A DNA stretch of 64,000 nt from Tillus elongatus (taxonomy: Eukaryota; Arthropoda; Insecta; Coleoptera; Cleridae): the NCBI GenBank assembly GCA_964006375.1, contig OZ023267.1, forward strand, positions 15,635,471 through 15,699,470. The letters are read 5' to 3'. Below the pieces are notes generated by a model. The model had not been told where the DNA came from. It made no database searches and saw only the letters and a list, made by a program, of their open reading frames with translations. Shown piece by piece: positions 1 to 64,000 of the stretch (the stretch's first letter is position 1; every line of letters starts with the position of its first letter). The position numbers and the translations under genes are program-made.

Positions 1-981
1 CCCTCAGGGCTCGTCCGCGGCCTAGCCGCCCCGATGGTACTGCAACCTTTGGTTGATTGTGCATACCCTTAGCCTTACTCCACCCATTCCAAAATCACTG
101 TGCCTTGAACCACTCTGCACAGCGATTGGTAGGGTGAAGTTTTATATTGCTCTGTCTCCGGCGTAGACTGACCGTAGATCAGTTGTCTTTTGCGGTCCAG
201 AGCTTTACACTCGGACAATATGTGCTGTGCTGATTCCTCCTCCCCATCCCCAGAGTCTGCATGGGAGATCCCTCTCGAACCGCCCCATTTTATGCAGGTG
301 TCTCTTGACGGCCATGTGTCCCGTCAAGAGACCTGTTGTGTTTCTGAGCTGTCTTCTGCTAAGATTCAGCAGCTCCACAGCTCTCTTTGAACTGGGTCCG
401 TCAATTATCGACTTCCCATGTCTGAGCCCTGGACAGTCCGCTCAGTACACCTTGTATTGGTTTCTGACCCAGGACTTAATGGCTCCCTTGGCAGTGCTCT
501 TTGTCACGCCCAGAGCCGGTTCTGGTCCCATAAATGGTTCTGCTGACCCTCTCTTCGCGAGACTGTTAGCTTCTTCATTGCCTTTAACCCCCGAGTGACC
601 CGGCACCCAGATGAGGGTCACCTCATTCTGCACAGCCAGGTCGCTCGTCTCGTCTCGGCACTCACTCACCAGCCAGGAATTTACCCGTGGGCTACTTAGT
701 GCCTTAAGGGCTGCCTGGCTGTTTGTGGCTATGAGGATCCGCTTGTTGGTGTAGCCCCTCCTCTTGTTCTCCCGCACACAGTGCAGGATGGCGTACATCT
801 CGGCCTGAAACACCGTTGCATGGGCTCCGAGGGAAATACTATGACTTACCCTCGGTCCTTCCGAGTAAACACCTGCCCCTGTCCCACGCTCCCCGCCGGA
901 TCCGTCCGTGAACCAGACGAGCGCGTCCCGTGGTATGCCCGGCGGTCGGGGATTTCCACTGTAAAGTTGTTTTCCCTGCAC
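1..981 (-). pseudogene. RNase H domain and Cys/His tail of copy 1
   Basis: RNase H of the retrotransposon, which would remove RNA from the cDNA hybrid. Visible motifs are WFTDGSGG (first Asp), the FQAEMYAIL Glu, TNSQAALKAL and VPGHSGVKGNEEAN. The third acidic position reads TNS here, whereas the sister copy at 11195 reads TDS, so a catalytic Asp has become Asn. A TGA at about 439-441 replaces a Trp codon (KVYWAD in the sister copy), and the tail continues in frame below it. The tail normally carries a Cys/His cluster. This copy is inactive. Confidence 0.8.
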
Positions 982-1147
982 ATTCGCGGGCTTGCGAAGT
1001 CTGACCTCATTTCAAGCATGGGCTCCTTCACGATCTCCTGAATTTTGCAGTGGCCCCTGAAGCCTGGGTTGATCTTCAGTCTACCATTGCAAGCTAGTCT
1101 GTATAGTCCTAGCCTGGCCTCCCCCACAACAACTAAGTGTGTGTGTG

Positions 1148-1197
<50 letters not shown>

Positions 1198-1609
1198 GGG
1201 GGGTCAGATCCAGCAACACCTCCATGGCGGCTGTTGGGGTTGAAGACATGGCCCCTGTGATACCTAGGCAAGCCATCCTTTGGATCTTGCCTAGTTTTTG
1301 TTTGGCACTGGATTGTGACACCTTAGGCCACCAGACCAGTGCCGCATATGTTAACTATGGTCTGACCACCCTTGTGTACAGCCAGTGGGCGATACTAGGT
1401 CTTAGTTCCCACGTTTTTCCATATAGCCACCTAGTGACGGCTAAGGTCATGACTGCCTTACGCAGTATTTTTCCAATGTGACCATTCCAGGTTAGCTTAG
1501 ATTCCAATACGACCCCAAGATATTTTACCTCCCTGGCCATTGGAACGCTCCTACCGTCTAGAGTGAGAATTCTGTGGCTGTCGCACTTCCTCCTCCTCGT
1601 AAACGGCAC
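846..1609 (-). pseudogene. RT C-terminal fragment of copy 1
   Basis: The minus strand encodes the end of the reverse transcriptase: a stretch resembling VKYLGVVLESKLTWNGHIGK, then a thumb-type segment ending in the region before RNase H. It matches the RT frame at 10556-13060 with few changes. The frame is broken by an expanded (CA)n tract at 1135-1196, where the longer copy has only a short purine-rich stretch. The palm motifs with the catalytic aspartates are upstream of the truncation point and are absent, so this piece cannot encode an active polymerase. Confidence 0.8.
1135..1196. repeat. (GT)n/(CA)n microsatellite inside an RT frame
   Basis: An almost pure GT tract on the plus strand, ending in a G-run. 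It sits inside retrotransposon coding sequence. The same site in the sister copy (about 11660-11680) has no dinucleotide repeat, so the tract arose after insertion. Confidence 0.95.
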
Positions 1610-1787
1610 GACAGTTGCTAGTGTGAATCACTAGGGGTTTTAATAGCATCTTCAAGGAATCCAATTTACAGCTAACATTTTCTACAAAAGAAACCATAAA
1701 AAATTGCTGGGTAACCCAAAGGATTTAGATAAAACCACAGAAGTGTCGGGAATCTTTGAAATAGGTTGTAAAGATTATGAACTTAAA

Positions 1788-1909
1788 TATGTAGGGCTTA
1801 TAGAATTTTCCATTCTCTGATGACGCTGACGTTGTCAGCGAAACGATCGTAAGGTCTTTGAAATATGTGTTATGATGATTTGGGATCTCCAAGTGTACTT
1901 ATGTAGGGC
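1788..1909 (+). mobile_element. 102-bp hammerhead-bearing insert with 10-bp target duplication
   Basis: The sequence tatgtagggc occurs at 1788-1797 and again at 1900-1909. The 102 bp between them interrupt a PLE endonuclease frame exactly at YVG. The insert contains a hammerhead-like core and is related to the PLE end pieces at 2610-2765, 15870-16030 and 53120-53545. The simplest reading is insertion of a short PLE-end-derived element with target-site duplication. A partial tandem rearrangement of PLE copies is the alternative. Confidence 0.65.
1814..1854 (+). ncRNA. Hammerhead-like ribozyme motif in the 102-bp insert
   Basis: Core elements seen: CTGATGA at 1817-1823; a 6-bp stem II (GCTGAC/GTCAGC at 1825-1830 and 1834-1839) with GTT loop; GAAA at 1840-1843; and a very short helix III (AC/GT around a GATC loop) ending in the GUA cleavage triplet at 1849-1851. 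Short stem I pairing (TCT with AGG) is possible. One base, C1824, lies between the first core strand and stem II, which is not canonical. Cleavage activity is unknown. Confidence 0.6.
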
Positions 1910-2083
1910 AAACTAAAAGAACTATCGAAACCACATTTAAAGAACATTTACCGCAACTGACATGGCACTCTTGATAAATCATGTATTGTTTAGCATATTT
2001 TGAATAATAACCATTATGCAGACAAAAAAGTCTCCAGTTTACAAAACATGTCAGGCAGTTGCGGCATTTAGATGCTAACAAAA

Positions 2084-2084
<1 letters not shown>

Positions 2085-2151
<67 letters not shown>
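2085..2151. repeat. (TA)n microsatellite
   Basis: A pure TA tract of about 67 bp that directly continues a PLE coding stretch. Confidence 0.97.
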
Positions 2152-2152
<1 letters not shown>

Positions 2153-2153
<1 letters not shown>

Positions 2154-2241
2154 TTCGAAATTTGATGTGACCGTATAGATAACGAAAATGTCAAGTTAAT
2201 AAAAAATATCAGGCAGTCGCGTGAGTTAGATGCTTACGAAA

Positions 2242-2242
<1 letters not shown>
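2153..2242 (+). pseudogene. Second PLE C-terminal fragment
   Basis: Plus-strand translation gives RIDNENVKLIKNIRQSRELD followed by AYESI, which is PLE sequence downstream of the GIY-YIG core. It partly repeats the end of the fragment before 2084 (LDANKSI). Both copies end at the same codon position and run straight into a (TA)n tract. This indicates head-to-tail partial PLE copies, a common arrangement for these elements. It is too short for any function. Confidence 0.6.

Positions 2243-2322
<80 letters not shown>
2243..2322. repeat. (TA)n microsatellite
   Basis: A pure TA tract of about 80 bp in the same position relative to PLE sequence as the tract at 2085. Confidence 0.97.
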
Positions 2323-2329
<7 letters not shown>

Positions 2330-2609
2330 CGTCGTTAAAAATTTGAACAGATATGTTTCGGTGAATAGAGTAGGTCTAGTTCTGTGTAGTACATTGTTTG
2401 AACTGTTATCTTAATAATCAGTATGCCCTTCTCAGAAGGAATATTTGATATCCACACACATTTTTACAAAAGCAGGGATGCGATTTTAATTACAATAATT
2501 TAAGGCTCAACAGTGGGGATCTGTCTGTATACCATCGTAGGTGATCCTGTTCGCAACTGCTTGGCAACTAATATAAAAATAGTGGTTTTAGTGTTTATTT
2601 GCTTAGTCT

Positions 2610-2765
2610 ATTTGTTCCTCTGATGACGATAACTTTGTCGGAAAAGGGATCGTCAGGTCTAAAAACTGTAGTGTCATGAATTGGGTTCTTCAAATTGTAC
2701 TTATCAGTGCTCATCACAGGTTTCAATCTTCACTCACTACAAGACCTTATTTTGTCGCCATTCAT
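2610..2765 (+). mobile_element. PLE end piece (pLTR-like) with hammerhead-like core
   Basis: About 155 bp shared in order with 15870-16030 (minus), 53120-53285 (minus) and 53420-53545 (plus). The shared blocks are a CTGATGA motif, a region around gggttcttcaa, then gtacttatcagtgctcatca and an aatcttcact end. The decayed copy at 15870-16030 lies immediately upstream of PLE N-terminal coding sequence, so the block is read as a PLE 5' pseudo-LTR. The 270 bp before it (2330-2600) show nothing recognisable. Confidence 0.55.
2617..2657 (+). ncRNA. Hammerhead-like ribozyme motif in PLE end piece
   Basis: CTGATGA at 2620-2626, stem II with a C-G closing pair plus GATAA/TTGTC (one wobble), GAAA at 2641-2644, and GTC at 2652-2654 as cleavage triplet. 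Stem I can form from CCT at 2617-2619 and AGG at 2655-2657. The junction between GAAA and GTC (AGGGATC) is irregular compared with the other copies. Confidence 0.5.
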
Positions 2766-2892
2766 TCGCGTAACCTACGGTATTTTGAAGAGGGGAGGTA
2801 TTTCCAAAACAGTAAGAAATCTAAAAAGAATGCTTGAAAAAACCAAATCTCTACCAGTCTAATAAAATTATTTATTCGTCATGCTAATTATG

Positions 2893-3045
2893 GGATTAAA
2901 TGAGTGGTGGACGTGGCGCCACCTAGTTGCTGAACCAAGTAGTATGTTGTCACGTCAGCTCCAAATAACACAAAGTGTTAAAAAAATAGAGTCTGTATAC
3001 AACTAACTAACAATTTAGAAAATTGTCAGCCCTGGCCCATTGGTT
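2893..3045 (-). repeat. Inverted partial unit of the hammerhead tandem array
   Basis: This segment is the reverse complement of the second half of the array units (the block from ctgacaatt through aacactttgtgtta to caccactcac). It faces unit 1 head-on across a short spacer, so 2893-3045 and about 3105-3235 form a large imperfect inverted repeat. Confidence 0.85.
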
Positions 3046-3312
3046 CTAATTGTTGTGAGAATGCATCTAGCCTTACACTTTGTCCCTATATTGGGGTAGA
3101 AATGGGCCAGGGCTGACAATTTTCTAAATTGTTAGTTAGTTGTATACCGTCTCTATTTTTAACACTTTGTGTTATTTGGAGCTGGAGTGACAACATATTA
3201 CTTGGTTCCGCAACTAAGTGGCGGCACGTTCACCACTCACTTAGTGTTGAAAGACTGGCTATACTATAGCCGTATTACTTTAGATGCATTTTTGCTACAA
3301 TTAGTATGCCGT

Positions 3313-3352
3313 ACTGAAGAGCTCTAATGAGAGCGAAACAAGTCTACGGTTT
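3313..3352 (+). ncRNA. Hammerhead-type motif, unit 1
   Basis: CTGAAGA at 3314-3320, stem II GCTCT/AGAGC with AATG loop, and GAAA at 3335-3338 are all intact. Helix III is damaged: ACAAG replaces ACCGG, so only two pairs with CGGT remain. Confidence 0.6.
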
Positions 3353-3622
3353 TAATTGTTGCGAGAATACATCTAGCATTACATACTTTGTCCCTATATT
3401 GGGGTAGAAATGGGCCAGGGCTGACAATTTTCTAAATTGTTAGTTAGTTGTATAGAGTCTCTATTTTTTTAACACTTTGTGTTATTTGGAGCTGGCGTGA
3501 CAACATACTATTTGGTTCCGCAACTAGGTGGCGTCACGTTCACCACTCACTTAGTGTTGGAAGGCTGGCTATACTATAGCCGTATTACTTTAGATGAATT
3601 TTTGCTACAATTAGTATGCCGT

Positions 3623-3662
3623 ACTGAAGAGCTCTAATGAGAGCGAAACCGGTCTACGGTTT
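3623..3662 (+). ncRNA. Hammerhead-type motif, unit 2 (complete core)
   Basis: CTGAAGA at 3624-3630 is followed directly by a 5-bp stem II (GCTCT/AGAGC, AATG loop), GAAA at 3645-3648, and a 4-bp helix III (ACCG/CGGT, loop GTCTA). The cleavage triplet is GTT ending at 3661. All invariant core bases are present and no extra base separates the core from stem II. Stem I is weak next to the core, but ACAATTA upstream and TAATTGT downstream can pair further out. Confidence 0.7.
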
Positions 3663-3924
3663 TAATTGTTGCTAAAATACATCTAGCCTTACATACTTTG
3701 TCCCTATATTGGGGTAGAAATGGGCCAGGGCTGACAATTATCTAAATTGTTAGTTAACAGTCTCTTTTTTTTAACACTTTGTGTTATTTGGAGCTGGCGT
3801 GACAACATACTACTTGGTTCCGCAACTAGGTGGCGGCACGTTCACCACTCACTTAGTGTTCAAAGGCTGGCTATACTATAGCCGTATTACTTTAGATGCA
3901 TTTTTGCTACAATTAGTGTGCCGT

Positions 3925-3964
3925 ACTGAAGTGCGCTAATGAGAGCGAAACCGGTCTACTGTTC
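3925..3964 (+). ncRNA. Hammerhead-type motif, unit 3 (decayed)
   Basis: The core reads CTGAAGT with a disturbed stem II (GCGCT opposite AGAGC) and ACTGTT in place of ACGGTT. It is recognisable only by alignment with the other units and is probably inactive. Confidence 0.5.
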
Positions 3965-4233
3965 TAATTGTTGCTAGAATGTATCTAGACTTACATACTT
4001 TGTCGCGATATTGGGGTAGAAATGGACCATGGCTGACAATTTTCTAAATTGTTAGTTAGTTGTATACAGTCTCTATTTTTTAACACTTTGTGTTATTTGG
4101 AGCTGGCGTGACAACATACTACTTGGTTCCGCAACTAGATGGCGGCACGTCCACCCCTCACTTAGTGTTGAAAGGCTGGCTATACTATAGCCGTGTTATT
4201 TTTGGTGCATTTTTGCTGCAATTAGTATGTCGT

Positions 4234-4273
4234 ACTGACGAGCTCTAATGAGAGCGAAACCGGTCTACGGTTC
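4234..4273 (+). ncRNA. Hammerhead-type motif, unit 4 (complete core)
   Basis: CTGACGA at 4235-4241 fits the CUGANGA consensus. Stem II GCTCT/AGAGC, GAAA at 4256-4259, helix III ACCG/CGGT and a GTT triplet ending at 4272 are all present, as in unit 2. Confidence 0.7.
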
Positions 4274-4302
4274 TAATTGTTGCGAGAATGCATCTAGCCT
4301 TA

Positions 4303-5154
4303 CCTAATTATGGTATGTTTGCAAACTCTGCGGTTTTACAAAAAAGTTAAACTCTGATTAAGTTAAACATCTTTCACTGATCCATGTGTATATAATGCCG
4401 CAATTGTCGGTATCTGCATTGCGTATTGTTGTATAATCAAGAGATGTGACTTATTTATAAGCTACTCCACTTAGTTCCTTGACGTTTGCTCTCGCTTGTT
4501 GCCAGGACTGGACATATTGTAGCCATTGTATTATGACTCAGACCTGAACATTTCATAAACACGCCGATTTTAATTATTTAAACAATGCACTAATTAAAAA
4601 CGACGAGGGTTTCAGGTTTAGTCGAGTAAACTTAGAAACGGTTGATTAATACAATAGCGAAATTAATTTTTAAACCTGTCTGCGAAAAACCGTCTGGCCT
4701 TTCTATTGCTTAATTCAATGAGGAGTTATTTGTTTACTTAATTGAAAATCTATTCATAGCAATGTGATTATATTTTTAAATACTGGTGTGAGCAACATAC
4801 AAAAGGTTCTATTAATTATCCAACGAAGGTAAAAATATAACATATAAATTTTTAAAATATCAGTTAATTATTAGCGAATTTTGTGAAAAAATATATTGCT
4901 ATTAAAATGCTCGCTGACGAAATCGTGAATTTTTGTAAAAAGGGGGTAAATTAGAAACCTTAGAATCTATATTATATCCAATTTAGGTAACACAGGATTT
5001 ACTTTGATTATCTATAAAAACACATACCGTGTTCGCTCTTATTAGAGCTTGCCTATGTACTGCACTAATAACACTCACCATACAACACATGCAAATATAC
5101 AGTGTGATGATAAAGTTGTGAACATTACACATAAATGCGTTATTTATTTTTTTC
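4303..5154. other. Unassigned AT-rich sequence
   Basis: Nothing recognisable apart from low-complexity A/T runs. Short open frames here match no motif I know. Confidence 0.6.
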
Positions 5155-5510
5155 AAGAGAAACCCTCGAACCCCTTCTGGATGCCCAAACCACAAGAAGA
5201 ATTTTTTGCACACAGCCGATAAGAAAGTTACGGGACCAACAGTGAATCGGGGTGCTGGGCGAAAAAGAATATAAAAAGGAAGTGTGAGGGGAAAGTGCGA
5301 AGGAGACAGCTTAGTTGGACCTCTTTAAGCTGCCTTTATCCCATTTTGCAGCTATACCTCCTTAAAATACTGTTTACCGCGCGCAGGTCCCGTAACTTTC
5401 TTAGGGGTTGTTCCAAAGGAAATTTTCTTGTTTACATTGTTCTTGTTTATGCATTAAGGGTGATTGTAGGCATGCATAAGGGAAATGAGAACCCCCGCGA
5501 TTAAGCACCG
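5155..5510. repeat. Foldback-type dispersed repeat, copy 1
   Basis: Contains a perfect 18-bp inverted repeat, taagaaagttacgggacc at 5220-5237 and its complement at 5386-5403. A TATA-box-like tataaaaagg lies between the arms at 5270-5279. The whole block has a partner at 55868-56215 that shares the arm sequence, the GGGG(T/A)TCTGGGCG-like stretch and the downstream TTTATGCA(A/T) region. No coding capacity is evident. It could be a MITE or an LTR or promoter fragment. Confidence 0.55.
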
Positions 5511-5544
5511 AACCAAGATTTTCAATTTATGTTCAAATTGTTCT

Positions 5545-5675
5545 CATTTCATTTTTAGTGAATTTTCGTTAAGAAAATTCACTAATAGAGAGGTATCGAT
5601 GGTAAAACTTTTGGAAAATTTTTTTAAATAAGCGCGAATTTGCGCCTCTAGAACCCATACCCAAGGTCGGTTTTG

Positions 5676-5763
<88 letters not shown>

Positions 5764-5860
5764 CCATCTGATAACTCAAAAATTATTTGACCAATTTCGA
5801 CCAAATTTGGGAATTACCTTGATTGTGTTAATGGCTTGGATGAGTTCGTAGATGGGCACT
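5545..5860. mobile_element. TIR-element family fragment with (TA)n core
   Basis: Shares the blocks tagagaggtatcgatggt, the tctagaacccata stretch, the (TA)n site, ataactcaaaa and ggcttggatgagtt with the full copy at 24581-25332. The terminal inverted repeats are missing. A small hairpin tagtgaattttc/gaaaattcacta lies at the start (about 5558-5586). Confidence 0.65.
5679..5755. repeat. (TA)n microsatellite in TIR-element fragment
   Basis: About 77 bp of pure TA, at the position where other members of the TIR family also carry TA tracts. Confidence 0.95.
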
Positions 5861-7344
5861 GTGCGTCTAATTTTTCTTTAAAAAAATGTAAAGAAAATTA
5901 TGAAAAAACAATATTTTTTGACATATTGGAGTGATTCGAATGAAAATCTGCACATATATAGGAGACGTCATAATATACCCTTTAACCAAAATTTAAATTA
6001 AATGGCCTACGAGAAAAGGAGTTAATCGAAAATAAAAATGTTAAAGTAATAAACAGTCTAAGACATCACTTCGAATTACATGAGGCATTTCGCACGGTCA
6101 GTGTTGTCAAGCATGGTTAGACTGTGAATGTGCTATTCTGAGTAGATAATTCAAAATCGACCAAGTCACATGACAATTAATTATAAATGAGCCGGGTTGT
6201 CAGCTATAATAAATTTTCATTTGAATTTTAAAATGTAAAACATATGGTCATAACACATATTTGTACTTATTGATGACAAATCAATGTTCACAATAAATTA
6301 ATCCATCCATTAAATGTCGTTTAATATTAATAAATGTTGAGCGACCAATTCCTCGTCTTATTTTCAAAAAAAAATTACAAAATAATTGGCACAATATGAC
6401 ATCGTTGCATGCGATGACAGCACTGCTGCAAGCTGCGTCGAGACACTCGAGACCTAACGTTAACGTTAATAATCAACATCAACATGGACATCTTATTTAT
6501 ATTCTAATTAAAACAGAAATCTTATTTTACATTTTTATTATTATTTAAATAGATAATGTGGGACGCTAAAATAATTATATGTTATAAATGGTAAGTAAAA
6601 TATTACTTAAATAACTTTCGTGCATATAGGAAGTACTATTAACTAACCAAGGTATTTGTTATTTGCTTATAGGTTATAAATTATACACTCAAAGTTGAGA
6701 CTGTATATTGTATAGTGATAATCTTCTTATCTTTAAGTTAGTGGTGTTTTGGAAAAACGCAATGCACCCGTTTTATAAAAGCGATAAAAGATACAAGGAG
6801 AAACATGCTTGCTCAAACAATAAATTCAAATTCCTAAACATTATTTATTTATTATTTTAAAAAGAGGCAAAGAGGGCAGAAGAGATAAACCCATGTTTTG
6901 GTAAGTACATGTACTATTGTATTGTCATTGTTAACTATAAAACAGAAAATTGCATCTCTTTACTATATATTTATGCTTAAACGCATAACCAAAGCCTTTT
7001 CATTTTGTTCTATTTTAATCCTTGAAACTTATCTCAACAACACTCGGCTATATTAGATACCTATGTAAAAGCTATCTGCAGCTAAATGCAAATATCCTCT
7101 GGATAATACAATTCCGTAAATTAAAAACACCTCCAGTGTGTCATTTATGTATTAAATGTGTTACTACAGAAACAACAAACAACAAAGTGTTAATCTTACT
7201 CTTTTTTTATTGTTTTCAAACTTATGATTAAAGATATCTAATTCTGTTGTAAATTATTTTGCAGATAATTAACTAGACTAGAAACACACACGTAGAATCT
7301 CGCATAATATACCTCGCCTTCAATCATTTTCACATATTTAATTT
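5861..7344. other. Unassigned AT-rich sequence
   Basis: Nothing identifiable. No conserved protein motif or repeat partner was noticed on either strand. Confidence 0.55.
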
Positions 7345-7439
7345 TATGAATAAATTCAAGTGAATCTGTTATTGAAAAACTTTTTGTTTGACGCGCAAGC
7401 TTTTAAACTCATTTGTCAAGCACTTTGCTAAATTGTATG

Positions 7440-8380
7440 TCGGGGAATCTATAGCCGATACCGACAAGGCTTCCTTGATTTTCCCAGTTTATGAATTTTT
7501 GGGACACCATACTTTTTGGGGACTTTATGATTTGCCACTTGTAACTTTTTTCCTAAGACTTTTGGTATAGCTTGTGACATCTCTTTACACTATTTTTAAC
7601 GTCCGAAATCATTTTTGGTAGCGGGGTTTCATTTAGCTTTTTACACGGTCCAGTCCCTATGACGTTATAAGCTTTGTATTTATATTCGTTTTAGTCTGAA
7701 AATCACAATCTTATTACCTTTATCTGCTGTAACATTAAATAATTTTTTCTCTCGCAATCGCTTAACTACTTTCATTTGATTGAAATTTTGGTTTTTAGTG
7801 AATGTATTTTCTTTCAAGTTTTAGAAATTTCATTTTTACATGCTTCTCTTATACATTTTTTTGAAGAATCAGAATTTTTTTTACTTCTCGTTTTAATACT
7901 AGCAATGATTTCTGTTATATCGTTTTCTTGTGTGTGATAGTAGACAGGATTTCAACTCCTTGCTTATGAGGTTGATCTCATTTTTTTTAAACGACTGTGA
8001 AGAAAGACTTCCTACGAGGTCAATTTTCCGAGGAACTGGTTTTACGTTTTTAATTTGACATTTTACCAATGGTTTAAATTTTTATATCGTATATCAATTT
8101 TCTTAACCAACTTCGCGTCAATGACTACAAACATTTTCCTCTGAAAATTGTACCAATCTTCATATTTTAAGTTATCTAACTTAAAGGTTAACTTTTTAAA
8201 CAAACTATATGCCCGTATTTCTGACGTATTACGTTTTGAGTACAGATAGTGCATTTCTAGATCCAGCGATTTTTGCTTAGCAACATTTTCATCCTTTTGA
8301 CCTACTTTTGTGTTATATTTAAGTTTATTCATAAATTCAAGTGAATTTGTTATTGAAAAACTTTTTTGTATGAGGGGCAC
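7440..8380 (-). pseudogene. PLE N-terminal/RT-start pseudogene, first tandem copy
   Basis: The best frame (8063-8380) encodes about 105 residues containing YNTKVGQKDENVAKQ and SEIRAYSLFKKLTFKLDNLK, the PLE N-terminal region. The remainder to 7440 holds ADKGNKIVI and YGVPKIHK motifs but is interrupted by several stops and shifts. The first residues of the open frame come from the tail of the next copy, so the start is a junction artefact. Inactive. Confidence 0.65.
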
Positions 8381-8389
8381 GCTTTAAAA

Positions 8390-9050
8390 AACTCGTTTGT
8401 CAACCACTTTTGCTAAATTGTATGTCGATGAATCTATAGCCGATACCGAAAAGGTCTCCTTGAGTTTCCTGTATTATGAATTTTTTGGAGACCGTACTTT
8501 TTGGGGACTTTAGGAATTGCAGCTTGAAACTTTCTTCCTAACGCTTTTGATATAAGATTGTGACATCTCTTTAGATTATTTTTAACGTCTGAAAGCATTT
8601 TTGGTAGCGGAGTTTTTATTTCGTTTTTTAAACGGTCCTCTCTCTATGGCGTTATAAACTCCATCTTTATACTCGTTTTTGTCCAAAAATAACCATCTTA
8701 TTACCTTTGTGTGCTTTAACATAAAAACGATCTTTCTCTCGCCATCGCTTAACTACTTTCATTTGATTAAAAGTTTGGCTTTTAGTGGATTCATTTTCTT
8801 TCAAGTTTTAGAAATTTTATTTTCACATGCCTCTCTAATGAAATTTTTTGAAGGATCAGCTAAATTTTTAATTCCTGTTTCAATACTAGCAATGATTTCT
8901 ACTATATCGTTTTTTTTTATGACTGTAGGCAGACTTTCAACTCCTTGTTTAGGAGGTCGATCTTATATTTATTAAACCACTGTGAAGAAAGATTTTATAC
9001 GAGGTCAATTTTCCGAGGACCTGGTATTTCCTGTTTAATTTGACATTTTA
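8390..9050 (-). pseudogene. PLE N-terminal/RT-start pseudogene, second tandem copy
   Basis: Collinear with 7400-8060 at the nucleotide level, with scattered substitutions and small indels. It carries the same ADKGN-like and PKIHK-like regions in disrupted frames. Its upstream half lies beyond the nested insertion at 15572-15890. Inactive. Confidence 0.6.
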
Positions 9051-9066
9051 CCAGTTTTTTTTACAA

Positions 9067-10458
9067 CTTTTCAAAACTAAAAAGGTACGAAAGATGATCT
9101 CTTCTCTTAATACCAGGAATTCCTCTGACCTTGACAAGATCCCAGCAATTGTTCTCAAAAAATGCACACCAGAACTTGCTCCTGTCCTGACTCGTCTGTT
9201 TCAGACATCTTACAATAAAGGCATATTCCCTAGTAACTGGAAAACTGCTCGAGTACAACCCGTCCCCAAGAAAGCATCCAAAGCGCTTCCTAGCAACTAC
9301 ATGCCTATTTCTCTCCTTTCAGTCGTCTCTAAAGTGATGGAAAAGTATATAAACACCGAATTACTAAAATTTCTTGAAAAACATAATCTAATCCACGACA
9401 GGCAGTATGGACTCCGTCAGCGCAGATTAACTGCTCACCTCCTTTCCTTTGTCACCCATTCTTGGAACAAGTCTATGGAACTACACGGTGAATCCCAAAT
9501 TGTCGCTCTAGACATATCCAAAGCATTCGACCAGGTCTGGCACGCAGCGCTGCTTAATAAACTTCCGGCCTATGGCCTTCCACCAAAACTCTGTATCTGG
9601 ACAGCAAATTTCCTCTCCAACCGGAGCATCTATGTTGTCGTAAATAGCCATTCCTCTAAACTGTATCCAATTAATGCAGGAGTCGCTCAAGGTTCAGCTT
9701 TAGCCTCTACTTTGTTTCTTCTCCACATCAATGACTCCTCTCTAGCACATCCAACCCATTTCACAGTTACGCGGACGATAGCACCCTCCACTCAAATATA
9801 CAATATTCTAAGCCTGTCTCTTTAGCCCAATTAGATAAGGATCCCAGGCTCATGAAGGTTTCTGCGCTGCTTAATAAACTTCCGGCCTATGGCCTACCAC
9901 CAAAACTCTGTACTTGGACAGCAAATTTTCTCTCCAACCGGAGCATTTCTATTGTGGTGGATGGCCATTCCTCTAAACTGTATCCAATTAATGCAGGAGA
10001 CCCTCAAGGTTCAGCTTTAGCCCCTACTTTGTTTCTTCTCCACATCAATGACTCCTCTCTAGCACATCCAACCCAGTTCAAAGTTACGCGACGGCAGCAC
10101 CCTCCACTCAAATATACAATATTCTAAGCCTGTCTCTTTAGCCCAATTATATGAGGATCGCAGACTCATTAAGGGTTCTGTCTCTGTGGATCTCCAAAAT
10201 ATATTAGACTGGGGAAGTATAAATCTTGTAAAATTCAATTCCACCAAATCTCAGTCTTGCTTTCTATCTCATAAGAGATACACTAGCCCTAGACCCATCA
10301 CAATGAACAACCAAGTTATTAAAAGTAATCAGTCCTTTCCGCTTGTTGGCATTTATGTGGATCTAAATATCAATTCGAACCTTCCTCCACCTGCTGCCCC
10401 CAACATATCTACCAGGGGAAAAAAGCGAATGCACCCTTTTACTGTCCAGGTCACCAGA
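9067..10458 (+). pseudogene. Reverse transcriptase pseudogene of Jockey-like copy A
   Basis: A 261-residue frame begins near 9040. It reads LDKIPAIVLKKCTPELAPVL, then KKASKALPSNYMPISLLSVV, RQYGLRQRR, QIVALDISKAFDQVWHAALL and AGVAQGSALASTLF, giving RT blocks 1 to 4 in order. The highly conserved GVPQG reads GVAQG and YRPIS reads YMPIS. The YADD block is lost in a frameshift (the remnant reads TVTRT). A segment of about 315 bp is then repeated in tandem, so blocks 3 to 4 occur twice. The frame is broken afterwards. Not functional. Confidence 0.85.
9550..10177 (+). repeat. ~315-bp tandem duplication inside the RT pseudogene
   Basis: The stretch from gcgctgcttaataaac at about 9547 to about 9862 is repeated from about 9863 to 10177 with a few substitutions. 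The other family copies have it only once. The junction shows tctgcgctg, consistent with slippage or unequal exchange at short homology. Confidence 0.85.
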
Positions 10459-10471
10459 CATAGAACATCTT
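10459..10471 (+). repeat. Target-site duplication, left copy
   Basis: catagaacatctt, repeated at 15365-15377. The empty site is seen in copy C near 61545, where the sequence runs through uninterrupted. Confidence 0.9.
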
Positions 10472-10555
10472 TTTTTTTGTTCCCTCAGGGCTCGTCCGCG
10501 GCCTTGCCGCCCCGATAGCACCGTAACCCTTGGTTGATTGTGCATACCCTTAGTC

Positions 10556-13120
10556 TTACTCCACCCATTCCAAGATCACTGTGCCTTGAACTAGTCTGCA
10601 CAGCGATTGGTAGGGTGAAGTTTTATATTGCTCTGTCTCCGGTCTAGAGTGACCGTAGATCAGTTGTCTTTTCCGGTCCAGAGCTATACACTTACACAAG
10701 ATGTGCTGGGCTGATTCCTCCCCCTCGCCGCAGAGTCTGCATGCGAGGTCCCCTTCGAACCGCCCCATTTTATGCAGGTGTTTCTTGACGGCCATGTGTC
10801 CCGTCAAGAGACCTGTTGTGTTTCTGAGCTGTCCTCTGCTAAGGTTTAGCAGCTCCACAGCTCTCTTTGAACTGGGTCCGTCAATTATTGACTTCCCATG
10901 TCTGAGCCCTGGACAGTCCGCCCAGTACACCTTGTGTTGGTTTCTGACCCAGGACTTAATGGCTCCCCTGGCAGTGCTCTTTGACACGCCCAGAGCCGGT
11001 TCTGGTCCCATAAATGGTTCTGATGACCCTCTCTTTGCGAGACTGTCAGCTTCTTCATTGCCTTTGACCCCCGAGTGATCCGGCACCCAGATGAGGGTCA
11101 CCTCATTCTGCTCAGCCAGGTCGCTCGTCTCGTCTCGGCACTCACTCACCAGCCAGGAATTTACCCGTGGGCTACTTAGTGCCTTAAGGGCTGCCTAGCT
11201 GTCTGTGGCTATGAGGATCCGCTTGTTGGTGTAGCCCCTCCTCTTGTTCCCCAGCACACAGTGCAGGATGGCGTACATCTCGGCCTGAAACACCGTTGCA
11301 TGGGCTCCGAGGGAAATACTATGACTTACCCTCGGTCCTTCCGAGTAAACACCTGCCCCCGTCCCACGCTCCCCGCCAGATCCGTCCGTGAACCAGACGA
11401 GCGCGTCCCGTGGCATGCCCGACGTCTCGTCCCGTGGCATGTCCGGCGTCTCTTCCCGCCATGCCTCGCGATCAGGGATTTCCACTGTAAAGTTGTTTTC
11501 CCTGAACATTCGCGGGCTCGCGAAGTCTGACCTCATTTCAAGCATGGGCTCCTTCACGATCTCCTGAATTTTGCAGTGGCTCCTGAAGCCTGGGTTGATC
11601 TTCAGTCTACCATTGCAGGCTAGTCTGTATAGTCCTAGCCTGGCCTCTCCCATAATAACTAAGTGTAGGGGGGGTAGATCCAGCAACACCTCCATGGCGG
11701 CTGTTGGGGTTGAAGACATGGCCCCTGTGATGCCTAGGCAAGCCATCCTTTGGATCTTGCCTAGTTTTTGTTTGGCACTGGATTGTGTCACCTTAGGCCA
11801 CCAGACCAGTGCCGCATATGTTAACGATGGTCTGACCACCCTTGTGTACAGCCAGTGGGCCATACTAGGTCTTAGTCCCCACGTTTTTCCATATAGCCGC
11901 CTAGTGACGGCTAAGGTCATGACTGCCTTACGCAGTATTTTTCCAATGTGACCATTCCAGGTTAGCTTAGAGTCCAATACGACCCCAAGATATTTTACCT
12001 CCCTGGCGATTGGAACGCTCCTACCGTATAGAGTGAGAGTTCTGTGGCTTTCACACTTCCTCCTCCTCGTAAACGGCACGACGGTTGCTTTCTCGGGGCT
12101 CACCCCGAGCCCTTGATCAACCGTCCACCCTTCCACCACTTTCAGTGCAGTCTGCATACGCTCCCACACTGCCTGTGTGACCTTTCCTCGGACTATGATG
12201 ACAATGTCGTCCGCATAGCCCTGTACCTCATACCCCCCTCCCGAGAGCCTTCCCAGCAGGCCGTCCACGACTAGACACCAGAGCAAGGGAGACAGAACGC
12301 TCCCCTGCGGACACCCCGCCGCGACCCCCGCCAGCAGAGTCCCTCCCGCGAGTGAGGTGAACACCGCCCTGTCCCTGAGCATGGAACCGATCCACCTGCA
12401 GCAGGTCTCCTCTATTCCACGCTCCCGGGCAGCTGCCAGAACCGATCCGAACGAGGTGTTGCTAAAGGCCCCTTCTATGTCTAGGAAGGCCCCCAGCGCC
12501 ACCTCCTTGTTCTCCAGCGTATTCTCCAGTTTCAGCACCAGTTGGTGCAGTGCTGTTTCTGTTGAGAATCCTGCTCTGTATGCATATTGTCCGCAGTGTA
12601 GAGGATATGCTTCCAGTACACCGCCCCTAATGTGCCGGTCGAGCAGTTTTTCCACTGTTTTCAGCAAGAAGGACATGAGACTTATTTGCCTCAGGGACTT
12701 TGCCTGGTCTATTGGACGCCCAGGTTTAGGAATAAATACAACCCTGGCCAGTCTCCATGCCCTCGGAATGTACCCCAGAGCCAGGCTGGCCCTCATAATG
12801 AGGGTAAGCACCGGCGCCAGTATATCTATCCCCTGTTGGAGCATGATGGGCATTATTCCATCAAATCCCGGCGATTTGTATGGCTTAAAGCTGTTAATGG
12901 CCCATCTGATTTTGCTCCAGGTAACCACCTCTTTAGCGACTGTCCAGTCTACTCTAGATGCCCGCCTATAAGGCGCCTCTATTTCTGAGTGTTCCCAGTC
13001 CGGAGGTGATTGGTTTATTATGTTACAGCCGGGGAAGTGCGCCTGGAGTAAAATTTCCATAGTTTCCTCTCCCGAGCTTGTAAAGCCTCCCGTAGGTGTT
13101 CTAAGGGAGCCTATGTTAGT
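10556..13120 (-). pseudogene. ORF2 reverse transcriptase, RNase H and Cys/His tail of copy 2
   Basis: The frame from 13060 encodes 621 residues. RT blocks include KSPGFDGI (residues 62-69), FLDIEGAF (192-199), CPQGSVLSPLL (250-260) and GYADDIVII (281-289), so the YADD catalytic pair is intact. The thumb, then an RNase H domain with WFTDGSGG and FQAEMYAIL, follow. A TAG (about 11192-11194) replaces a CAG Gln codon inside RNase H, and the same frame continues to 10556 with VPDHSGVKGNEEAD and a C-X2-C-X8-H-X4-C-like tail (CRLCGEGEESAQHILCKC). A second single TAG near 13118-13120 separates this frame from the endonuclease linker. One or two reversions would open the whole frame, so this copy is only mildly decayed. 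Confidence 0.88.
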
Positions 13121-13945
13121 CTAAGGGCCCTTAGACAGGCTCTTGTGTAGTCGAGCACTCTCGGACGTGTTTTCCACTTCTTCGCAGTGCCTCCTCCACG
13201 ACTCCTTCTTGGCGTCCCTCAGTCTTTTGTTATAGGTCGATAGGGCCTGTCTATATTCATCCCATGCTCCCGACCTTTTGGCCGCGTTAAACAGCTTACG
13301 AACCTGCGTCCTCCTTTGCCTGCGGTCCTCGTTCCACCACGGGACGTTCCTGGTGGACACCCTCATTTTCAGGGGGCAGTTGGCGTTATAGGCCGAGGTA
13401 ATTGTGTCTCGCAATTGGACTGCTACAATCTCGAGGTCTATTGAATTTTTTATGGTACTCTTAACCCCCCGCAGTTCCACAGCCAGGTCTGCCCTGTAGG
13501 CTTCCCAGTCTGCCTTGCGGGGGTCCCGGTACCATAACGTTTCTCTTTCGACTTTGGCGATTTCAAACTGGATGTATCTGTAGTCTGAGCTACTCACTTC
13601 CCCAGACACAGCCCAGCTTTTAACAAAGTCACCCAGAAACTGGGTGGAAACTGTTAGATCTAAAACTTCCTCACGCCGTGTTGTGACGAAGGTCGGTTTA
13701 TTACCCTATTCAATATGTCTAAATTAAATTTCATAAAGAATTGTAAAAGTGCCTCACCCCTAGAGTTTGTGTCCGAGCTACCCCACAACTCATGGTGCGC
13801 ATTCGCATCCATGCCGATGATGGTCTGCCATCCACCTGCTCTGCTACCCACCATCAGCTGCTCCAATTCGTTGGGTGGAGGCGGGTCCGTGCTGTCCCCT
13901 GGCAGTAAGGCTGACGCGACAGTAATGTTCCTCAGCCCATCCGCT
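13121..13945 (-). pseudogene. APE endonuclease remnant and linker of copy 2
   Basis: The C-terminal half of the endonuclease that nicks the target DNA. Seen: TIIGMDANAHHELWGSSDTN (the D-x-N catalytic pair), then after a 1-base loss in a G-run near 13698 the frame reads PTFVTTRREEVLDLT and SSSDYRYIQFEI (SDHR-type motif with H changed to Y). The first ~100-130 residues usual for this domain are absent. The frame joins the end of ORF1 almost directly at about 13945, which suggests an internal deletion. Not active as it stands. Confidence 0.8.
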
Positions 13946-15008
13946 CCTCCACATCGGATTTTGAGAAGAAGGCGAGCGTCTGTCCTTTCTCCTCTGCCTT
14001 CCTGCTTAGAACCGACCAGTGTTGCGTCCCCAGTTCAGGGTTCTGGATCTTTAGTCTGCTGATCACCGTCTCCTGCGGGACGGTGTCAGGCATCCGTACG
14101 AGGACCTTGCGTCTCTTTGGGAGCTCCTTGGGCTCGACGGCTGTCAAGTCCGCCCCCTCCCAAATCTGACCGAGGCCCTTGATCGTTTTCCGCAGCCAGT
14201 CCCGCGACTGCGGGCCGGCACAGGTTGTCCAGAGGATGCCCCCCGTCAGGCGCGTCCGGTGGAACTGAGGCGGGCTCTCCCCTTCCTGAAGAGAGTCCAC
14301 TGCAGCTACCACCGCAGCCTGGATCAGGTCCGCCTTCCCCTGGTCTAGCGTGACCTCAGGATGGCGTCTGTCAATCACCGACATCCCGAGGCCCTCCGCA
14401 GCCTCCCTGTAAGAGCCAGTCTGCGCCGGTGTTCCGGCCTTGGTTCCTTTGGGAGGTCTGTCTGTAGTAGGCGTGCTAGAGCCAGAGCGCGGCGTCTTCC
14501 GACTCGCACTCTCCTCTTGCGCCTTTACAGGCACCCTGGCCCTTTTGGAACGTCTGTCTGTAGTGGGCGTGCTAGAGTTCGAGCGCGTCCTCTTCTGACC
14601 CGCACTCCCCTCTTGCGCCTTTACAGGTTTCTCGACCGTCCAGGTCCCGGCCGCCATTTTTTGCGCCCTCCGGAGCTTCTTTCTTTGCGCCCCGGAAAGA
14701 CGCTTGGACTGCCGGGGCAGTCCCTCTACTCTAAAAGTAGAGTCCTCACTGGTGGAGGGGCCCCCGGAGTCCGCGGAGCTCGCCGCCCTCCGGTGGGACC
14801 CAGCCTCCAGCTTGGGTGTCGGGGACAGGTCTCTGGCCGAAGCTACCCCCTGATCCCCCGTATCTACGTCGGTCGTGGGACCTCCAGAGTCCGCTGCCGC
14901 CCCCTGGCTCGTCTCCGTTTCCGGGATAGACTCAAGGCACAAGTCTGTAGCCGGAGCCACTCCTCGAGCCTCATTGGTTTTGGTTTTGTATGTGTTTATT
15001 ATCTTCAT
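13932..15008 (-). CDS. ORF1 (gag-like) protein of the RNase H retrotransposon
   Basis: An open frame of 358 codons. Residues 1-200 are Ser/Pro/Thr/Lys-rich and probably disordered, with a tandem duplication of about 32 residues (PVKAQE...STPTTDR at 128-151 and 160-183) and a shorter repeated ADSGGP(T/S)T. Residues 250-350 (GGILWTTCAG, WLRKTIKGLG, KRRKVLVRMPD, RLKIQNPELGTQHW) resemble the DUF4780-type domain found in insect retrotransposon ORF1 proteins. I see no CCHC zinc knuckle. The start at 15008 is the first ATG after stops. The role in binding element RNA is inferred from position. The 3' end may be truncated by the deletion near 13940. Confidence 0.75.
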   Translation of the reverse strand: MKIINTYKTKTNEARGVAPATDLCLESIPETETSQGAAADSGGPTTDVDTGDQGVASARDLSPTPKLEAGSHRRAASSADSGGPSTSEDSTFRVEGLPRQSKRLSGAQRKKLRRAQKMAAGTWTVEKPVKAQEGSAGQKRTRSNSSTPTTDRRSKRARVPVKAQEESASRKTPRSGSSTPTTDRPPKGTKAGTPAQTGSYREAAEGLGMSVIDRRHPEVTLDQGKADLIQAAVVAAVDSLQEGESPPQFHRTRLTGGILWTTCAGPQSRDWLRKTIKGLGQIWEGADLTAVEPKELPKRRKVLVRMPDTVPQETVISRLKIQNPELGTQHWSVLSRKAEEKGQTLAFFSKSDVEERMG

Positions 15009-15364
15009 GTTGTTCCCACAAGAATGGGGGAAATACTGTCCACACCATCAGAACCCCCTGTGTGGTGCAAGGCGGGTTACTCTGGAGGGTTGCCTGGTAC
15101 TCCAGAGGTTCCGTTCACGACACCATCGCCCTGGTGCCATCTATCCATAGGCACGGGTCACGTGACACCGTAGATTGGGGGAGTTTAGTTCGACCTCCTT
15201 GTCTAGATCCGTCATGTTGAGTTATTAGCAGGGTCACCTCGTGCAGGATGCGGATTTTTACCGCGCATGACGGTCTTGGGGAAAGCTTCATCGGGAGTTT
15301 ATGTTGTTATTTCCACTTCCTCAGCTTGCCCCCTGGAGTCCTTTGGCCCGCGACTCCTTAACCC
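15009..15364 (-). other. 5' untranslated region of copy 2
   Basis: The 356 bp between the element start (marked by the target duplication) and ORF1. It has no long frame. For this element class an internal promoter is expected here, but none is identifiable by eye. Confidence 0.5.
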
Positions 15365-15377
15365 CATAGAACATCTT
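15365..15377 (+). repeat. Target-site duplication, right copy
   Basis: catagaacatctt, identical to 10459-10471. Confidence 0.9.
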
Positions 15378-15571
15378 GTTATGTCCGATCTTTTATCCCG
15401 AGGACTTCCAAGTTGTGAAACTCCTTGCCGGCATATGTTTTACTCCTCCTCCAAACCTCCAAACCTTCAAGTCCAGAATTAACAAGTTGCGTCTTTCCTC
15501 CTTGTCGACACCCACAGTACAATATTATTTAGGTTGTGAGCCCTCGTGGTGTGTTGTTAAAATAAAAAAAA
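15378..15571 (+). pseudogene. 3' terminal part of Jockey-like copy A
   Basis: Resumes the interrupted copy: it aligns with 61553-61750 through the final residues (FKSRINKL(R/P)LSSLSTP...QYYLGC) and the A-rich tail. There is a small frameshift relative to copy C. Confidence 0.85.
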
Positions 15572-15890
15572 TTGTTTAATTTTTTTATTTTGTATATAAA
15601 TTTTCTTAACCAACTTTGCTTTAATGGCTACAAACATTTTCCTCTGAAAATTGCACCAGTCATCGTACTTTAAGTTATCTAACTTACAAGTTAACCTTTT
15701 AAATAAATTTTTGTTTAGCAAAATTTTCAACCTTTTGACCTACTTTTGTGTTGTTAGAAATTTTAAAATTGAAACTGAAAAAACTGATTTTCGTGGATTT
15801 TAAACAAGCGATATCTGTACTTATTAATCTAATTTTACAATTTAACTTACAGTAAAGATTCAGTTCCGTGGACCTGGAAGCCATAATTCA
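15572..15890 (-). pseudogene. PLE N-terminal remnant beyond the nested insertion
   Basis: Aligns with 8060-8320, the 5' part of the tandem PLE copy, and completes the copy broken at 9055. Minus-strand translation includes ISNNTKVGQKVENFAKQK, matching YNTKVGQKDENVAKQK in the first copy. Sequence upstream of the shared part shows the true 5' side of the coding region. Confidence 0.7.
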
Positions 15891-16030
15891 CTAAGTGAAG
15901 ATTGGAACCTGTGAGGAGCTCTGATAAGCACACTTGAAGAACCCAAATCGCCACAACACATTAAAAAACTGACCATCGTTTGACTAACCAGGTTAGCGTG
16001 ATCAGAGGATGAGAGTTTCTTACTGTTAGG
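15870..16030 (-). mobile_element. PLE 5' end piece (pLTR-like) with decayed hammerhead
   Basis: Located directly upstream of PLE coding sequence in the same orientation. Shares the ordered blocks of the end pieces at 2610 and 53120. The hammerhead-like core on the minus strand (about 15969-16008) reads CTGATCA with GCTAAC/GTTAG stem II and TCAAAC instead of GAAAC, so two invariant core bases are mutated. It is an inactive relic that fixes where the motif sits in the element. Confidence 0.6.
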
Positions 16031-17089
16031 TTATGCAGTAAATTTTATAACCACAGCATTTTTTAATAGAAAATAAAGAAGTCTTTCAAATGAGGCATGA
16101 CAAGCCGATAATTCCTATTTAAAAATTTGGGGGTTGCCACTGTCAGTGGGGTTCAGGTAGAGGTGAAATTTTCACGTTGCAGGATCTTATTTTTTAATCT
16201 AAAATTGACGTGTTTTAAATAAATATACACCATAATTAAAATAACGACTTTATTCCATTTGGATCTTCCACACAGTAGAAGCCCGGTCGCCCTACATATA
16301 AAAATTTGTTACCGTAAGTCACTTACTGCATTGTATATATTTTTTTATAATGACGATAAAATATTTTACATACAAATCAATAGGAAGGCAAAGTCATTAG
16401 GTAAGAACTAGAGCAAGAAATTTAGTCTTGGCTGAAGCAAATGGAAATTTTCAGAGCTCTACTTTGTTTAGTATTTCTGGTTGCTTAACATAATATTGCA
16501 TTATATAAGCCCTGAGATTATAAACGTTGCTCGTATTTGCACAGTATACGGCAACCGCCATTCAGGGTAAATATAAGTTTTAGGACGAGACTTTATATAT
16601 TTAGTACATTATTAACTTTGCTGGTACATTATTTGAAATACTCGGCTTTAGGAGCTTTATGTGGATTTCCTCCCGTTTTATTAAGCTTTCTATAACAATC
16701 AGTTTGCTGTAAAATTTCATATAAGCTGCCAGAATGTGCTACAAACATCTTCAATCTTTTAATAAAAGTGTATTATGTGAAAGTCTCTTACGTTATCACA
16801 TTTAATTCAATTGTCGCTCGTTTGACATTATTTGAATGAGAAGGATATTGTTTATTAGATTTATATACTTTTGTATACCTTTACTTATATACTCTACAAT
16901 ACATTTATATGTGTTTAGAAAGACTCATATATTTCTGCAAGGAAGATAATATAATAAATGCAATATACGAAATACTTAAGATAATGCGTCATACCTAGAT
17001 GGAAAGCACTAAGCACAAAGGAAGGAAACACACTTCTTTATTACCTTTTTAATATGACCTTAGGGGTATACTTTGTTTTATTTTGTGGC
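16031..17089. other. Unassigned AT-rich sequence
   Basis: No recognisable coding or repeat structure. Confidence 0.55.
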
Positions 17090-17209
17090 GCATCATGTCA
17101 GGAGACCGAAAGGTGCGCGTTATGCGTAGAGCTGGATGTCAAATCAAACCAAATAGCATGTATAAAGAGATGCACTGCTTTTTGGAAAGCTTTAGACTAA
17201 GCGAAAAAA

Positions 17210-17880
17210 AATCATTATGACAAGAGTGCTCCAGATCAATATAAACAGAAGGATAACGGCGATCTCCCTCAAAGAGCAGGTAGCCCACGAAAAGAGGCAG
17301 ATATTATGCTGATCAGCGAGCAATACGATGACACTAGGAGACCGGGTTGGTTTAGGGACTTATAGGGCACCGCAGCCATATGGGTGGTAAGTCGACCTGG
17401 AGTCACAATAGAAGCAGACGGAACAGGGCCAGGATATCCTTGGATCAGAAGCAAAAAGGTTACCTATGCCAGCTGCTGCCTTACACCAAACGAATCCATA
17501 ATCTACTCTGAGGCGAAGCTGGCAGGTATTAAAGATGAGGTCCGTATTGTAAGACGAAAGATGCTCGTCGCATGAGACTTCAACTTCAAGGCAATAGAAT
17601 GGGGGATGCAAACCACTGATGGTAGAGAACGAAGGGCGACAGAAATGGCAGCTAGATTCGGGCTGGTCAGCATGAACCGAGGACAGGCACCAACATTTAG
17701 AAGATCGGAACACAGAGGTACCATACTGGTCATCACTATAGCCCCGGAGACACTCGCAGCACAGATAAGGGAATGGCAGGTGCTGGAGGACTCTTCAGCC
17801 AGCGATCGTCAGTATATACGTTTCCAAATAGGAGGCAGATCGTCAAGAGGCGACTCCCCCTTGACGTTGGATAGTTAACA
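17210..17880 (+). pseudogene. APE endonuclease pseudogene, R1-type
   Basis: Fragments in several frames give MTRVLQININRR (typical endonuclease start), KEQVAHEKRQIL, then GPGYPWIRSKKVTYASCCLT, RRKMLVA followed by a lost GDFN-type motif, and EWGMQTTDGRERRATEMAAR with APTFRRSEHRGTIL. The order matches R1-type endonucleases. Several frame changes make it non-functional. Confidence 0.7.
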
Positions 17881-18310
17881 GACTGGTCAAAGAGGCTCTA
17901 AGAGAATTCAGGCGAAGGGCAACAGAAAGGGCCGTTGTGGCGATACTGGTGACACCGACGATGGGGCCACTGTCCAGGGAATGTAAGGCTTTCATGCCCA
18001 AGAAAAAGGCACCGCCGCTTCGCCAACCTGTGGATGCAGGAGATCGCTAACCTAAGGAAGAACAGTTTATGACACAGGAGGTTGGCTCAACGTGCTGGAC
18101 GAGCCTCTACAAGTCTCAGACAACAGCAGAGCAATATAGGCAAGCAAAAATAGTCTTAAAGAGGAAACTCTGGAAGAGCAAAGTCCAGAAATGAAAAGAA
18201 GTGTGCGAGGACGTCGAAAGCGACCCCTGAGGCTGGGGTAAAATTGTTCTCCAAAAGGTCAGGGGGGGGGACCCCACCTCGGAACTGCCCACAAGGTCAA
18301 AGAAAAGGTA

Positions 18311-19445
18311 GTGGAAGGACTAATGCCCACCCACACTATAGAGAACTGTGCATCTGTTGAGGTGCCAGCAGAAGACATACCTCTCTTCACCAGAAATGAG
18401 TCCTTGCGCGCGACGAATTCCATGCTAAATAAAAAGGCCCCTGGCCTAGACAGGATACCGGTAGAGCCTCTAAAGACAGTAACGCAGTCACAGCCGGAAC
18501 ACTGCTGGACATATACAACGCATGCCTAACAGAAGGCAATTTTCCGGAACAGTGGTAGGTTGTGAATCTCAAGCTGATCGGGAAGAGAAAAGGCGACCTC
18601 AGTATGGCATTAGACCATAGGCCATTATGCATGTTAGATACAGCTGGAAAACTCTAAGAGATGATGCTGAAGCGCAGAACTCTCTAAGCAGTTACAGAGG
18701 ATGGAGGACTCTCCCCAAGACACTAGGGCTTCATCGCGGGAAGATCGACGGTTGACGCGATGAAAGAGGTGGTTAACGCTGCGAAGGCAGTGGAGACAGA
18801 TAACCACCGGTCCAGAGAGTTATGCATGGCCGTGACCCTGGACGCAAAACATACCTTTAACTCGGTCAGATAGAAGGACAGGTTATTGGTGTTCGAGACA
18901 CGATAGGGAATAAGGAAGAGAATTACATCGAGAGCAGCGTAAGGGTCAGTGCTTGGCGCGGACTTGTGGAACTTACACGACTACCACGGGATCTTGAGCA
19001 TGGAAACGCCGAGTGGCGTCTTACTGGTGGGTACGTACGCTGATGACTTGGTCGCGGTGATTACTGCTCTCACGGTAGAGCATCTCCAGCTCAGGCTGAA
19101 TTAGCCAATCCGCCGATATTGGAGTGGATGAAGCTCCGGTCCCTGTCTCTGGCTGTCCAGAAGACGGATATTTTACTCCTGACGTCCAAGTGGATAGAGA
19201 GAGTCATTGCGATGAATGTGGATGACCAGATCATCGAAACGTCCAAAGCAATAAAGGACCTGCAAGCAGTGCTTAAAGGAAAGCCTAGTATCTGGGCGCA
19301 CTTATGTAAAGCGGTGGACAAGGCAGCGGCCGTCTTAAGAAATTTGAACAGACTTATGGGCAATGTTGAGGGGTCCATCCTCTTCCAAGTCAAAACTGCT
19401 GATGCTATTATACTGTACGGAGCAGAGGTCTGGGCCACGGCGTAA
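18311..19445 (+). pseudogene. Reverse transcriptase pseudogene, R1-type
   Basis: Seen in order: NKKAPGLDRIPVEPLK (block 1), a FPEQW-type stretch near 18545, a GF..GRSTVDA-like region near 18735, TLDAKHTFNSVR near 18838 (in place of LDIKNAFNS) and TYADDLVAVITA near 19033. The YADD pair is conserved. The thumb continues in 19119-19445. Multiple stops interrupt the frame, so the gene is dead. Confidence 0.75.
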
Positions 19446-19659
19446 AGTTCCAAAAATACCGATCGAGAATGGCCCAAAGGAAGTGAGCTCTCGGAATAAA
19501 TGGTGCCCACAGGACAGTCTCGGGCCCTACTGCGCAGGTTGTTGCAGGAGTCGTTCCAATAGACCAGCTGGCCGAAGAACGCTAAAGTATCTACCTGCGC
19601 AAAAAAGAGAATACGATGCAGATCGTAAAGAAAAGAGGAACGGAAAGAAACCTTATGGA

Positions 19660-20226
19660 AATGACGGGCTAGATGGGACACCAAGACCCGGGGCGATGGA
19701 CGGCCCGATTAATAGGAAATTTGAAGGACTGGGTGGAGCGGAAGCACCGTATGGTAGGCTACTATTTGACACAGTTTTTTAACGGACACTGGTACTTCCG
19801 GCCCTTTCTAGCAAAGATCGGAAAGTCAACCGATTTCCAGTGTAGGTATTGCCAAATCGAAGAAGACGATGCGCACCACACCTTCTTTGTGTGATCTCGA
19901 TGGGAATACCTCCAAAGCGACCTGGTTAGCGAAGTAGGTGTTTTCACTCCCAAAACGATCATAACCAAAATGATGAACAAGAGGGGGAACTGGAATACCA
20001 TCACCAAATTTGTTATCACTATTCTAAAAGCAAAGGAGGCTAAGCTGACTAGGAAAGAAAATAAACGAGAAGAGGCAGAGAGGCAACTAAGGGACTGTCT
20101 TGAAGTATTACTGGAAAAGTTGTTCCCGGGTAGTCTACTATGGGAAGCGGGAAATGGTGTTTTAGTCGGTATGTCCGAATGGACGATTCCGACACAAAGG
20201 ATGAGGATCCGCATTGTCAGTCCATA
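19660..20226 (+). pseudogene. C-terminal Cys/His region of the R1-type element
   Basis: Translation gives RWTARLIGNLKDWVERKHR, YYLTQFFNGHWYF and CRYCQIEEDDAHHTFFV, the C-X2-C...H motif typical of R1 C-termini. The codon expected to supply the last Cys is a TGA at 19892-19894. The frame then continues to about 20226 with a Lys/Glu-rich segment. Confidence 0.7.
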
Positions 20227-22647
20227 GAGGGTGTTACCAACCCCCGTCCCGTCTCAAAAAAGGACCAATTTTGTTTCTTGTATACAGTGCTAAAATTCAT
20301 TAAAATCTGGTCATACTTCCTATGTTCCTATGTAATTGACCATAACTTGTGTGCCTGCCCAACAACAGATGCTTCTTCAAAAGAGATTTCAGAATTTTTA
20401 ATCACAAGTACGCTACCGGTGTATATATTCATCAAGCCTTCTAAATTTCTTAGTTATTCAAATAAGTGAAGTTAGGGCTAGTGTAAAGGAAGTAGGAAGG
20501 AGGTAAGGAAAATTACGCCATTTAACTTTTAGACTATACATTTTTATTAATATTTCAAAAACTATAATGCAATTGTGTACAAGAATGAGCAAGCGTAAAA
20601 GACTGCCTGTCTGTTTTAAATAAAGCAGAAATGTTACGTTGTCGAATATAATCTGTTACAATATAAAGCAGTTAAAAAATGGGTTTTCACCTTTTTAAAA
20701 CAATAAATTTCTAATGAGCATCCCCTTCGGCTAAGTCCAAGACATCACCGTTCTATTAATTTAAGACAATCTGCCTATTCCCGCTCATATTTTTCCGACG
20801 AGTAAGCAGAGTTGCCGTGAGTTTTACTCTTTTGCTCCCTCTTTCTAGAACGATGTGTGGACAGAGTTGAATTTGGAGTCGTGTAAAGCAATGTTCAGAG
20901 TTTTTGTATTGTTTCTGATGTTGTCAAGAGCAATCCCTAATTGTTTTTAGGAATAGAATGCCGGTTTTTGGTGCCACAAATACATGTTGTCACTTATACT
21001 CCTTCAGGCGTTCAGAGTTACCCCATTCAAGATCTTATGTGGAGCTCCTGTGAACACTGTTGATAACTGATTTGGAAATTCAATAACAAACAGTTTTATG
21101 ATCACCTAAAATTTATTGCTTAGCCATTACTAAAACTAATGCAGGTCAAAAGATTTTGAAAGTATTCGCATATTTCACAGATTTTTAAGAATTTCTATTA
21201 ACACTTATCTACCACTCTTGTTTTTCCTCGGGAAAAGCTCATAGAAATGTCATGGATAAATATAAATTGTAAATCTGAACAATGGGCCATAGAGATCGAA
21301 AATACCGCACATGGCAAATATCTAGAGCAAGACTGAGTATTTATTTTTTTGGGTGTTTACACATGCCCCATATTTTTATTTGCCCCACATTACCAAAATA
21401 ATATCTAGTAAACGAAGCGCTTTCATTTTCAACAACCCTGTATGTCGTATTATAAAATATAAATTATCCGCTGCATAAACATATAGAAAACTCTCTTCTC
21501 AGGAGCCGAATTTCTCAATTCGCCAATAGGGATATACTATATTTTCATTTAGAAGTCATTGCAGAAACGGTAATAGCATATGGTGTAAACAGCATCGTTA
21601 GCTCTAGGTTAATGATGTTTACTCTTTGCAAGCATTATGTGAAGCACCTGTACCAGAACCCAATCAATACTCCATTATCAGAGAGGAGCAGCCTCCATGT
21701 CTTCCCCATATACGATAAGGTGCGTTGGCACAATATAACAATAGGGAGATTATAATGAGCATGGCTGAATGCAAGTTTGCTCATATTACACAGCAGCAGC
21801 CGCTTTTACGAGTAATGATACAGACTTTTTTAACAGCATGAAATACGCATTGAGAATTTCTGGAGCGAGCTTAGTCGTTCACTTATTTCTATAGACTAAT
21901 ACAGAGTGTCGCCTTTAGAAATATAACAGCGTTATAAATCTTTGTTTTGTGGTAAATCTAGATCAAGTTGGCTTTAAAAGAAAATAACTGTCAAGATCTA
22001 GCTATGACCATAATGATCATAATAGTAATAATAATAGTAATATATATCGACAATAATCACAACAAATAAGTTGCAAACTTGTGCTTGTCTCAGATGCAAT
22101 TTTGACAATTTTTACGATGTCTAAGCGAAAAAGCTTTAAAAATTTTTTGTCACCCATGCCATACTTTCACATGTATTGACAATGTGGAAGTAAAAAAGAC
22201 ATCATTTTCACGTTCGAGCAGGTTTTCCGTGAATAATATACCTAATATCTATATTATATATGTAAATATAATTGTCCCTAATTATGGATTCCAGTGACAC
22301 TAATCTGCGCCCGTTTCTTGAAATTTTCTGAAAATCTTACCATCGTGTCTTCTCTATTACTTCTACATCGTCAATACGTGTGGAAGTATGCTATCGGCTA
22401 CAGAAATGAAAAAAAATCGCTTAAATGCCGTAAAAGTGTAAAAACATAGAAAGCACGATTTGGGAACAAAACATTTTTTGTCCGTCCGTCTGCATGCCTG
22501 TATGTTAACAGCCACGATGACGAAGCCAAGAACGAATCGAGATATCGCCTTCAAATTTGGTACGTATAGAGTTCGAACTGGCTAGACCAACGGTTCGGAT
22601 TGTTTTGAATAAAATCACTTCAAGGGACAGGGAAGAATGGGGAAGAC
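20227..22647. other. Unassigned AT-rich sequence
   Basis: No coding motif recognised. Short frames at 20140-20469 and 22363-22554 have no recognisable domain. A few imperfect A/T repeats (tagtaataataatagtaat near 22025) are present. Confidence 0.5.
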
Positions 22648-22707
22648 AGGAAAAATGTCAATTTTCACCAAAGCACCCCCGCTTTGGTGAAAATTGACAT
22701 TTTTCCT
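22648..22707. repeat. Perfect 27-bp hairpin with 6-nt loop
   Basis: Arms at 22648-22674 and 22681-22707 are exact reverse complements around the loop accccc. On the plus strand a T-run follows. It lies beside the 3' end of the Jockey-like copy at 22745. No function is known; it may be a foldback remnant. Confidence 0.95.
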
Positions 22708-22744
22708 TTTTTTCTCCAACGTTGGTATATTTTTTTATTTTTTT

Positions 22745-24171
22745 ATTTCAACAACACACCACGAGGGCCCACAGCCTAAATACTATCATACCGTGGGTGT
22801 TGACAAGGAGGAAAGAGGTAACTTGTTAATTCTGGACCTGAAGGTTGAGGGGTTCGGAGGAGAAGGAAAACATGTGCCGGCAAGGAATTCCACAACTTGG
22901 TCTTCGGGCCAAAAGAGCGGGCATAACAAGATGTTCTATGTCTGTCTGGTGACCCGGACAGTAGAAGGGTGCATTCGCTCTGTTCCTTTGGTAGATCTAC
23001 TGGGGGCAGCCGGTGGAGGAACTATGGAAGATATAAAAGAGAGAGAGGTCACCAACGGCACGTCGGTGGGCAAGGGATGGCAGCACTTGGGTGAGGGTAG
23101 AGTCACCGATGACACGTATAGCTCTCTTCTGAATGGAGTCCAGGACAGCGAGTGTAGAAGCGGCAGGAGCACCCCAGATGTGGGAGAAGTATTCGAGGTT
23201 TGGCCTTATTTGTAAAGTATATAAGGTATAGAGATTAGCTGGTGAAAAGTATTTACGAGCCCGGAAGAGGAAACCCAATTTCTTAGCAGCCGCTTCTGCA
23301 ATTGATGTGACATGTTGGTACCAATTGAGATTTCAATCCACAGAAATGTCAACAAGTGAAGAGGACTCATTACTTTAAATAACTCGGTTGTTCATTGTGA
23401 TTAGTCTAGGGCTGGTGTATCTCCTTTGAGATAGAAAGCAAGACTGAGATTTGGTGGAGTTGAATTGTACAATATTTCTACTTCCCCAGGCTCATATTTT
23501 TTTGGAGATCCACAGAGACAGAACCTTCCATGAGTCTGCGATCTTCATCTAATTGGGCTAAAGAGACGGGCTTAGAATATTGTATATTTGAGTGGAGGGT
23601 GCTGTCGTCCGCGTATCTGTGAATTGGGTTGGATGTGCTAGAGAGAAGGTCATTGATGTGGAGAAGAAAGAAAGTAGTTTAGAGGAATAGCCATCAACGA
23701 CAAAAGAAATGCTTCGGTTGAAGAGGAAATTTGCTGTCCAGGTACAGAGTGTTGATGGCAAGCCATAGGCCGGAAATTTATTAAGCTGCGCTGCGTGCCA
23801 GACCTGGTCGAATGCTTTGGATATGTCTAGAGCGACAATCTGGGATTCACCGTGTAGTTCTATAGACTTGTTCCAAGAATGGGGACAAAGAAAAGGAGGT
23901 CGGCAGTTGATCTGCCCTGACAAGATTCATACTGCCTGTCGTGGCATAGACTGTGTTTTTCAAGAAATTTTAGTAGTTCGGTGTTTATATACTTTTCCAT
24001 CACTTTAGAGACAACTGAAAGGAGTGAAATAGGCCTGTAGTTGCTAGGAAGCGTTTCGAATCCCTTTTTGGGGACGGGTTGTACTCGAGCAGTTTTCCTG
24101 TTACTAGGGAGTATGCCTCTATTGTAAGATGTCTGAAACAGACGAGTCAGGACAGGAGCAAGTTCTGGTTC
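22745..24171 (-). mobile_element. Jockey-like non-LTR element, copy B
   Basis: A minus-strand copy of the same family as 58732-61750, from RT block 1 to the 3' end. The A-rich tail appears as a T-rich run near 22728-22745. It is 5' truncated at about 24171, next to a SINE. Substitutions and indels are scattered along its length. Confidence 0.85.
22790..24165 (-). pseudogene. RT pseudogene of Jockey-like copy B
   Basis: The longest piece (23558-23923) reads SWNKSIELHGESQIVALDIS, then KAFDQVWHAAQLNKFPAYGL, with the QYGF and GRST-like region just upstream damaged. The piece 22997-23278 reads ANLYTLYTLQIRPNLEYFSH and LDSIQKRAIRVIGD, the RT thumb. The GVPQG-to-YADD region has a deletion (SYSSKLLSFFSTSMTFSLAH). 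Non-functional. Confidence 0.8.
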
Positions 24172-24474
24172 TGGTGACTATGGCCAATCGCTGACGCCAG
24201 GGAGCAGTTTCACCTCACTATCCTGGATATTTTTCCGAACCCCTGCCTTTCTGTAAGGAGTGTAGGGATCTTTAATGTGCGAAACATCGCATCGACACGG
24301 GACCGACGGCTTTACGGCCCCTCCGAAGGGAGGAACTTGCAGTAATTCAAATAGCCCAAAATGCCACAATTGATTGTTACTGTTAATGTTATAGTATGTA
24401 CTGAAAAAGTGAAAGGAGAACCCTGAGATCGAACTCAGTACCCTTCGGTTCAAACGCTGAACCACCGAGGCTCT
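24172..24474 (-). mobile_element. tRNA-derived SINE, copy 1
   Basis: About 300 bp alignable over its whole length with 44834-45165. The 5' end is tRNA-like, with a pol III A-box-like cggtggttcagcg (plus coordinates 24455-24467) and a B-box-like gagttcgatctca (24424-24436) at tRNA-like spacing. A conserved central block follows (cccttcggagggg, aaagccgtcggtcccgtgtc, cacattaaagatccc, gaaaggcaggggttcgg). The 3' tail beyond ggccatag is missing at the junction with the Jockey-like copy. This layout fits a SINE2-type element with a conserved central domain. Confidence 0.75.
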
Positions 24475-24580
24475 ATATTTTTTCGCTAAAACTCGAGTAA
24501 TAAACGTTTTAGGGTTCGTTTATTGGAAATTTTTAATTTAATCAAACATCTGGTATTGTACGCTAAAATAAAAAAATAAT
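24475..24580. other. Short spacer between SINE and TIR element
   Basis: AT-rich sequence with no feature seen. Confidence 0.5.
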
Positions 24581-24788
24581 TCTGGACGCAGCAAGTGCGT
24601 TATGGTAGCGAATTTTCATTAAATGCTTCAAATTTGTATAACTCAATTTTCTATAAACTTAGAAAGTTGAGTTTTGGTGGAGTAAGGTATTTACGCGAGC
24701 AAAACACCAACCAAATTTCATCAAAATAACGGTTATTTTTTTGAGATACAATTTTTTTTTCGGTAAAATTAATTTGTTTAATTTTTGC

Positions 24789-24847
24789 AGTCTCACCATC
24801 GATACCTCTCTATGAATCACTAATAGAGAGGTATCGATGGTGAGACT
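24789..24847. repeat. Perfect 25-bp hairpin inside the TIR element
   Basis: Arms at 24789-24813 and 24823-24847 are exact reverse complements with a 9-nt loop. Other family copies keep only one arm. Confidence 0.95.
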
Positions 24848-24923
24848 TGGCAAATTTTTTTTCCAATAAGCGCAAACTAGGACCTCTAGAACCCATATCC
24901 GGGGACAGTTTCAATTTTTATGT

Positions 24924-24927
<4 letters not shown>

Positions 24928-25010
<83 letters not shown>
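24928..25010. repeat. (TA)n microsatellite in TIR element
   Basis: About 83 bp of TA at the family's fixed internal site. Confidence 0.97.
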
Positions 25011-25013
<3 letters not shown>

Positions 25014-25332
25014 CAACTGATAACTCAAAAGATAATTAACCGATTTGGATGAAACTCGGCAAGTACCTTTATTTTATTAAGGGCTTGGATGAGTTAGTTA
25101 TCCAGGAAAATCGGACAAGGTTTTCCGGAAAAATTTTGAGTTTTCTTTCGAAAAAAATTTTTCTCCGAAAATTACCAAGCTATTTTAATTAAATTTGGTG
25201 GATATGTTGCCTTGGGAAAGACCTTAGTACAAACCAAAAGTTAATCTTCTAAGTTTGTAGAAAATTTAGTTATTCAAATTTGAAACATTTAATGACAATT
25301 CACTACCATAACGCACTTGCTGCGTCCCGAAC

Positions 25333-26399
25333 TTTTTTTCTTTAAGGAAGTGCACTAAAAGCAAGAGACTGCATGAGCATATTCTTTTATTACGAGTTAA
25401 CAAAAAGTATTTCTTAGTGTATCTAAAAAGTGAAGACTCTATCTTGTGTAATATTTCTAATAAATTGATACAACCGCAATTAATAATTGGGTTGTCCGGG
25501 CCTACATATAATTTTAATTATGGTTTTAATCCTCGAAACAGCCTACTGTGTCAGTATTGTTGAATTTTCTCTACAACTTCTCACTCTCTACATGTATGTT
25601 ATATTGTCCTACTAATTAATAACCCAGCCTGTTTATTTAGTATCCATACATACTAGCTAATGGTAATTATTGACGTAAATATACACATAGTATACATATC
25701 GAAATACAGGTATTTCTGCAGTAAATCAATAGGATGTGGTGTGTTAATTTCCTGCCTAAGTTTGCTAATGTATGTGCAACGTAACTTCCTTGGAGACGGT
25801 TTACATTTAGTAATCTGATATTAATTGTGTGATAATTATTACAATCTAGGCCTCTGATGAAGCATTGTTACCTCGTAAAACATTCATTAAAAACATCGAG
25901 CCAGTCCGTGTGTGATTATACACTACTACATGTTTTAGTAACTTCAGGAGTTCCCCAGGATACTCATTCGTGTCTGCTTAGTTTTTAGCGACTGTTTGTA
26001 AAAAAATCACTGTAGAGGGGATCGAGACCTTTTCACTAAAAAACAGTAGTTAGAAGAGTGCAAACTAGACCATGGAAAACATATCTCGCGAGTTCACGCT
26101 GTTCGTCGATGATACAACGATCAATTAGAGGAAATTTGCGTGCTTGAATGATTACTAATATTTTTTAAATATTAAGTAAGGTAGATGCGCCAGGATGCCG
26201 ACCGCTACTGGTAGTCGTCCAGTTGGCATTTAAAACATAACTTAAAACACAAACACCAAATTGTAATTTCATCCAAGTATGAGTGATCGACCACTAAACG
26301 ACAATCTCCCACCTCGTTTTGGTTATCTAGAGGCTCTTATTTCTGTCAAAATTTGGCGCTAAAAGTTAGAGTGTATCACGGAACTGGTACAAGTGACGA
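25333..26399. other. Unassigned sequence with a possible PLE-end relic
   Basis: Mostly featureless. Near 25856-25895 the string cctctgatgaagcattgtta, followed by taaaacattcatt, resembles a decayed CUGAUGA...GAAAC motif of PLE ends. It is too degraded to call. Confidence 0.4.
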
Positions 26400-27258
26400 A
26401 GTAGTAGTATTAGCGGTGGTGGGGAGGCTAACGCCAGGCAAGTAGGCTACAATGGGCCCTTTTTGCTAACCCTGGCAACTCAGCCACCACGCTCTACACT
26501 TCCTCGGTTCCATCGCCAAACCGCCTCCACCTCGAAATGAAGCCATGACGCTCTTCCACTGGACGGTACTTACCTGGTTCCTCTGCAGAGTCCTCGATCC
26601 GAATAATTCTCTTCGAAAGCCTTGCATTCACACAGGTAGTGGTAAGACGTCTCTTCATTCTCGCTGCATTCCTGGCAAATGGGATTCCTCTCGACCCCTA
26701 TCAAGGTGAGGTGTCTTCTAAGAGCGCAGTGGCCTGTCAGCACCCCAATGATGCGGCGAAGCGCAGGTCGACTCCTACCGAGAAGCCAGACAGTCTTGTA
26801 TACACCCCCCCCCCCCCTCCTACAGCCACCGATCGAACCCCAGTGCTTCTCAATGCCCTCCTCAGTCCACCTGTCTAGGGCGACGGAGACCACCTTCCTA
26901 CTTATGCCGATCGCAGGCTCCGGGCCACAGAACGGCAACTGGGAACCAAGTCTTGCGATATGATTCGCCACCTCATTCCCCGCTACATGACAGTATCCCG
27001 GAACCCACACAAGTTGTACCTCCTTTGTCCTGGCTAGTCCTTAAGGGGGTCAGCGCAATCCTGAACCAGTGTTGACCTAATTCTGGCCGCGCAGACTGCC
27101 CGGAGGACCGCCTGGCTATCCGAGCAAATGTATACACAATTTTCAGGGCTCATCCTCACATTCTGTCGATTGGCTAGAGACAGGATAGTGTATACCTCTG
27201 TCACTGCTGATAGCGTTGAGAGTTCCTTGGGGGGCTCGGTGGCGGCTCAGGGTGAGGC
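26400..27258 (-). pseudogene. RNase H and tail relic of a second RNase H-type retrotransposon family
   Basis: The minus strand reads SVTEVYTILSLAN, ENCVYICSDSQAVLRAV (RNase H with its DSQ Asp), then after breaks WVPGYCHVAGNEVANHIARL, and a tail of RRIIGVLTGHCALRRHLTLI then CQECSENEETSYHYLCECKAF. It has the same architecture as the family at 10472-15364 but low sequence similarity, so it is a different family. A C-run at 26807-26816 is a local low-complexity change. The VPGHC His reads Tyr and the final Asp (NEVAD) reads Asn, so it is inactive. Confidence 0.75.
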
Positions 27259-28135
27259 CGAACAATAATTTGCAGCAAATGCACTGCTGCTTAACAGAGA
27301 AAAGACAAATATAATGGTGTTCTCTATGACGCAACTTGACGAGACAGGAGCACTGTTGGAGAGCACAAGATTTCTGGGTGTTGTCATTAACTCAAGGCTT
27401 CTGTGGGACAAACATGTTGACTCATTGGCAGGTAAACTCTCGAGAGGCATGTTCTTGCTTCGGGGCCTGGTTGGCAGTGTTTCGGTTCAGAGGACAGCGT
27501 ATTTCGCTGCTTTTCACTCGCATCTTTCTTATGCTATCATGGTTTGTGGTCATGCTGCTGGTGCTAAGCGTCTCTTTGGACTCCAGCGTAAGGCTATACG
27601 TGTGATGTGTGGTGCCGGTTACAGAGATGATTGTAGAGCGCTCTTTGGACACATGAGTATACTTACATTACCAGCACTCTATATCTTTGAAAATATGATG
27701 TACATCAAGGAGAATGTGAGTGAATACCAGAGTCACCGAGATGTCCATACCTATGGTACGAGACAGAGGAAGAACATTGTGCCCATCTATTGGCGACGGA
27801 AGAGATGTCGGAGTGGAACTGGCTACTGGGCAATTAAGTTATACAATAAAATACCTGCTTATATAAGAAACTTGTCGTTGACGAAGTTTAGGAACAGAGT
27901 GAGGGAAATACTGTTGTGAAATTCCTTCTATTCGATGGAAGAGTTCTTGAGGTTCGAGTTTTAGAATTGAGAACTAAAGTTTTCCAGGGTTTCTGGATGA
28001 TTTTATGTTTAGCCTTTTAAATGATTTTATGTGTGCAGCTTTTTTTAGGTGATTTTATCTGTATTGTTTGTGACCTGTGCATATTGCTGGGTGTAATCCT
28101 GGCACTAATACATTATTATTATTATTATATCAGAG
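27259..28135 (+). pseudogene. C-terminal RT fragment of a non-LTR retrotransposon, (ATT)n tail
   Basis: An open stretch of about 215 residues (27259-27919) starts inside the RT domain. ANALLLNREKTNIMVFS is the block after YADD, followed by FLGVVINSRLLWDKHVDSLA, LSYAIMVCGH, GLQRKAIRVM and WAIKLYNKIPAYIRNLSLTK. The first ATG at 27314 is not a real start because the frame is open upstream. A 3' untranslated part ends in an ATT-repeat tail at about 28111-28135. The element is 5' truncated, so it lacks the catalytic palm. Placement in the Jockey/CR1 group is inferred. Confidence 0.8.
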
Positions 28136-28153
28136 GCCAGTTTAAAATTTGGT

Positions 28154-28154
28154 G

Positions 28155-28245
<91 letters not shown>
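28154..28245. repeat. (TA)n microsatellite
   Basis: About 92 bp of TA, directly before a TIR-family segment. Confidence 0.97.
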
Positions 28246-29110
<865 letters not shown>

Positions 29111-29967
29111 TAAAAGCAAAAACTATTTGACGTCATGTGTAATATGTAGATAGGTATCTTCGTTTAGTTCAGTTATGAGCAATAGAAAAAAATTCACACA
29201 TTGATCTCTGAGAGTAGTCAATGCATCGGGGAAAATGAGTCAGGAGTCCTTTTGCCAGACTCCACTTGCACAAAAGCATTTGCGCGAGTCTACATGACAT
29301 ACGGGTGAATTAGACGTCACAATTATACACTTTTTGAGGCTAGGTTATCAAAAAACGTTCTCTCCTTGCACCAAAGTAAGATATATTCCAATCAGATTGA
29401 CAACAAATCAAGTACATCGATTCAAAATACTTAATATTTTGTATTCAAGAGCATATTAAATAGAAAACTATGAATACGAATACCTTTTAGCTACATAAGT
29501 GCAATTGTAGCGGCTCAATTACTACACATTTGATAATTAGACCCAGAATCACTGTTGGCATGTGGGTATGGGTATCCGATTTCGAGAAATGCACGTGACT
29601 CCTTTTGCCCACTACATTCGTTTTGCCCGACTCTCCCCTGCCTATCTTTTTGCGAATATACCGATACAATGTTTAGACAATTGTTGTGGTTTGAAATTTT
29701 TTCATGGAAACAAACTATCCATGTAAAAAATATATAGACGTATTCAACTGACCTGACCTGACAAGTTAGAGGGTGGCAAGATAGTGAACTAGCTTTGTGA
29801 GGTTTGTGAGTGTCAACAGTTTTAGTATTGTTCATAAGATCGTCGACTGGGTTCACCAGAGGAAGCAACGCTGACAAAAACGAATAGACATATATTAGAA
29901 GGTGAACGTGAATATTAAGTTGCCTCTTTTCAATCTTCATGAAGTTAGGGTAGTAGTTTTTTTTCTT
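29111..29967. other. Unassigned sequence
   Basis: A 141-codon minus frame at 29515-29940 has no recognisable domain and is treated as chance. No repeat partner was noticed. Confidence 0.5.
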
Positions 29968-30686
29968 CCCTCAGGGCTCCTCCGCGACTTTGCCGCCCCG
30001 ATAGCACTGCAGCCTTGGGCTTATTGTGCATGCCCTTAGTATTTTTACTCCACCCATTCCAAAATAACTGTGTCTTGAACTAGTCTGCACAGCAAATGGT
30101 AGGGCGAATTTCTATATTGCTCTGTCTCCGGTCTGGACTGACCGTAGGTCAGTTGTCTTTTGCGGTCCAGAGCTTTACACTCGCACAAGATGTGCTGGGC
30201 TAATTCATCCCCCTCGCCGCAGAGACTACATGCGAGGTCCCCATCGAACCGCCCCATTTTATGCAGATGTTTCTTGATGGCCATGTGTCCCGTCAAGAGA
30301 CCTGCTATGATTCTGAGCTGTCCTCTGCTAAGATTTAGCAGCTCCACAGCTCTTTTTAAACTGGGTTCGTCAATTACTGACTTCTTTTGTCTGAGCCCTG
30401 GATAGTCTGCCCAATACACCTTGTGTTCATTTCTCACCCAGGACTTAATGGATCCCCTGGGCGTGCTCTTTGTCACGCCCAGAACCGGTTCTGGTCCCAT
30501 AAGTGGTTCTGCTGACCCTCTCTTCGCGAGACTATCAGCATCTTCATTGCCTTTGACCCCCGAGTGACCCGGCATCCAGATGACAGTGACCTCATTCTGC
30601 CCAGCCAGGTCGCTCGTCTCGTCTCGGCACTCACTCACCAGCCAGGAATTTACCTGTGGGTTATTTAGGGACTTAAGGGCTGCCTG
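29968..30686 (-). mobile_element. RNase H-bearing non-LTR retrotransposon, copy 3, strongly 5' truncated
   Basis: Matches the last ~720 bp of the copies at 1 and 10483. A T-run (poly-A in sense) precedes it at 29957-29966. It is truncated inside RNase H at about 30686. A possible short target repeat (ggtagta near 29949 and near 30703) is too short to be sure of. Confidence 0.85.
30045..30684 (-). pseudogene. RNase H end and Cys/His tail of copy 3
   Basis: An intact 197-codon frame: MSECRDETSDLAGQNEVTVI, WMPGHSGVKGNEDADSLAK, then VELLNLSRGQLRIIAGLLTG, KKHLHKMGRFDGD and CSLCGEGDELAQHILCECKA. Only the last RNase H motif (HSG...D) and the Cys/His tail are present. The frame continues upstream of the ATG to the truncation, so the ATG is internal. 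The absence of stops suggests a fairly recent insertion, but the piece cannot act alone. Confidence 0.8.
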
Positions 30687-32069
30687 GGTCCGAGGCTATG
30701 GTAGTATTAGTGTATATATATTTGTTATTGATAATTATTAATATATTGTATTTTCACCGAATTCAGGAATATAAGACCTTTATTTGAGAAGCCATAGAGC
30801 ACTTGCAGAGTTCAGATTTTTTGTACTTTAAATATATTACAGGCTACTTGGTGTGTAATATGGAAACAAAAAACACATATAAAGTTTACAAGGAGAGCAT
30901 AAAATTTGAATTCTTAAATTTTGCTTAATAAAATATCGCGTTCGACCTGAATATCTCTAGCCTGCAATCATGCTGAGAATTTGGAGAACTAGAAATTATT
31001 GCTGAATGTCAGCAAATAGCTAGGCTACTTGAAGCAGATTACAACTATAAATTATTGTAATTACAGCTTCTCCAATGATTTCCTTTCGGAATCTGATGTA
31101 ACGCTCTATTAATTTCCCGTTCGGCTCTATTAATAGCATTCTGTGCTATAACAGCGTTACAAACATTCTGCATATTGTAAGTTGATATCAGCTATTTAAC
31201 ATGGGATTTAAATTACGTCAATTCAAAAGATAATATTCAACGTATTTTTAGAGTTCTTACATAGGTAAATAATTCCAATCACATTTTCGTCTAAAGTAAC
31301 TACATTTACACATAACAACAAAGAAGTATGTTTTATTTGCGTTACGTTTTGATATAAAAAACCGCATAAAAATCTGAAAGTGTCTCCAGAGCAAGACCAA
31401 TTACATTTTGACCCATATAAAGAGCCACCAGTTTAAAAGCTTGCTTAAGAGATTTCGTGACGAAACAGAGTAAGTCTGTTATGGTAGCGAATTTTGGTAC
31501 AAATATTTTGTTTAAAAAAGTGTAAACCAGTACAAAAAAATACAATTAAAGATGCTGATGAAACCAGTTGTTCCGTTTTTAGCTTACTTCTTTTTAAGTT
31601 CATCGAAATCGAATATTCCAAAGAAATGATATGGCCCTAACTGGACGATGTCCACTTCACCTCCTCAAAAGTAAAATACCTAAATGAAAAATTCCCTTAT
31701 AAGTGAGTTGGAAGGAAAGTTTCCATATAATGGCCAGCTAGATCACAGGATGTGAAAATGCTGGATTCTTTTTTTGGGGAACATGTAAAAACAAAATTTT
31801 AAAATACAAACTAATAGCTTTGAGGACATCCCAAACAGAATAACAACCAAAGTAGAAACATATTTTACAAGTATAGAGAGCAAAAACTTATTGTACATTA
31901 GTTAACTGTGGGCCAGTAAATTGATGTCATTTTAATTGCGACAAAAATTTGAAGTTTTTATTAAAAAGTATAAATTACGCTTCAGTTTGTTCCATTCCTT
32001 TCCGTATATTGAAAATCGTTAATTGTAGATTTCACTTGTAGTATACTGTTATATTGTGGCCCTTCTCAA
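30687..32069. other. Unassigned AT-rich sequence with a TIR-family trace
   Basis: At 31468-31495 agtctgttatggtagcgaattt resembles the TIR end of the family at 24581. The rest is featureless. Confidence 0.45.
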
Positions 32070-32101
32070 TTCTAGATGTTCTAGGATCTTCTTTAACGTT
32101 T

Positions 32102-32140
32102 CTGTAACCGGTTTCGCTGCTTGGCAACATCCTCAGACAG
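32102..32140 (-). ncRNA. Hammerhead-type ribozyme motif downstream of PLE endonuclease
   Basis: Minus strand 5'-3': stem I CTGT (32140-32137); CTGAGGA (32136-32130); one extra T; stem II GTTGC/GCAGC with CAA loop; GAAA (32115-32112); a minimal helix III (ACCGGT); T17 at 32106; then ACAG, which pairs perfectly with the first CTGT. All invariant core bases are present. PLE elements are known to carry hammerheads. Activity here is untested. Confidence 0.65.
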
Positions 32141-32459
32141 ATAAAACTTGAATGAATACGAAATCGTTACAACTATGAATAAAGATCTGTTGCTACGTTA
32201 TGATGTTTTATCAAAAAATTATTTAAAATTGAAAATAAAATGAAACATAAATGACGGATCGGTCTTTCAAAATGCCTACGTGATGTATGTGATTATTTAA
32301 CCTAAAGCTAGAACTAACCTATAACAGTATTAATAACAGTTACATGAATAAAATAATTAACAATAACAGTAATAAAGCAGACTATATACAATGAAAATAT
32401 CGACATACATGAATTCATTTTCCCGGTTACAACTTTTTTGAAAAAATGGTTAGATTTAT

Positions 32460-32804
32460 TTAATTAGGACGAAGAATACTCAAGAAGGGGGAATTCATTA
32501 AATCAGTTTGCTGATGTAAAACAAGGTTACTGTTGTCGTGTGTGTGCTTTTTGACTCCTAAAGATTCAAAAAAGTTTAGTTTACGCTTGTCATTACAAAA
32601 ATGTGGTGGTGTTATACGGTTATTTACTGTAGGCTTATGTTGGGTATCGATCATGTGTTTTGCAAATGGAGATTTGTCAGCCTGGTTATTTATAATAGCA
32701 AAAATATATTCTTTGTATCGGGTGTTAAAATTTCTAGAAGTTTCACCTATGTAGATTGCGTTAAAATGTGTAAAAGCTAATTTATAAACTCCAGATTTTG
32801 TCAA
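32460..32804 (-). pseudogene. PLE GIY-YIG endonuclease fragment
   Basis: Encodes SGVYKLAFTHFNAIYIGETS and RNFNTRYKEY, which are the GIY and YIG strands plus the conserved Arg, then FAKHMIDTQHKP. In PLEs this domain cuts the target. The Cys pair usual between GIY and YIG (CNTC) is AFTHF here. The 115-codon frame is open, but no RT is attached in frame. Confidence 0.85.
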
Positions 32805-33101
32805 GAAACAAAATTTTTATTTCGCGTTAAATAACAAGTCGTGTGTTGTGTTGTAAGATTTAAAAGCTACATTTGTATTTGTACAGGTATTTAAAATTTT
32901 CTAAAGCCTTTCTGAAATGGTTCCAAAATAAGTTATCGAAACATACCTTTGTCTTTATTATTTAGATAAATTGAATTAATCGCTAATTTTATTCCCTTTC
33001 CCCTATAATTTTATCTATTATTTTAACACAATAGCTATTTGCTTAATTATTGACACTTCTTTTCCACATTTGTTTTGAGACATGGGTATTGAAAATGCGT
33101 A

Positions 33102-33392
33102 TCATTCTATGATACGCAGACATGAATCGTATGGTATGGTTGTGTCAGTGTAAGTTTCTTTTCTATATATTGAAAAGTCAAATGAATTATTTTCTAAAAT
33201 TCTAATCGTTAAGCCTAAAAAAATTAGACAACTATTAGCTTCTTCTTCTAAAGTAAACTTAATATTTGTGTGAAGGTTATTAATAAAATTTAAAAATTCA
33301 TTTAATTCTGTATGGCTGCCTTGACAACTTGCTAAAATGTTATCTACGTATCTGTACCAAACGACAATATTATGTGACAGTTGTGATGTCAA
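33102..33392 (-). pseudogene. PLE reverse transcriptase palm fragment
   Basis: Encodes WYRYVDNILASCQGSHTELN, SCLIFLGLTIRI and YRKETYTDTTIP. WYRYVDD is the PLE catalytic block, and here the second Asp is Asn (YVDN). FLGLTI and the YRK.T.TDTTIP segment are the following PLE blocks. The fragment ends where the HK.A..R region should start. Inactive because of the catalytic change and truncation. Confidence 0.85.
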
Positions 33393-33540
33393 ACTCTGGT
33401 TTTCTAGGTTTTATATACATATGTTAGGAGACAACGGACTACTCATAGGTAGGCTTTCATTTTGCATAAAAATTTTAGGTGTACAATGAGGAAGTTGCAT
33501 ATAATTTACTTTTGATGAAAAACATATTTAAAGTACAGCA

Positions 33541-33649
33541 AAATACTCTAAGAATATATGTCTACAAGTAAACGCCCCTTAAAGTGAACCACTAATTAGT
33601 AATTAATTATTGAAATATTGAATATAATTAAAAAAGACAGGGTGGGCGA
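33541..33649. other. Spacer
   Basis: AT-rich spacer with nothing seen. Confidence 0.5.
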
Positions 33650-34480
33650 AAACGCGATCTGATTGGTGAATAGGTTTGTGACGTCACGATCCGGTAAATC
33701 TGCGTGATACCGTTGTTTGCATCGAATTTTGAGCAGTTTTATCACAATTTTAAGTAGTTTTGGTGTTTGGTGTATAATATAGGTTCAAAGGTAGTATGAT
33801 CTGTTTAATCTAGTTTAGTGCGTGACTGTGTGATGGCTTCAGCAGATTAAGAACCACAATACGAGAATGCGAAAGACATAACAGTGCCTGGACATTAATA
33901 TTATAAGTGCTGTATAGTGCCCAAATGTACTTTTACAACAATAACTACCCCAACAAATTATTCTTTAATATACCTAAGGATGAGAAAATCAGGAAGAAAT
34001 GGTGTATATTTTTCTTGTATATTATTTGAGTGGAGAACATTTTGAGGTTATGCTTTTATTTACATTATGTTTTATAAGAAATTACTACATAACATCTAAC
34101 AAAGAAAATAACACGAAAATAAGGTCCATATCAGACACATACCTCCCATATTTCACTCCTTTTAGCTCAGCACCCATAAAATTCGGGTTGTTTCCTAAAA
34201 ACGCAAACATTGCTAGTACATAAATTTTTGGTAAATTATAAGATTGTCCTTGGACAAATCTAACTTCTGTAGCTATACTATAAGACTGTACAGTTTTTAC
34301 AAATAATTAATACGAGTATATAGATATTAACAACAATATAAGAACAATAACTATCCGGCACACGTAAGTAGCATAGACACTAATGGTGAGATGAGAATAT
34401 CTGTGTGAGTAAGCGAGACTCGTTTGGCCGATACCGGATCGTGACGTCACAGTAGGCCGTCTTTGTTTACGGTAGTGTTT
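33650..34480 (+). mobile_element. THAP-type DNA-transposon relic bounded by inverted repeats
   Basis: A perfect 19-bp inverted repeat (33678-33696 and 34432-34450), containing the palindrome TGACGTCA, brackets a THAP-like exon. Outside the repeats both sides carry related ggcg(a/c)aaaac strings. THAP domains are the DNA-binding ends of P-element-type transposases, so this may be a deletion derivative of such a transposon. A domesticated THAP gene fragment is possible too. Confidence 0.45.
33831..34012 (+). pseudogene. THAP-like zinc-finger fragment
   Basis: From an ATG at 33832 the frame reads MASAD, stop, EPQYENAKDITVPGH, stop, YYKCCIVPKCTFTTITTPT. After a one-base shift near 33957 it reads LFFNIPKDEKIRKKWC. 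The pattern C-x2-4-C with a following basic-rich FxxPxDxxxRxxW segment is THAP-like. The C-terminal C-x2-H is not seen. With two stops and a shift it is a pseudogene. Confidence is moderate because only half the domain is visible. Confidence 0.5.
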
Positions 34481-34914
34481 TGGCGCGGAGACAATTATTT
34501 TGATTTTCTATATTTTTTTACAGGAAAACTATTAGTTAAAAATTTAGGGTATTAGTGATTTTTTTAAAATGAAAATGCATTAAAAACATATTAATTTAGA
34601 ACTTTTCTCTTTTATGTAACTGACTAATGTAGGTTCTGTGCCCTTTTTGTATCTAGTGGGATGTTATTGTGTCTTTGATTTTTTAAGACCTGCTATACAT
34701 TTAGATAATATCTATCGTCTGTTTGTTGTATTTATTTTGTTTTATTTTGTTCGAGCTGTCTGTAATCTATTTTGTTATTTTTAGGCTCCTAAAAGGCCAT
34801 TAAAGCGTGCTTATATATAAAGCATGTTTTGCAAAGAACTTGCAGTTTTTGCCCGCAATAAATTCTCGATAGTTTTGAGTGGGACAGTTTTTTTAGTGAA
34901 TTTTTATTTTAGAA
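34481..34914. other. Unassigned AT-rich sequence
   Basis: Nothing identified. Confidence 0.5.
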
Positions 34915-35292
34915 AAGCACAAATAGAGAGGTATCGATGGTGAGACTTTGCAAAAATTTTTTCAAATGAGCGCGAACTAGGACCCCTAGAACCCATATCC
35001 GGGGTCATATAAATATACTGTATTCAACCGATAACTGAAAAGATAATTAACCCATTTCGATGAAACTCGGCAAGTGCCTTTATTTTATTAATGGCTTGGA
35101 TGAGTTTGCTATCCAGGAAAATCGGACAAGGTTTTCCGGGAAAATTCTAAGTTTTCTTTAGAAAAAAAATTTCTTCGAAAATTACAAAGCTATTACTACA
35201 TACCAAAATTGAATTTTCTAAGTTTATCATAAATTGAGTTATCCAAGTTTGAAGCATTTAATAAAAATTAACTACCATAACGCCCGAATTTT
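34915..35292. mobile_element. TIR-element family copy without (TA)n
   Basis: Collinear with 24823-25320 from tagagaggtatcgatggtga to the right terminal repeat (actaccataacgc), but the (TA)n site is only atataaatatactgtat. It shows the form of the family before, or without, microsatellite expansion. The left terminal repeat is missing. Confidence 0.7.
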
Positions 35293-36036
35293 TATTTTTT
35301 AAATTATTTCTCCTACAGGATGAGCTCTCTATAATAGCAACAGTTTTATATATTTAATATATCTACTCTTAATTTACTGTATCGCTAAGTCCTAATGCAT
35401 TATTCAATTTAAAACAATATTTTCAGTAAATGCTGAAAATGATTGGAAAACGTAAAGTCTTAGGAATGCACATTAACGTCAAAGAAAACGATTGTCCTTA
35501 GAGAGATGACTTCACCGAGCAAGTAGCGTCTGCAAAAGAGTTATGGGAGACTTATAAATATTATACCAATAAATTATTTTAGAACAAGACTGTATCCGAC
35601 ATGGTTTGGGGATTGGTGGTTTATGAATCAGAGTGTCTGAAGCGAGCGCTTCTGTCTCAGTAGTTGTATTTCAGCTTCAGTTCTAATGCACGATGCAATA
35701 CAATGTAATTACTCTTTGAAGTTTATGTCTTTATCTCGCTCAGCTTTGACAACTTTATGTGGAGCATTCTTTCCAACAATTAATTCTACTGTAATTTGAA
35801 TTTCATAAAGTTACTTTGCTGGATGTCTTCCGGAGAGCTGCCTTGAATAATGTCCTAATTTTCATTACGTCGTAAAGCTCCTTTTATAAGATTGGTATAT
35901 AGTTAATTATTGATTCAGGAGAAGAAGCAAGTCGGTCCTTGCATTTTAAACAGTTCTCGTTTTTTAGACATTAATGATCGAAAAATAAACTGTACCCTTA
36001 CATCATACTACTACTTACAGCTCCGCGTGACTACAT
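35293..36036. other. Unassigned AT-rich sequence
   Basis: Nothing identified. Confidence 0.5.
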
Positions 36037-36300
36037 TCTTTATTAAGTGAGTGGTAGACACGAAGCAACGTGCCGTCACCTAGTTGCGGAACCAAGTAGT
36101 ATGTTGTCACGCCAGCTCCATATAACACAAAGTGTTAAAAAGTAGAGACTGTATACAACCAACTAACAATTTCGTAAATTGTCAGCCCTGACCCATTTCT
36201 ACCCTAATATAGGGACAAAGTATGGAAGGCTAGATGTATTCTCACCACAATTAGAACCGTAGACCGGTTTCGCTCTAATTAGAGATCTTCAATACGGCAG
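36037..36300 (-). repeat. Lone retrozyme-like unit (minus strand)
   Basis: The reverse complement of one array unit of 3081-4302 (caccactcac block, aacactttgtgtta, gggtagaaatggg, tctacggttctaatt). The hammerhead-like core at about 36252-36292 reads TTGAAGA with the stem II side TCTCT opposite AGAGC and an intact GAAACCGG...CGGTT. The C3 change should abolish cleavage. It shows that the unit is dispersed and not confined to the array. Confidence 0.75.
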
Positions 36301-36306
36301 TGTACC

Positions 36307-36535
36307 GTAGGCATGGTAGTGTCCTTCTAAACATAAAATACTTTTACTTCTGGTCTATCATTGTATTCCTTAAATATCATAGCCATATAGTACATTTTAG
36401 AAACTTGTAGGCACGGTAGTATCCTTCTAAACATAAAATACTTCTATGTTTGGTTGTTCGTTATACATCGTGATTATCACAGCCATAAGATGTTCGTTTA
36501 GGAAGTTGTAGGCACGGTAATGCCCTTCGTCTATA
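36307..36535. repeat. ~100-bp tandem repeat, 2.3 copies
   Basis: Units start at 36307, 36407 and 36508 with the motif gtaggca(t/c)ggta, then ccttctaaacataaaatact and later a catagccata block. It directly abuts the lone retrozyme-like unit. Confidence 0.8.
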
Positions 36536-37188
36536 AGTGCATTTGGCACGCTAAACTGATGACTTCTTGAGTTCGCATCTGAAGCACGTAAATCTCGGAT
36601 AGTAGATGCGACTTCACAGCATGAATTGAAGCGGGAATTGGAGTAAATATCTTCATGGTCTGAAATGCTAAATAAAGCATTAAATAAAGAAAAGACACAA
36701 CTAGATTGCTATAAATAAATATATAACTATGAATCCAAAATTTTGAAAACAACCAAAAAGTTGTCACTTTTGTAATTATTTTTTTGTTTATAACTCAAAG
36801 CATTGAATAAAACATTTTTTCTAGGTTCTGAAGTGGAAGCTTCTAAAGCATTCTAAATTTATTATTGAGGAATTTGATATGGTATCTATAACGGGAAGGT
36901 AAAAATAAAAATATCCACACGTATACCGTCTTAAATGCAACACCATACAAGCCAACAAAATACTCTAGAACAACCCATGTAAAGACTAATAAAATTCAAT
37001 AAAGAAACAAAAACCTACTCATAGATGTATACAATGTCTAGACAGTGAATTATTATCATGAGAGGAAGAAAATAAAACTAACCATTTTACAGGCACATCA
37101 TAAGACCTGATATAAAATTTAAAATCTAAGTCAGGATTGATTGCCAAATATGATGTATGTATGTATTAAAGAAGGTAAGCAAGTGTTT
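36536..37188. other. Unassigned AT-rich sequence
   Basis: Nothing identified. Confidence 0.5.
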
Positions 37189-37199
37189 AGGTACAGTGA

Positions 37200-38096
37200 C
37201 CCACACAAACAGACATCACTATACCTAAACACTCACTACACCCACATACACACAAAATGGCCGCATACAGATACTTAATAAACAGAATGATAAATGTACC
37301 ACTTCATAACGACGAACGAGAAAAGGAGTACAACATCATAATACAAATAGCATCAAGAAATGGATACAACAAGAAAACAATAGAAAAGCTAGTAAAGCAA
37401 ATCAAAAACAAACAAATCAACAAAACCGAAAACAAAACACCAGAAACAAACACAAAATACACCACATTTACTTATAACCACCACATCAAAAAAATAACAC
37501 AAACACTCAAACAATATGACTTAAAAATGAGCTACAAAACCCATAACAAAATAATAAACAAAATAAATAAAAAACAAGAAAACAACCCACATGAATTAAA
37601 CGGAATATATCAAATAGAATGTAACACATGCAAAAAAAATATAGGAATGACAAAAAAATCAATAGAAACAAGATTCAAGGAACATATAACAGCATTAGAT
37701 AAAATCCACATACCTAGCTACAAATCAAACGTAGCTACACACATTCACAACACAAAACACCAAAAACCAGACATCACTCAATTACAACTAATGAAACATG
37801 TTAAAGACCACAAAAAAATGGAAATCTTGGAACAATACTACATTCAACAAACAAACAATAGGAAACAATTAATGCCAGAACAAAGCCAGGTACAAACATT
37901 TAAACAAAACTTAATAAAGGCCATACAAATAGACAAATTATCAAACCACAGTGAACAAGACATGAGACCGATACACACGACACAGCCCGAAGGCACAACT
38001 AATCAGAGAACAGGAAACCGACCAATAGAAGCTCACGGCGCATGCGCCACGTACAATCTCAGACGTAGACCAGACAGGAGCGATAACAATCAGTAG
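37200..38096 (+). CDS. PLE RT-end/GIY-YIG endonuclease frame, intact but 5' truncated
   Basis: The frame is open from 37200 (PTQTDITIPKHSLHPHTHKM, the PLE segment after the RT palm) to the stop at 38094-38096. The ATG at 37257 lies inside the conserved HKMAAYR motif, so it is not a true start. The Lys/Asn-rich linker (residues 25-110 from that ATG) leads to NGIYQIECNTCKKNIGMTKK and SIETRFKEH. This is GIY-YIG with the Cys pair intact and YIG changed to NIG. HIHNTKHQKP and MEILEQYYI follow. The composition is very A-rich on the sense strand. No internal stops across about 298 codons suggests recent insertion. It cannot act alone without the RT palm. Confidence 0.8.
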   Translation, partial: PTQTDITIPKHSLHPHTHKMAAYRYLINRMINVPLHNDEREKEYNIIIQIASRNGYNKKTIEKLVKQIKNKQINKTENKTPETNTKYTTFTYNHHIKKITQTLKQYDLKMSYKTHNKIINKINKKQENNPHELNGIYQIECNTCKKNIGMTKKSIETRFKEHITALDKIHIPSYKSNVATHIHNTKHQKPDITQLQLMKHVKDHKKMEILEQYYIQQTNNRKQLMPEQSQVQTFKQNLIKAIQIDKLSNHSEQDMRPIHTTQPEGTTNQRTGNRPIEAHGACATYNLRRRPDRSDNNQ

Positions 38097-38140
38097 CGTG
38101 CTGATGATGAACTGGGACGGTTCGAAACTGCAGTCCGCGC
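38096..38140 (+). ncRNA. Hammerhead ribozyme (type I-like) after the PLE stop codon
   Basis: The best-formed copy in the window. Stem I is GCGTG (38096-38100) with CGCGC (38136-38140). CTGATGA (38101-38107) is followed by one extra T, stem II GAAC/GTTC (38109-38112, 38120-38123) with a 7-nt loop, GAAA (38124-38127), a 2-bp helix III (AC/GT around TGCA) and the GTC cleavage triplet ending at 38135. Stem I closes with one G-U pair. The motif begins on the last base of the stop codon. Short helix III is typical of PLE hammerheads. Confidence 0.75.
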
Positions 38141-38181
38141 AAACCAATAAGAAATCACAAACGTACAGCAAACAAATAAAT

Positions 38182-38189
<8 letters not shown>

Positions 38190-38255
<66 letters not shown>
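38190..38255. repeat. (TA)n microsatellite
   Basis: About 66 bp of TA, followed directly by a TIR-family segment. Confidence 0.97.
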
Positions 38256-38260
<5 letters not shown>

Positions 38261-38395
38261 TATATACTGAAACTGACCCAGGATACGTGTTCTAGGGGGC
38301 CCAGTTCGAGTTAATTTAAAGAAATTTTTTCAAAAGTCGCAACCTCCATATTAGTGAATTTCTTTTAAGAACATTCTCTAAAAGAATTAAATTCA
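38256..38395. mobile_element. TIR-element family fragment
   Basis: Shares aaactgacccaggata, ttctaggggg, the caaaagtcg...attagtgaatt block and the family hairpin with 51280-51430 and 28330. Right half only. Confidence 0.6.
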
Positions 38396-38607
38396 AAAAG
38401 CCTGCTCAACATTTCAAACGAATATTTTACAACAAGAGATCTACATAGCTGAAACTTACCAATACTTATACATAACACAAATATCAGTTTAATAATAAAT
38501 TAAACCAAACACAGCAGACAAACGACACTGCAGAAGTTATTCCAGATTTCACGCAGTTTGAACTGTGCACTCCGTGAAGCCACACAAAACGTCAGTATTT
38601 CTTGAAC

Positions 38608-38677
<70 letters not shown>

Positions 38678-38739
38678 CGGAATTTGTCGGTGTAATTGAT
38701 CTGACTGTCTCAGGAACAAATAACTACGAAATGTTCTTT
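38396..38739. other. Unassigned sequence with a (TA)n tract at 38612-38674
   Basis: Contains a (TA)n tract of about 63 bp. No other feature seen. Confidence 0.7.
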
Positions 38740-38789
38740 TAACACAAGGGAAGTCAATACTATACTTGGAAAGAAATGTGTTAGAGACT

Positions 38790-39729
38790 TTCGAACATTC
38801 AATTCAAACATAAGAAGTATTGCAAAAAATTTTGATGAGTTTAAGGTGGTTATTGAACAGTTTACTTTTGACCTCGATTTGATAGTCTGCAGGGATATAA
38901 CCTCTACTATAGTGGGGGTAACTTTAATAGATCTGACGGAGTGATAGTCTATGTGATCTCCGCTTATGATAGCCATTGCGAGATTAAGTGGATGGGTCCT
39001 ATTTATTGTTTGGAAGTGGTAGTGCGTAACGAGTCCAGGCCACTTTTAATAACGGCGACTTATCGTTCGCCAGCGTCTTCACTAGACATATTTATTGGGG
39101 CACTGTTGGACTATCTTGGAACGTGTGAAAATAGGAAGACAAACACTCATGTTATGGTTGGCGACCTTAATATAGACATTTTGAATTGGACAGAATCGAG
39201 TGACAATTATTTGAATATTTTGGCATCTAAGGGGTTTTCTTTGCTGATAAATGAACCAACACGTGTTTTTGGTGCGAGTACTAGCTGCATAGACCACATA
39301 TTTGTAAAGTCTCCGTCTAACTCTACTTTTGAAATGACACCTATGGTTCTCCAGAGCTGCATCACTGACCATTATAGTACCGTGCTAAATATATCGATTG
39401 GGCCTCTAAATGGGGACAATAAAACAATAAGAACAGTGAGTGTTTTAAACCTTTCCACTTTGAAACAGGAACTGTTGGATGCAACGTGGGTGGACGTGTA
39501 TTACACCGACAGTGCTGATTCTGCAACAGAAATTTTTATTGAAAAAATAAGATCTAGTATTGCAAATAACATCCTCAACAGGAAAAAAGGGAAGTTAAGA
39601 GAAATCAATGGATCACAGTGGGGATTGTTAGGGCTTGTAATAGGAATCGGGATTTATATGGACAGCTACAGCGATACCCTGATGATAGACAACTGCGAAG
39701 ACATTTTAACAGTTATAGAAATAGGCTGA
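38790..39729 (+). pseudogene. APE endonuclease pseudogene
   Basis: Early residues FNSNIRSIAKNFDEFKVVIE are visible at 38790, followed by LDLIVCRDIT where the catalytic ET motif should be. After a break, the frame 38941-39729 holds LITATYRSPASSLDIF, HVMVGDLNIDILNW (the GDxN motif), STSCIDHIFVKS and SCITDHYSTVLNI (the SDH-type motif). The order is that of a full APE domain. The frame then shifts into the linker. Confidence 0.8.
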
Positions 39730-39739
39730 ACGACATAAT

Positions 39740-41476
39740 AAGAGCCAGAAAAAGGGACTTTTACCGTGAAACACTACAGCATAGAAAGGGAAGCGCAAAA
39801 GATGTCTGGAAGTTTGTCAATTCTATAGGCCAGAAGGAAGAGAAAAAAGAGTTATAAGAGATCAAAAGTGATAACGTGGCCATAAAATATAAAAAAGATA
39901 TTGCCTGCAAATTCAATGAATACTTTGCCGAGGTGGGTAAGAGATTGGCAGAAAAAATAAAGAAAAAAGGAGAACACCATCAAAAGAGAAAAACATCTAA
40001 AGTCATGTTTTTTTGGAGAGACGACAAAAGAGGAGCTTGAAGGGACTATTAACACTAGGAACTTCTCCTGGGTTGGACGGCATAAGAGGTTCCGCTTTGA
40101 GGGCTACTTCAAACAGCATTTCAGCCCCGATATCGTGTTTAATAAATATGTCCTTTCGTAATGGATGTTTCCCAGAGGTATTGAAGATGTCTGCTATTGT
40201 TCCCATACACAAAGGTGGTGACAAAACTTTAATGGAAAACTATAGGCCCATATCCCTGATTTCCAACATTGCAAAGATTTTTGAGAAGATTATAAAGCTT
40301 AGGATGACCAACTATTTAAAAGAATTTAAGTTGCTGTCGGAGAGACAGTATGGATTTCGTGATGGTAGATCCGCGCAGGATGCCATAGCGTGCGTTATTG
40401 AGAGGATTATTGCCGAGATGGACAACGGATCTCCAAGCATGTGCATTTTTATTGATTTCGCAAAAGCCTTCGACACCGTGGACCATGGAATGCTGTTGGA
40501 TGCTTTGGAATCTGTCGGGTTTAGAGGAAGCATACACAGGCTGCTAAAGAGTTACCTTCTGTGAAGAAGACAATGTGTAAAGATAGGTGAACACATTAGT
40601 GAGCAAAAAATAATAGAATATGGAGTTCCACAGGGCACAGTCATCGGCCCCATAATGTTCAACATATACATTAACGAATTGTTTGCACAGTCGTCTCAGG
40701 GTACTGTCGTTGGCTTCGCAGATGATACCGCCATATTATACAAGGGAGAAACGTGGGAAGAGCTGAAAAGTAAAGCCGAAGATGACTTCAAAAACATATC
40801 AACGTGGTTTGACTCCAGATTGCTCACGATTAACTTCAACAAGACTAAATGTCTGCCTTTTTGTAGCTACGCCAGCGGCTTGCCGTTATACGCGGCTTTG
40901 GAGATTAAAGATGGAGGTCATGGAACCGTGCGGATAGATGTCGTGAGGACGGTGAAATACCTGGAGGTGACAGTGGACTGTCATCTGAGATGGGATGAGC
41001 ACATAAATAATCAGGTGTGCAAAATAAGATTTTTGAGCAGCAGGTTTAAAATGTACCGAGATATGTTTGACCGAGAGCATCTAAAGATCATATACAAGTC
41101 TTTGGTTGACACACATCTGCGGTACGCTAATATCATCTGGTAAGGAGCTGCAAGATGTCATATAAAAAGACTGGAAGTCGCTCAGAAGTGGATTTAAAAA
41201 ATAATTGGGAACATATGTTATACTTACCCAAGTGATGATCTTTATACGGAAATGCGTGTCCCGGATCTCTCTCAGATTTACCTTGGGTCTGTGGGTATCT
41301 GGCAACAAAAGAATAGAGGAAGAGTCACTGAAGAATTCCATGGCTATCACACTCGATCGATTTGGAGTGCCAGCATGATCCCGAGGTTAAATAAGTCTCA
41401 GAACCTGCGATGTCATGTTCAAATGGGACCAAGACTACACAACTTCTTGCCATCGAACGAACGAGCGAGTGAGTGA
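39740..41476 (+). pseudogene. Reverse transcriptase pseudogene
   Basis: The linker (39618-39857) has VWKFVNSIGQKE. RT blocks are TSPGLDGIRGSAL, KTLMENYRPISLISNIAKIF, RQYGFRDGRSAQDA, CIFIDFAKAFDTVDHGML (40013-40561), a TGA at 40562-40564, then IIEYGVPQGTVIGPIMFNIY, GFADDTAILYKG (the FADD catalytic pair), KYLEVTVDCHLRWDEHINNQ and LRYANIIW with another stop at about 41141. The C-terminus continues with IYLGSVGIWQ and GPRLHNFLP. Catalytic residues are retained, but at least three stops block expression. Confidence 0.85.
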
Positions 41477-41850
41477 GTGAGTGAGTGAGCAAGTATGTGT
41501 GAGTGTGATTGTTTCTAATTTTGTACTGTATTTTATTTGTTTTGTCTGGGATCTTAATGGGACCATTTTAATTGGCTTATTTGTTGCAATAGTTAGGATT
41601 GTTTAGTTTTGTAAGTAATGTTTGTATAGTGTAAATGAAATATGTATTGTAATCTTCCTTGTAGCCATGCGCTGTCTGCCTTCTTAAGATAGCGATGTTG
41701 CGCTGGATTGAGGATTGTTAAGTACAACATTTATATTCCAGACCCACGCACAAGTCTTTGACTTTTGTGGGATAGTTTGGATTTATTCTCCCTCTGTTGG
41801 TATTTTTGTAGAATCATTGTAATCTACTTATCTGAATAAATCTATATTAA
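41477..41850 (+). other. 3' region of the Jockey/CR1-type element
   Basis: Begins with the GTGA repeat and is non-coding. It ends near an AATAAA. No clear poly-A or target duplication was found. Confidence 0.5.
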
Positions 41851-43690
41851 CTGCAGAAACAACGGTGACCTCAAAGGTGTTTGCTAAAGAATAAAACACA
41901 ATATATTTACACTGTAACGATAATTAATAAAACGCTTAAATCTAAACATTTACAGGTTGAATATTAAAATTTTTATTTTGTTTATTGGTTCAACAGTTTT
42001 GTAGTCTCTGATGCACTAGATGAATGTCTATTTTAGCATCACTGGAACCTCTTACCTCAAATATAGGTATGCTGTTTACCAATTCCAATTTGTAAGTCAG
42101 CATGGTAACCAGCTCGAAGGAAGGAAAATCCATGACATTGTACTTGATGACATCAGACATAGGTGATTATAAAATCAAATAAAATAGTCGAGATAAGATA
42201 ATAAATTGAACATGATTATTGTTCATGTTTAAATAAATATAAGATCTTTCTTAAAGGGTTTAGAATTGCTTGATAAAAGTTCTGCTAGGTGTGTAGGTCC
42301 TAAAGGAGATAAGGATGAATAACTAAAATTTGGTTTTAAACAATTAATGCTCTCTCTATTCTAGACTACTTCTGAGTACCTCCTCTTATAAGATCAACCT
42401 GAAAATAGACTCGTGAAAAATTGTGTTCATGTGTTTGGATACGAGTATAAAAATACTAGGATGTTTCAGCAATGTTGCGTGTGCCGAAGAGAAAAAAATC
42501 CAGTTAAAAATTCGTCGATCTGAAATGATGTATCGATCTGCGTTATTTGAGTTAACATTTCTGTAGTTACATACTCCTTTCATTATTACGCTATATAAAC
42601 CTTTGCATGTGACAAGCTCATTTTAGCTAACCGGACAGGCAATTATCGTTTCGGGTTTTTATTTTACGAGCCGGTTGATATATAAGTGTGTGGTCCCCAT
42701 TGTCTGATTATAAAGAGCGGAGACTGTCCATGGAAAGAGTGATTAATGGGTAGTTTGTTGGTTGGCAATAATAAGTCCGAACGAAATGAAATGAAATGTG
42801 CTGTAAGTCAACGTTGATAAAGCATTGTTTGTAAAGGGAATTCAAAATGAAGAGCGTGCTCCTGCACTAAGCAGTCTTTATATAACGAGCAATTTGTAGT
42901 TGTCTAAAAAAGCACGATCTTCGACGACACTTGTGTAGAATATCAACGAACATAACTTTGGTAAGAAAATATTGCCGACGCTTATTAGAAGTTTCAACAA
43001 CTTATACATGGATTTAGGGAAAGAAAACATTTGATCAACCTTAAATATACAACTTTTATTTGCACCGTTTATTTTGAGATGATTATTAAAATATCATCCA
43101 TCTTTTGCAGCCACATCTTGCCAACAAATGCATATTTAGATTTAGATATATTTATTGGGCCAGTCGATATTCAAAATTGTACAAGTCAAGTTATTATAAA
43201 CACATAAAATTAGGTATATACAATAAAAATAAGTATTAAAACGATGTCTAAAAAGAACATTTTAAAAATGAAATACTGCTTGTAAGAGCCCGTTTTATTT
43301 TTCAAATATATTGAACGCAACCCTTTGACGACATAAGGTAACAACCTTCTTAATAAACAATATAAGTAACCTATTATAATAATGACAATCGACCAACGAT
43401 CACATAATATAATTAAATAGCTCAACGATCAATCACCAGTCGATATATCATCTAGCAGTTGTGTCATCTACTTTAGAGTAATCATGCTAAAGATTTATTC
43501 CTAATCAGAAGGATGCCGAAGTCTTAAGGTCGGGCGTAATAAGTCGGTCGAGCGGGTGCCAAATGTGTCCAGTAACAACATCACTATCCTATAATTAAAA
43601 AGATACCTGAACACATCATCGTTCATACACAGCACAACCTAACATATACAAGGGGCATTCAAATATTAGTTTATCAAACATTTACCAATT
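41851..43690. other. Unassigned AT-rich sequence
   Basis: Nothing recognisable on either strand. Confidence 0.5.
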
Positions 43691-43694
43691 ACAC

Positions 43695-43867
43695 GCTCCA
43701 CTGAGCGACTCAAGATCAATCACTATTTACACTGACAGCTCCACTGAGCAAGCTAACATTAGCAGCAGTTTCTACATAATGCTCCACTGAGAAACTTTAA
43801 CATTAACAGAAGTTACAACTCAATGCTCCACTGAGTCACATTATAAAGTCTATACACCAGTACCTCA
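43695..43867. repeat. 43-bp tandem repeat, four degenerate copies
   Basis: The motif gctccactgag recurs at 43695, 43738, 43781 and 43825. Spacer sequences are only loosely conserved. Confidence 0.75.
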
Positions 43868-43959
43868 GAACTACTTCTAAACAATGTCTCTAAATACTCG
43901 AACAATAGTTTAACTTGCGTGTTTACTTGGGTGCTGTACCTGAGCCTAGTTCCGTGCCG

Positions 43960-44300
43960 GCTTCCAGGTGTGCAATGAGGCAAAAGGTGAACTCACCACA
44001 ATGCCTCACCTAGAGTGCTCGTTATAGCCAGAGTTGAACACCGAAAAGTTCAATGGACACAAAGATGTGCCCTTCTTTCTCCAAATACTCCACTTTTGCA
44101 CTGGAACTGACAGGTGCAAAGAGACAAAAGGTAAACTCACCACGATGTCTCGGTCAAGTTACCAGGTCGGCTCTCAAATGCAACAACGGTTCCCACTGGG
44201 AATACTAAGAAGTACAATGGGCACAAAGGTGAATTCACTACGATGTCCCTCTCCAACACTCTACGCATCGACAAGAGTAGGTGCAATGGATAACTAGAGT
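43960..44300. repeat. Degenerate tandem repeat, 70-100-bp spacing
   Basis: Blocks resembling gtgcaa.gag.caaaaggt followed by actcaccacgatg recur near 43970, 44112 and 44213, with a weaker copy near 44045. An 87-codon frame across it is best explained as chance. Confidence 0.55.
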
Positions 44301-44833
44301 GAGCTCTACTGCACCCGTACGAAAATATGCCGACGCTACTAGACCAACCGTGTTGTGGTCACGTAACCCGGGCCTGAAAGCCCACGCCTCTACCAGCATA
44401 ACGCCCTACTGGGTGAGCAAATACCGAAGGTGTCCCACACACCTTTCAATTTACTTTCAAACAGACTTTAATTTATTTACTTTCTGCTAACTGACATAAC
44501 AAAACAATTACTTAATTTACAAATATTAACTTAACCTTGTATAATTAGACGCCCTCGTGTCTGGAAAATTTGTAAAAAATATTAAATGATGGGAAAGAAT
44601 GTGCTAATGGCCTGAGATGCCGCAGCCAATAATATTAAATAAATTAAAAAAAAAACCTCGTATAAATAATACACTGAAAATTAACCTTAGCTACACTTTA
44701 TTTTCATATAAGCTAATTATCAAATGATTACTTAAAGCCCCTTTTACAATCAAATACTTATTTAAATTACTTTTTAATTTATAATTAAACAAATAATAAT
44801 ATAACATAACATAACATTTGTTTAACTATCCAT
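44301..44833. other. Unassigned sequence
   Basis: Nothing identified. Confidence 0.5.
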
Positions 44834-45165
44834 AACTATAGCCAGAGGTAAGAATGTGTGCCTCTGAACCAAAGAGTACTGGGTTAGATCCCAGGGTACT
44901 CCTTTCACTTTTTCAGTACAAACTGTAAAATTAACATCAACCGAGGTTCTGGCATTGTATTTGACCAAGTTGAATGTCTGCACGTTCCGCCCTTCGGAGG
45001 GGACGCAAAGCCGTCGGTCCCGTGTCCATGCGATGTTGGGCACGTTAAATATCCCTACCCTCCTTACAGAAAGGCAGGGGTTCGGCAAAATTTCCAGGAT
45101 AGTGAGGTGAAACTGCTCCCTGGCGCCGGTAATTGGCCATAGTCGCGGAAATAGTCCGACGTTAA
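44834..45165 (+). mobile_element. tRNA-derived SINE, copy 2
   Basis: Aligns with the SINE at 24172-24474. The tRNA-like head has a degenerate A-box and a B-box-like gggttagatccca (near 44881-44893). The central block has cccttcggaggggacg, aaagccgtcggtcccgtgtc, gcacgttaaatatccc and gaaaggcaggggttcgg. It keeps the 3' tail missing in copy 1 (ggccatag...tccgacgttaaagaaacaaa) and is followed by a CA repeat. Divergence between the two copies is high, so the family is old. Confidence 0.75.
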
Positions 45166-45339
45166 AGAAACAAAACACACACACACACATTTAACTATCC
45201 ACATTTACATGGTTCGTCGCACATAAAATAATTGTATAGTGAACTTACACATGACAAAGAGTGGATGACAATATACATAAAATTAAAACAAAATATAAAA
45301 TGAGCTGACAAAAACACACAATAGTTAATTAAAAATTAA
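45166..45339. other. Spacer with short (CA)n
   Basis: (CA)n at about 45177-45188, then AT-rich sequence. Confidence 0.6.
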
Positions 45340-46110
45340 ATTCTTCACTTGGATATATAGGTCTCTCCATTAATTATTTTCTTTTTATCACAGATGGAAA
45401 CTATCTTCTAGGCAATTCCCTGACCATTGCTGGAAGTGAATTAAACAACCTAACTCCAGTATATCCATCGTTCTTCTGCGTGCGGTTTATCCTGTGATGA
45501 GGAATCACAAACTGACTTTTACCTCTAGTTTCTTCACTGTGAACCTGTTCGTGGGAGACAAAACTGACCTGATGGTCATAAATGTAAGGAAGACAAGTAA
45601 TTATATAACTTGCTAGTAGGGTAAGTATTTTATACCTCTGAAATAGTTCTCTACAACTGTGGTCCTGAGGAACGTTAGCAATCGCCCTGATGGTTCTCTT
45701 CTGTCAACTTCTGTCTGCCATAATGTTTTCGGGAAAATCGATAATGTAGAATATAAAGAGCATTGGTCTCAATATAAAGCCCTGTGGTACTCCCAAGTGT
45801 ACCTGTATAAAATTTGAAGTGGTATTTTGCCAGCTAACCAACTGCACACTGTTCCTTAAATATGATTGTAAAAGTGTTCCTATTCTGCCTCTCATTCCAT
45901 AATATTCCAACTTAGAGATAAGGATCTGGTGGTTTACCATATTAAAGGCTTTGATAAGGTCAAAGCACACTAGCTCGGCATTTTCTTCGTGATCAAGTGC
46001 TTCCAAGATAAAATCAGCTATATATGTCATCGCCGTAGTTGTTGAACTATTTCTTCTGAATCCATGCTGGGAATGGTTTAGGATTTCCTTCCTATCAATA
46101 TATCTTGCTA
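45340..46110 (-). pseudogene. Non-LTR RT fragment with internal deletion
   Basis: The minus strand reads SQHGFRRNSSTT, MTYIADFILEALDHEENAEL, VCFDLIKAFNMVNHQILISK, LEYYGMRGRIGTLLQSYL and HLGVPQGFILRPMLFIFYII, which are RT blocks 2b to 4. Just after block 4 the sequence jumps to the C-terminal region (FRGIKYL..., FVSHEQVHSEETRG, NDGYTGVRLFNSLPAMVREL), so the YADD block and thumb are deleted. F(D/N)MVNH carries Asn in place of the first catalytic-region Asp. Jockey/R1-group relic. Confidence 0.7.
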
Positions 46111-46990
46111 ATCTCTATTTAATGAGTGGTTTTTCTTTAACTCAAATTGTTTTAATGAAAAAATTGTATAAAACATATAATTCGATTTTTTTACGACAAT
46201 AACAGAACTGCCTGTCATTCTCCACAGTTTCTTTGAGTGTGGACATTGTAATTCAGTCTTGCAACTATTTATATCTTCTTCAAAAACAACGATTTATCCA
46301 TAAGTATATTTATTTATATCTAACTCAACATTTTTTTACACAAATAACTTTAATGGGATGACCACATATTCAATTTTCAATGATTTTTTCTTCATTGCCT
46401 ATATACATTTATAAAAAATAAAGTACTTAACCTTGTGCCCTCAACCATAAATGCCTTATAAAGTGTGAAAAAGTAGATGTCATCAAAGAGAACTTTATTG
46501 AAAATAAATGCTTAATATGTGGCTTCACTTTAAGTCACATTCTTGTAATTAAAATATGGAATAAATCTTATATCAATCGATTTTTTTTAAAATTAGAAAA
46601 TGACCTTTTCATTAAGGTGAGTCAGGATTGAGTTTCATACATATTTACATATATAACAATTAATTACCCATAAGTATGTTTATTTGTATCTAATAACTCA
46701 ACATAGTATTTTTACACAAATAACTTTATTATGTAAGCCATTTTAAACATATAAAGAGTGCGTATTGCCCCGCATATAAATTAGCATTTTTATTGCAATT
46801 TCGCTTATATGTCATGTTTTGCAACTAAATATGAAGCAGAGATCAATATTAGGCTTCAGCCAGTCGGCCAGACAAATACTGAAAAAGGCGGTATTCTCGG
46901 TCAAATCGACGCTCTATTGTAGTGTCGACTTTACGATCTGTCGACCCAAAGAACTGTCGGCTGAACGATGTCAAGAGCAGATTTATTTAT
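46111..46990. other. AT-rich sequence with a local duplication
   Basis: The stretch 46291-46355 (cataagtatatttattta ... acacaaataacttta) recurs at 46663-46728, about 372 bp apart. No coding content. Confidence 0.6.
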
Positions 46991-46991
46991 T

Positions 46992-46992
46992 G

Positions 46993-47081
<89 letters not shown>
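46992..47081. repeat. (TA)n microsatellite
   Basis: About 90 bp of TA with one interruption. Confidence 0.95.
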
Positions 47082-47083
<2 letters not shown>

Positions 47084-47850
47084 ATTTAATACACGAACTG
47101 ACAATTACATAGTGCCATTCATGAACAGGACCGTCGGACAGAAGAGTTTTTTATATTTGGGGCCAACGTTACATAACACGATTCCATAAGCATTGAGGAA
47201 TACTGTTTTTCTGAGTAACTTTAAAAGAAAAATTAGACAACATATATTGTTTTTGGACCGTGAACTGGTGCATAGATATCTAGACTGAGTTTTGGAGGTA
47301 AACAACGAGCGTGTCTTCTTGCGGCTGATGTGTGGATGACATTTGCCATTTATTATTTAATATTTGTTGTTTTTATGTTATTATGATGAATGATGTTTTA
47401 GTAAAATGTATTGGAGAGATTTATAGATATTATTTTTTAGAGTTTGTGTTTTTTATACTTCTTATACTTTTGTGCATAGAGCTATACTTTTATAATATGT
47501 GCTAGTTGTCCCGACGAGCAGTATTTTGTTGTTATTGCCTTTATGACTGTGTAAGTGTGTGTGTATATGTGTATGAGTGTATATGGGTGTGTATGTATGG
47601 GTGTGAGAGTTGCAACTACAATTATTTGTTTGATAGTTTTTCTCTTTTTTGCAATTTATTCACAGACAGGATCTTTCCTATGCGATATATTTGTTTATTG
47701 CCTTATGTTGTATTTTCGGTTTATTTATATTTTATCAAAATATGGATTAATAAACATAATACTGTTATTATTATTATTTATTAAAATAATATCAATTATT
47801 AATACAGTTATTATTATTTATTAAAATAATATCAATTATTAATTGTTCGT
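47082..47850 (+). pseudogene. 3' end of a non-LTR retrotransposon
   Basis: Right after the TA tract the frame reads NTRTDNYIVPFMNRTVGQKS, FLYLGPTLHNTIP, a stop, then ALRNTVFLSNFKRKIRQHIL. This is the conserved C-terminus of Jockey/CR1-type RT proteins (RT.NY.VP ... GQ.S..Y.GP..WN.LP). A 3' region follows to about 47850, ending in ATT-rich sequence with a 38-bp tandem duplication (47771 and 47809). 5' truncated. Confidence 0.7.
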
Positions 47851-47892
47851 TGCATCCTTCCTTCCCTTTCTGCAACCTTTTTGTTCTTTGGG

Positions 47893-47895
47893 TAA

Positions 47896-47951
<56 letters not shown>

Positions 47952-47952
47952 C
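47893..47952. repeat. (ATT)n microsatellite
   Basis: About 60 bp of ATT repeats. Confidence 0.97.
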
Positions 47953-48770
47953 TGGATAAATGACGACACTCCGCACGATATGACTTAACAATACCGTCCT
48001 CTAAATACGCCCTTTTGTTTAGAAAAGCAAACTGTGCTAAATAAAATGTAAAGTTTCGATATCTCCATTAAGTAGAGAGGACGAGATCAATAATAATTGT
48101 AAAGGATATTGACCATTTTCTTGAACGTGTACTTCTGGCACACCTGCATTTCTAATTTTCATACTAATAGGTCGACATTTACATAATTTAGCGCGTACCT
48201 CTGAAAATTTAATAATCAGAACACGTAAAGTTTACATTCTCTGTAAAATATCAAAGGCAATATAATCCCTCTCTTGCCTTGTGCCGGTTCGCCTTGTTTT
48301 GCAAACCAGGCGCTAATTTCGACCCTACCATTTATTTCATTAGTTTAATGAAACTTCTTTGACGATGGCTCGTTTACTTTCTCCTGGAATTGTCTGCCAG
48401 TAGCGAATATTAGCCAGAATATTGAAAACCTAATTACACACGCATTGATTAAACAGTGCCTTATATTGTTTAATTTAATTTGTCCCCCTTTCGAGTACCT
48501 TCAGTGTTGAAACATTTGTAATCCCGTGAAACCCTGTACAACAGGAGGCTTGAAAATTTCTTACCTCTAATCAAACCGTCAGGTTAGAGATGTTGGGATT
48601 AAACTAAATAACTACCCAAACATCTTGAAAACTAAGACTAGTGTTTTACCCTTTCAAATCATCAAGTAGATCATCAAGTAGGTTATAAGAACTAAAAATG
48701 AAATTTAAAGCCTGAACGTAGCAAGTGCATTATGACAGAAAATTTGTATAAGAATCTTTTAAATCTCTAA
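47953..48770. other. Unassigned sequence
   Basis: A decayed TIR-family end is visible at 48713-48745 (acgtagcaagtgcattatga). A short block at 48361-48400 (gacgatggctcgtttacttt) recurs at 52222-52262. Confidence 0.5.
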
Positions 48771-48885
48771 AAGTCTGGACGCAGCGAGTGCGTTATGGTA
48801 GTGAATTTTCATAGGAATGATCTGGCACTAAATAGTTTTTTATAACTTTTTTTACTGTAACACAGAAATCTAAATTTTGGTATTT

Positions 48886-50285
48886 ATTTTTTATTTATTT
48901 ATTTATACATACACCATCCAACAGCTTAAAAGCCAAATTAAGGATGGGCCGTTACACAAAATATAATAACAAACAATAATCAAAGGAATTACACAATAGT
49001 CACAAATTACATCTCTTTGAAAAACATTTTTATCTCTGATATATTACATGAGAAGATATCAAGGCGGTATTGTAGTGCAGAGTAATCATTGCACATCTGG
49101 TAGATTGGAGACAACCGCAGCAATGGCGTACGAGCAGTCGGGAAATAGAATGTGCCTGTAAAACGTGCTGCAACACGAGGCACATTGAAATTAAGTTGCT
49201 GAAGCAGATCAGGGCAGTCGAACACAGAATTGACCAGTTTGTATAAAAATGTAACGAGACTGCACTGCCTGCGCATCGACAGACTCTGCAGACTAAAGCG
49301 AAGAAGTAAACCCTCCTGAGGAAAACCAATAGAAGGATAATGACCATCCTCACGGAAGCTAAGAAACCTTAGAAATTTCCTTTGCACAGATTCCAGATTT
49401 GCCACATGTATCTTATAAGTAGGAGCCCACACAACTGAGCCATATTCTAGTCGGGACCTAATCAGACAACGAAAGAGGAGGGAGAGGGTGTCAGTCAGTG
49501 AGAAATTCCTGCTGTTCCTTATCAGAAACCCAAGAGTTTTGTAAGTGGAACTAACAGTCTGCTCATAGTGTGGTTTAAAAGATAAAGTACCATTAAAAAC
49601 AATTCTAAGGTCCCTAACCGTCCCGGAGCGATCAAGCGAGAGCCCCCTTATATTATATCTGAAAGTAATTGAGTGCTTATTTCGAGTAAAGAACATCACA
49701 CAACACTTCGAAACATTCACAGAAAGACCACTCTGACAGCACCATTCATCAAGCATCTGAAGACAGTTCTGAAGCTGCAAACAGTCAACAACACTCGAAA
49801 TATTTGCAAAAATCTTAATATCATCTGCATACATTAAAAAAGGGACATGTAAAACATGTTTAACAGGGTCAATAAATATATTAAACAGTAGTGGACCGAG
49901 TATGGCACCCTGTGGCACTCCCGAAGTAATGTGATATGTGTCAGATTCGAAGCCCCCAACCTCGACAAATTGCCTCCTTCCATATAGGTAAGATCTGAAC
50001 AAGCCAAGCAAGCCCTCGGAGAATCCGATAGCCCTCATCCTGTCAATTATAACAGAATGACTTAGACAATCGAAGGCCTTAGATAGATCAGTATACACTA
50101 CATCAACCTGTGAAGAGCGGTCGAGAGCGGACGCGATGAACTGAGTTACATCAACTAAATTCGTCACGGTCGATCTCCCTGGAAAGAAACCATGCTGAGA
50201 AATGGAGAGTTTGTTTTTGATGTGAAACAGTATTCGCTGAAACAGGCAGGCCTCGAATATCCTACAGAAGACACATAGAATATTG
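48886..50285 (-). mobile_element. Non-LTR retrotransposon inserted in the TIR element
   Basis: A 5'-truncated element on the minus strand with a 3' tail of TAAA-type repeats (the plus strand shows tttatttattta at 48886-48905). A short direct repeat, ttggtat, is seen at both edges (near 48881 and 50284). Sequence on either side rejoins as TIR-family sequence. Confidence 0.75.
49007..50283 (-). CDS. Reverse transcriptase C-terminal frame, open, 5' truncated
   Basis: An open frame with no stop over about 425 codons. The segment 49007-50167 opens with GTG (Val), and the frame stays open upstream (SISQHGFFPGRSTVTNL), so it has no true start. RT blocks, counted from 50167: TDLSKAFD (26-33), GVPQGAILGPLLFNIF (83-98), YADDIKIF (113-120, intact YADD), then thumb FLIRNSRNFSLTD, CLIRSRLEYGSVVWAP and YPTART-type C-terminus. 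It lacks the endonuclease and RT blocks 1-2a. The unbroken frame suggests a recent insertion. Jockey/I-group placement is inferred. Confidence 0.85.
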
Positions 50286-50486
50286 GTATATTGTTTACTC
50301 TCTATATCTTAAACCTACCTACCAGATTTGGTTATGATAGCTTTTTATTTTCTGAGATAACAATTATTTCGAAAGGAAACTCAAAATTTCCGCAGAAAAC
50401 CTGGTCGGATTTTGCTGGCCAACGAACTTGTCCAAGCCACTTACAAAAGGAAGGTGCTCAGGAACTTTGATCAAAATCGGCACATC

Positions 50487-50489
<3 letters not shown>

Positions 50490-50558
<69 letters not shown>
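50490..50558. repeat. (TA)n microsatellite
   Basis: About 69 bp, following the family block aatcggcacatcattta. Confidence 0.97.
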
Positions 50559-50561
<3 letters not shown>

Positions 50562-51187
50562 AAGTAGAGAGCAGTATGATAGTTGAGTGGTATGGAGAAA
50601 GTGGAGTGGATGTGTTGCCTGGACAAGGTGCAGGGAAAGTAAGTGTGTGCTGTGTGGGAGTGTGCTGTCGTGAGTGCGTGTCTGTGTGCATATGTGTGTG
50701 TAAATATAATATGCATGCGTGGAGAAATGGGTTACTATGATGTGTATGAACATTTTGGTTGTGGGTGGTATAGAGGTGTTGGTTGTATGGATATCATATA
50801 TGCAGAAGAAAGATATGAAAAATGGAGACTAAGGGTTGACAAAATGAACTATATTGAGTGTAGGATATGCTGTTGATTCCCCAACTGAGGTTAACACTAA
50901 GACATTGTTTTGGTTTAAAGTTGCATCTCTCATCTTTTGAGGATCAGGGCACATCTGGTTAGATAGGGGCACAAAAAAAAAGAGGGAAAAAAAATAAATA
51001 TTGTGGATGTTAAGTGGTTTAAATTAATGTACTGGCGATTGTGTGGAGTTAGCTGTAAAGGATACAAACAAGTCATGTTGACTTAGGTATCCAAGAAAAT
51101 ATATTTTAGTTGTATTAATAAATGTCTGATATTTGGAAGTGTTTAGAATCTTAAGTTCTGTGTATGATCACGTGTAATGGTGGATTT

Positions 51188-51196
<9 letters not shown>
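50559..51196. other. Unassigned insertion within the TIR element
   Basis: A GT-rich, G-rich plus strand between two (TA)n tracts, unlike the family sequence around it. No protein motif is recognised in the 77-codon frame at 50643. It could be an inserted element or captured flanking DNA. Confidence 0.4.

Positions 51197-51278
<82 letters not shown>
51197..51278. repeat. (TA)n microsatellite
   Basis: About 82 bp, directly before the family block aaactgaccttggata. Confidence 0.97.
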
Positions 51279-51280
<2 letters not shown>

Positions 51281-51484
51281 CATATAAAAATCGAAACTGA
51301 CCTTGGATATAGGTTCTAGGGGGTCTAGTTCACGCTCATTTGTAGAAATTTTTTTCAAAATTGGTGAATCGGTATCTCCTAATTAGTGTTTTTTTTAAAG
51401 AAAATTTTCTAAAAAGAGATATTTGATATGAAAAACATCTTTATGAAAATTCACTACCATAACACACTTGCTGCGTCCAGACTT

Positions 51485-51789
51485 TTGTTTCTATACCGAT
51501 AAAGATAAGGCTGATAACAACAGACAAGTTGGAGATATTTCAGTTTTTCAAGTTCTTTATATAAGAGAGAAGGAAAGGTCATTGCAGAGAAACAGATGGA
51601 GTGTTTGTGTACAAAATGTAAATAATAATAATAATAATAATAATAATAATCTTTATTGACTACAATCATACAGCATGTCTATACAGATAAGTCTTCGACT
51701 TGTAAAGTATTTAGACATAATTTAGTTAAAGGCGCTCGATATGCATGTACCAGCAGGTATCTCCGGTTGTATGATAATGGTCTAACGTC
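51485..51789 (-). other. Likely non-LTR 3' tail with (ATT)n
   Basis: The plus strand shows (AAT)n at 51624-51649, then ctttattg. In the minus sense this is AATAAAG followed by an ATT-repeat tail, the usual 3' end of Jockey/CR1-type elements. Coding sequence is not identifiable upstream. Confidence 0.45.
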
Positions 51790-52165
51790 TAATATTTACA
51801 CCAAACAATTTTTATTTACAATGGATTTTTGTTCATATTTTAACGAAATGAAGGAGTTTGTTAGTCATATTTTTCACTCACATTCGTACTACTACCACAA
51901 TTATCAATTTTGACGTTTTAACTTTATCAGATTTAATTAATTAAAAATTTATTTACATCTAACTTTTTTGTCTTTTAAGATAGAGATCTAAATTTTGGTA
52001 CATGGCATACTCTTTATGACAGAAACCAGCGTACCAAATTTGGTTGCCCTTACCTGGACATGAGTTCCAGGAGGGCTAGTTCGCAATCATTTGAAGAAAT
52101 TTTTTCAGCATTCAAAAGTCGGGATCTCCTCATTAGTGAATTTATTTGTAAGAAAATTCACTAAA
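51790..52165. mobile_element. TIR-element family copy with (TA)n segment deleted
   Basis: 51790-51960 aligns with 55195-55395, and 52000-52165 joins the tttggttgcccttac block directly to the ggacatgagttcca and attagtgaattt blocks, omitting the region with (TA)n. Terminal repeats were not found. Confidence 0.55.
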
Positions 52166-53088
<923 letters not shown>

Positions 53089-53119
53089 CAGGATGTATCA
53101 GAAGAAATAACCGCATTGA

Positions 53120-53545
53120 AAAATATCAGTGGCGTACCATAAACTTAGAACACTGTTAGAACCTGTGTGTTAGAATAAAGAGTCACTATTAAGTACACTT
53201 GGAAAACTCAAATTACCACAACACATTTCAAAACCTAACGATTGTTTCACTAACCAAGTTAGCGACATCAGATGGTTAAAAATGCTAAACGTTTGGCGAC
53301 TACAACTCTGTTTGTATTCTGTTCAGGTACTCGGCCTTAGACGCTCGAGGGTGGTACAAACAAATAAACTTTTACTGCTTATTTTCCGGAAAATTCCTCT
53401 TTTTTAAATAATTGTAGGTTGTCTTTTTCTTGCTCACTGAAGCGATCGTCAGATTTTTTCAAATGCGTTATGGTGAATTGAATTCTTCACGTGTACTAAT
53501 CGGTACTCATCACAACCTCCAATCTTTACTTAGTGGGGGTGAGTA
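53120..53545. mobile_element. Inverted pair of PLE end pieces
   Basis: The piece at 53120-53285 is on the minus strand: its core reads CTGATGT, stem II GCTAAC/GTTAG(T), GAAAC, then the tgttgtggt and ccaagtgtacttaat blocks. A second piece at 53420-53545 is on the plus strand (cactgaagcgatcgtcag, then gtgtactaatcggtactcat). They are arranged head to head around about 135 bp of other sequence. Both cores are mutated: A9 to U in the first, and the second lacks most of the core. Confidence 0.55.
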
Positions 53546-53593
53546 CGTTTAAAAAATATTACTATTTCCCAGCCTTTCGTAATATAATTAAAA

Positions 53594-53869
53594 AGTCTGG
53601 ACGCAGTAAGTGCGTTATGGAAGTGAATTTTCATAAAAATGTTTTTAATAGCAAATATGTCTCTTTGATGCAAGCAGGCATCAATTTTGTCACCGGTATG
53701 ACCTATATAGTAGAAAAAATATTACCATACTTTTTTCAAAATAACTTATTGTTTGAAAATGTACAAACATTTTCTGAAAACAAACTTAAAATGTTAATAG
53801 CAAAATGAGTTATTGCATTTTGAAGCATTTAATGAAAATTCGCTACCGAAACGCACTGACTATGTCTCG
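53594..53869. mobile_element. Short MITE-like TIR-family member (276 bp)
   Basis: Terminal repeats agtctggacgcagtaagtgc (53594) and atgaaaattcgctaccgaaa...atgtctcg (to 53869) match the family ends, but the interior differs from the (TA)n-bearing members. A 91-codon frame crossing it has no domain. A complete but mutated short derivative. Confidence 0.65.
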
Positions 53870-54029
53870 TTTTTTTACAAACATGCTCACATTTCGATGA
53901 AAAATGCAATAAGGAATGTTCAGAAAAAATGTAGGTAACACCGACGACTTATGGGCCACCCTGCGATTGTCAAAATAATTTTATAGGATGCAGCTCAAGA
54001 CACCCTATAGGTAAGGTATACAATTTTTT

Positions 54030-54830
54030 TCTCGTATCTTGCATAATAACAATTATATTGAGCTTTACCGTAGAAATGCGTCAGCCTGTATATATGTAAG
54101 CAGGAAGTAAAACCGGATATGGATTCTAGGGACCTAGTTTTCGCTCATTTGAAGAAACCTTTTTAGAATTCAAAAGTCGCGGTCTTCTCATTAACGAATT
54201 TTTTCTACGAAAATTAGATAAAAATTATAGACCGTTAAACCATAAACTTCACTAAAACTACTTCCGAAGCATCAGGGAAAGGGTCTATTTGAAATAAATT
54301 TTCTGGAAATATTTTCTTAAAATGAAGGGCAATGATGGTTGAAGCTGAAACTTAAGGGTTTGCAGAACACTCTTTACATAATCCGTATTTCTTTCAGGCT
54401 CCTTGCCTAAAAGTTGCCAATTTTGACGTTTCAAATCGCAACTTTGACGTTTTGAGGAAAACCGCAAGTCTTTTCTTTAGATGCATATAAGTTTTTCGTC
54501 TTTAAACTTAGAGACCTAAATTTTGGTAAATGGTTCACGCTTTATAATACAAACACGCGTACGAAATTTGGTCTGCCTTACTTTGTTATTTTCGGAGATA
54601 TAAAGTTTTCCCGAAAGAAATCATAAAATTTTCCGGGAAAACCTGGGCCAGTTTCCTTGGCTAAGGAACTTATCCAAGCCACTTACAAAAGGAAGGTACT
54701 CAGAAAATTTGATCACAATGGGCCCTACATTATCTTTTAAGTTATCGGTGTGATACACCGGGTCACCTCACTAGTTACGTTGTTTAAAAAAATTCACTAA
54801 TTTTTTAAGAAAATTCACTGAAACAAGCAC
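54030..54830. mobile_element. TIR-family long variant, copy 2
   Basis: Collinear with 28246-29110 in the same orientation, with scattered changes and without the (CA)n/(TA)n insertion: ttatcggtgtgatacaccg continues directly. A useful comparison for microsatellite birth. Confidence 0.65.
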
Positions 54831-55189
54831 TTGTGAAGCCACGGGAGAGTCTATCACTGTATTAAATATGGAACGGTTTCGATAAGTTAGGTCGAGAACA
54901 AACAACCAGATATGCTATTCAAATTGAATTAAGTTTTTAAATTTTTCATCTCTTTATATTAAATTATGTTTTTACAAAAACTTGCTAAAAATTCATCGGA
55001 ATCATTACAATCTGATAAGATAGCGGTAAAGTGAAATGAGACTATAAGAAAGTCATTAAAAAGTTACTAACTAGGATTAGAGCTCGTCATGTAGGAGTCG
55101 ACTATCGGAGATGTACAGGGCCTAACCGATTTGGCCATGTTCGATATGGAAGACTGGCAGGTATATCCAGTAGCACGTTAATTGTATTA
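54831..55189. other. Unassigned sequence
   Basis: Nothing identified. Confidence 0.5.
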
Positions 55190-55867
<678 letters not shown>

Positions 55868-56215
55868 TTTTTTTCTTTAGAAACGTGCCTAGGACCCCCC
55901 TAGATGCACAACCCACAAGAAAAATTTCTTGTTCTCACCCCTCAAGAAAGTTACGGGACCAGGAGTGAAGAGGGGTTCTGGGCGGGGTAGACAGTAAAAA
56001 GGAAATATGAGCAGAACATGCGAAGAAAAACGGCTTTAAAGCTGTCTTTTTCACATCCTGACTCCATATCCCCCCAAAACCCTGCCTATCCTGTACATCA
56101 CCCCTATTCGTGCCAGGTCCCCTTAGGGGATATGAACAAGAAATCTTTCTTGTAGTTTATGCAATGAGGGTGGTTGTACGCACACGAGGGGGAAGGAAAA
56201 TCCCTACGGCGAAGC
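55868..56215. repeat. Foldback-type dispersed repeat, copy 2
   Basis: The partner of 5155-5510 (acccacaagaaaaatttctt, aagaaagttacgggacca, gggttctgggcg, tttatgcaatgagggtg). The right inverted-repeat arm is decayed (aggtcccctta), and the TATA-like string is agtaaaaagg. Confidence 0.6.
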
Positions 56216-56258
56216 CGCCACACCCATACCCCCACCCCCACCCCGGGGGGATCATTAA

Positions 56259-56509
56259 GTAGACGGGTCCTGCCATTTCATGCATTGCGAGAGCGGCATT
56301 GCCAGGCGGTGCTTATTGCTCTAACGGCCTGCCTGACCTGACCTTCCTGACCTGCCTTGCCGGACGGTGCTTATTGCTCTAGGTGCCTGCCTGAACTGAC
56401 CTTCCTGACCTACAAGGTAGGTCAGGAAGGTCAGTTCAGGCAGGCCCCTAGAGCAATAAGCACCGTGCGGAAATGCCGCTCTTGCGAAGCATGGACGGGA
56501 TCCGTCTAC
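56259..56509. mobile_element. TTAA-flanked foldback element (251 bp)
   Basis: Bounded by TTAA at 56255-56258 and 56510-56513. The ends are inverted repeats (gtagacgggtcc and its near complement). The centre near 56414 is a long palindrome (cctgacctac/gtaggtcagg outward), and the left arm contains a duplicated segment (ggtgcttattgctcta...ttcctgacct twice). GC-rich, unlike its surroundings. TTAA duplication is typical of piggyBac-type MITEs, but the ends do not show a piggyBac signature I can confirm. Confidence 0.7.
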
Positions 56510-56513
56510 TTAA

Positions 56514-58139
56514 GCATCCCATAGCAAATACCTCGAAACGATCGAAATTTACAAAACACTTCCCTTTACCATCTCAAGCAAATGGTGTAGGCCCGGCCCT
56601 TGTGTAGGCAACCTGTGACCTTGTAATTTAACGGCCCCCCGACATGGCAATATACTCATCACAAAAACAACATAGAAAACAAATAACACGTCACCGACTA
56701 AGAAAAGGTCCCCACATGCACCTTATAAGCCACTACAATACCACTGGTCATTAACAGAACAAGGTAAACAACGCACAATTTCAGAAATAGCGTTCGTCAT
56801 ACCCGAATATAAGAGAGCATCCAAACGCGTAGCGGTACTAGAGCCGTACTGAAAGCGACGTATAAACTGTCAGTTATAATGACAATGTCCCATCATGCCC
56901 CATGATTCTAGAATATTCCAGGGATTCCCAAACACAATGTAAACGTTATGTCAAATGTAATGTTTAGGAGGGAAGGAGATTTCACAGGACAGGACCGTAC
57001 TGGGAAATTGTTAAAAAACTGTGTAATGTGTAAGCAACTTTAAATGCGAATAACTCGGGAAATAAGAGAGAACAAATGGTAACAATAGCATCAGCGTGCA
57101 TTTAAGACACCAAACTTTATTTATCAGCAGTCGATGTTTTGAAAATCGTTCGGAAGTTAAACTGCAAATTCACCGAAAATTCACTAAAAACGGAAGATAA
57201 TAATGCGTTCTCGTATATTTTCACGTTGCTGCATTTAATGTTGAAGTTTGACCCTTTGTCTGATTAACATAAAGTTGACAGTTATGAATAAAATTCGTCC
57301 GGCCAAGAGAAGCTTTATATTTTCAGGGAATGTTCTACATATTTTAAAGCATTGTATCGTGTGCCTATTTATCATTAACTTGTGTCATCGCTCATAACTT
57401 TTTTCTTGAATTTTTTTGTGGTTTTTGTTTTCATGCGACAACTAGAGCTTAGTGAGCAATCTAATTGTGAAACATTTATCAAGACAAACAGCATTTTGTC
57501 GAAAATAAATCACTTTGTATCCAAAATAAATTATCGAGAAAATCTTCTTTTATGTTCTTAGTGCTTAACCAATTTTCTTTGTCAAATTTACCACAATAAA
57601 TTACGATCCTTTTTCCTATATAAAGCAGGCCGATAAAAACAATGTTAAATTCATTGGGGAAACTTAAAGTTTTGCGAAACATTTAATAACAAAGTCCAGG
57701 CACCAACTGAACGCTTCTCATAATCAGTTTTTGTGACGTGTTTGTTATTAAATTTCGATAAAAAATAATTCGGATGACGGGTGCGCTTAATACGTGTCAC
57801 CATCAATAACTTCCGACGGTCGGTCGAATGGCCCCGGCTATATAAATGACTAAAGCCGTACACGCTGAAGCTTTTGACGCTGGTGAAGCTCGTGAAGCTG
57901 CACGGATGATGTATCGCAGCCAGTAACTTCCTGTTAGCACGACCCCACGACCTAATCGCGCTTTTTTTTACCTTCATGTTCTCCTTAAGGTACAGTTGAA
58001 TCTACTAACGCTCTTTCACTAATGTTCTGGTATCAGTCAAAAGGAATTACAGGTTTACTATATGAAAATATTGACTATGGCCACCTTAAATAAACCAACG
58101 AACACTCTTAGGGTATTTGTACACAATGTTACATAAATA
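56514..58139. other. Unassigned sequence
   Basis: A 108-codon minus frame (57651-57977) has no recognisable domain. No repeat partner was noticed. Confidence 0.5.
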
Positions 58140-58330
58140 TTGATCATCATAAGTACACTTGGTTAGAGGAATTTGGAACTAAAAGGCTTTTCTTCCAGAC
58201 AATACATTTAATTGATAATCCTACGCGTTTCGGCCACTATTGAGCAATCTTCAAGGGTTAAGACCTAGAATGTAAAAATATGGTTGTCAGAAAATATGTT
58301 TCTTGTAGGTCTTATATGCGAGCACTACAC
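58140..58330 (-). mobile_element. Possible PLE end piece with hammerhead-like relic
   Basis: On the minus strand, at about 58222-58262, CCC TTGAAGA is followed by a weak stem, then CGAAAC, GCGTA and GG. This is the layout of the PLE hammerheads with C3 changed to T and a poor stem II. The downstream sequence is unlike the other end pieces. Tentative. Confidence 0.35.
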
Positions 58331-58384
58331 CGCAAATACAGAAAGCATAAGGTCCGACAATAGCTAACGCAAACATAAAAACCC

Positions 58385-58470
58385 TGGACGCAGAAAGGGC
58401 GTTATGGTAGTGTATTTTCATAAAAAAGTTTTTAATAGGAAATATTTTTTTTAAGAAAGCTTGGTTCCAG
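58385..58470. mobile_element. TIR-family terminal fragment
   Basis: ctggacgcagaaagggcgtt, then atggtagtgtattttcat, matches the family left end. It continues as in 53630 for about 30 bp, then is lost. Confidence 0.55.
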
Positions 58471-58622
58471 ACTACGGGTTGGCAGTTTTGCTGCGGTGTG
58501 AAAATTTTGGGTTTTTTTGATGGTGACTTTCTGTACTGGGGGACAACTTGGGTTATGACGTAATATTATAAACTTTTGCAGTGAAAGCTATACTTAAACA
58601 AGAGATTCAGACGGCGGAACTC

Positions 58623-58731
58623 AACTGATTTTACCAGCCAGGCGAAGTGCCTTTTATATTAGAAAATATGTGCATATCTCGCTAATTCTAGAAGCTTTGG
58701 TGTCTTTGTTCCTCTTGTGGTCGGAATAAAT
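58623..58731 (+). repeat. 109-bp direct repeat flanking Jockey-like copy C, left
   Basis: Matches 61751-61859 with six differences. The left copy ends where the element begins, and the right copy begins directly after the element's poly-A. It is read as a very long target-site duplication. Confidence 0.85.
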
Positions 58732-58761
58732 TGTATGAGTCAGTTTCCTTTATAAGCAAAA

Positions 58762-59700
58762 GTGATGATGGCTCCTCCTTGTACAAAAGATTCCGGAGAT
58801 AAGATACCCCTACATTCGGATCTTCGGGAGAGGCGTGTACAGGGGGCGCCAGCATCAAGATTTAACATATCCTTCTCGAATATATGTGGCCTAAATTCTA
58901 ACCTAAACTTCGTCCACCATTTCCTCCAGGCTAATACGCTCCTACTCCTTTCCATTACCAAAACCCAAATCAGTGCCAAAACAGCCACTAATCACCTTAA
59001 TTTCCCGGGGTACGAGCTCCTTACTTCCTTTAGATTGCATGGAGGCGTGTGCGCATACGTCCGTAGCAATCTACTCTGCACCAGACTCCACAATTTAGAA
59101 GCTGGAAGAAAATACATACTATGGATAAAAGTATCTCTAAGGGCTGCAACTAAATTCATCTGTTGCATTTACCGGTCACCTTCTGACAACAACCTTTTCC
59201 AGCTCTTTGACTACCTTTCTGAAAAACCCGACCATCTGATTTCTCAATATACTTCCACCGAGGTCACTATTCTTGGTGACTTCAATGTCCATAATAAGGA
59301 ATGGCTAGGATCTTCAAAAACCGATTCACAAGGAAGAGCAGCGGATGCCTTTGCAGTCAGTCAATTCTCTAGCCAATATGATTCAGCAACCTCCTTACTT
59401 TCCTCGCATCCCAACACACAGCTCAAATCCCTTGGATCTCGTTCTTACTACAAATCCTGACTGCTATAAGATATCAGTCACCGCCCCCTTGGTCGCTCAG
59501 ACCACGGCATGGTCACTGCTTCTTGCGCAATGCAACCCGAGGTCACACAGTCATCACACCCACGTATCGTTTGGCACTACAACTCCGCGAACTGGGACGA
59601 AATGCGAGATTAATTTTTCTCATTTCCATGGGCGTCTGTTTGCTTCTCTCATCCTGACCCCCTTGACATCCCACAAAACGTCATCTAAATTATCCAAGCT
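58762..59700 (+). pseudogene. APE endonuclease of Jockey-like copy C
   Basis: The frame from 58762 (232 codons) reads FNISFSNICGLNSNLNFVHH (N-terminal strand and Asn), LLSITKTQIS at the catalytic ET position, YELLTSFRLHGGVCAYVRS, CCIYRSPSDNN and VTILGDFNVHNKEWLGSS (GDFN). A frameshift near 59440 puts the NPLDLVLTTNP and RSDHGMV-type ends into other frames. The ET position reads IT, so the enzyme is probably impaired as well as broken. The ATG at 58765-58770 is close to the element start, so little or nothing is missing at the N-terminus. Confidence 0.82.
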
Positions 59701-59703
59701 GAC

Positions 59704-61740
59704 ATGGGATTATTTATTCCGCGTACACAGAAAACCTCTGCAGCCACTCAAAAGCTCTGGTTCTCTAAATCATGTGACAAAGCAAGACTTGAAAAGCTCA
59801 AAGCTCACAAAACGCTTCTACACAATCCCAGTCAAGAAAACCGTCAAGCATTTAACGACGCAAGAAATTGCTATGTCCGCATTCTTTCTGAGGCAAAAAA
59901 CTCGTTTAATAACCACATAAAAAACAAAGCCCTCTCAAGCTTTAACGCTAGCAAACCCTTCTGTACCCTTGCTAAATCTATTGGGAATAATTTCTGCAAG
60001 AGCACGTTCCCACCTCTTGTTTCAGGGGATGAAATTGTTTCTATCGCCCTGGGCAAGGCTGAACTTTTTGCCTCGTTGTTCACCGGTAATTCTACTCTCA
60101 ACCCAAATGTACAACCACCAAAACTCCCCAATGTCGCGCATAAAATGACGGATATCATTTTTAAAACTAAAAAGGTACGAAAGATGCTCTTTTCTCTTAA
60201 TACCAGGGAAGCGCCTGGCCTTGACGAGATCCCAGCAATTGTTTTAAAAAAATGCGCACCAGAACTTGCTCCTGTCCTGACTCGTCTGTTTCAGACATCT
60301 TACAATAGAGGCATATTCCCTAGTAACTGGAAAACTGCTAGAGTACAACCTGTCCCCAAGAAAGGATCGAAAGCGCTTCCTAGCAACTACAGGCCTATTT
60401 CTCTCCATTCAGTCATCTCTAAAGTGATGGAAAAGTATATAAACACCGAATTACTAAAATTTCTTAAAAAACAGGCAGTATGTATTCCGTCAGCGCAGAT
60501 CAACTGACGACCTCCTTTCCTTTGTCACCCATTCTTGGAACAAGTCTATGGAACTACACGGTGAATCCCAGATTGTCACTCTAGACATATCCAAAGCATT
60601 CAACCAGGTCTGGCACGCAGCGCTGCTAAATAAACTTCTGGCCTATGACCTACCACCAAAACTCTGTACCTGGACAGCAAATTTCCTCTCCAACCGGAGC
60701 ATTTCTGTTGTCGTGGATGGCCATTCCTCTAAACTGTATCCAATTAATGCGGGAGTTCCTCAAGGTCCAGCTTTAGCCCCTACTTTGTTTCTTCTCATCA
60801 ATGACCTCCTCTCTAGCACATCCAACCCAGTTCATAGTTACGCGGACGACAGGACACTCCACTCAAATATACAATATTCTAAGCCTGTCTCTTTAGCCCA
60901 ATTAGATGAGGATCGCAGACTCATGGAGGGTTCTGTCTTCGTGGATCTCCAAAAAATATTAGACTGGGGAGGTAGAAATCTTGTACAATTTAACCCCACC
61001 AAATCACAGTCTTGCTTTCTTTCTCATAAGAGATACACCAGCCCTAGACTCATCACAATACACAACCAAGTTATTCAAAGTAATGAGTCGTTTTCAATTG
61101 TTGGCATTTCTGTGGATCGAAATCTGAATTGGCACCAACATGTCACATCAATGGCAGAAGCGGCTGCTAAATAATTAGGTGTCCTCTTCCGGGGTCGCAA
61201 ATATTTTTCACCAGCTAATCTCTATACCTTATATACTTTACAAATAAAACCAAACCCCGAATACTGCTCTCACATCTGGGGTGCCGCTGCCGCTTCTACA
61301 CTCCCTATCCTGGACTCCATTCAGAAGAGAGCTATACGTCTCATCGGTGACCCTACCCTCACGCAAAGGCTGTCATCCTTTGCACACCGACGTGCCGTTT
61401 GTGACCTCTCTCTCTTTTATAGATATTTGCACGGTTACTGCTCAGAGGAGCTTTCTTCCATAGTTCCTCCACCTGCTGCCCCCAACAGATCTACCAGGGG
61501 AACAGAGCGAATGCACCCTTTTACTGTCCAGGTCACCAGACATAGAACATCTTGTTATGCCTGCTCTTTTGTCCCGAGGATTTCCAAGTTGTGGAATTCC
61601 CTGCCGGCACATGTTTCTCCTTCTCTCCCGAACCTCCAAACCTTCAAGTCCAGAATTAACAAGTTGCCTCTTTCCTCCTTGTCGACACCCATTGTACAAT
61701 ATTATTTAGGCTGTAAACCCCCGTGGTGTGTTGTTAAATA
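59704..61740 (+). pseudogene. Reverse transcriptase of Jockey-like copy C
   Basis: 59704-60478 is open: linker (KLWFSKSCDKARLEKLKAHK, ARNCYVRILSEAKNSF), TREAPGLDEIPAIVLKK, GIFPSNWKTARVQPVPKKG and LPSNYRPISLHSVISKVMEK. A 17-bp deletion near 60470, judged against copy A, removes HNLIHD and shifts the frame. 60548-61171 is open again: IVTLDISKAFNQVWHAALL, GVPQGPALAPTLFL and HSYADDRTLHSN (YADD intact). A stop at 61172-61174 (AAAK, then TAA) is followed in another frame by the C-terminus (SFVPRISKLWNSLPAHVSPS). Inactive, but only lightly decayed. Confidence 0.85.
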
Positions 61741-61750
61741 AAAAAAAAAA

Positions 61751-61859
61751 AACTGATTTTACCAGGTAGGCGAAGTACCTTTTATATTAGAAAATATATG
61801 CATCTCTCGCTAATTCTTGAAGCTTTGGTGTCTTTGTTCCTCTTGTGGTCGGAATAAAT
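61751..61859 (+). repeat. 109-bp direct repeat flanking Jockey-like copy C, right
   Basis: The partner of 58623-58731. The similarity ends at the same base on both copies (ggaataaat). Confidence 0.85.
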
Positions 61860-62213
61860 CGATTTTTTTTTGAATTTACTAAGTTTGAGTATTATTTATC
61901 ACTAGATAACATTCCAATATTGATTAAATCTAGGTGGACCGATATTTTGTGCAGCTTTTTATTTATATACATTTAAATACGTATACGTCAGAATTCTTTG
62001 AAAATAAATATTTGCAGAGTTTAATTATAAAATATGAGTTGCAATTACGGTAGCGAAATGCAGTTTTCGTTACACTCTTCATTCTTTAGTATAAAATGTC
62101 TGCTATGTCAAAAACAAACATTTGTTAAGTATATTGCATCCACGAAGTTAGAGATTTTATCATAGATATTAAGAAAAAAAGAGATGTGAATTGTATTCCC
62201 GATATACACTATA
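61860..62213. other. Unassigned AT-rich sequence
   Basis: Nothing identified. Confidence 0.5.
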
Positions 62214-64000
62214 TACAGGGTGATTCATAAGTGGTGACCAAAAATGAAACCTCATGTTCTTTGAACAATTTTAAAGAGGGTATGTCCTATAAAAAAATTT
62301 CCTATAATGCTTCATTAAAAAGATACAGGGTGTTGAAGTTGAATTTCAAAAAATAAAATTTCCCAATTTTTTTAAAAAGTAGCACATATATTTTGCCGAA
62401 ACTTTGCATGTGTAGGCTGTTATGGAAGGCGCGTATTCTACCATAACAATTGAATCGGCTAATCCAGCAGTGGCGCGCGTACCCACATGTCATTGATTAT
62501 CCCTCAAGAAAAAAACGGGTACGCCAATGATGTTTTTTCTTATTTTTTATTTTTTGAATCTTACTTTCATTCGTGAACAAAATGACTCTGCTGATAATTT
62601 TCTGTACGACGCTTATTTTACGAGTAAGCAATGAATCAGGTAAGTGTTTTAGAGCACAGTTCATGATTTTTAAGCAGTCGTTGTTTGGTAGAAAATCGCA
62701 ATGATTCACTTTTATCAGGCTTATAGTAATTTATTTATTACAATAAATGTTCAAAAATGCCTCCATTGGCCTAAATACACGCACGACATCTTTTTAATAT
62801 GGAAAATTTAATGTCTTGAGGATCCATTGTTGCTTGAATATGACGAAAAGCATTATTTATCAGTTGTTGTAGCTGCTCTGGCGTATTTATTTGTTTACTG
62901 TAGACCAGTCGCTTAAAATCATCCCAAAGATAGAAGTCAAGTGGGTTTAAGTCCGGTGATCTTGCAGGCCAATGTATTGGTCCAGTTCTGCCTATCCATC
63001 TTTCATTATAATGTTCATGTAGCCATGTAACAACGTTTCGACTATGATGCGCTGGTGCATCGTCATGCTGGTTCCACGTTATACATTTTGTTGCTGGTGG
63101 AATGTCATCTAGAATGTTTTCTACACGGTTTTCTAGGAGCGCTAAGTACGAAGATCCATTTAAACGTTATGGCAGGACTTCCATGAACAGTGAGCCGTTA
63201 AAAATACCACACCATAAATTAATGGAAAATCTATGTTGAAATGTGCGAGTCCTTGTTGCATGTGGATTTTCCAATGACCAGACATGCTCATTATGAAAAT
63301 TATAAATACCATTTCTTGTAAATGTTGATTCGTCAGACCAGAACATTAGATTAGGAAATAAGATATTTTGATTGTTCATTTCCAACATCCATTCACAAAA
63401 GACTCGTCGATGCACATTATCTCCAGGTAGAAGGCAATGAACATTCTGTCGATGATATGGATGTAACGCTTCTCGATGTAAAGTTCTCCAAACAAAGCTT
63501 TGAGAATATTGTAACTGCGAGGCAATCCTCCGAGTACTTGTAGAAGGTTGATCCATCACTGCATCCACCACTCTCTCTTCGTCTTCAAGTTGATGTTGTC
63601 TTCTACCATTAGGTTTAGCGTCAGGACGTTGTCCAATACCGCACTGCCGAAGTCTTGAAAACGATCGAGAAAAAACCCTTGGTGTAGGTTGACGGCAAGT
63701 GGGAAACCTACGTTGATATTCCCGACAAGCAGCTAGAGCATTTCCATCAGCATATCCGTAGATAAAAATTATATCTGCATACTCTTCTGAGGTGTACTCC
63801 ATTATAAGAAGTAAAAGAGTAGAAAATTTTGCAATTTTATAAAGTTTACCACTTACACCTATTCAAAATAATAACTTGTTAACCTAAACGTCAAGTGACA
63901 CTTAATGACAACTTTGGAAAACCAGACTACTACTTACTAAAATACAACAAAGATAATCGTCGTACAAAAAATTATCAAGACATTCCATTTTCCATATTAA
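62214..64000 (-). mobile_element. Tc1/mariner-type transposon, DD41D (rosa-like), partial
   Basis: Starts with a TA dinucleotide and cagggtgattcataagtgg at 62216, a typical Tc1/mariner-superfamily terminus. The other end lies beyond the window, so the inverted repeats cannot be compared. It encodes a transposase on the minus strand. About 520 bp of non-coding sequence, with a second cagggtgttgaa string near 62326, precede the coding end. Confidence 0.75.
62738..63802 (-). pseudogene. DD41D transposase with two nonsense codons
   Basis: Cut-and-paste transposase of 354 codons in a single frame from ATG at 63802 to TAA at 62738. The N-terminal helix-turn-helix region (YTSEEYADIIFIYGYADGNA, TSTRRIASQL) is followed by the catalytic core: FWSDES (D157), HDDAPAHHS (D247) and RSPDLNPLDF (D289). 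The last two are separated by 41 residues, giving DD41D. Two in-frame stops are present: TAA at 63167-63169 (codon 212) and TAG at 62771-62773 (codon 344). Both are one C-to-T change from a Gln codon. No frameshift was found. All catalytic residues survive, so inactivation is recent. Confidence 0.85.

What the first reader, a model, noticed from the sequence alone, without database searches (positions are those of the whole stretch)
3081..4302. Tandem ~305-bp repeat array with a hammerhead-type core in each unit: a candidate retrozyme
Each of four head-to-tail units has CTGANGA (or a mutated form), a 5-bp stem II, GAAA, a short helix III and a GTT triplet on the plus strand. Units 2 and 4 keep every invariant core base. 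Metazoan retrozymes, described as small circRNA-producing repeats with hammerheads and probably mobilised by PLE machinery, have this size and layout, and PLE copies with their own hammerheads are all around it. Stem I next to the core is poor, so activity is not certain.
Basis: partly seen in the sequence, partly recalled or inferred. Interest (0 to 1): 0.88.

Follow-up and report, generated by a model that had tools for sequence, protein, structure and literature searches.

The report
Ribozyme element copied from two starts
A short non-coding jumping element, carrying a predicted self-cutting RNA, is scattered through this (probably insect) genome, and most of the copies examined begin at two fixed points of its repeat unit and run in opposite directions between two copies of a short duplicated target, which suggests that it is likely copied from a ring-shaped RNA by the enzyme of another transposon family.

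Summary
The array is real and is one insertion: 13-bp target duplication (12/13 match), a 145-bp inverted piece, then 4.1 head-to-tail units, then the duplication again (2884-4316). In the window's own 1.72-Gb genome the element is a dispersed family. In 39 fetched loci plus the window, 60 of 67 tract 3' ends lie at two fixed unit positions (A, about 38; B, about 211). Of 25 head-to-head insertions 22 are one A plus one B, three are B plus another position, none AA or BB; 22 of 25 have 9-16-bp target duplications (control 4 of 500). Units within a locus look mostly like star-like copies of one monomer. An intact Penelope-like element (PLE) of the same genome shows the same two-start, one-each anatomy (19 of 20 resolved). 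The best reading is a retrozyme reverse-transcribed from a circular RNA, primed from both target strands by a PLE-type enzyme. Ribozyme activity, the RNA circle and the enzyme's identity are untested.

The parts
2884..2896 (.). left copy of the target-site duplication, CTAATTATGGGAT (right copy differs at one base)
   Evidence: 23 of 20000 random flank pairs score as well
2897..3041 (-). inverted tract: cDNA that begins at start site B (unit position 209 in this copy) next to the left duplication
3042..4303 (+). direct tract of 4.1 units; its 5' end lies 3 nt inside the predicted hammerhead cut, its 3' end is start site A (unit position 38)
3281..3376 (+). hammerhead 1 (cut 3344/3345); helix III damaged (ACAAGU)
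3591..3686 (+). hammerhead 2 (cut 3654/3655); all core bases and ACCGGU intact
3893..3988 (+). hammerhead 3 (cut 3956/3957); A9 changed to T, one stem II mismatch
4202..4297 (+). hammerhead 4 (cut 4265/4266); all core bases and ACCGGU intact
4304..4316 (.). right copy of the target-site duplication, CTAATTATGGTAT
36044..36299 (-). second, partial copy of the family (a subfamily with a 10-bp insert); 3' end at site B; core has C3 changed
37199..38184 (+). PLE remnant (end of RT, GIY-YIG endonuclease, hammerhead-like motif at 38101), 95.7% identical to a 2815-bp PLE unit of this genome
32056..33476 (-). second PLE remnant (RT and endonuclease with stops; hammerhead-like motif at 32136 with ACCGGT)

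Best explanation
The array is one insertion of a non-autonomous retrozyme whose RNA is predicted to cut itself with paired hammerheads and likely to be closed into a circle, and whose two cDNA strands begin at two fixed unit positions (A and B), one next to each copy of a short target duplication, which would be the work of a Penelope-type reverse transcriptase supplied in trans. Shown from sequence: the hammerhead core, palindromic helix III and long stem I; the dispersed family; head-to-head tracts; outer ends at A and B, one of each in 22 of 25; duplications of mostly 12-13 bp; star-like units; the same anatomy in an intact PLE of the genome. Inferred: a staggered cut leaves two 3' ends; one primes at A and the other at B on the same folded RNA, in which A and B are predicted to face each other across one helix; each enzyme runs round the circle, up to 5.4 + 7.4 units in one locus; the two cDNA ends are joined (1-9 nt of overlap in 17 of 25). 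Untested: cleavage, the circle, and which PLE acts.
For: Starts: 67 tract 3' ends in 39 loci + window: 27 at A, 33 at B, 7 other. Pairing: 25 head-to-head insertions: 22 AB, 3 B+other, 0 AA, 0 BB, 0 tail-to-tail; p about 2e-7 for 22 of 22 if ends were chosen independently. Duplications: 22 of 25 score 7 or more, lengths 9-16, most often 12 and 13, against 4 of 500 mismatched locus pairs. Second sample, another subfamily, 29 of 30 loci used: starts 15 A, 20 B, 16 other; head-to-head 7 AB, 4 B+other, 1 A+other, 1 other+other, 1 BB; duplications in 6 of 14, control 1 of 182. Same template: mean distance within tract 0.037, between the two tracts of a locus 0.034, between loci 0.067; 718 singleton sites against 116 shared by a subset; window array 38 singletons, 3 two-two splits. 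Fold: A and B in one helix of the circular fold, 92.5% of cells paired against 27-48% slid, pair 33-220 CG/TG/TA. PLE: intact 2815-bp family; of 22 head-to-head pairs that I picked from the list, 20 were resolved: 19 are 56+94, one 56+56. The Anolis PLE protein cuts and extends both strands and starts at two sites inside the RNA (PMC11167929, abstract and main text).
Against: No RNA data: cleavage, circles and protein were not observed. Rfam matches stay below threshold. Stops near the hammerhead cut are enriched in the first sample (14 of 66 within 10 nt, p 1e-4; width chosen afterwards) but not in the second (3 of 51). Between-tract distance is below that to the nearest other locus in only 12 of 23 loci, so 'same RNA' rests on the averages and on young loci such as L025. 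The other 14 of the 39 insertions tested show no duplication at the same threshold. In the A/B helix one pair, 37-216, is standard in only 71 of 140 units, and the half 39-43/209-213 has a competing pairing. The resolved PLE family sits in TA repeats, the retrozyme mostly does not, so that PLE is probably not the helper; of four loci of the second PLE family one shows two different starts with a 13-bp duplication and one the same start twice. Both samples were picked by similarity to the window.
Confidence: 0.74

Rival explanations
1. The same two-site, two-strand priming, but on a linear multimeric transcript of an existing array instead of a circle.
For: Several tracts stop at or near the hammerhead cut after whole rounds (3.09-3.12 units from A, 3.68 from B), as run-off from a cut multimer would; multimeric transcripts of such repeats are known (PMC7229834, section 15 read).
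Against: Units of a locus look like copies of one monomer (718 singleton against 116 subset-shared sites), which needs a homogeneous source array; up to 12.7 units in one insertion (L012).
Confidence: 0.25
2. Twin priming by a LINE enzyme (L1-like), since LINE reverse transcriptases are common in the window.
For: LINE-type RVT_1 reading frames are abundant nearby; L1 twin priming also gives a 5' inversion between target duplications (recalled).
Against: Both start sites are fixed and complementary; I saw no poly(A) tail at the junctions printed; an intact PLE of the same genome has the same one-each pattern. LINE insertions of this genome were not examined.
Confidence: 0.07
3. Head-to-head arms arise by self-priming or snap-back of one cDNA, the model proposed for rotifer PLEs (PMC3846280, passages read).
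For: Explains an inverted arm without a second primer.
Against: Snap-back joins a unit position to nearly the same position; here the two inner ends differ by more than 20 nt in 24 of 25 head-to-head insertions (positions listed, counted by eye). It also does not predict two different outer start sites.
Confidence: 0.05
4. Ordinary satellite DNA spread by unequal exchange or DNA circles.
For: Tandem units; a cave-cricket satellite with a hammerhead is known (PMC2837043, passages).
Against: Fixed outer ends, duplications and head-to-head tracts in dispersed short arrays.
Confidence: 0.03

Closest known systems
Metazoan non-LTR retrozymes (PMC7229834: abstract, first part of the results, sections 14 and 15, and discussion read)
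   Same: Tandem units of 150-450 bp with a type I hammerhead, GC below 50%, target duplications longer than 4 bp, highly self-paired RNA, PLEs in the same genome; insects are named there among the animals with such repeats.
   Different: Loopless 6-nt palindromic helix III in a probable insect (that paper reports efficient single hammerheads for most invertebrates and dimers for amphibians). Two-start, head-to-head insertions are not described in the parts that I read.
Penelope-like elements, Anolis PAc and rotifer Penelope (PMC11167929 abstract and main text; PMC3846280 passages; PMC7761336 passages)
   Same: Both target strands primed and two internal start sites (Anolis), inverted head-to-head arm, optional tail on one side and short target duplications (rotifer), minimal hammerheads that lack helix III.
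   Different: The retrozyme has no reading frame; its two sites are about 173 nt apart in sequence (38 nt in the PLE here) and meet only in the predicted fold. The strict one-each rule is not stated in the passages read.
Dolichopoda pDo500 satellite (PMC2837043, passages)
   Same: Insect repeat with a hammerhead and a proposed double-hammerhead form.
   Different: Its helix III folds within one molecule; described as satellite DNA, not as insertions.

Membership tests
Metazoan retrozyme | Tandem non-coding units of about 150-450 bp carrying a type I hammerhead | tested here: met
   no frame of 120 aa or more in 2897-4303
Metazoan retrozyme | GC below 50% and target duplications longer than 4 bp | tested here: met
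   GC 0.40-0.41; 13 bp here, most often 12-13 in the family
Metazoan retrozyme | Dispersed multicopy family | tested here: met
Metazoan retrozyme | Highly self-paired monomer RNA | tested here: met
   66-70% paired as circles, z -3.8 to -5.5 against mononucleotide shuffles (three units)
Metazoan retrozyme | Self-cleavage and circular RNA in tissue | not testable with these tools
   no RNA data or bench work
Rfam hammerhead family | Score above the curated gathering threshold | tested here: not met
   best 27.8 bits against 52
Hammerhead ribozyme (core definition recalled) | All invariant core bases with stems I and II | tested here: met
   units 2 and 4 of the window's four; 114 of 172 fully covered family units have an intact core with stem II, 88 of these also ACCGGT
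Penelope-like element | Own RT and GIY-YIG reading frame | tested here: not met
   so it is not a PLE, although its insertions look like those of a PLE
PLE-type insertion | Two internal start sites, both strands primed, head-to-head | tested here: met
   as a footprint in DNA; priming itself was not observed

The most novel reading that the evidence does not exclude
PLEs and retrozymes share a distinct mode of retrotransposition: obligate two-site, two-strand-primed rolling-circle reverse transcription. The two halves of an enzyme dimer each take one of two start sites held side by side in one folded circular RNA, each is primed by one 3' end of the same staggered cut, and both read round and round the same ribozyme-made circle; the retrozyme lives by imitating this two-site landmark with a helix instead of a tail.
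Probability: 0.5. Interest if true: 0.92.

Novelty: new variant of a known kind. Interest (0 to 1): 0.82.

Why it matters
How animal retrozymes get into DNA is an open question; PLEs were proposed from co-occurrence, tandem copies and shared ribozymes (PMC7229834 discussion). Here the copies themselves carry marks of the process: two fixed start sites used one per target strand, short duplications and multimers of one monomer, matched by an intact PLE in the same genome. This makes the proposal testable with one purified protein and one RNA, and it offers an explanation for the head-to-head arms and one-sided tail of PLEs.

Tried and rejected
Read the finding's GTT triplet first and accepted it in early work (scripts, notes); the Infernal alignment and the later scans showed GUC. 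Looked for PLE genes with Pfam in 30 of the 44 frames: nine frames hit RVT_1 (one below its cut-off); the five that I translated look LINE-type; PLEs were found by motif, homologues and tblastn instead. Pol III boxes: no B box and only two-mismatch A-box-like strings. Exact 21-mer in viral contigs: none. Covariation in the four window hammerheads: none. One search had an error in my duplication script and is not used; one search replaces it. Mapping the second sample on the first consensus broke at a 10-bp insert and was redone. The 2815-bp PLE as direct helper: doubtful because all 20 resolved copies sit in TA repeats. The cut-site enrichment of cDNA stops did not replicate. Rows left out: pieces of 31 bp or less or under 85% identity (one in L009, three in L016) and ends at the border of a fetched stretch (L011), L011, L122 (overlaps L109), two of 22 PLE pairs that ran off their windows. 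Not every head-to-head pair on the list was examined. Three further single PLE ends (L099-L101) fell at 94, 56 and 56.

Full report
What is in the window. Tandem Repeats Finder gives a 310-bp period, 4.1 copies, 3042-4303. Units cut at a shared start measure 306, 310, 302 and 309 bp and are 91.4-95.4% identical. A 145-bp inverted piece of the same unit lies directly upstream, 2897-3041. The whole, inverted piece plus array, is flanked by CTAATTATGGGAT (2884-2896) and CTAATTATGGTAT (4304-4316), 12 of 13 bases equal; 23 of 20000 random flank pairs did as well. It therefore looks like one insertion and not a satellite block.

The ribozyme. cmscan places Rfam HH9 on units 4, 2 and 1 at 27.8, 26.0 and 21.8 bits (E 2e-4, 7.5e-4, 0.017 for this stretch), below the gathering score of 52; unit 3 has no match. 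Its alignment pairs ACC with GGU as helix III in units 4 and 2 and puts the cut after GGUC. With that reading stem I is GCCGUA/UACGGU next to the core, followed by a small internal loop and 23 more pairs; 94.9% of cells pair against 32-46% with the partner slid. The predicted cuts are 3344/3345, 3654/3655, 3956/3957 and 4265/4266. Helix III is the palindrome ACCGGU without a loop, so it should form only between two hammerheads; of six unlike pairs cofolded, one (3 with 4) shows such a duplex. Units 2 and 4 keep all core bases; unit 1 has ACAAGU; unit 3 has A9 changed. The other three carry one extra base after A9: 38101 (+), 32136 (-, also ACCGGT) and 1817 (+).

PLEs nearby. Frame 37200-38096 matches P0126 (45% identity; RVT_1 and PF26215), which by its motifs (recalled) is a PLE protein, and the hammerhead-like motif 38101 follows it. 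A second remnant runs from 33476 to about 32056 on the minus strand. The five frames with Pfam RVT_1 hits that I translated look LINE-type. For one of them the best named hits are from psyllids at 49-50% (the top three hits are unnamed), so an insect is likely.

The family in its genome. The genome search was busy at first and answered: the window lies in a 1.72-Gb genome with 30 contigs; the 40 best-scored of 9085 first-look candidates gave 84 matches. The 39 clusters of that list other than the window were fetched with flanks and mapped, with the window, on a 310-bp consensus that starts at the predicted cut. In 25 of 40 a minus tract is followed by a plus tract. Of 67 tract 3' ends, 27 lie within 8 nt of position 38 (A), 33 within 8 nt of 212 (B) and 7 elsewhere. 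Read with the duplications, A is about 36-40 and B about 209-214 (by eye). Of the 25 head-to-head insertions 22 are one A and one B and three are B with another position; there is no AA, BB or tail-to-tail case. Independent choice would give 22 of 22 with p about 2e-7. Target duplications score 7 or more in 22 of these 25, with lengths 9-16, most often 12 and 13, against 4 of 500 mismatched locus pairs; the 14 other insertions tested have none at this threshold. The geometry, duplication on both sides and cDNA starts at both outer ends, is that of a staggered cut whose two 3' ends each prime one cDNA.

One template. Mean distance is 0.037 within tracts (319 pairs), 0.034 between the two tracts of a locus (144) and 0.067 between loci (19735). 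In the young locus L025 units differ by 0.003-0.004 and lie 0.020 from the nearest other locus. Among sites covered by four or more units of one locus, 718 differ in a single unit, 143 are founder changes in all units, and 116 are shared by a subset. In the window array 38 sites are singletons and three split the units two to two. Repeated copying of one monomer, as round a circle, is the simplest reading. In only 12 of 23 loci is the between-tract distance below that to the nearest other locus, so single loci are often too old to decide.

Where the two starts lie in the RNA. In the circular fold of the consensus (-105.2 kcal/mol) positions 31-37 pair with 216-222 and 39-43 with 209-213, so A and B face each other in one helix next to the base of stem I. 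The second half competes with a pairing to 179-186 (its own probability is about 0.4-0.45 at most positions). On 246 unit pieces 92.5% of cells of this helix pair (27-48% slid); pair 33-220 occurs as CG 61, TG 46, TA 16, while pair 37-216 is standard in only 71 of 140.

Replication and a failure. A second sample, 30 loci found with the other window copy (a subfamily of about 320 bp; the window copy itself is one of them), gave 15 A, 20 B and 16 other ends in the 29 loci used; some of the others are breaks inside arrays. Head-to-head cases: 7 AB, 4 B+other, 1 A+other, 1 other+other, 1 BB, with duplications in 6 of 14 (control 1 of 182). The 5' ends of cDNAs cluster at the hammerhead cut in the first sample (14 of 66 within 10 nt, p 1e-4; 11 within 5 nt, the best 11-nt window of the unit, where 99% of 2000 random sets reach at most 10) but not in the second (3 of 51). 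I do not count this as established.

The autonomous PLE. A search with P0126 listed 100 matches, the best-scored of 39600 candidates; by my count 33 of the 100 lie in an open frame of exactly 867 aa, many in tandem at 2815 bp and many head-to-head. Mapped on one real unit, outer ends fall at positions 56 and 94, the first blurred by AT-rich flanks. Of 22 head-to-head pairs that I picked from the list, 20 were resolved: 19 are 56+94 and one is 56+56. The 38 nt between the sites match in size the 30-40-bp tail that PMC11167929 explains by two start sites (abstract and main text read). All 20 lie in TA repeats, so their duplications cannot be read; most retrozyme copies do not lie in TA repeats, so this family is probably not the helper. 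The family of the second window remnant (50 matches from the 40 best-scored of 7469 candidates) also has two start sites about 41-43 nt apart. Of four loci sampled, read by eye, one has two different starts and the 13-bp duplication AATAAAAATAGGC, one appears to have the same start twice without a duplication, one lies in a TA repeat with one end at another position, and in one an end was missed.

What is known. Retrozymes of this kind, PLEs as suspected helpers, dimeric hammerheads in amphibians and PLEs, and head-to-head PLE arms with a tail on one side are all in print (PMC7229834, PMC7761336, PMC3846280, PMC11167929; parts read as listed under Closest known systems). My searches of the held library for PLE with twin priming, PLE with head-to-head, retrozyme or PLE with head-to-head, twin priming or rolling-circle reverse transcription and hammerhead elements with target duplication and inverted arms listed no paper that shows this anatomy in retrozymes, judged by titles, starts of abstracts and the passages that I read; most subscription journals are not held. 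I therefore call it a new variant of a known kind, with a mechanism that is well marked in the DNA and untested at the bench.

Noticed in passing
window 1797-1886(+), 2600-2734(+), 16020-15894(-), 53288-53184(-), 53434-53530(+): A second short repeat family of about 95-135 bp with a degenerate hammerhead-like core (palindrome ACGATCGT as helix III in the best copy). The first copy interrupts the GIY-YIG part of a PLE fragment (1740-1796 and 1891-1947), by eye with a 10-bp duplication TATGTAGGGC, so it looks like a separate mobile mini-element.
   Followed up: partly
genome G000, 2815-bp PLE family: All 20 resolved head-to-head copies of the intact PLE sit in TA dinucleotide repeats, which suggests a microsatellite-preferring endonuclease.
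   Followed up: partly
window 5552-5849, 24817-25098, 28786-29115, 38173-38384, 51204-51415, 55584-55757: TA/AT runs share about 100-200 bp of similar flank at several places: a dispersed element family built around a TA repeat.
   Followed up: no
window 56374-56456: A long near-perfect hairpin that gives Rfam microRNA and mraW matches, probably false.
   Followed up: no
window 5064-5026(-): A possible degraded relative of the hammerhead core (nhmmer E 0.045).
   Followed up: no
window 36307-36519: A 100-bp repeat of two copies directly beside the 36044-36299 retrozyme copy.
   Followed up: no
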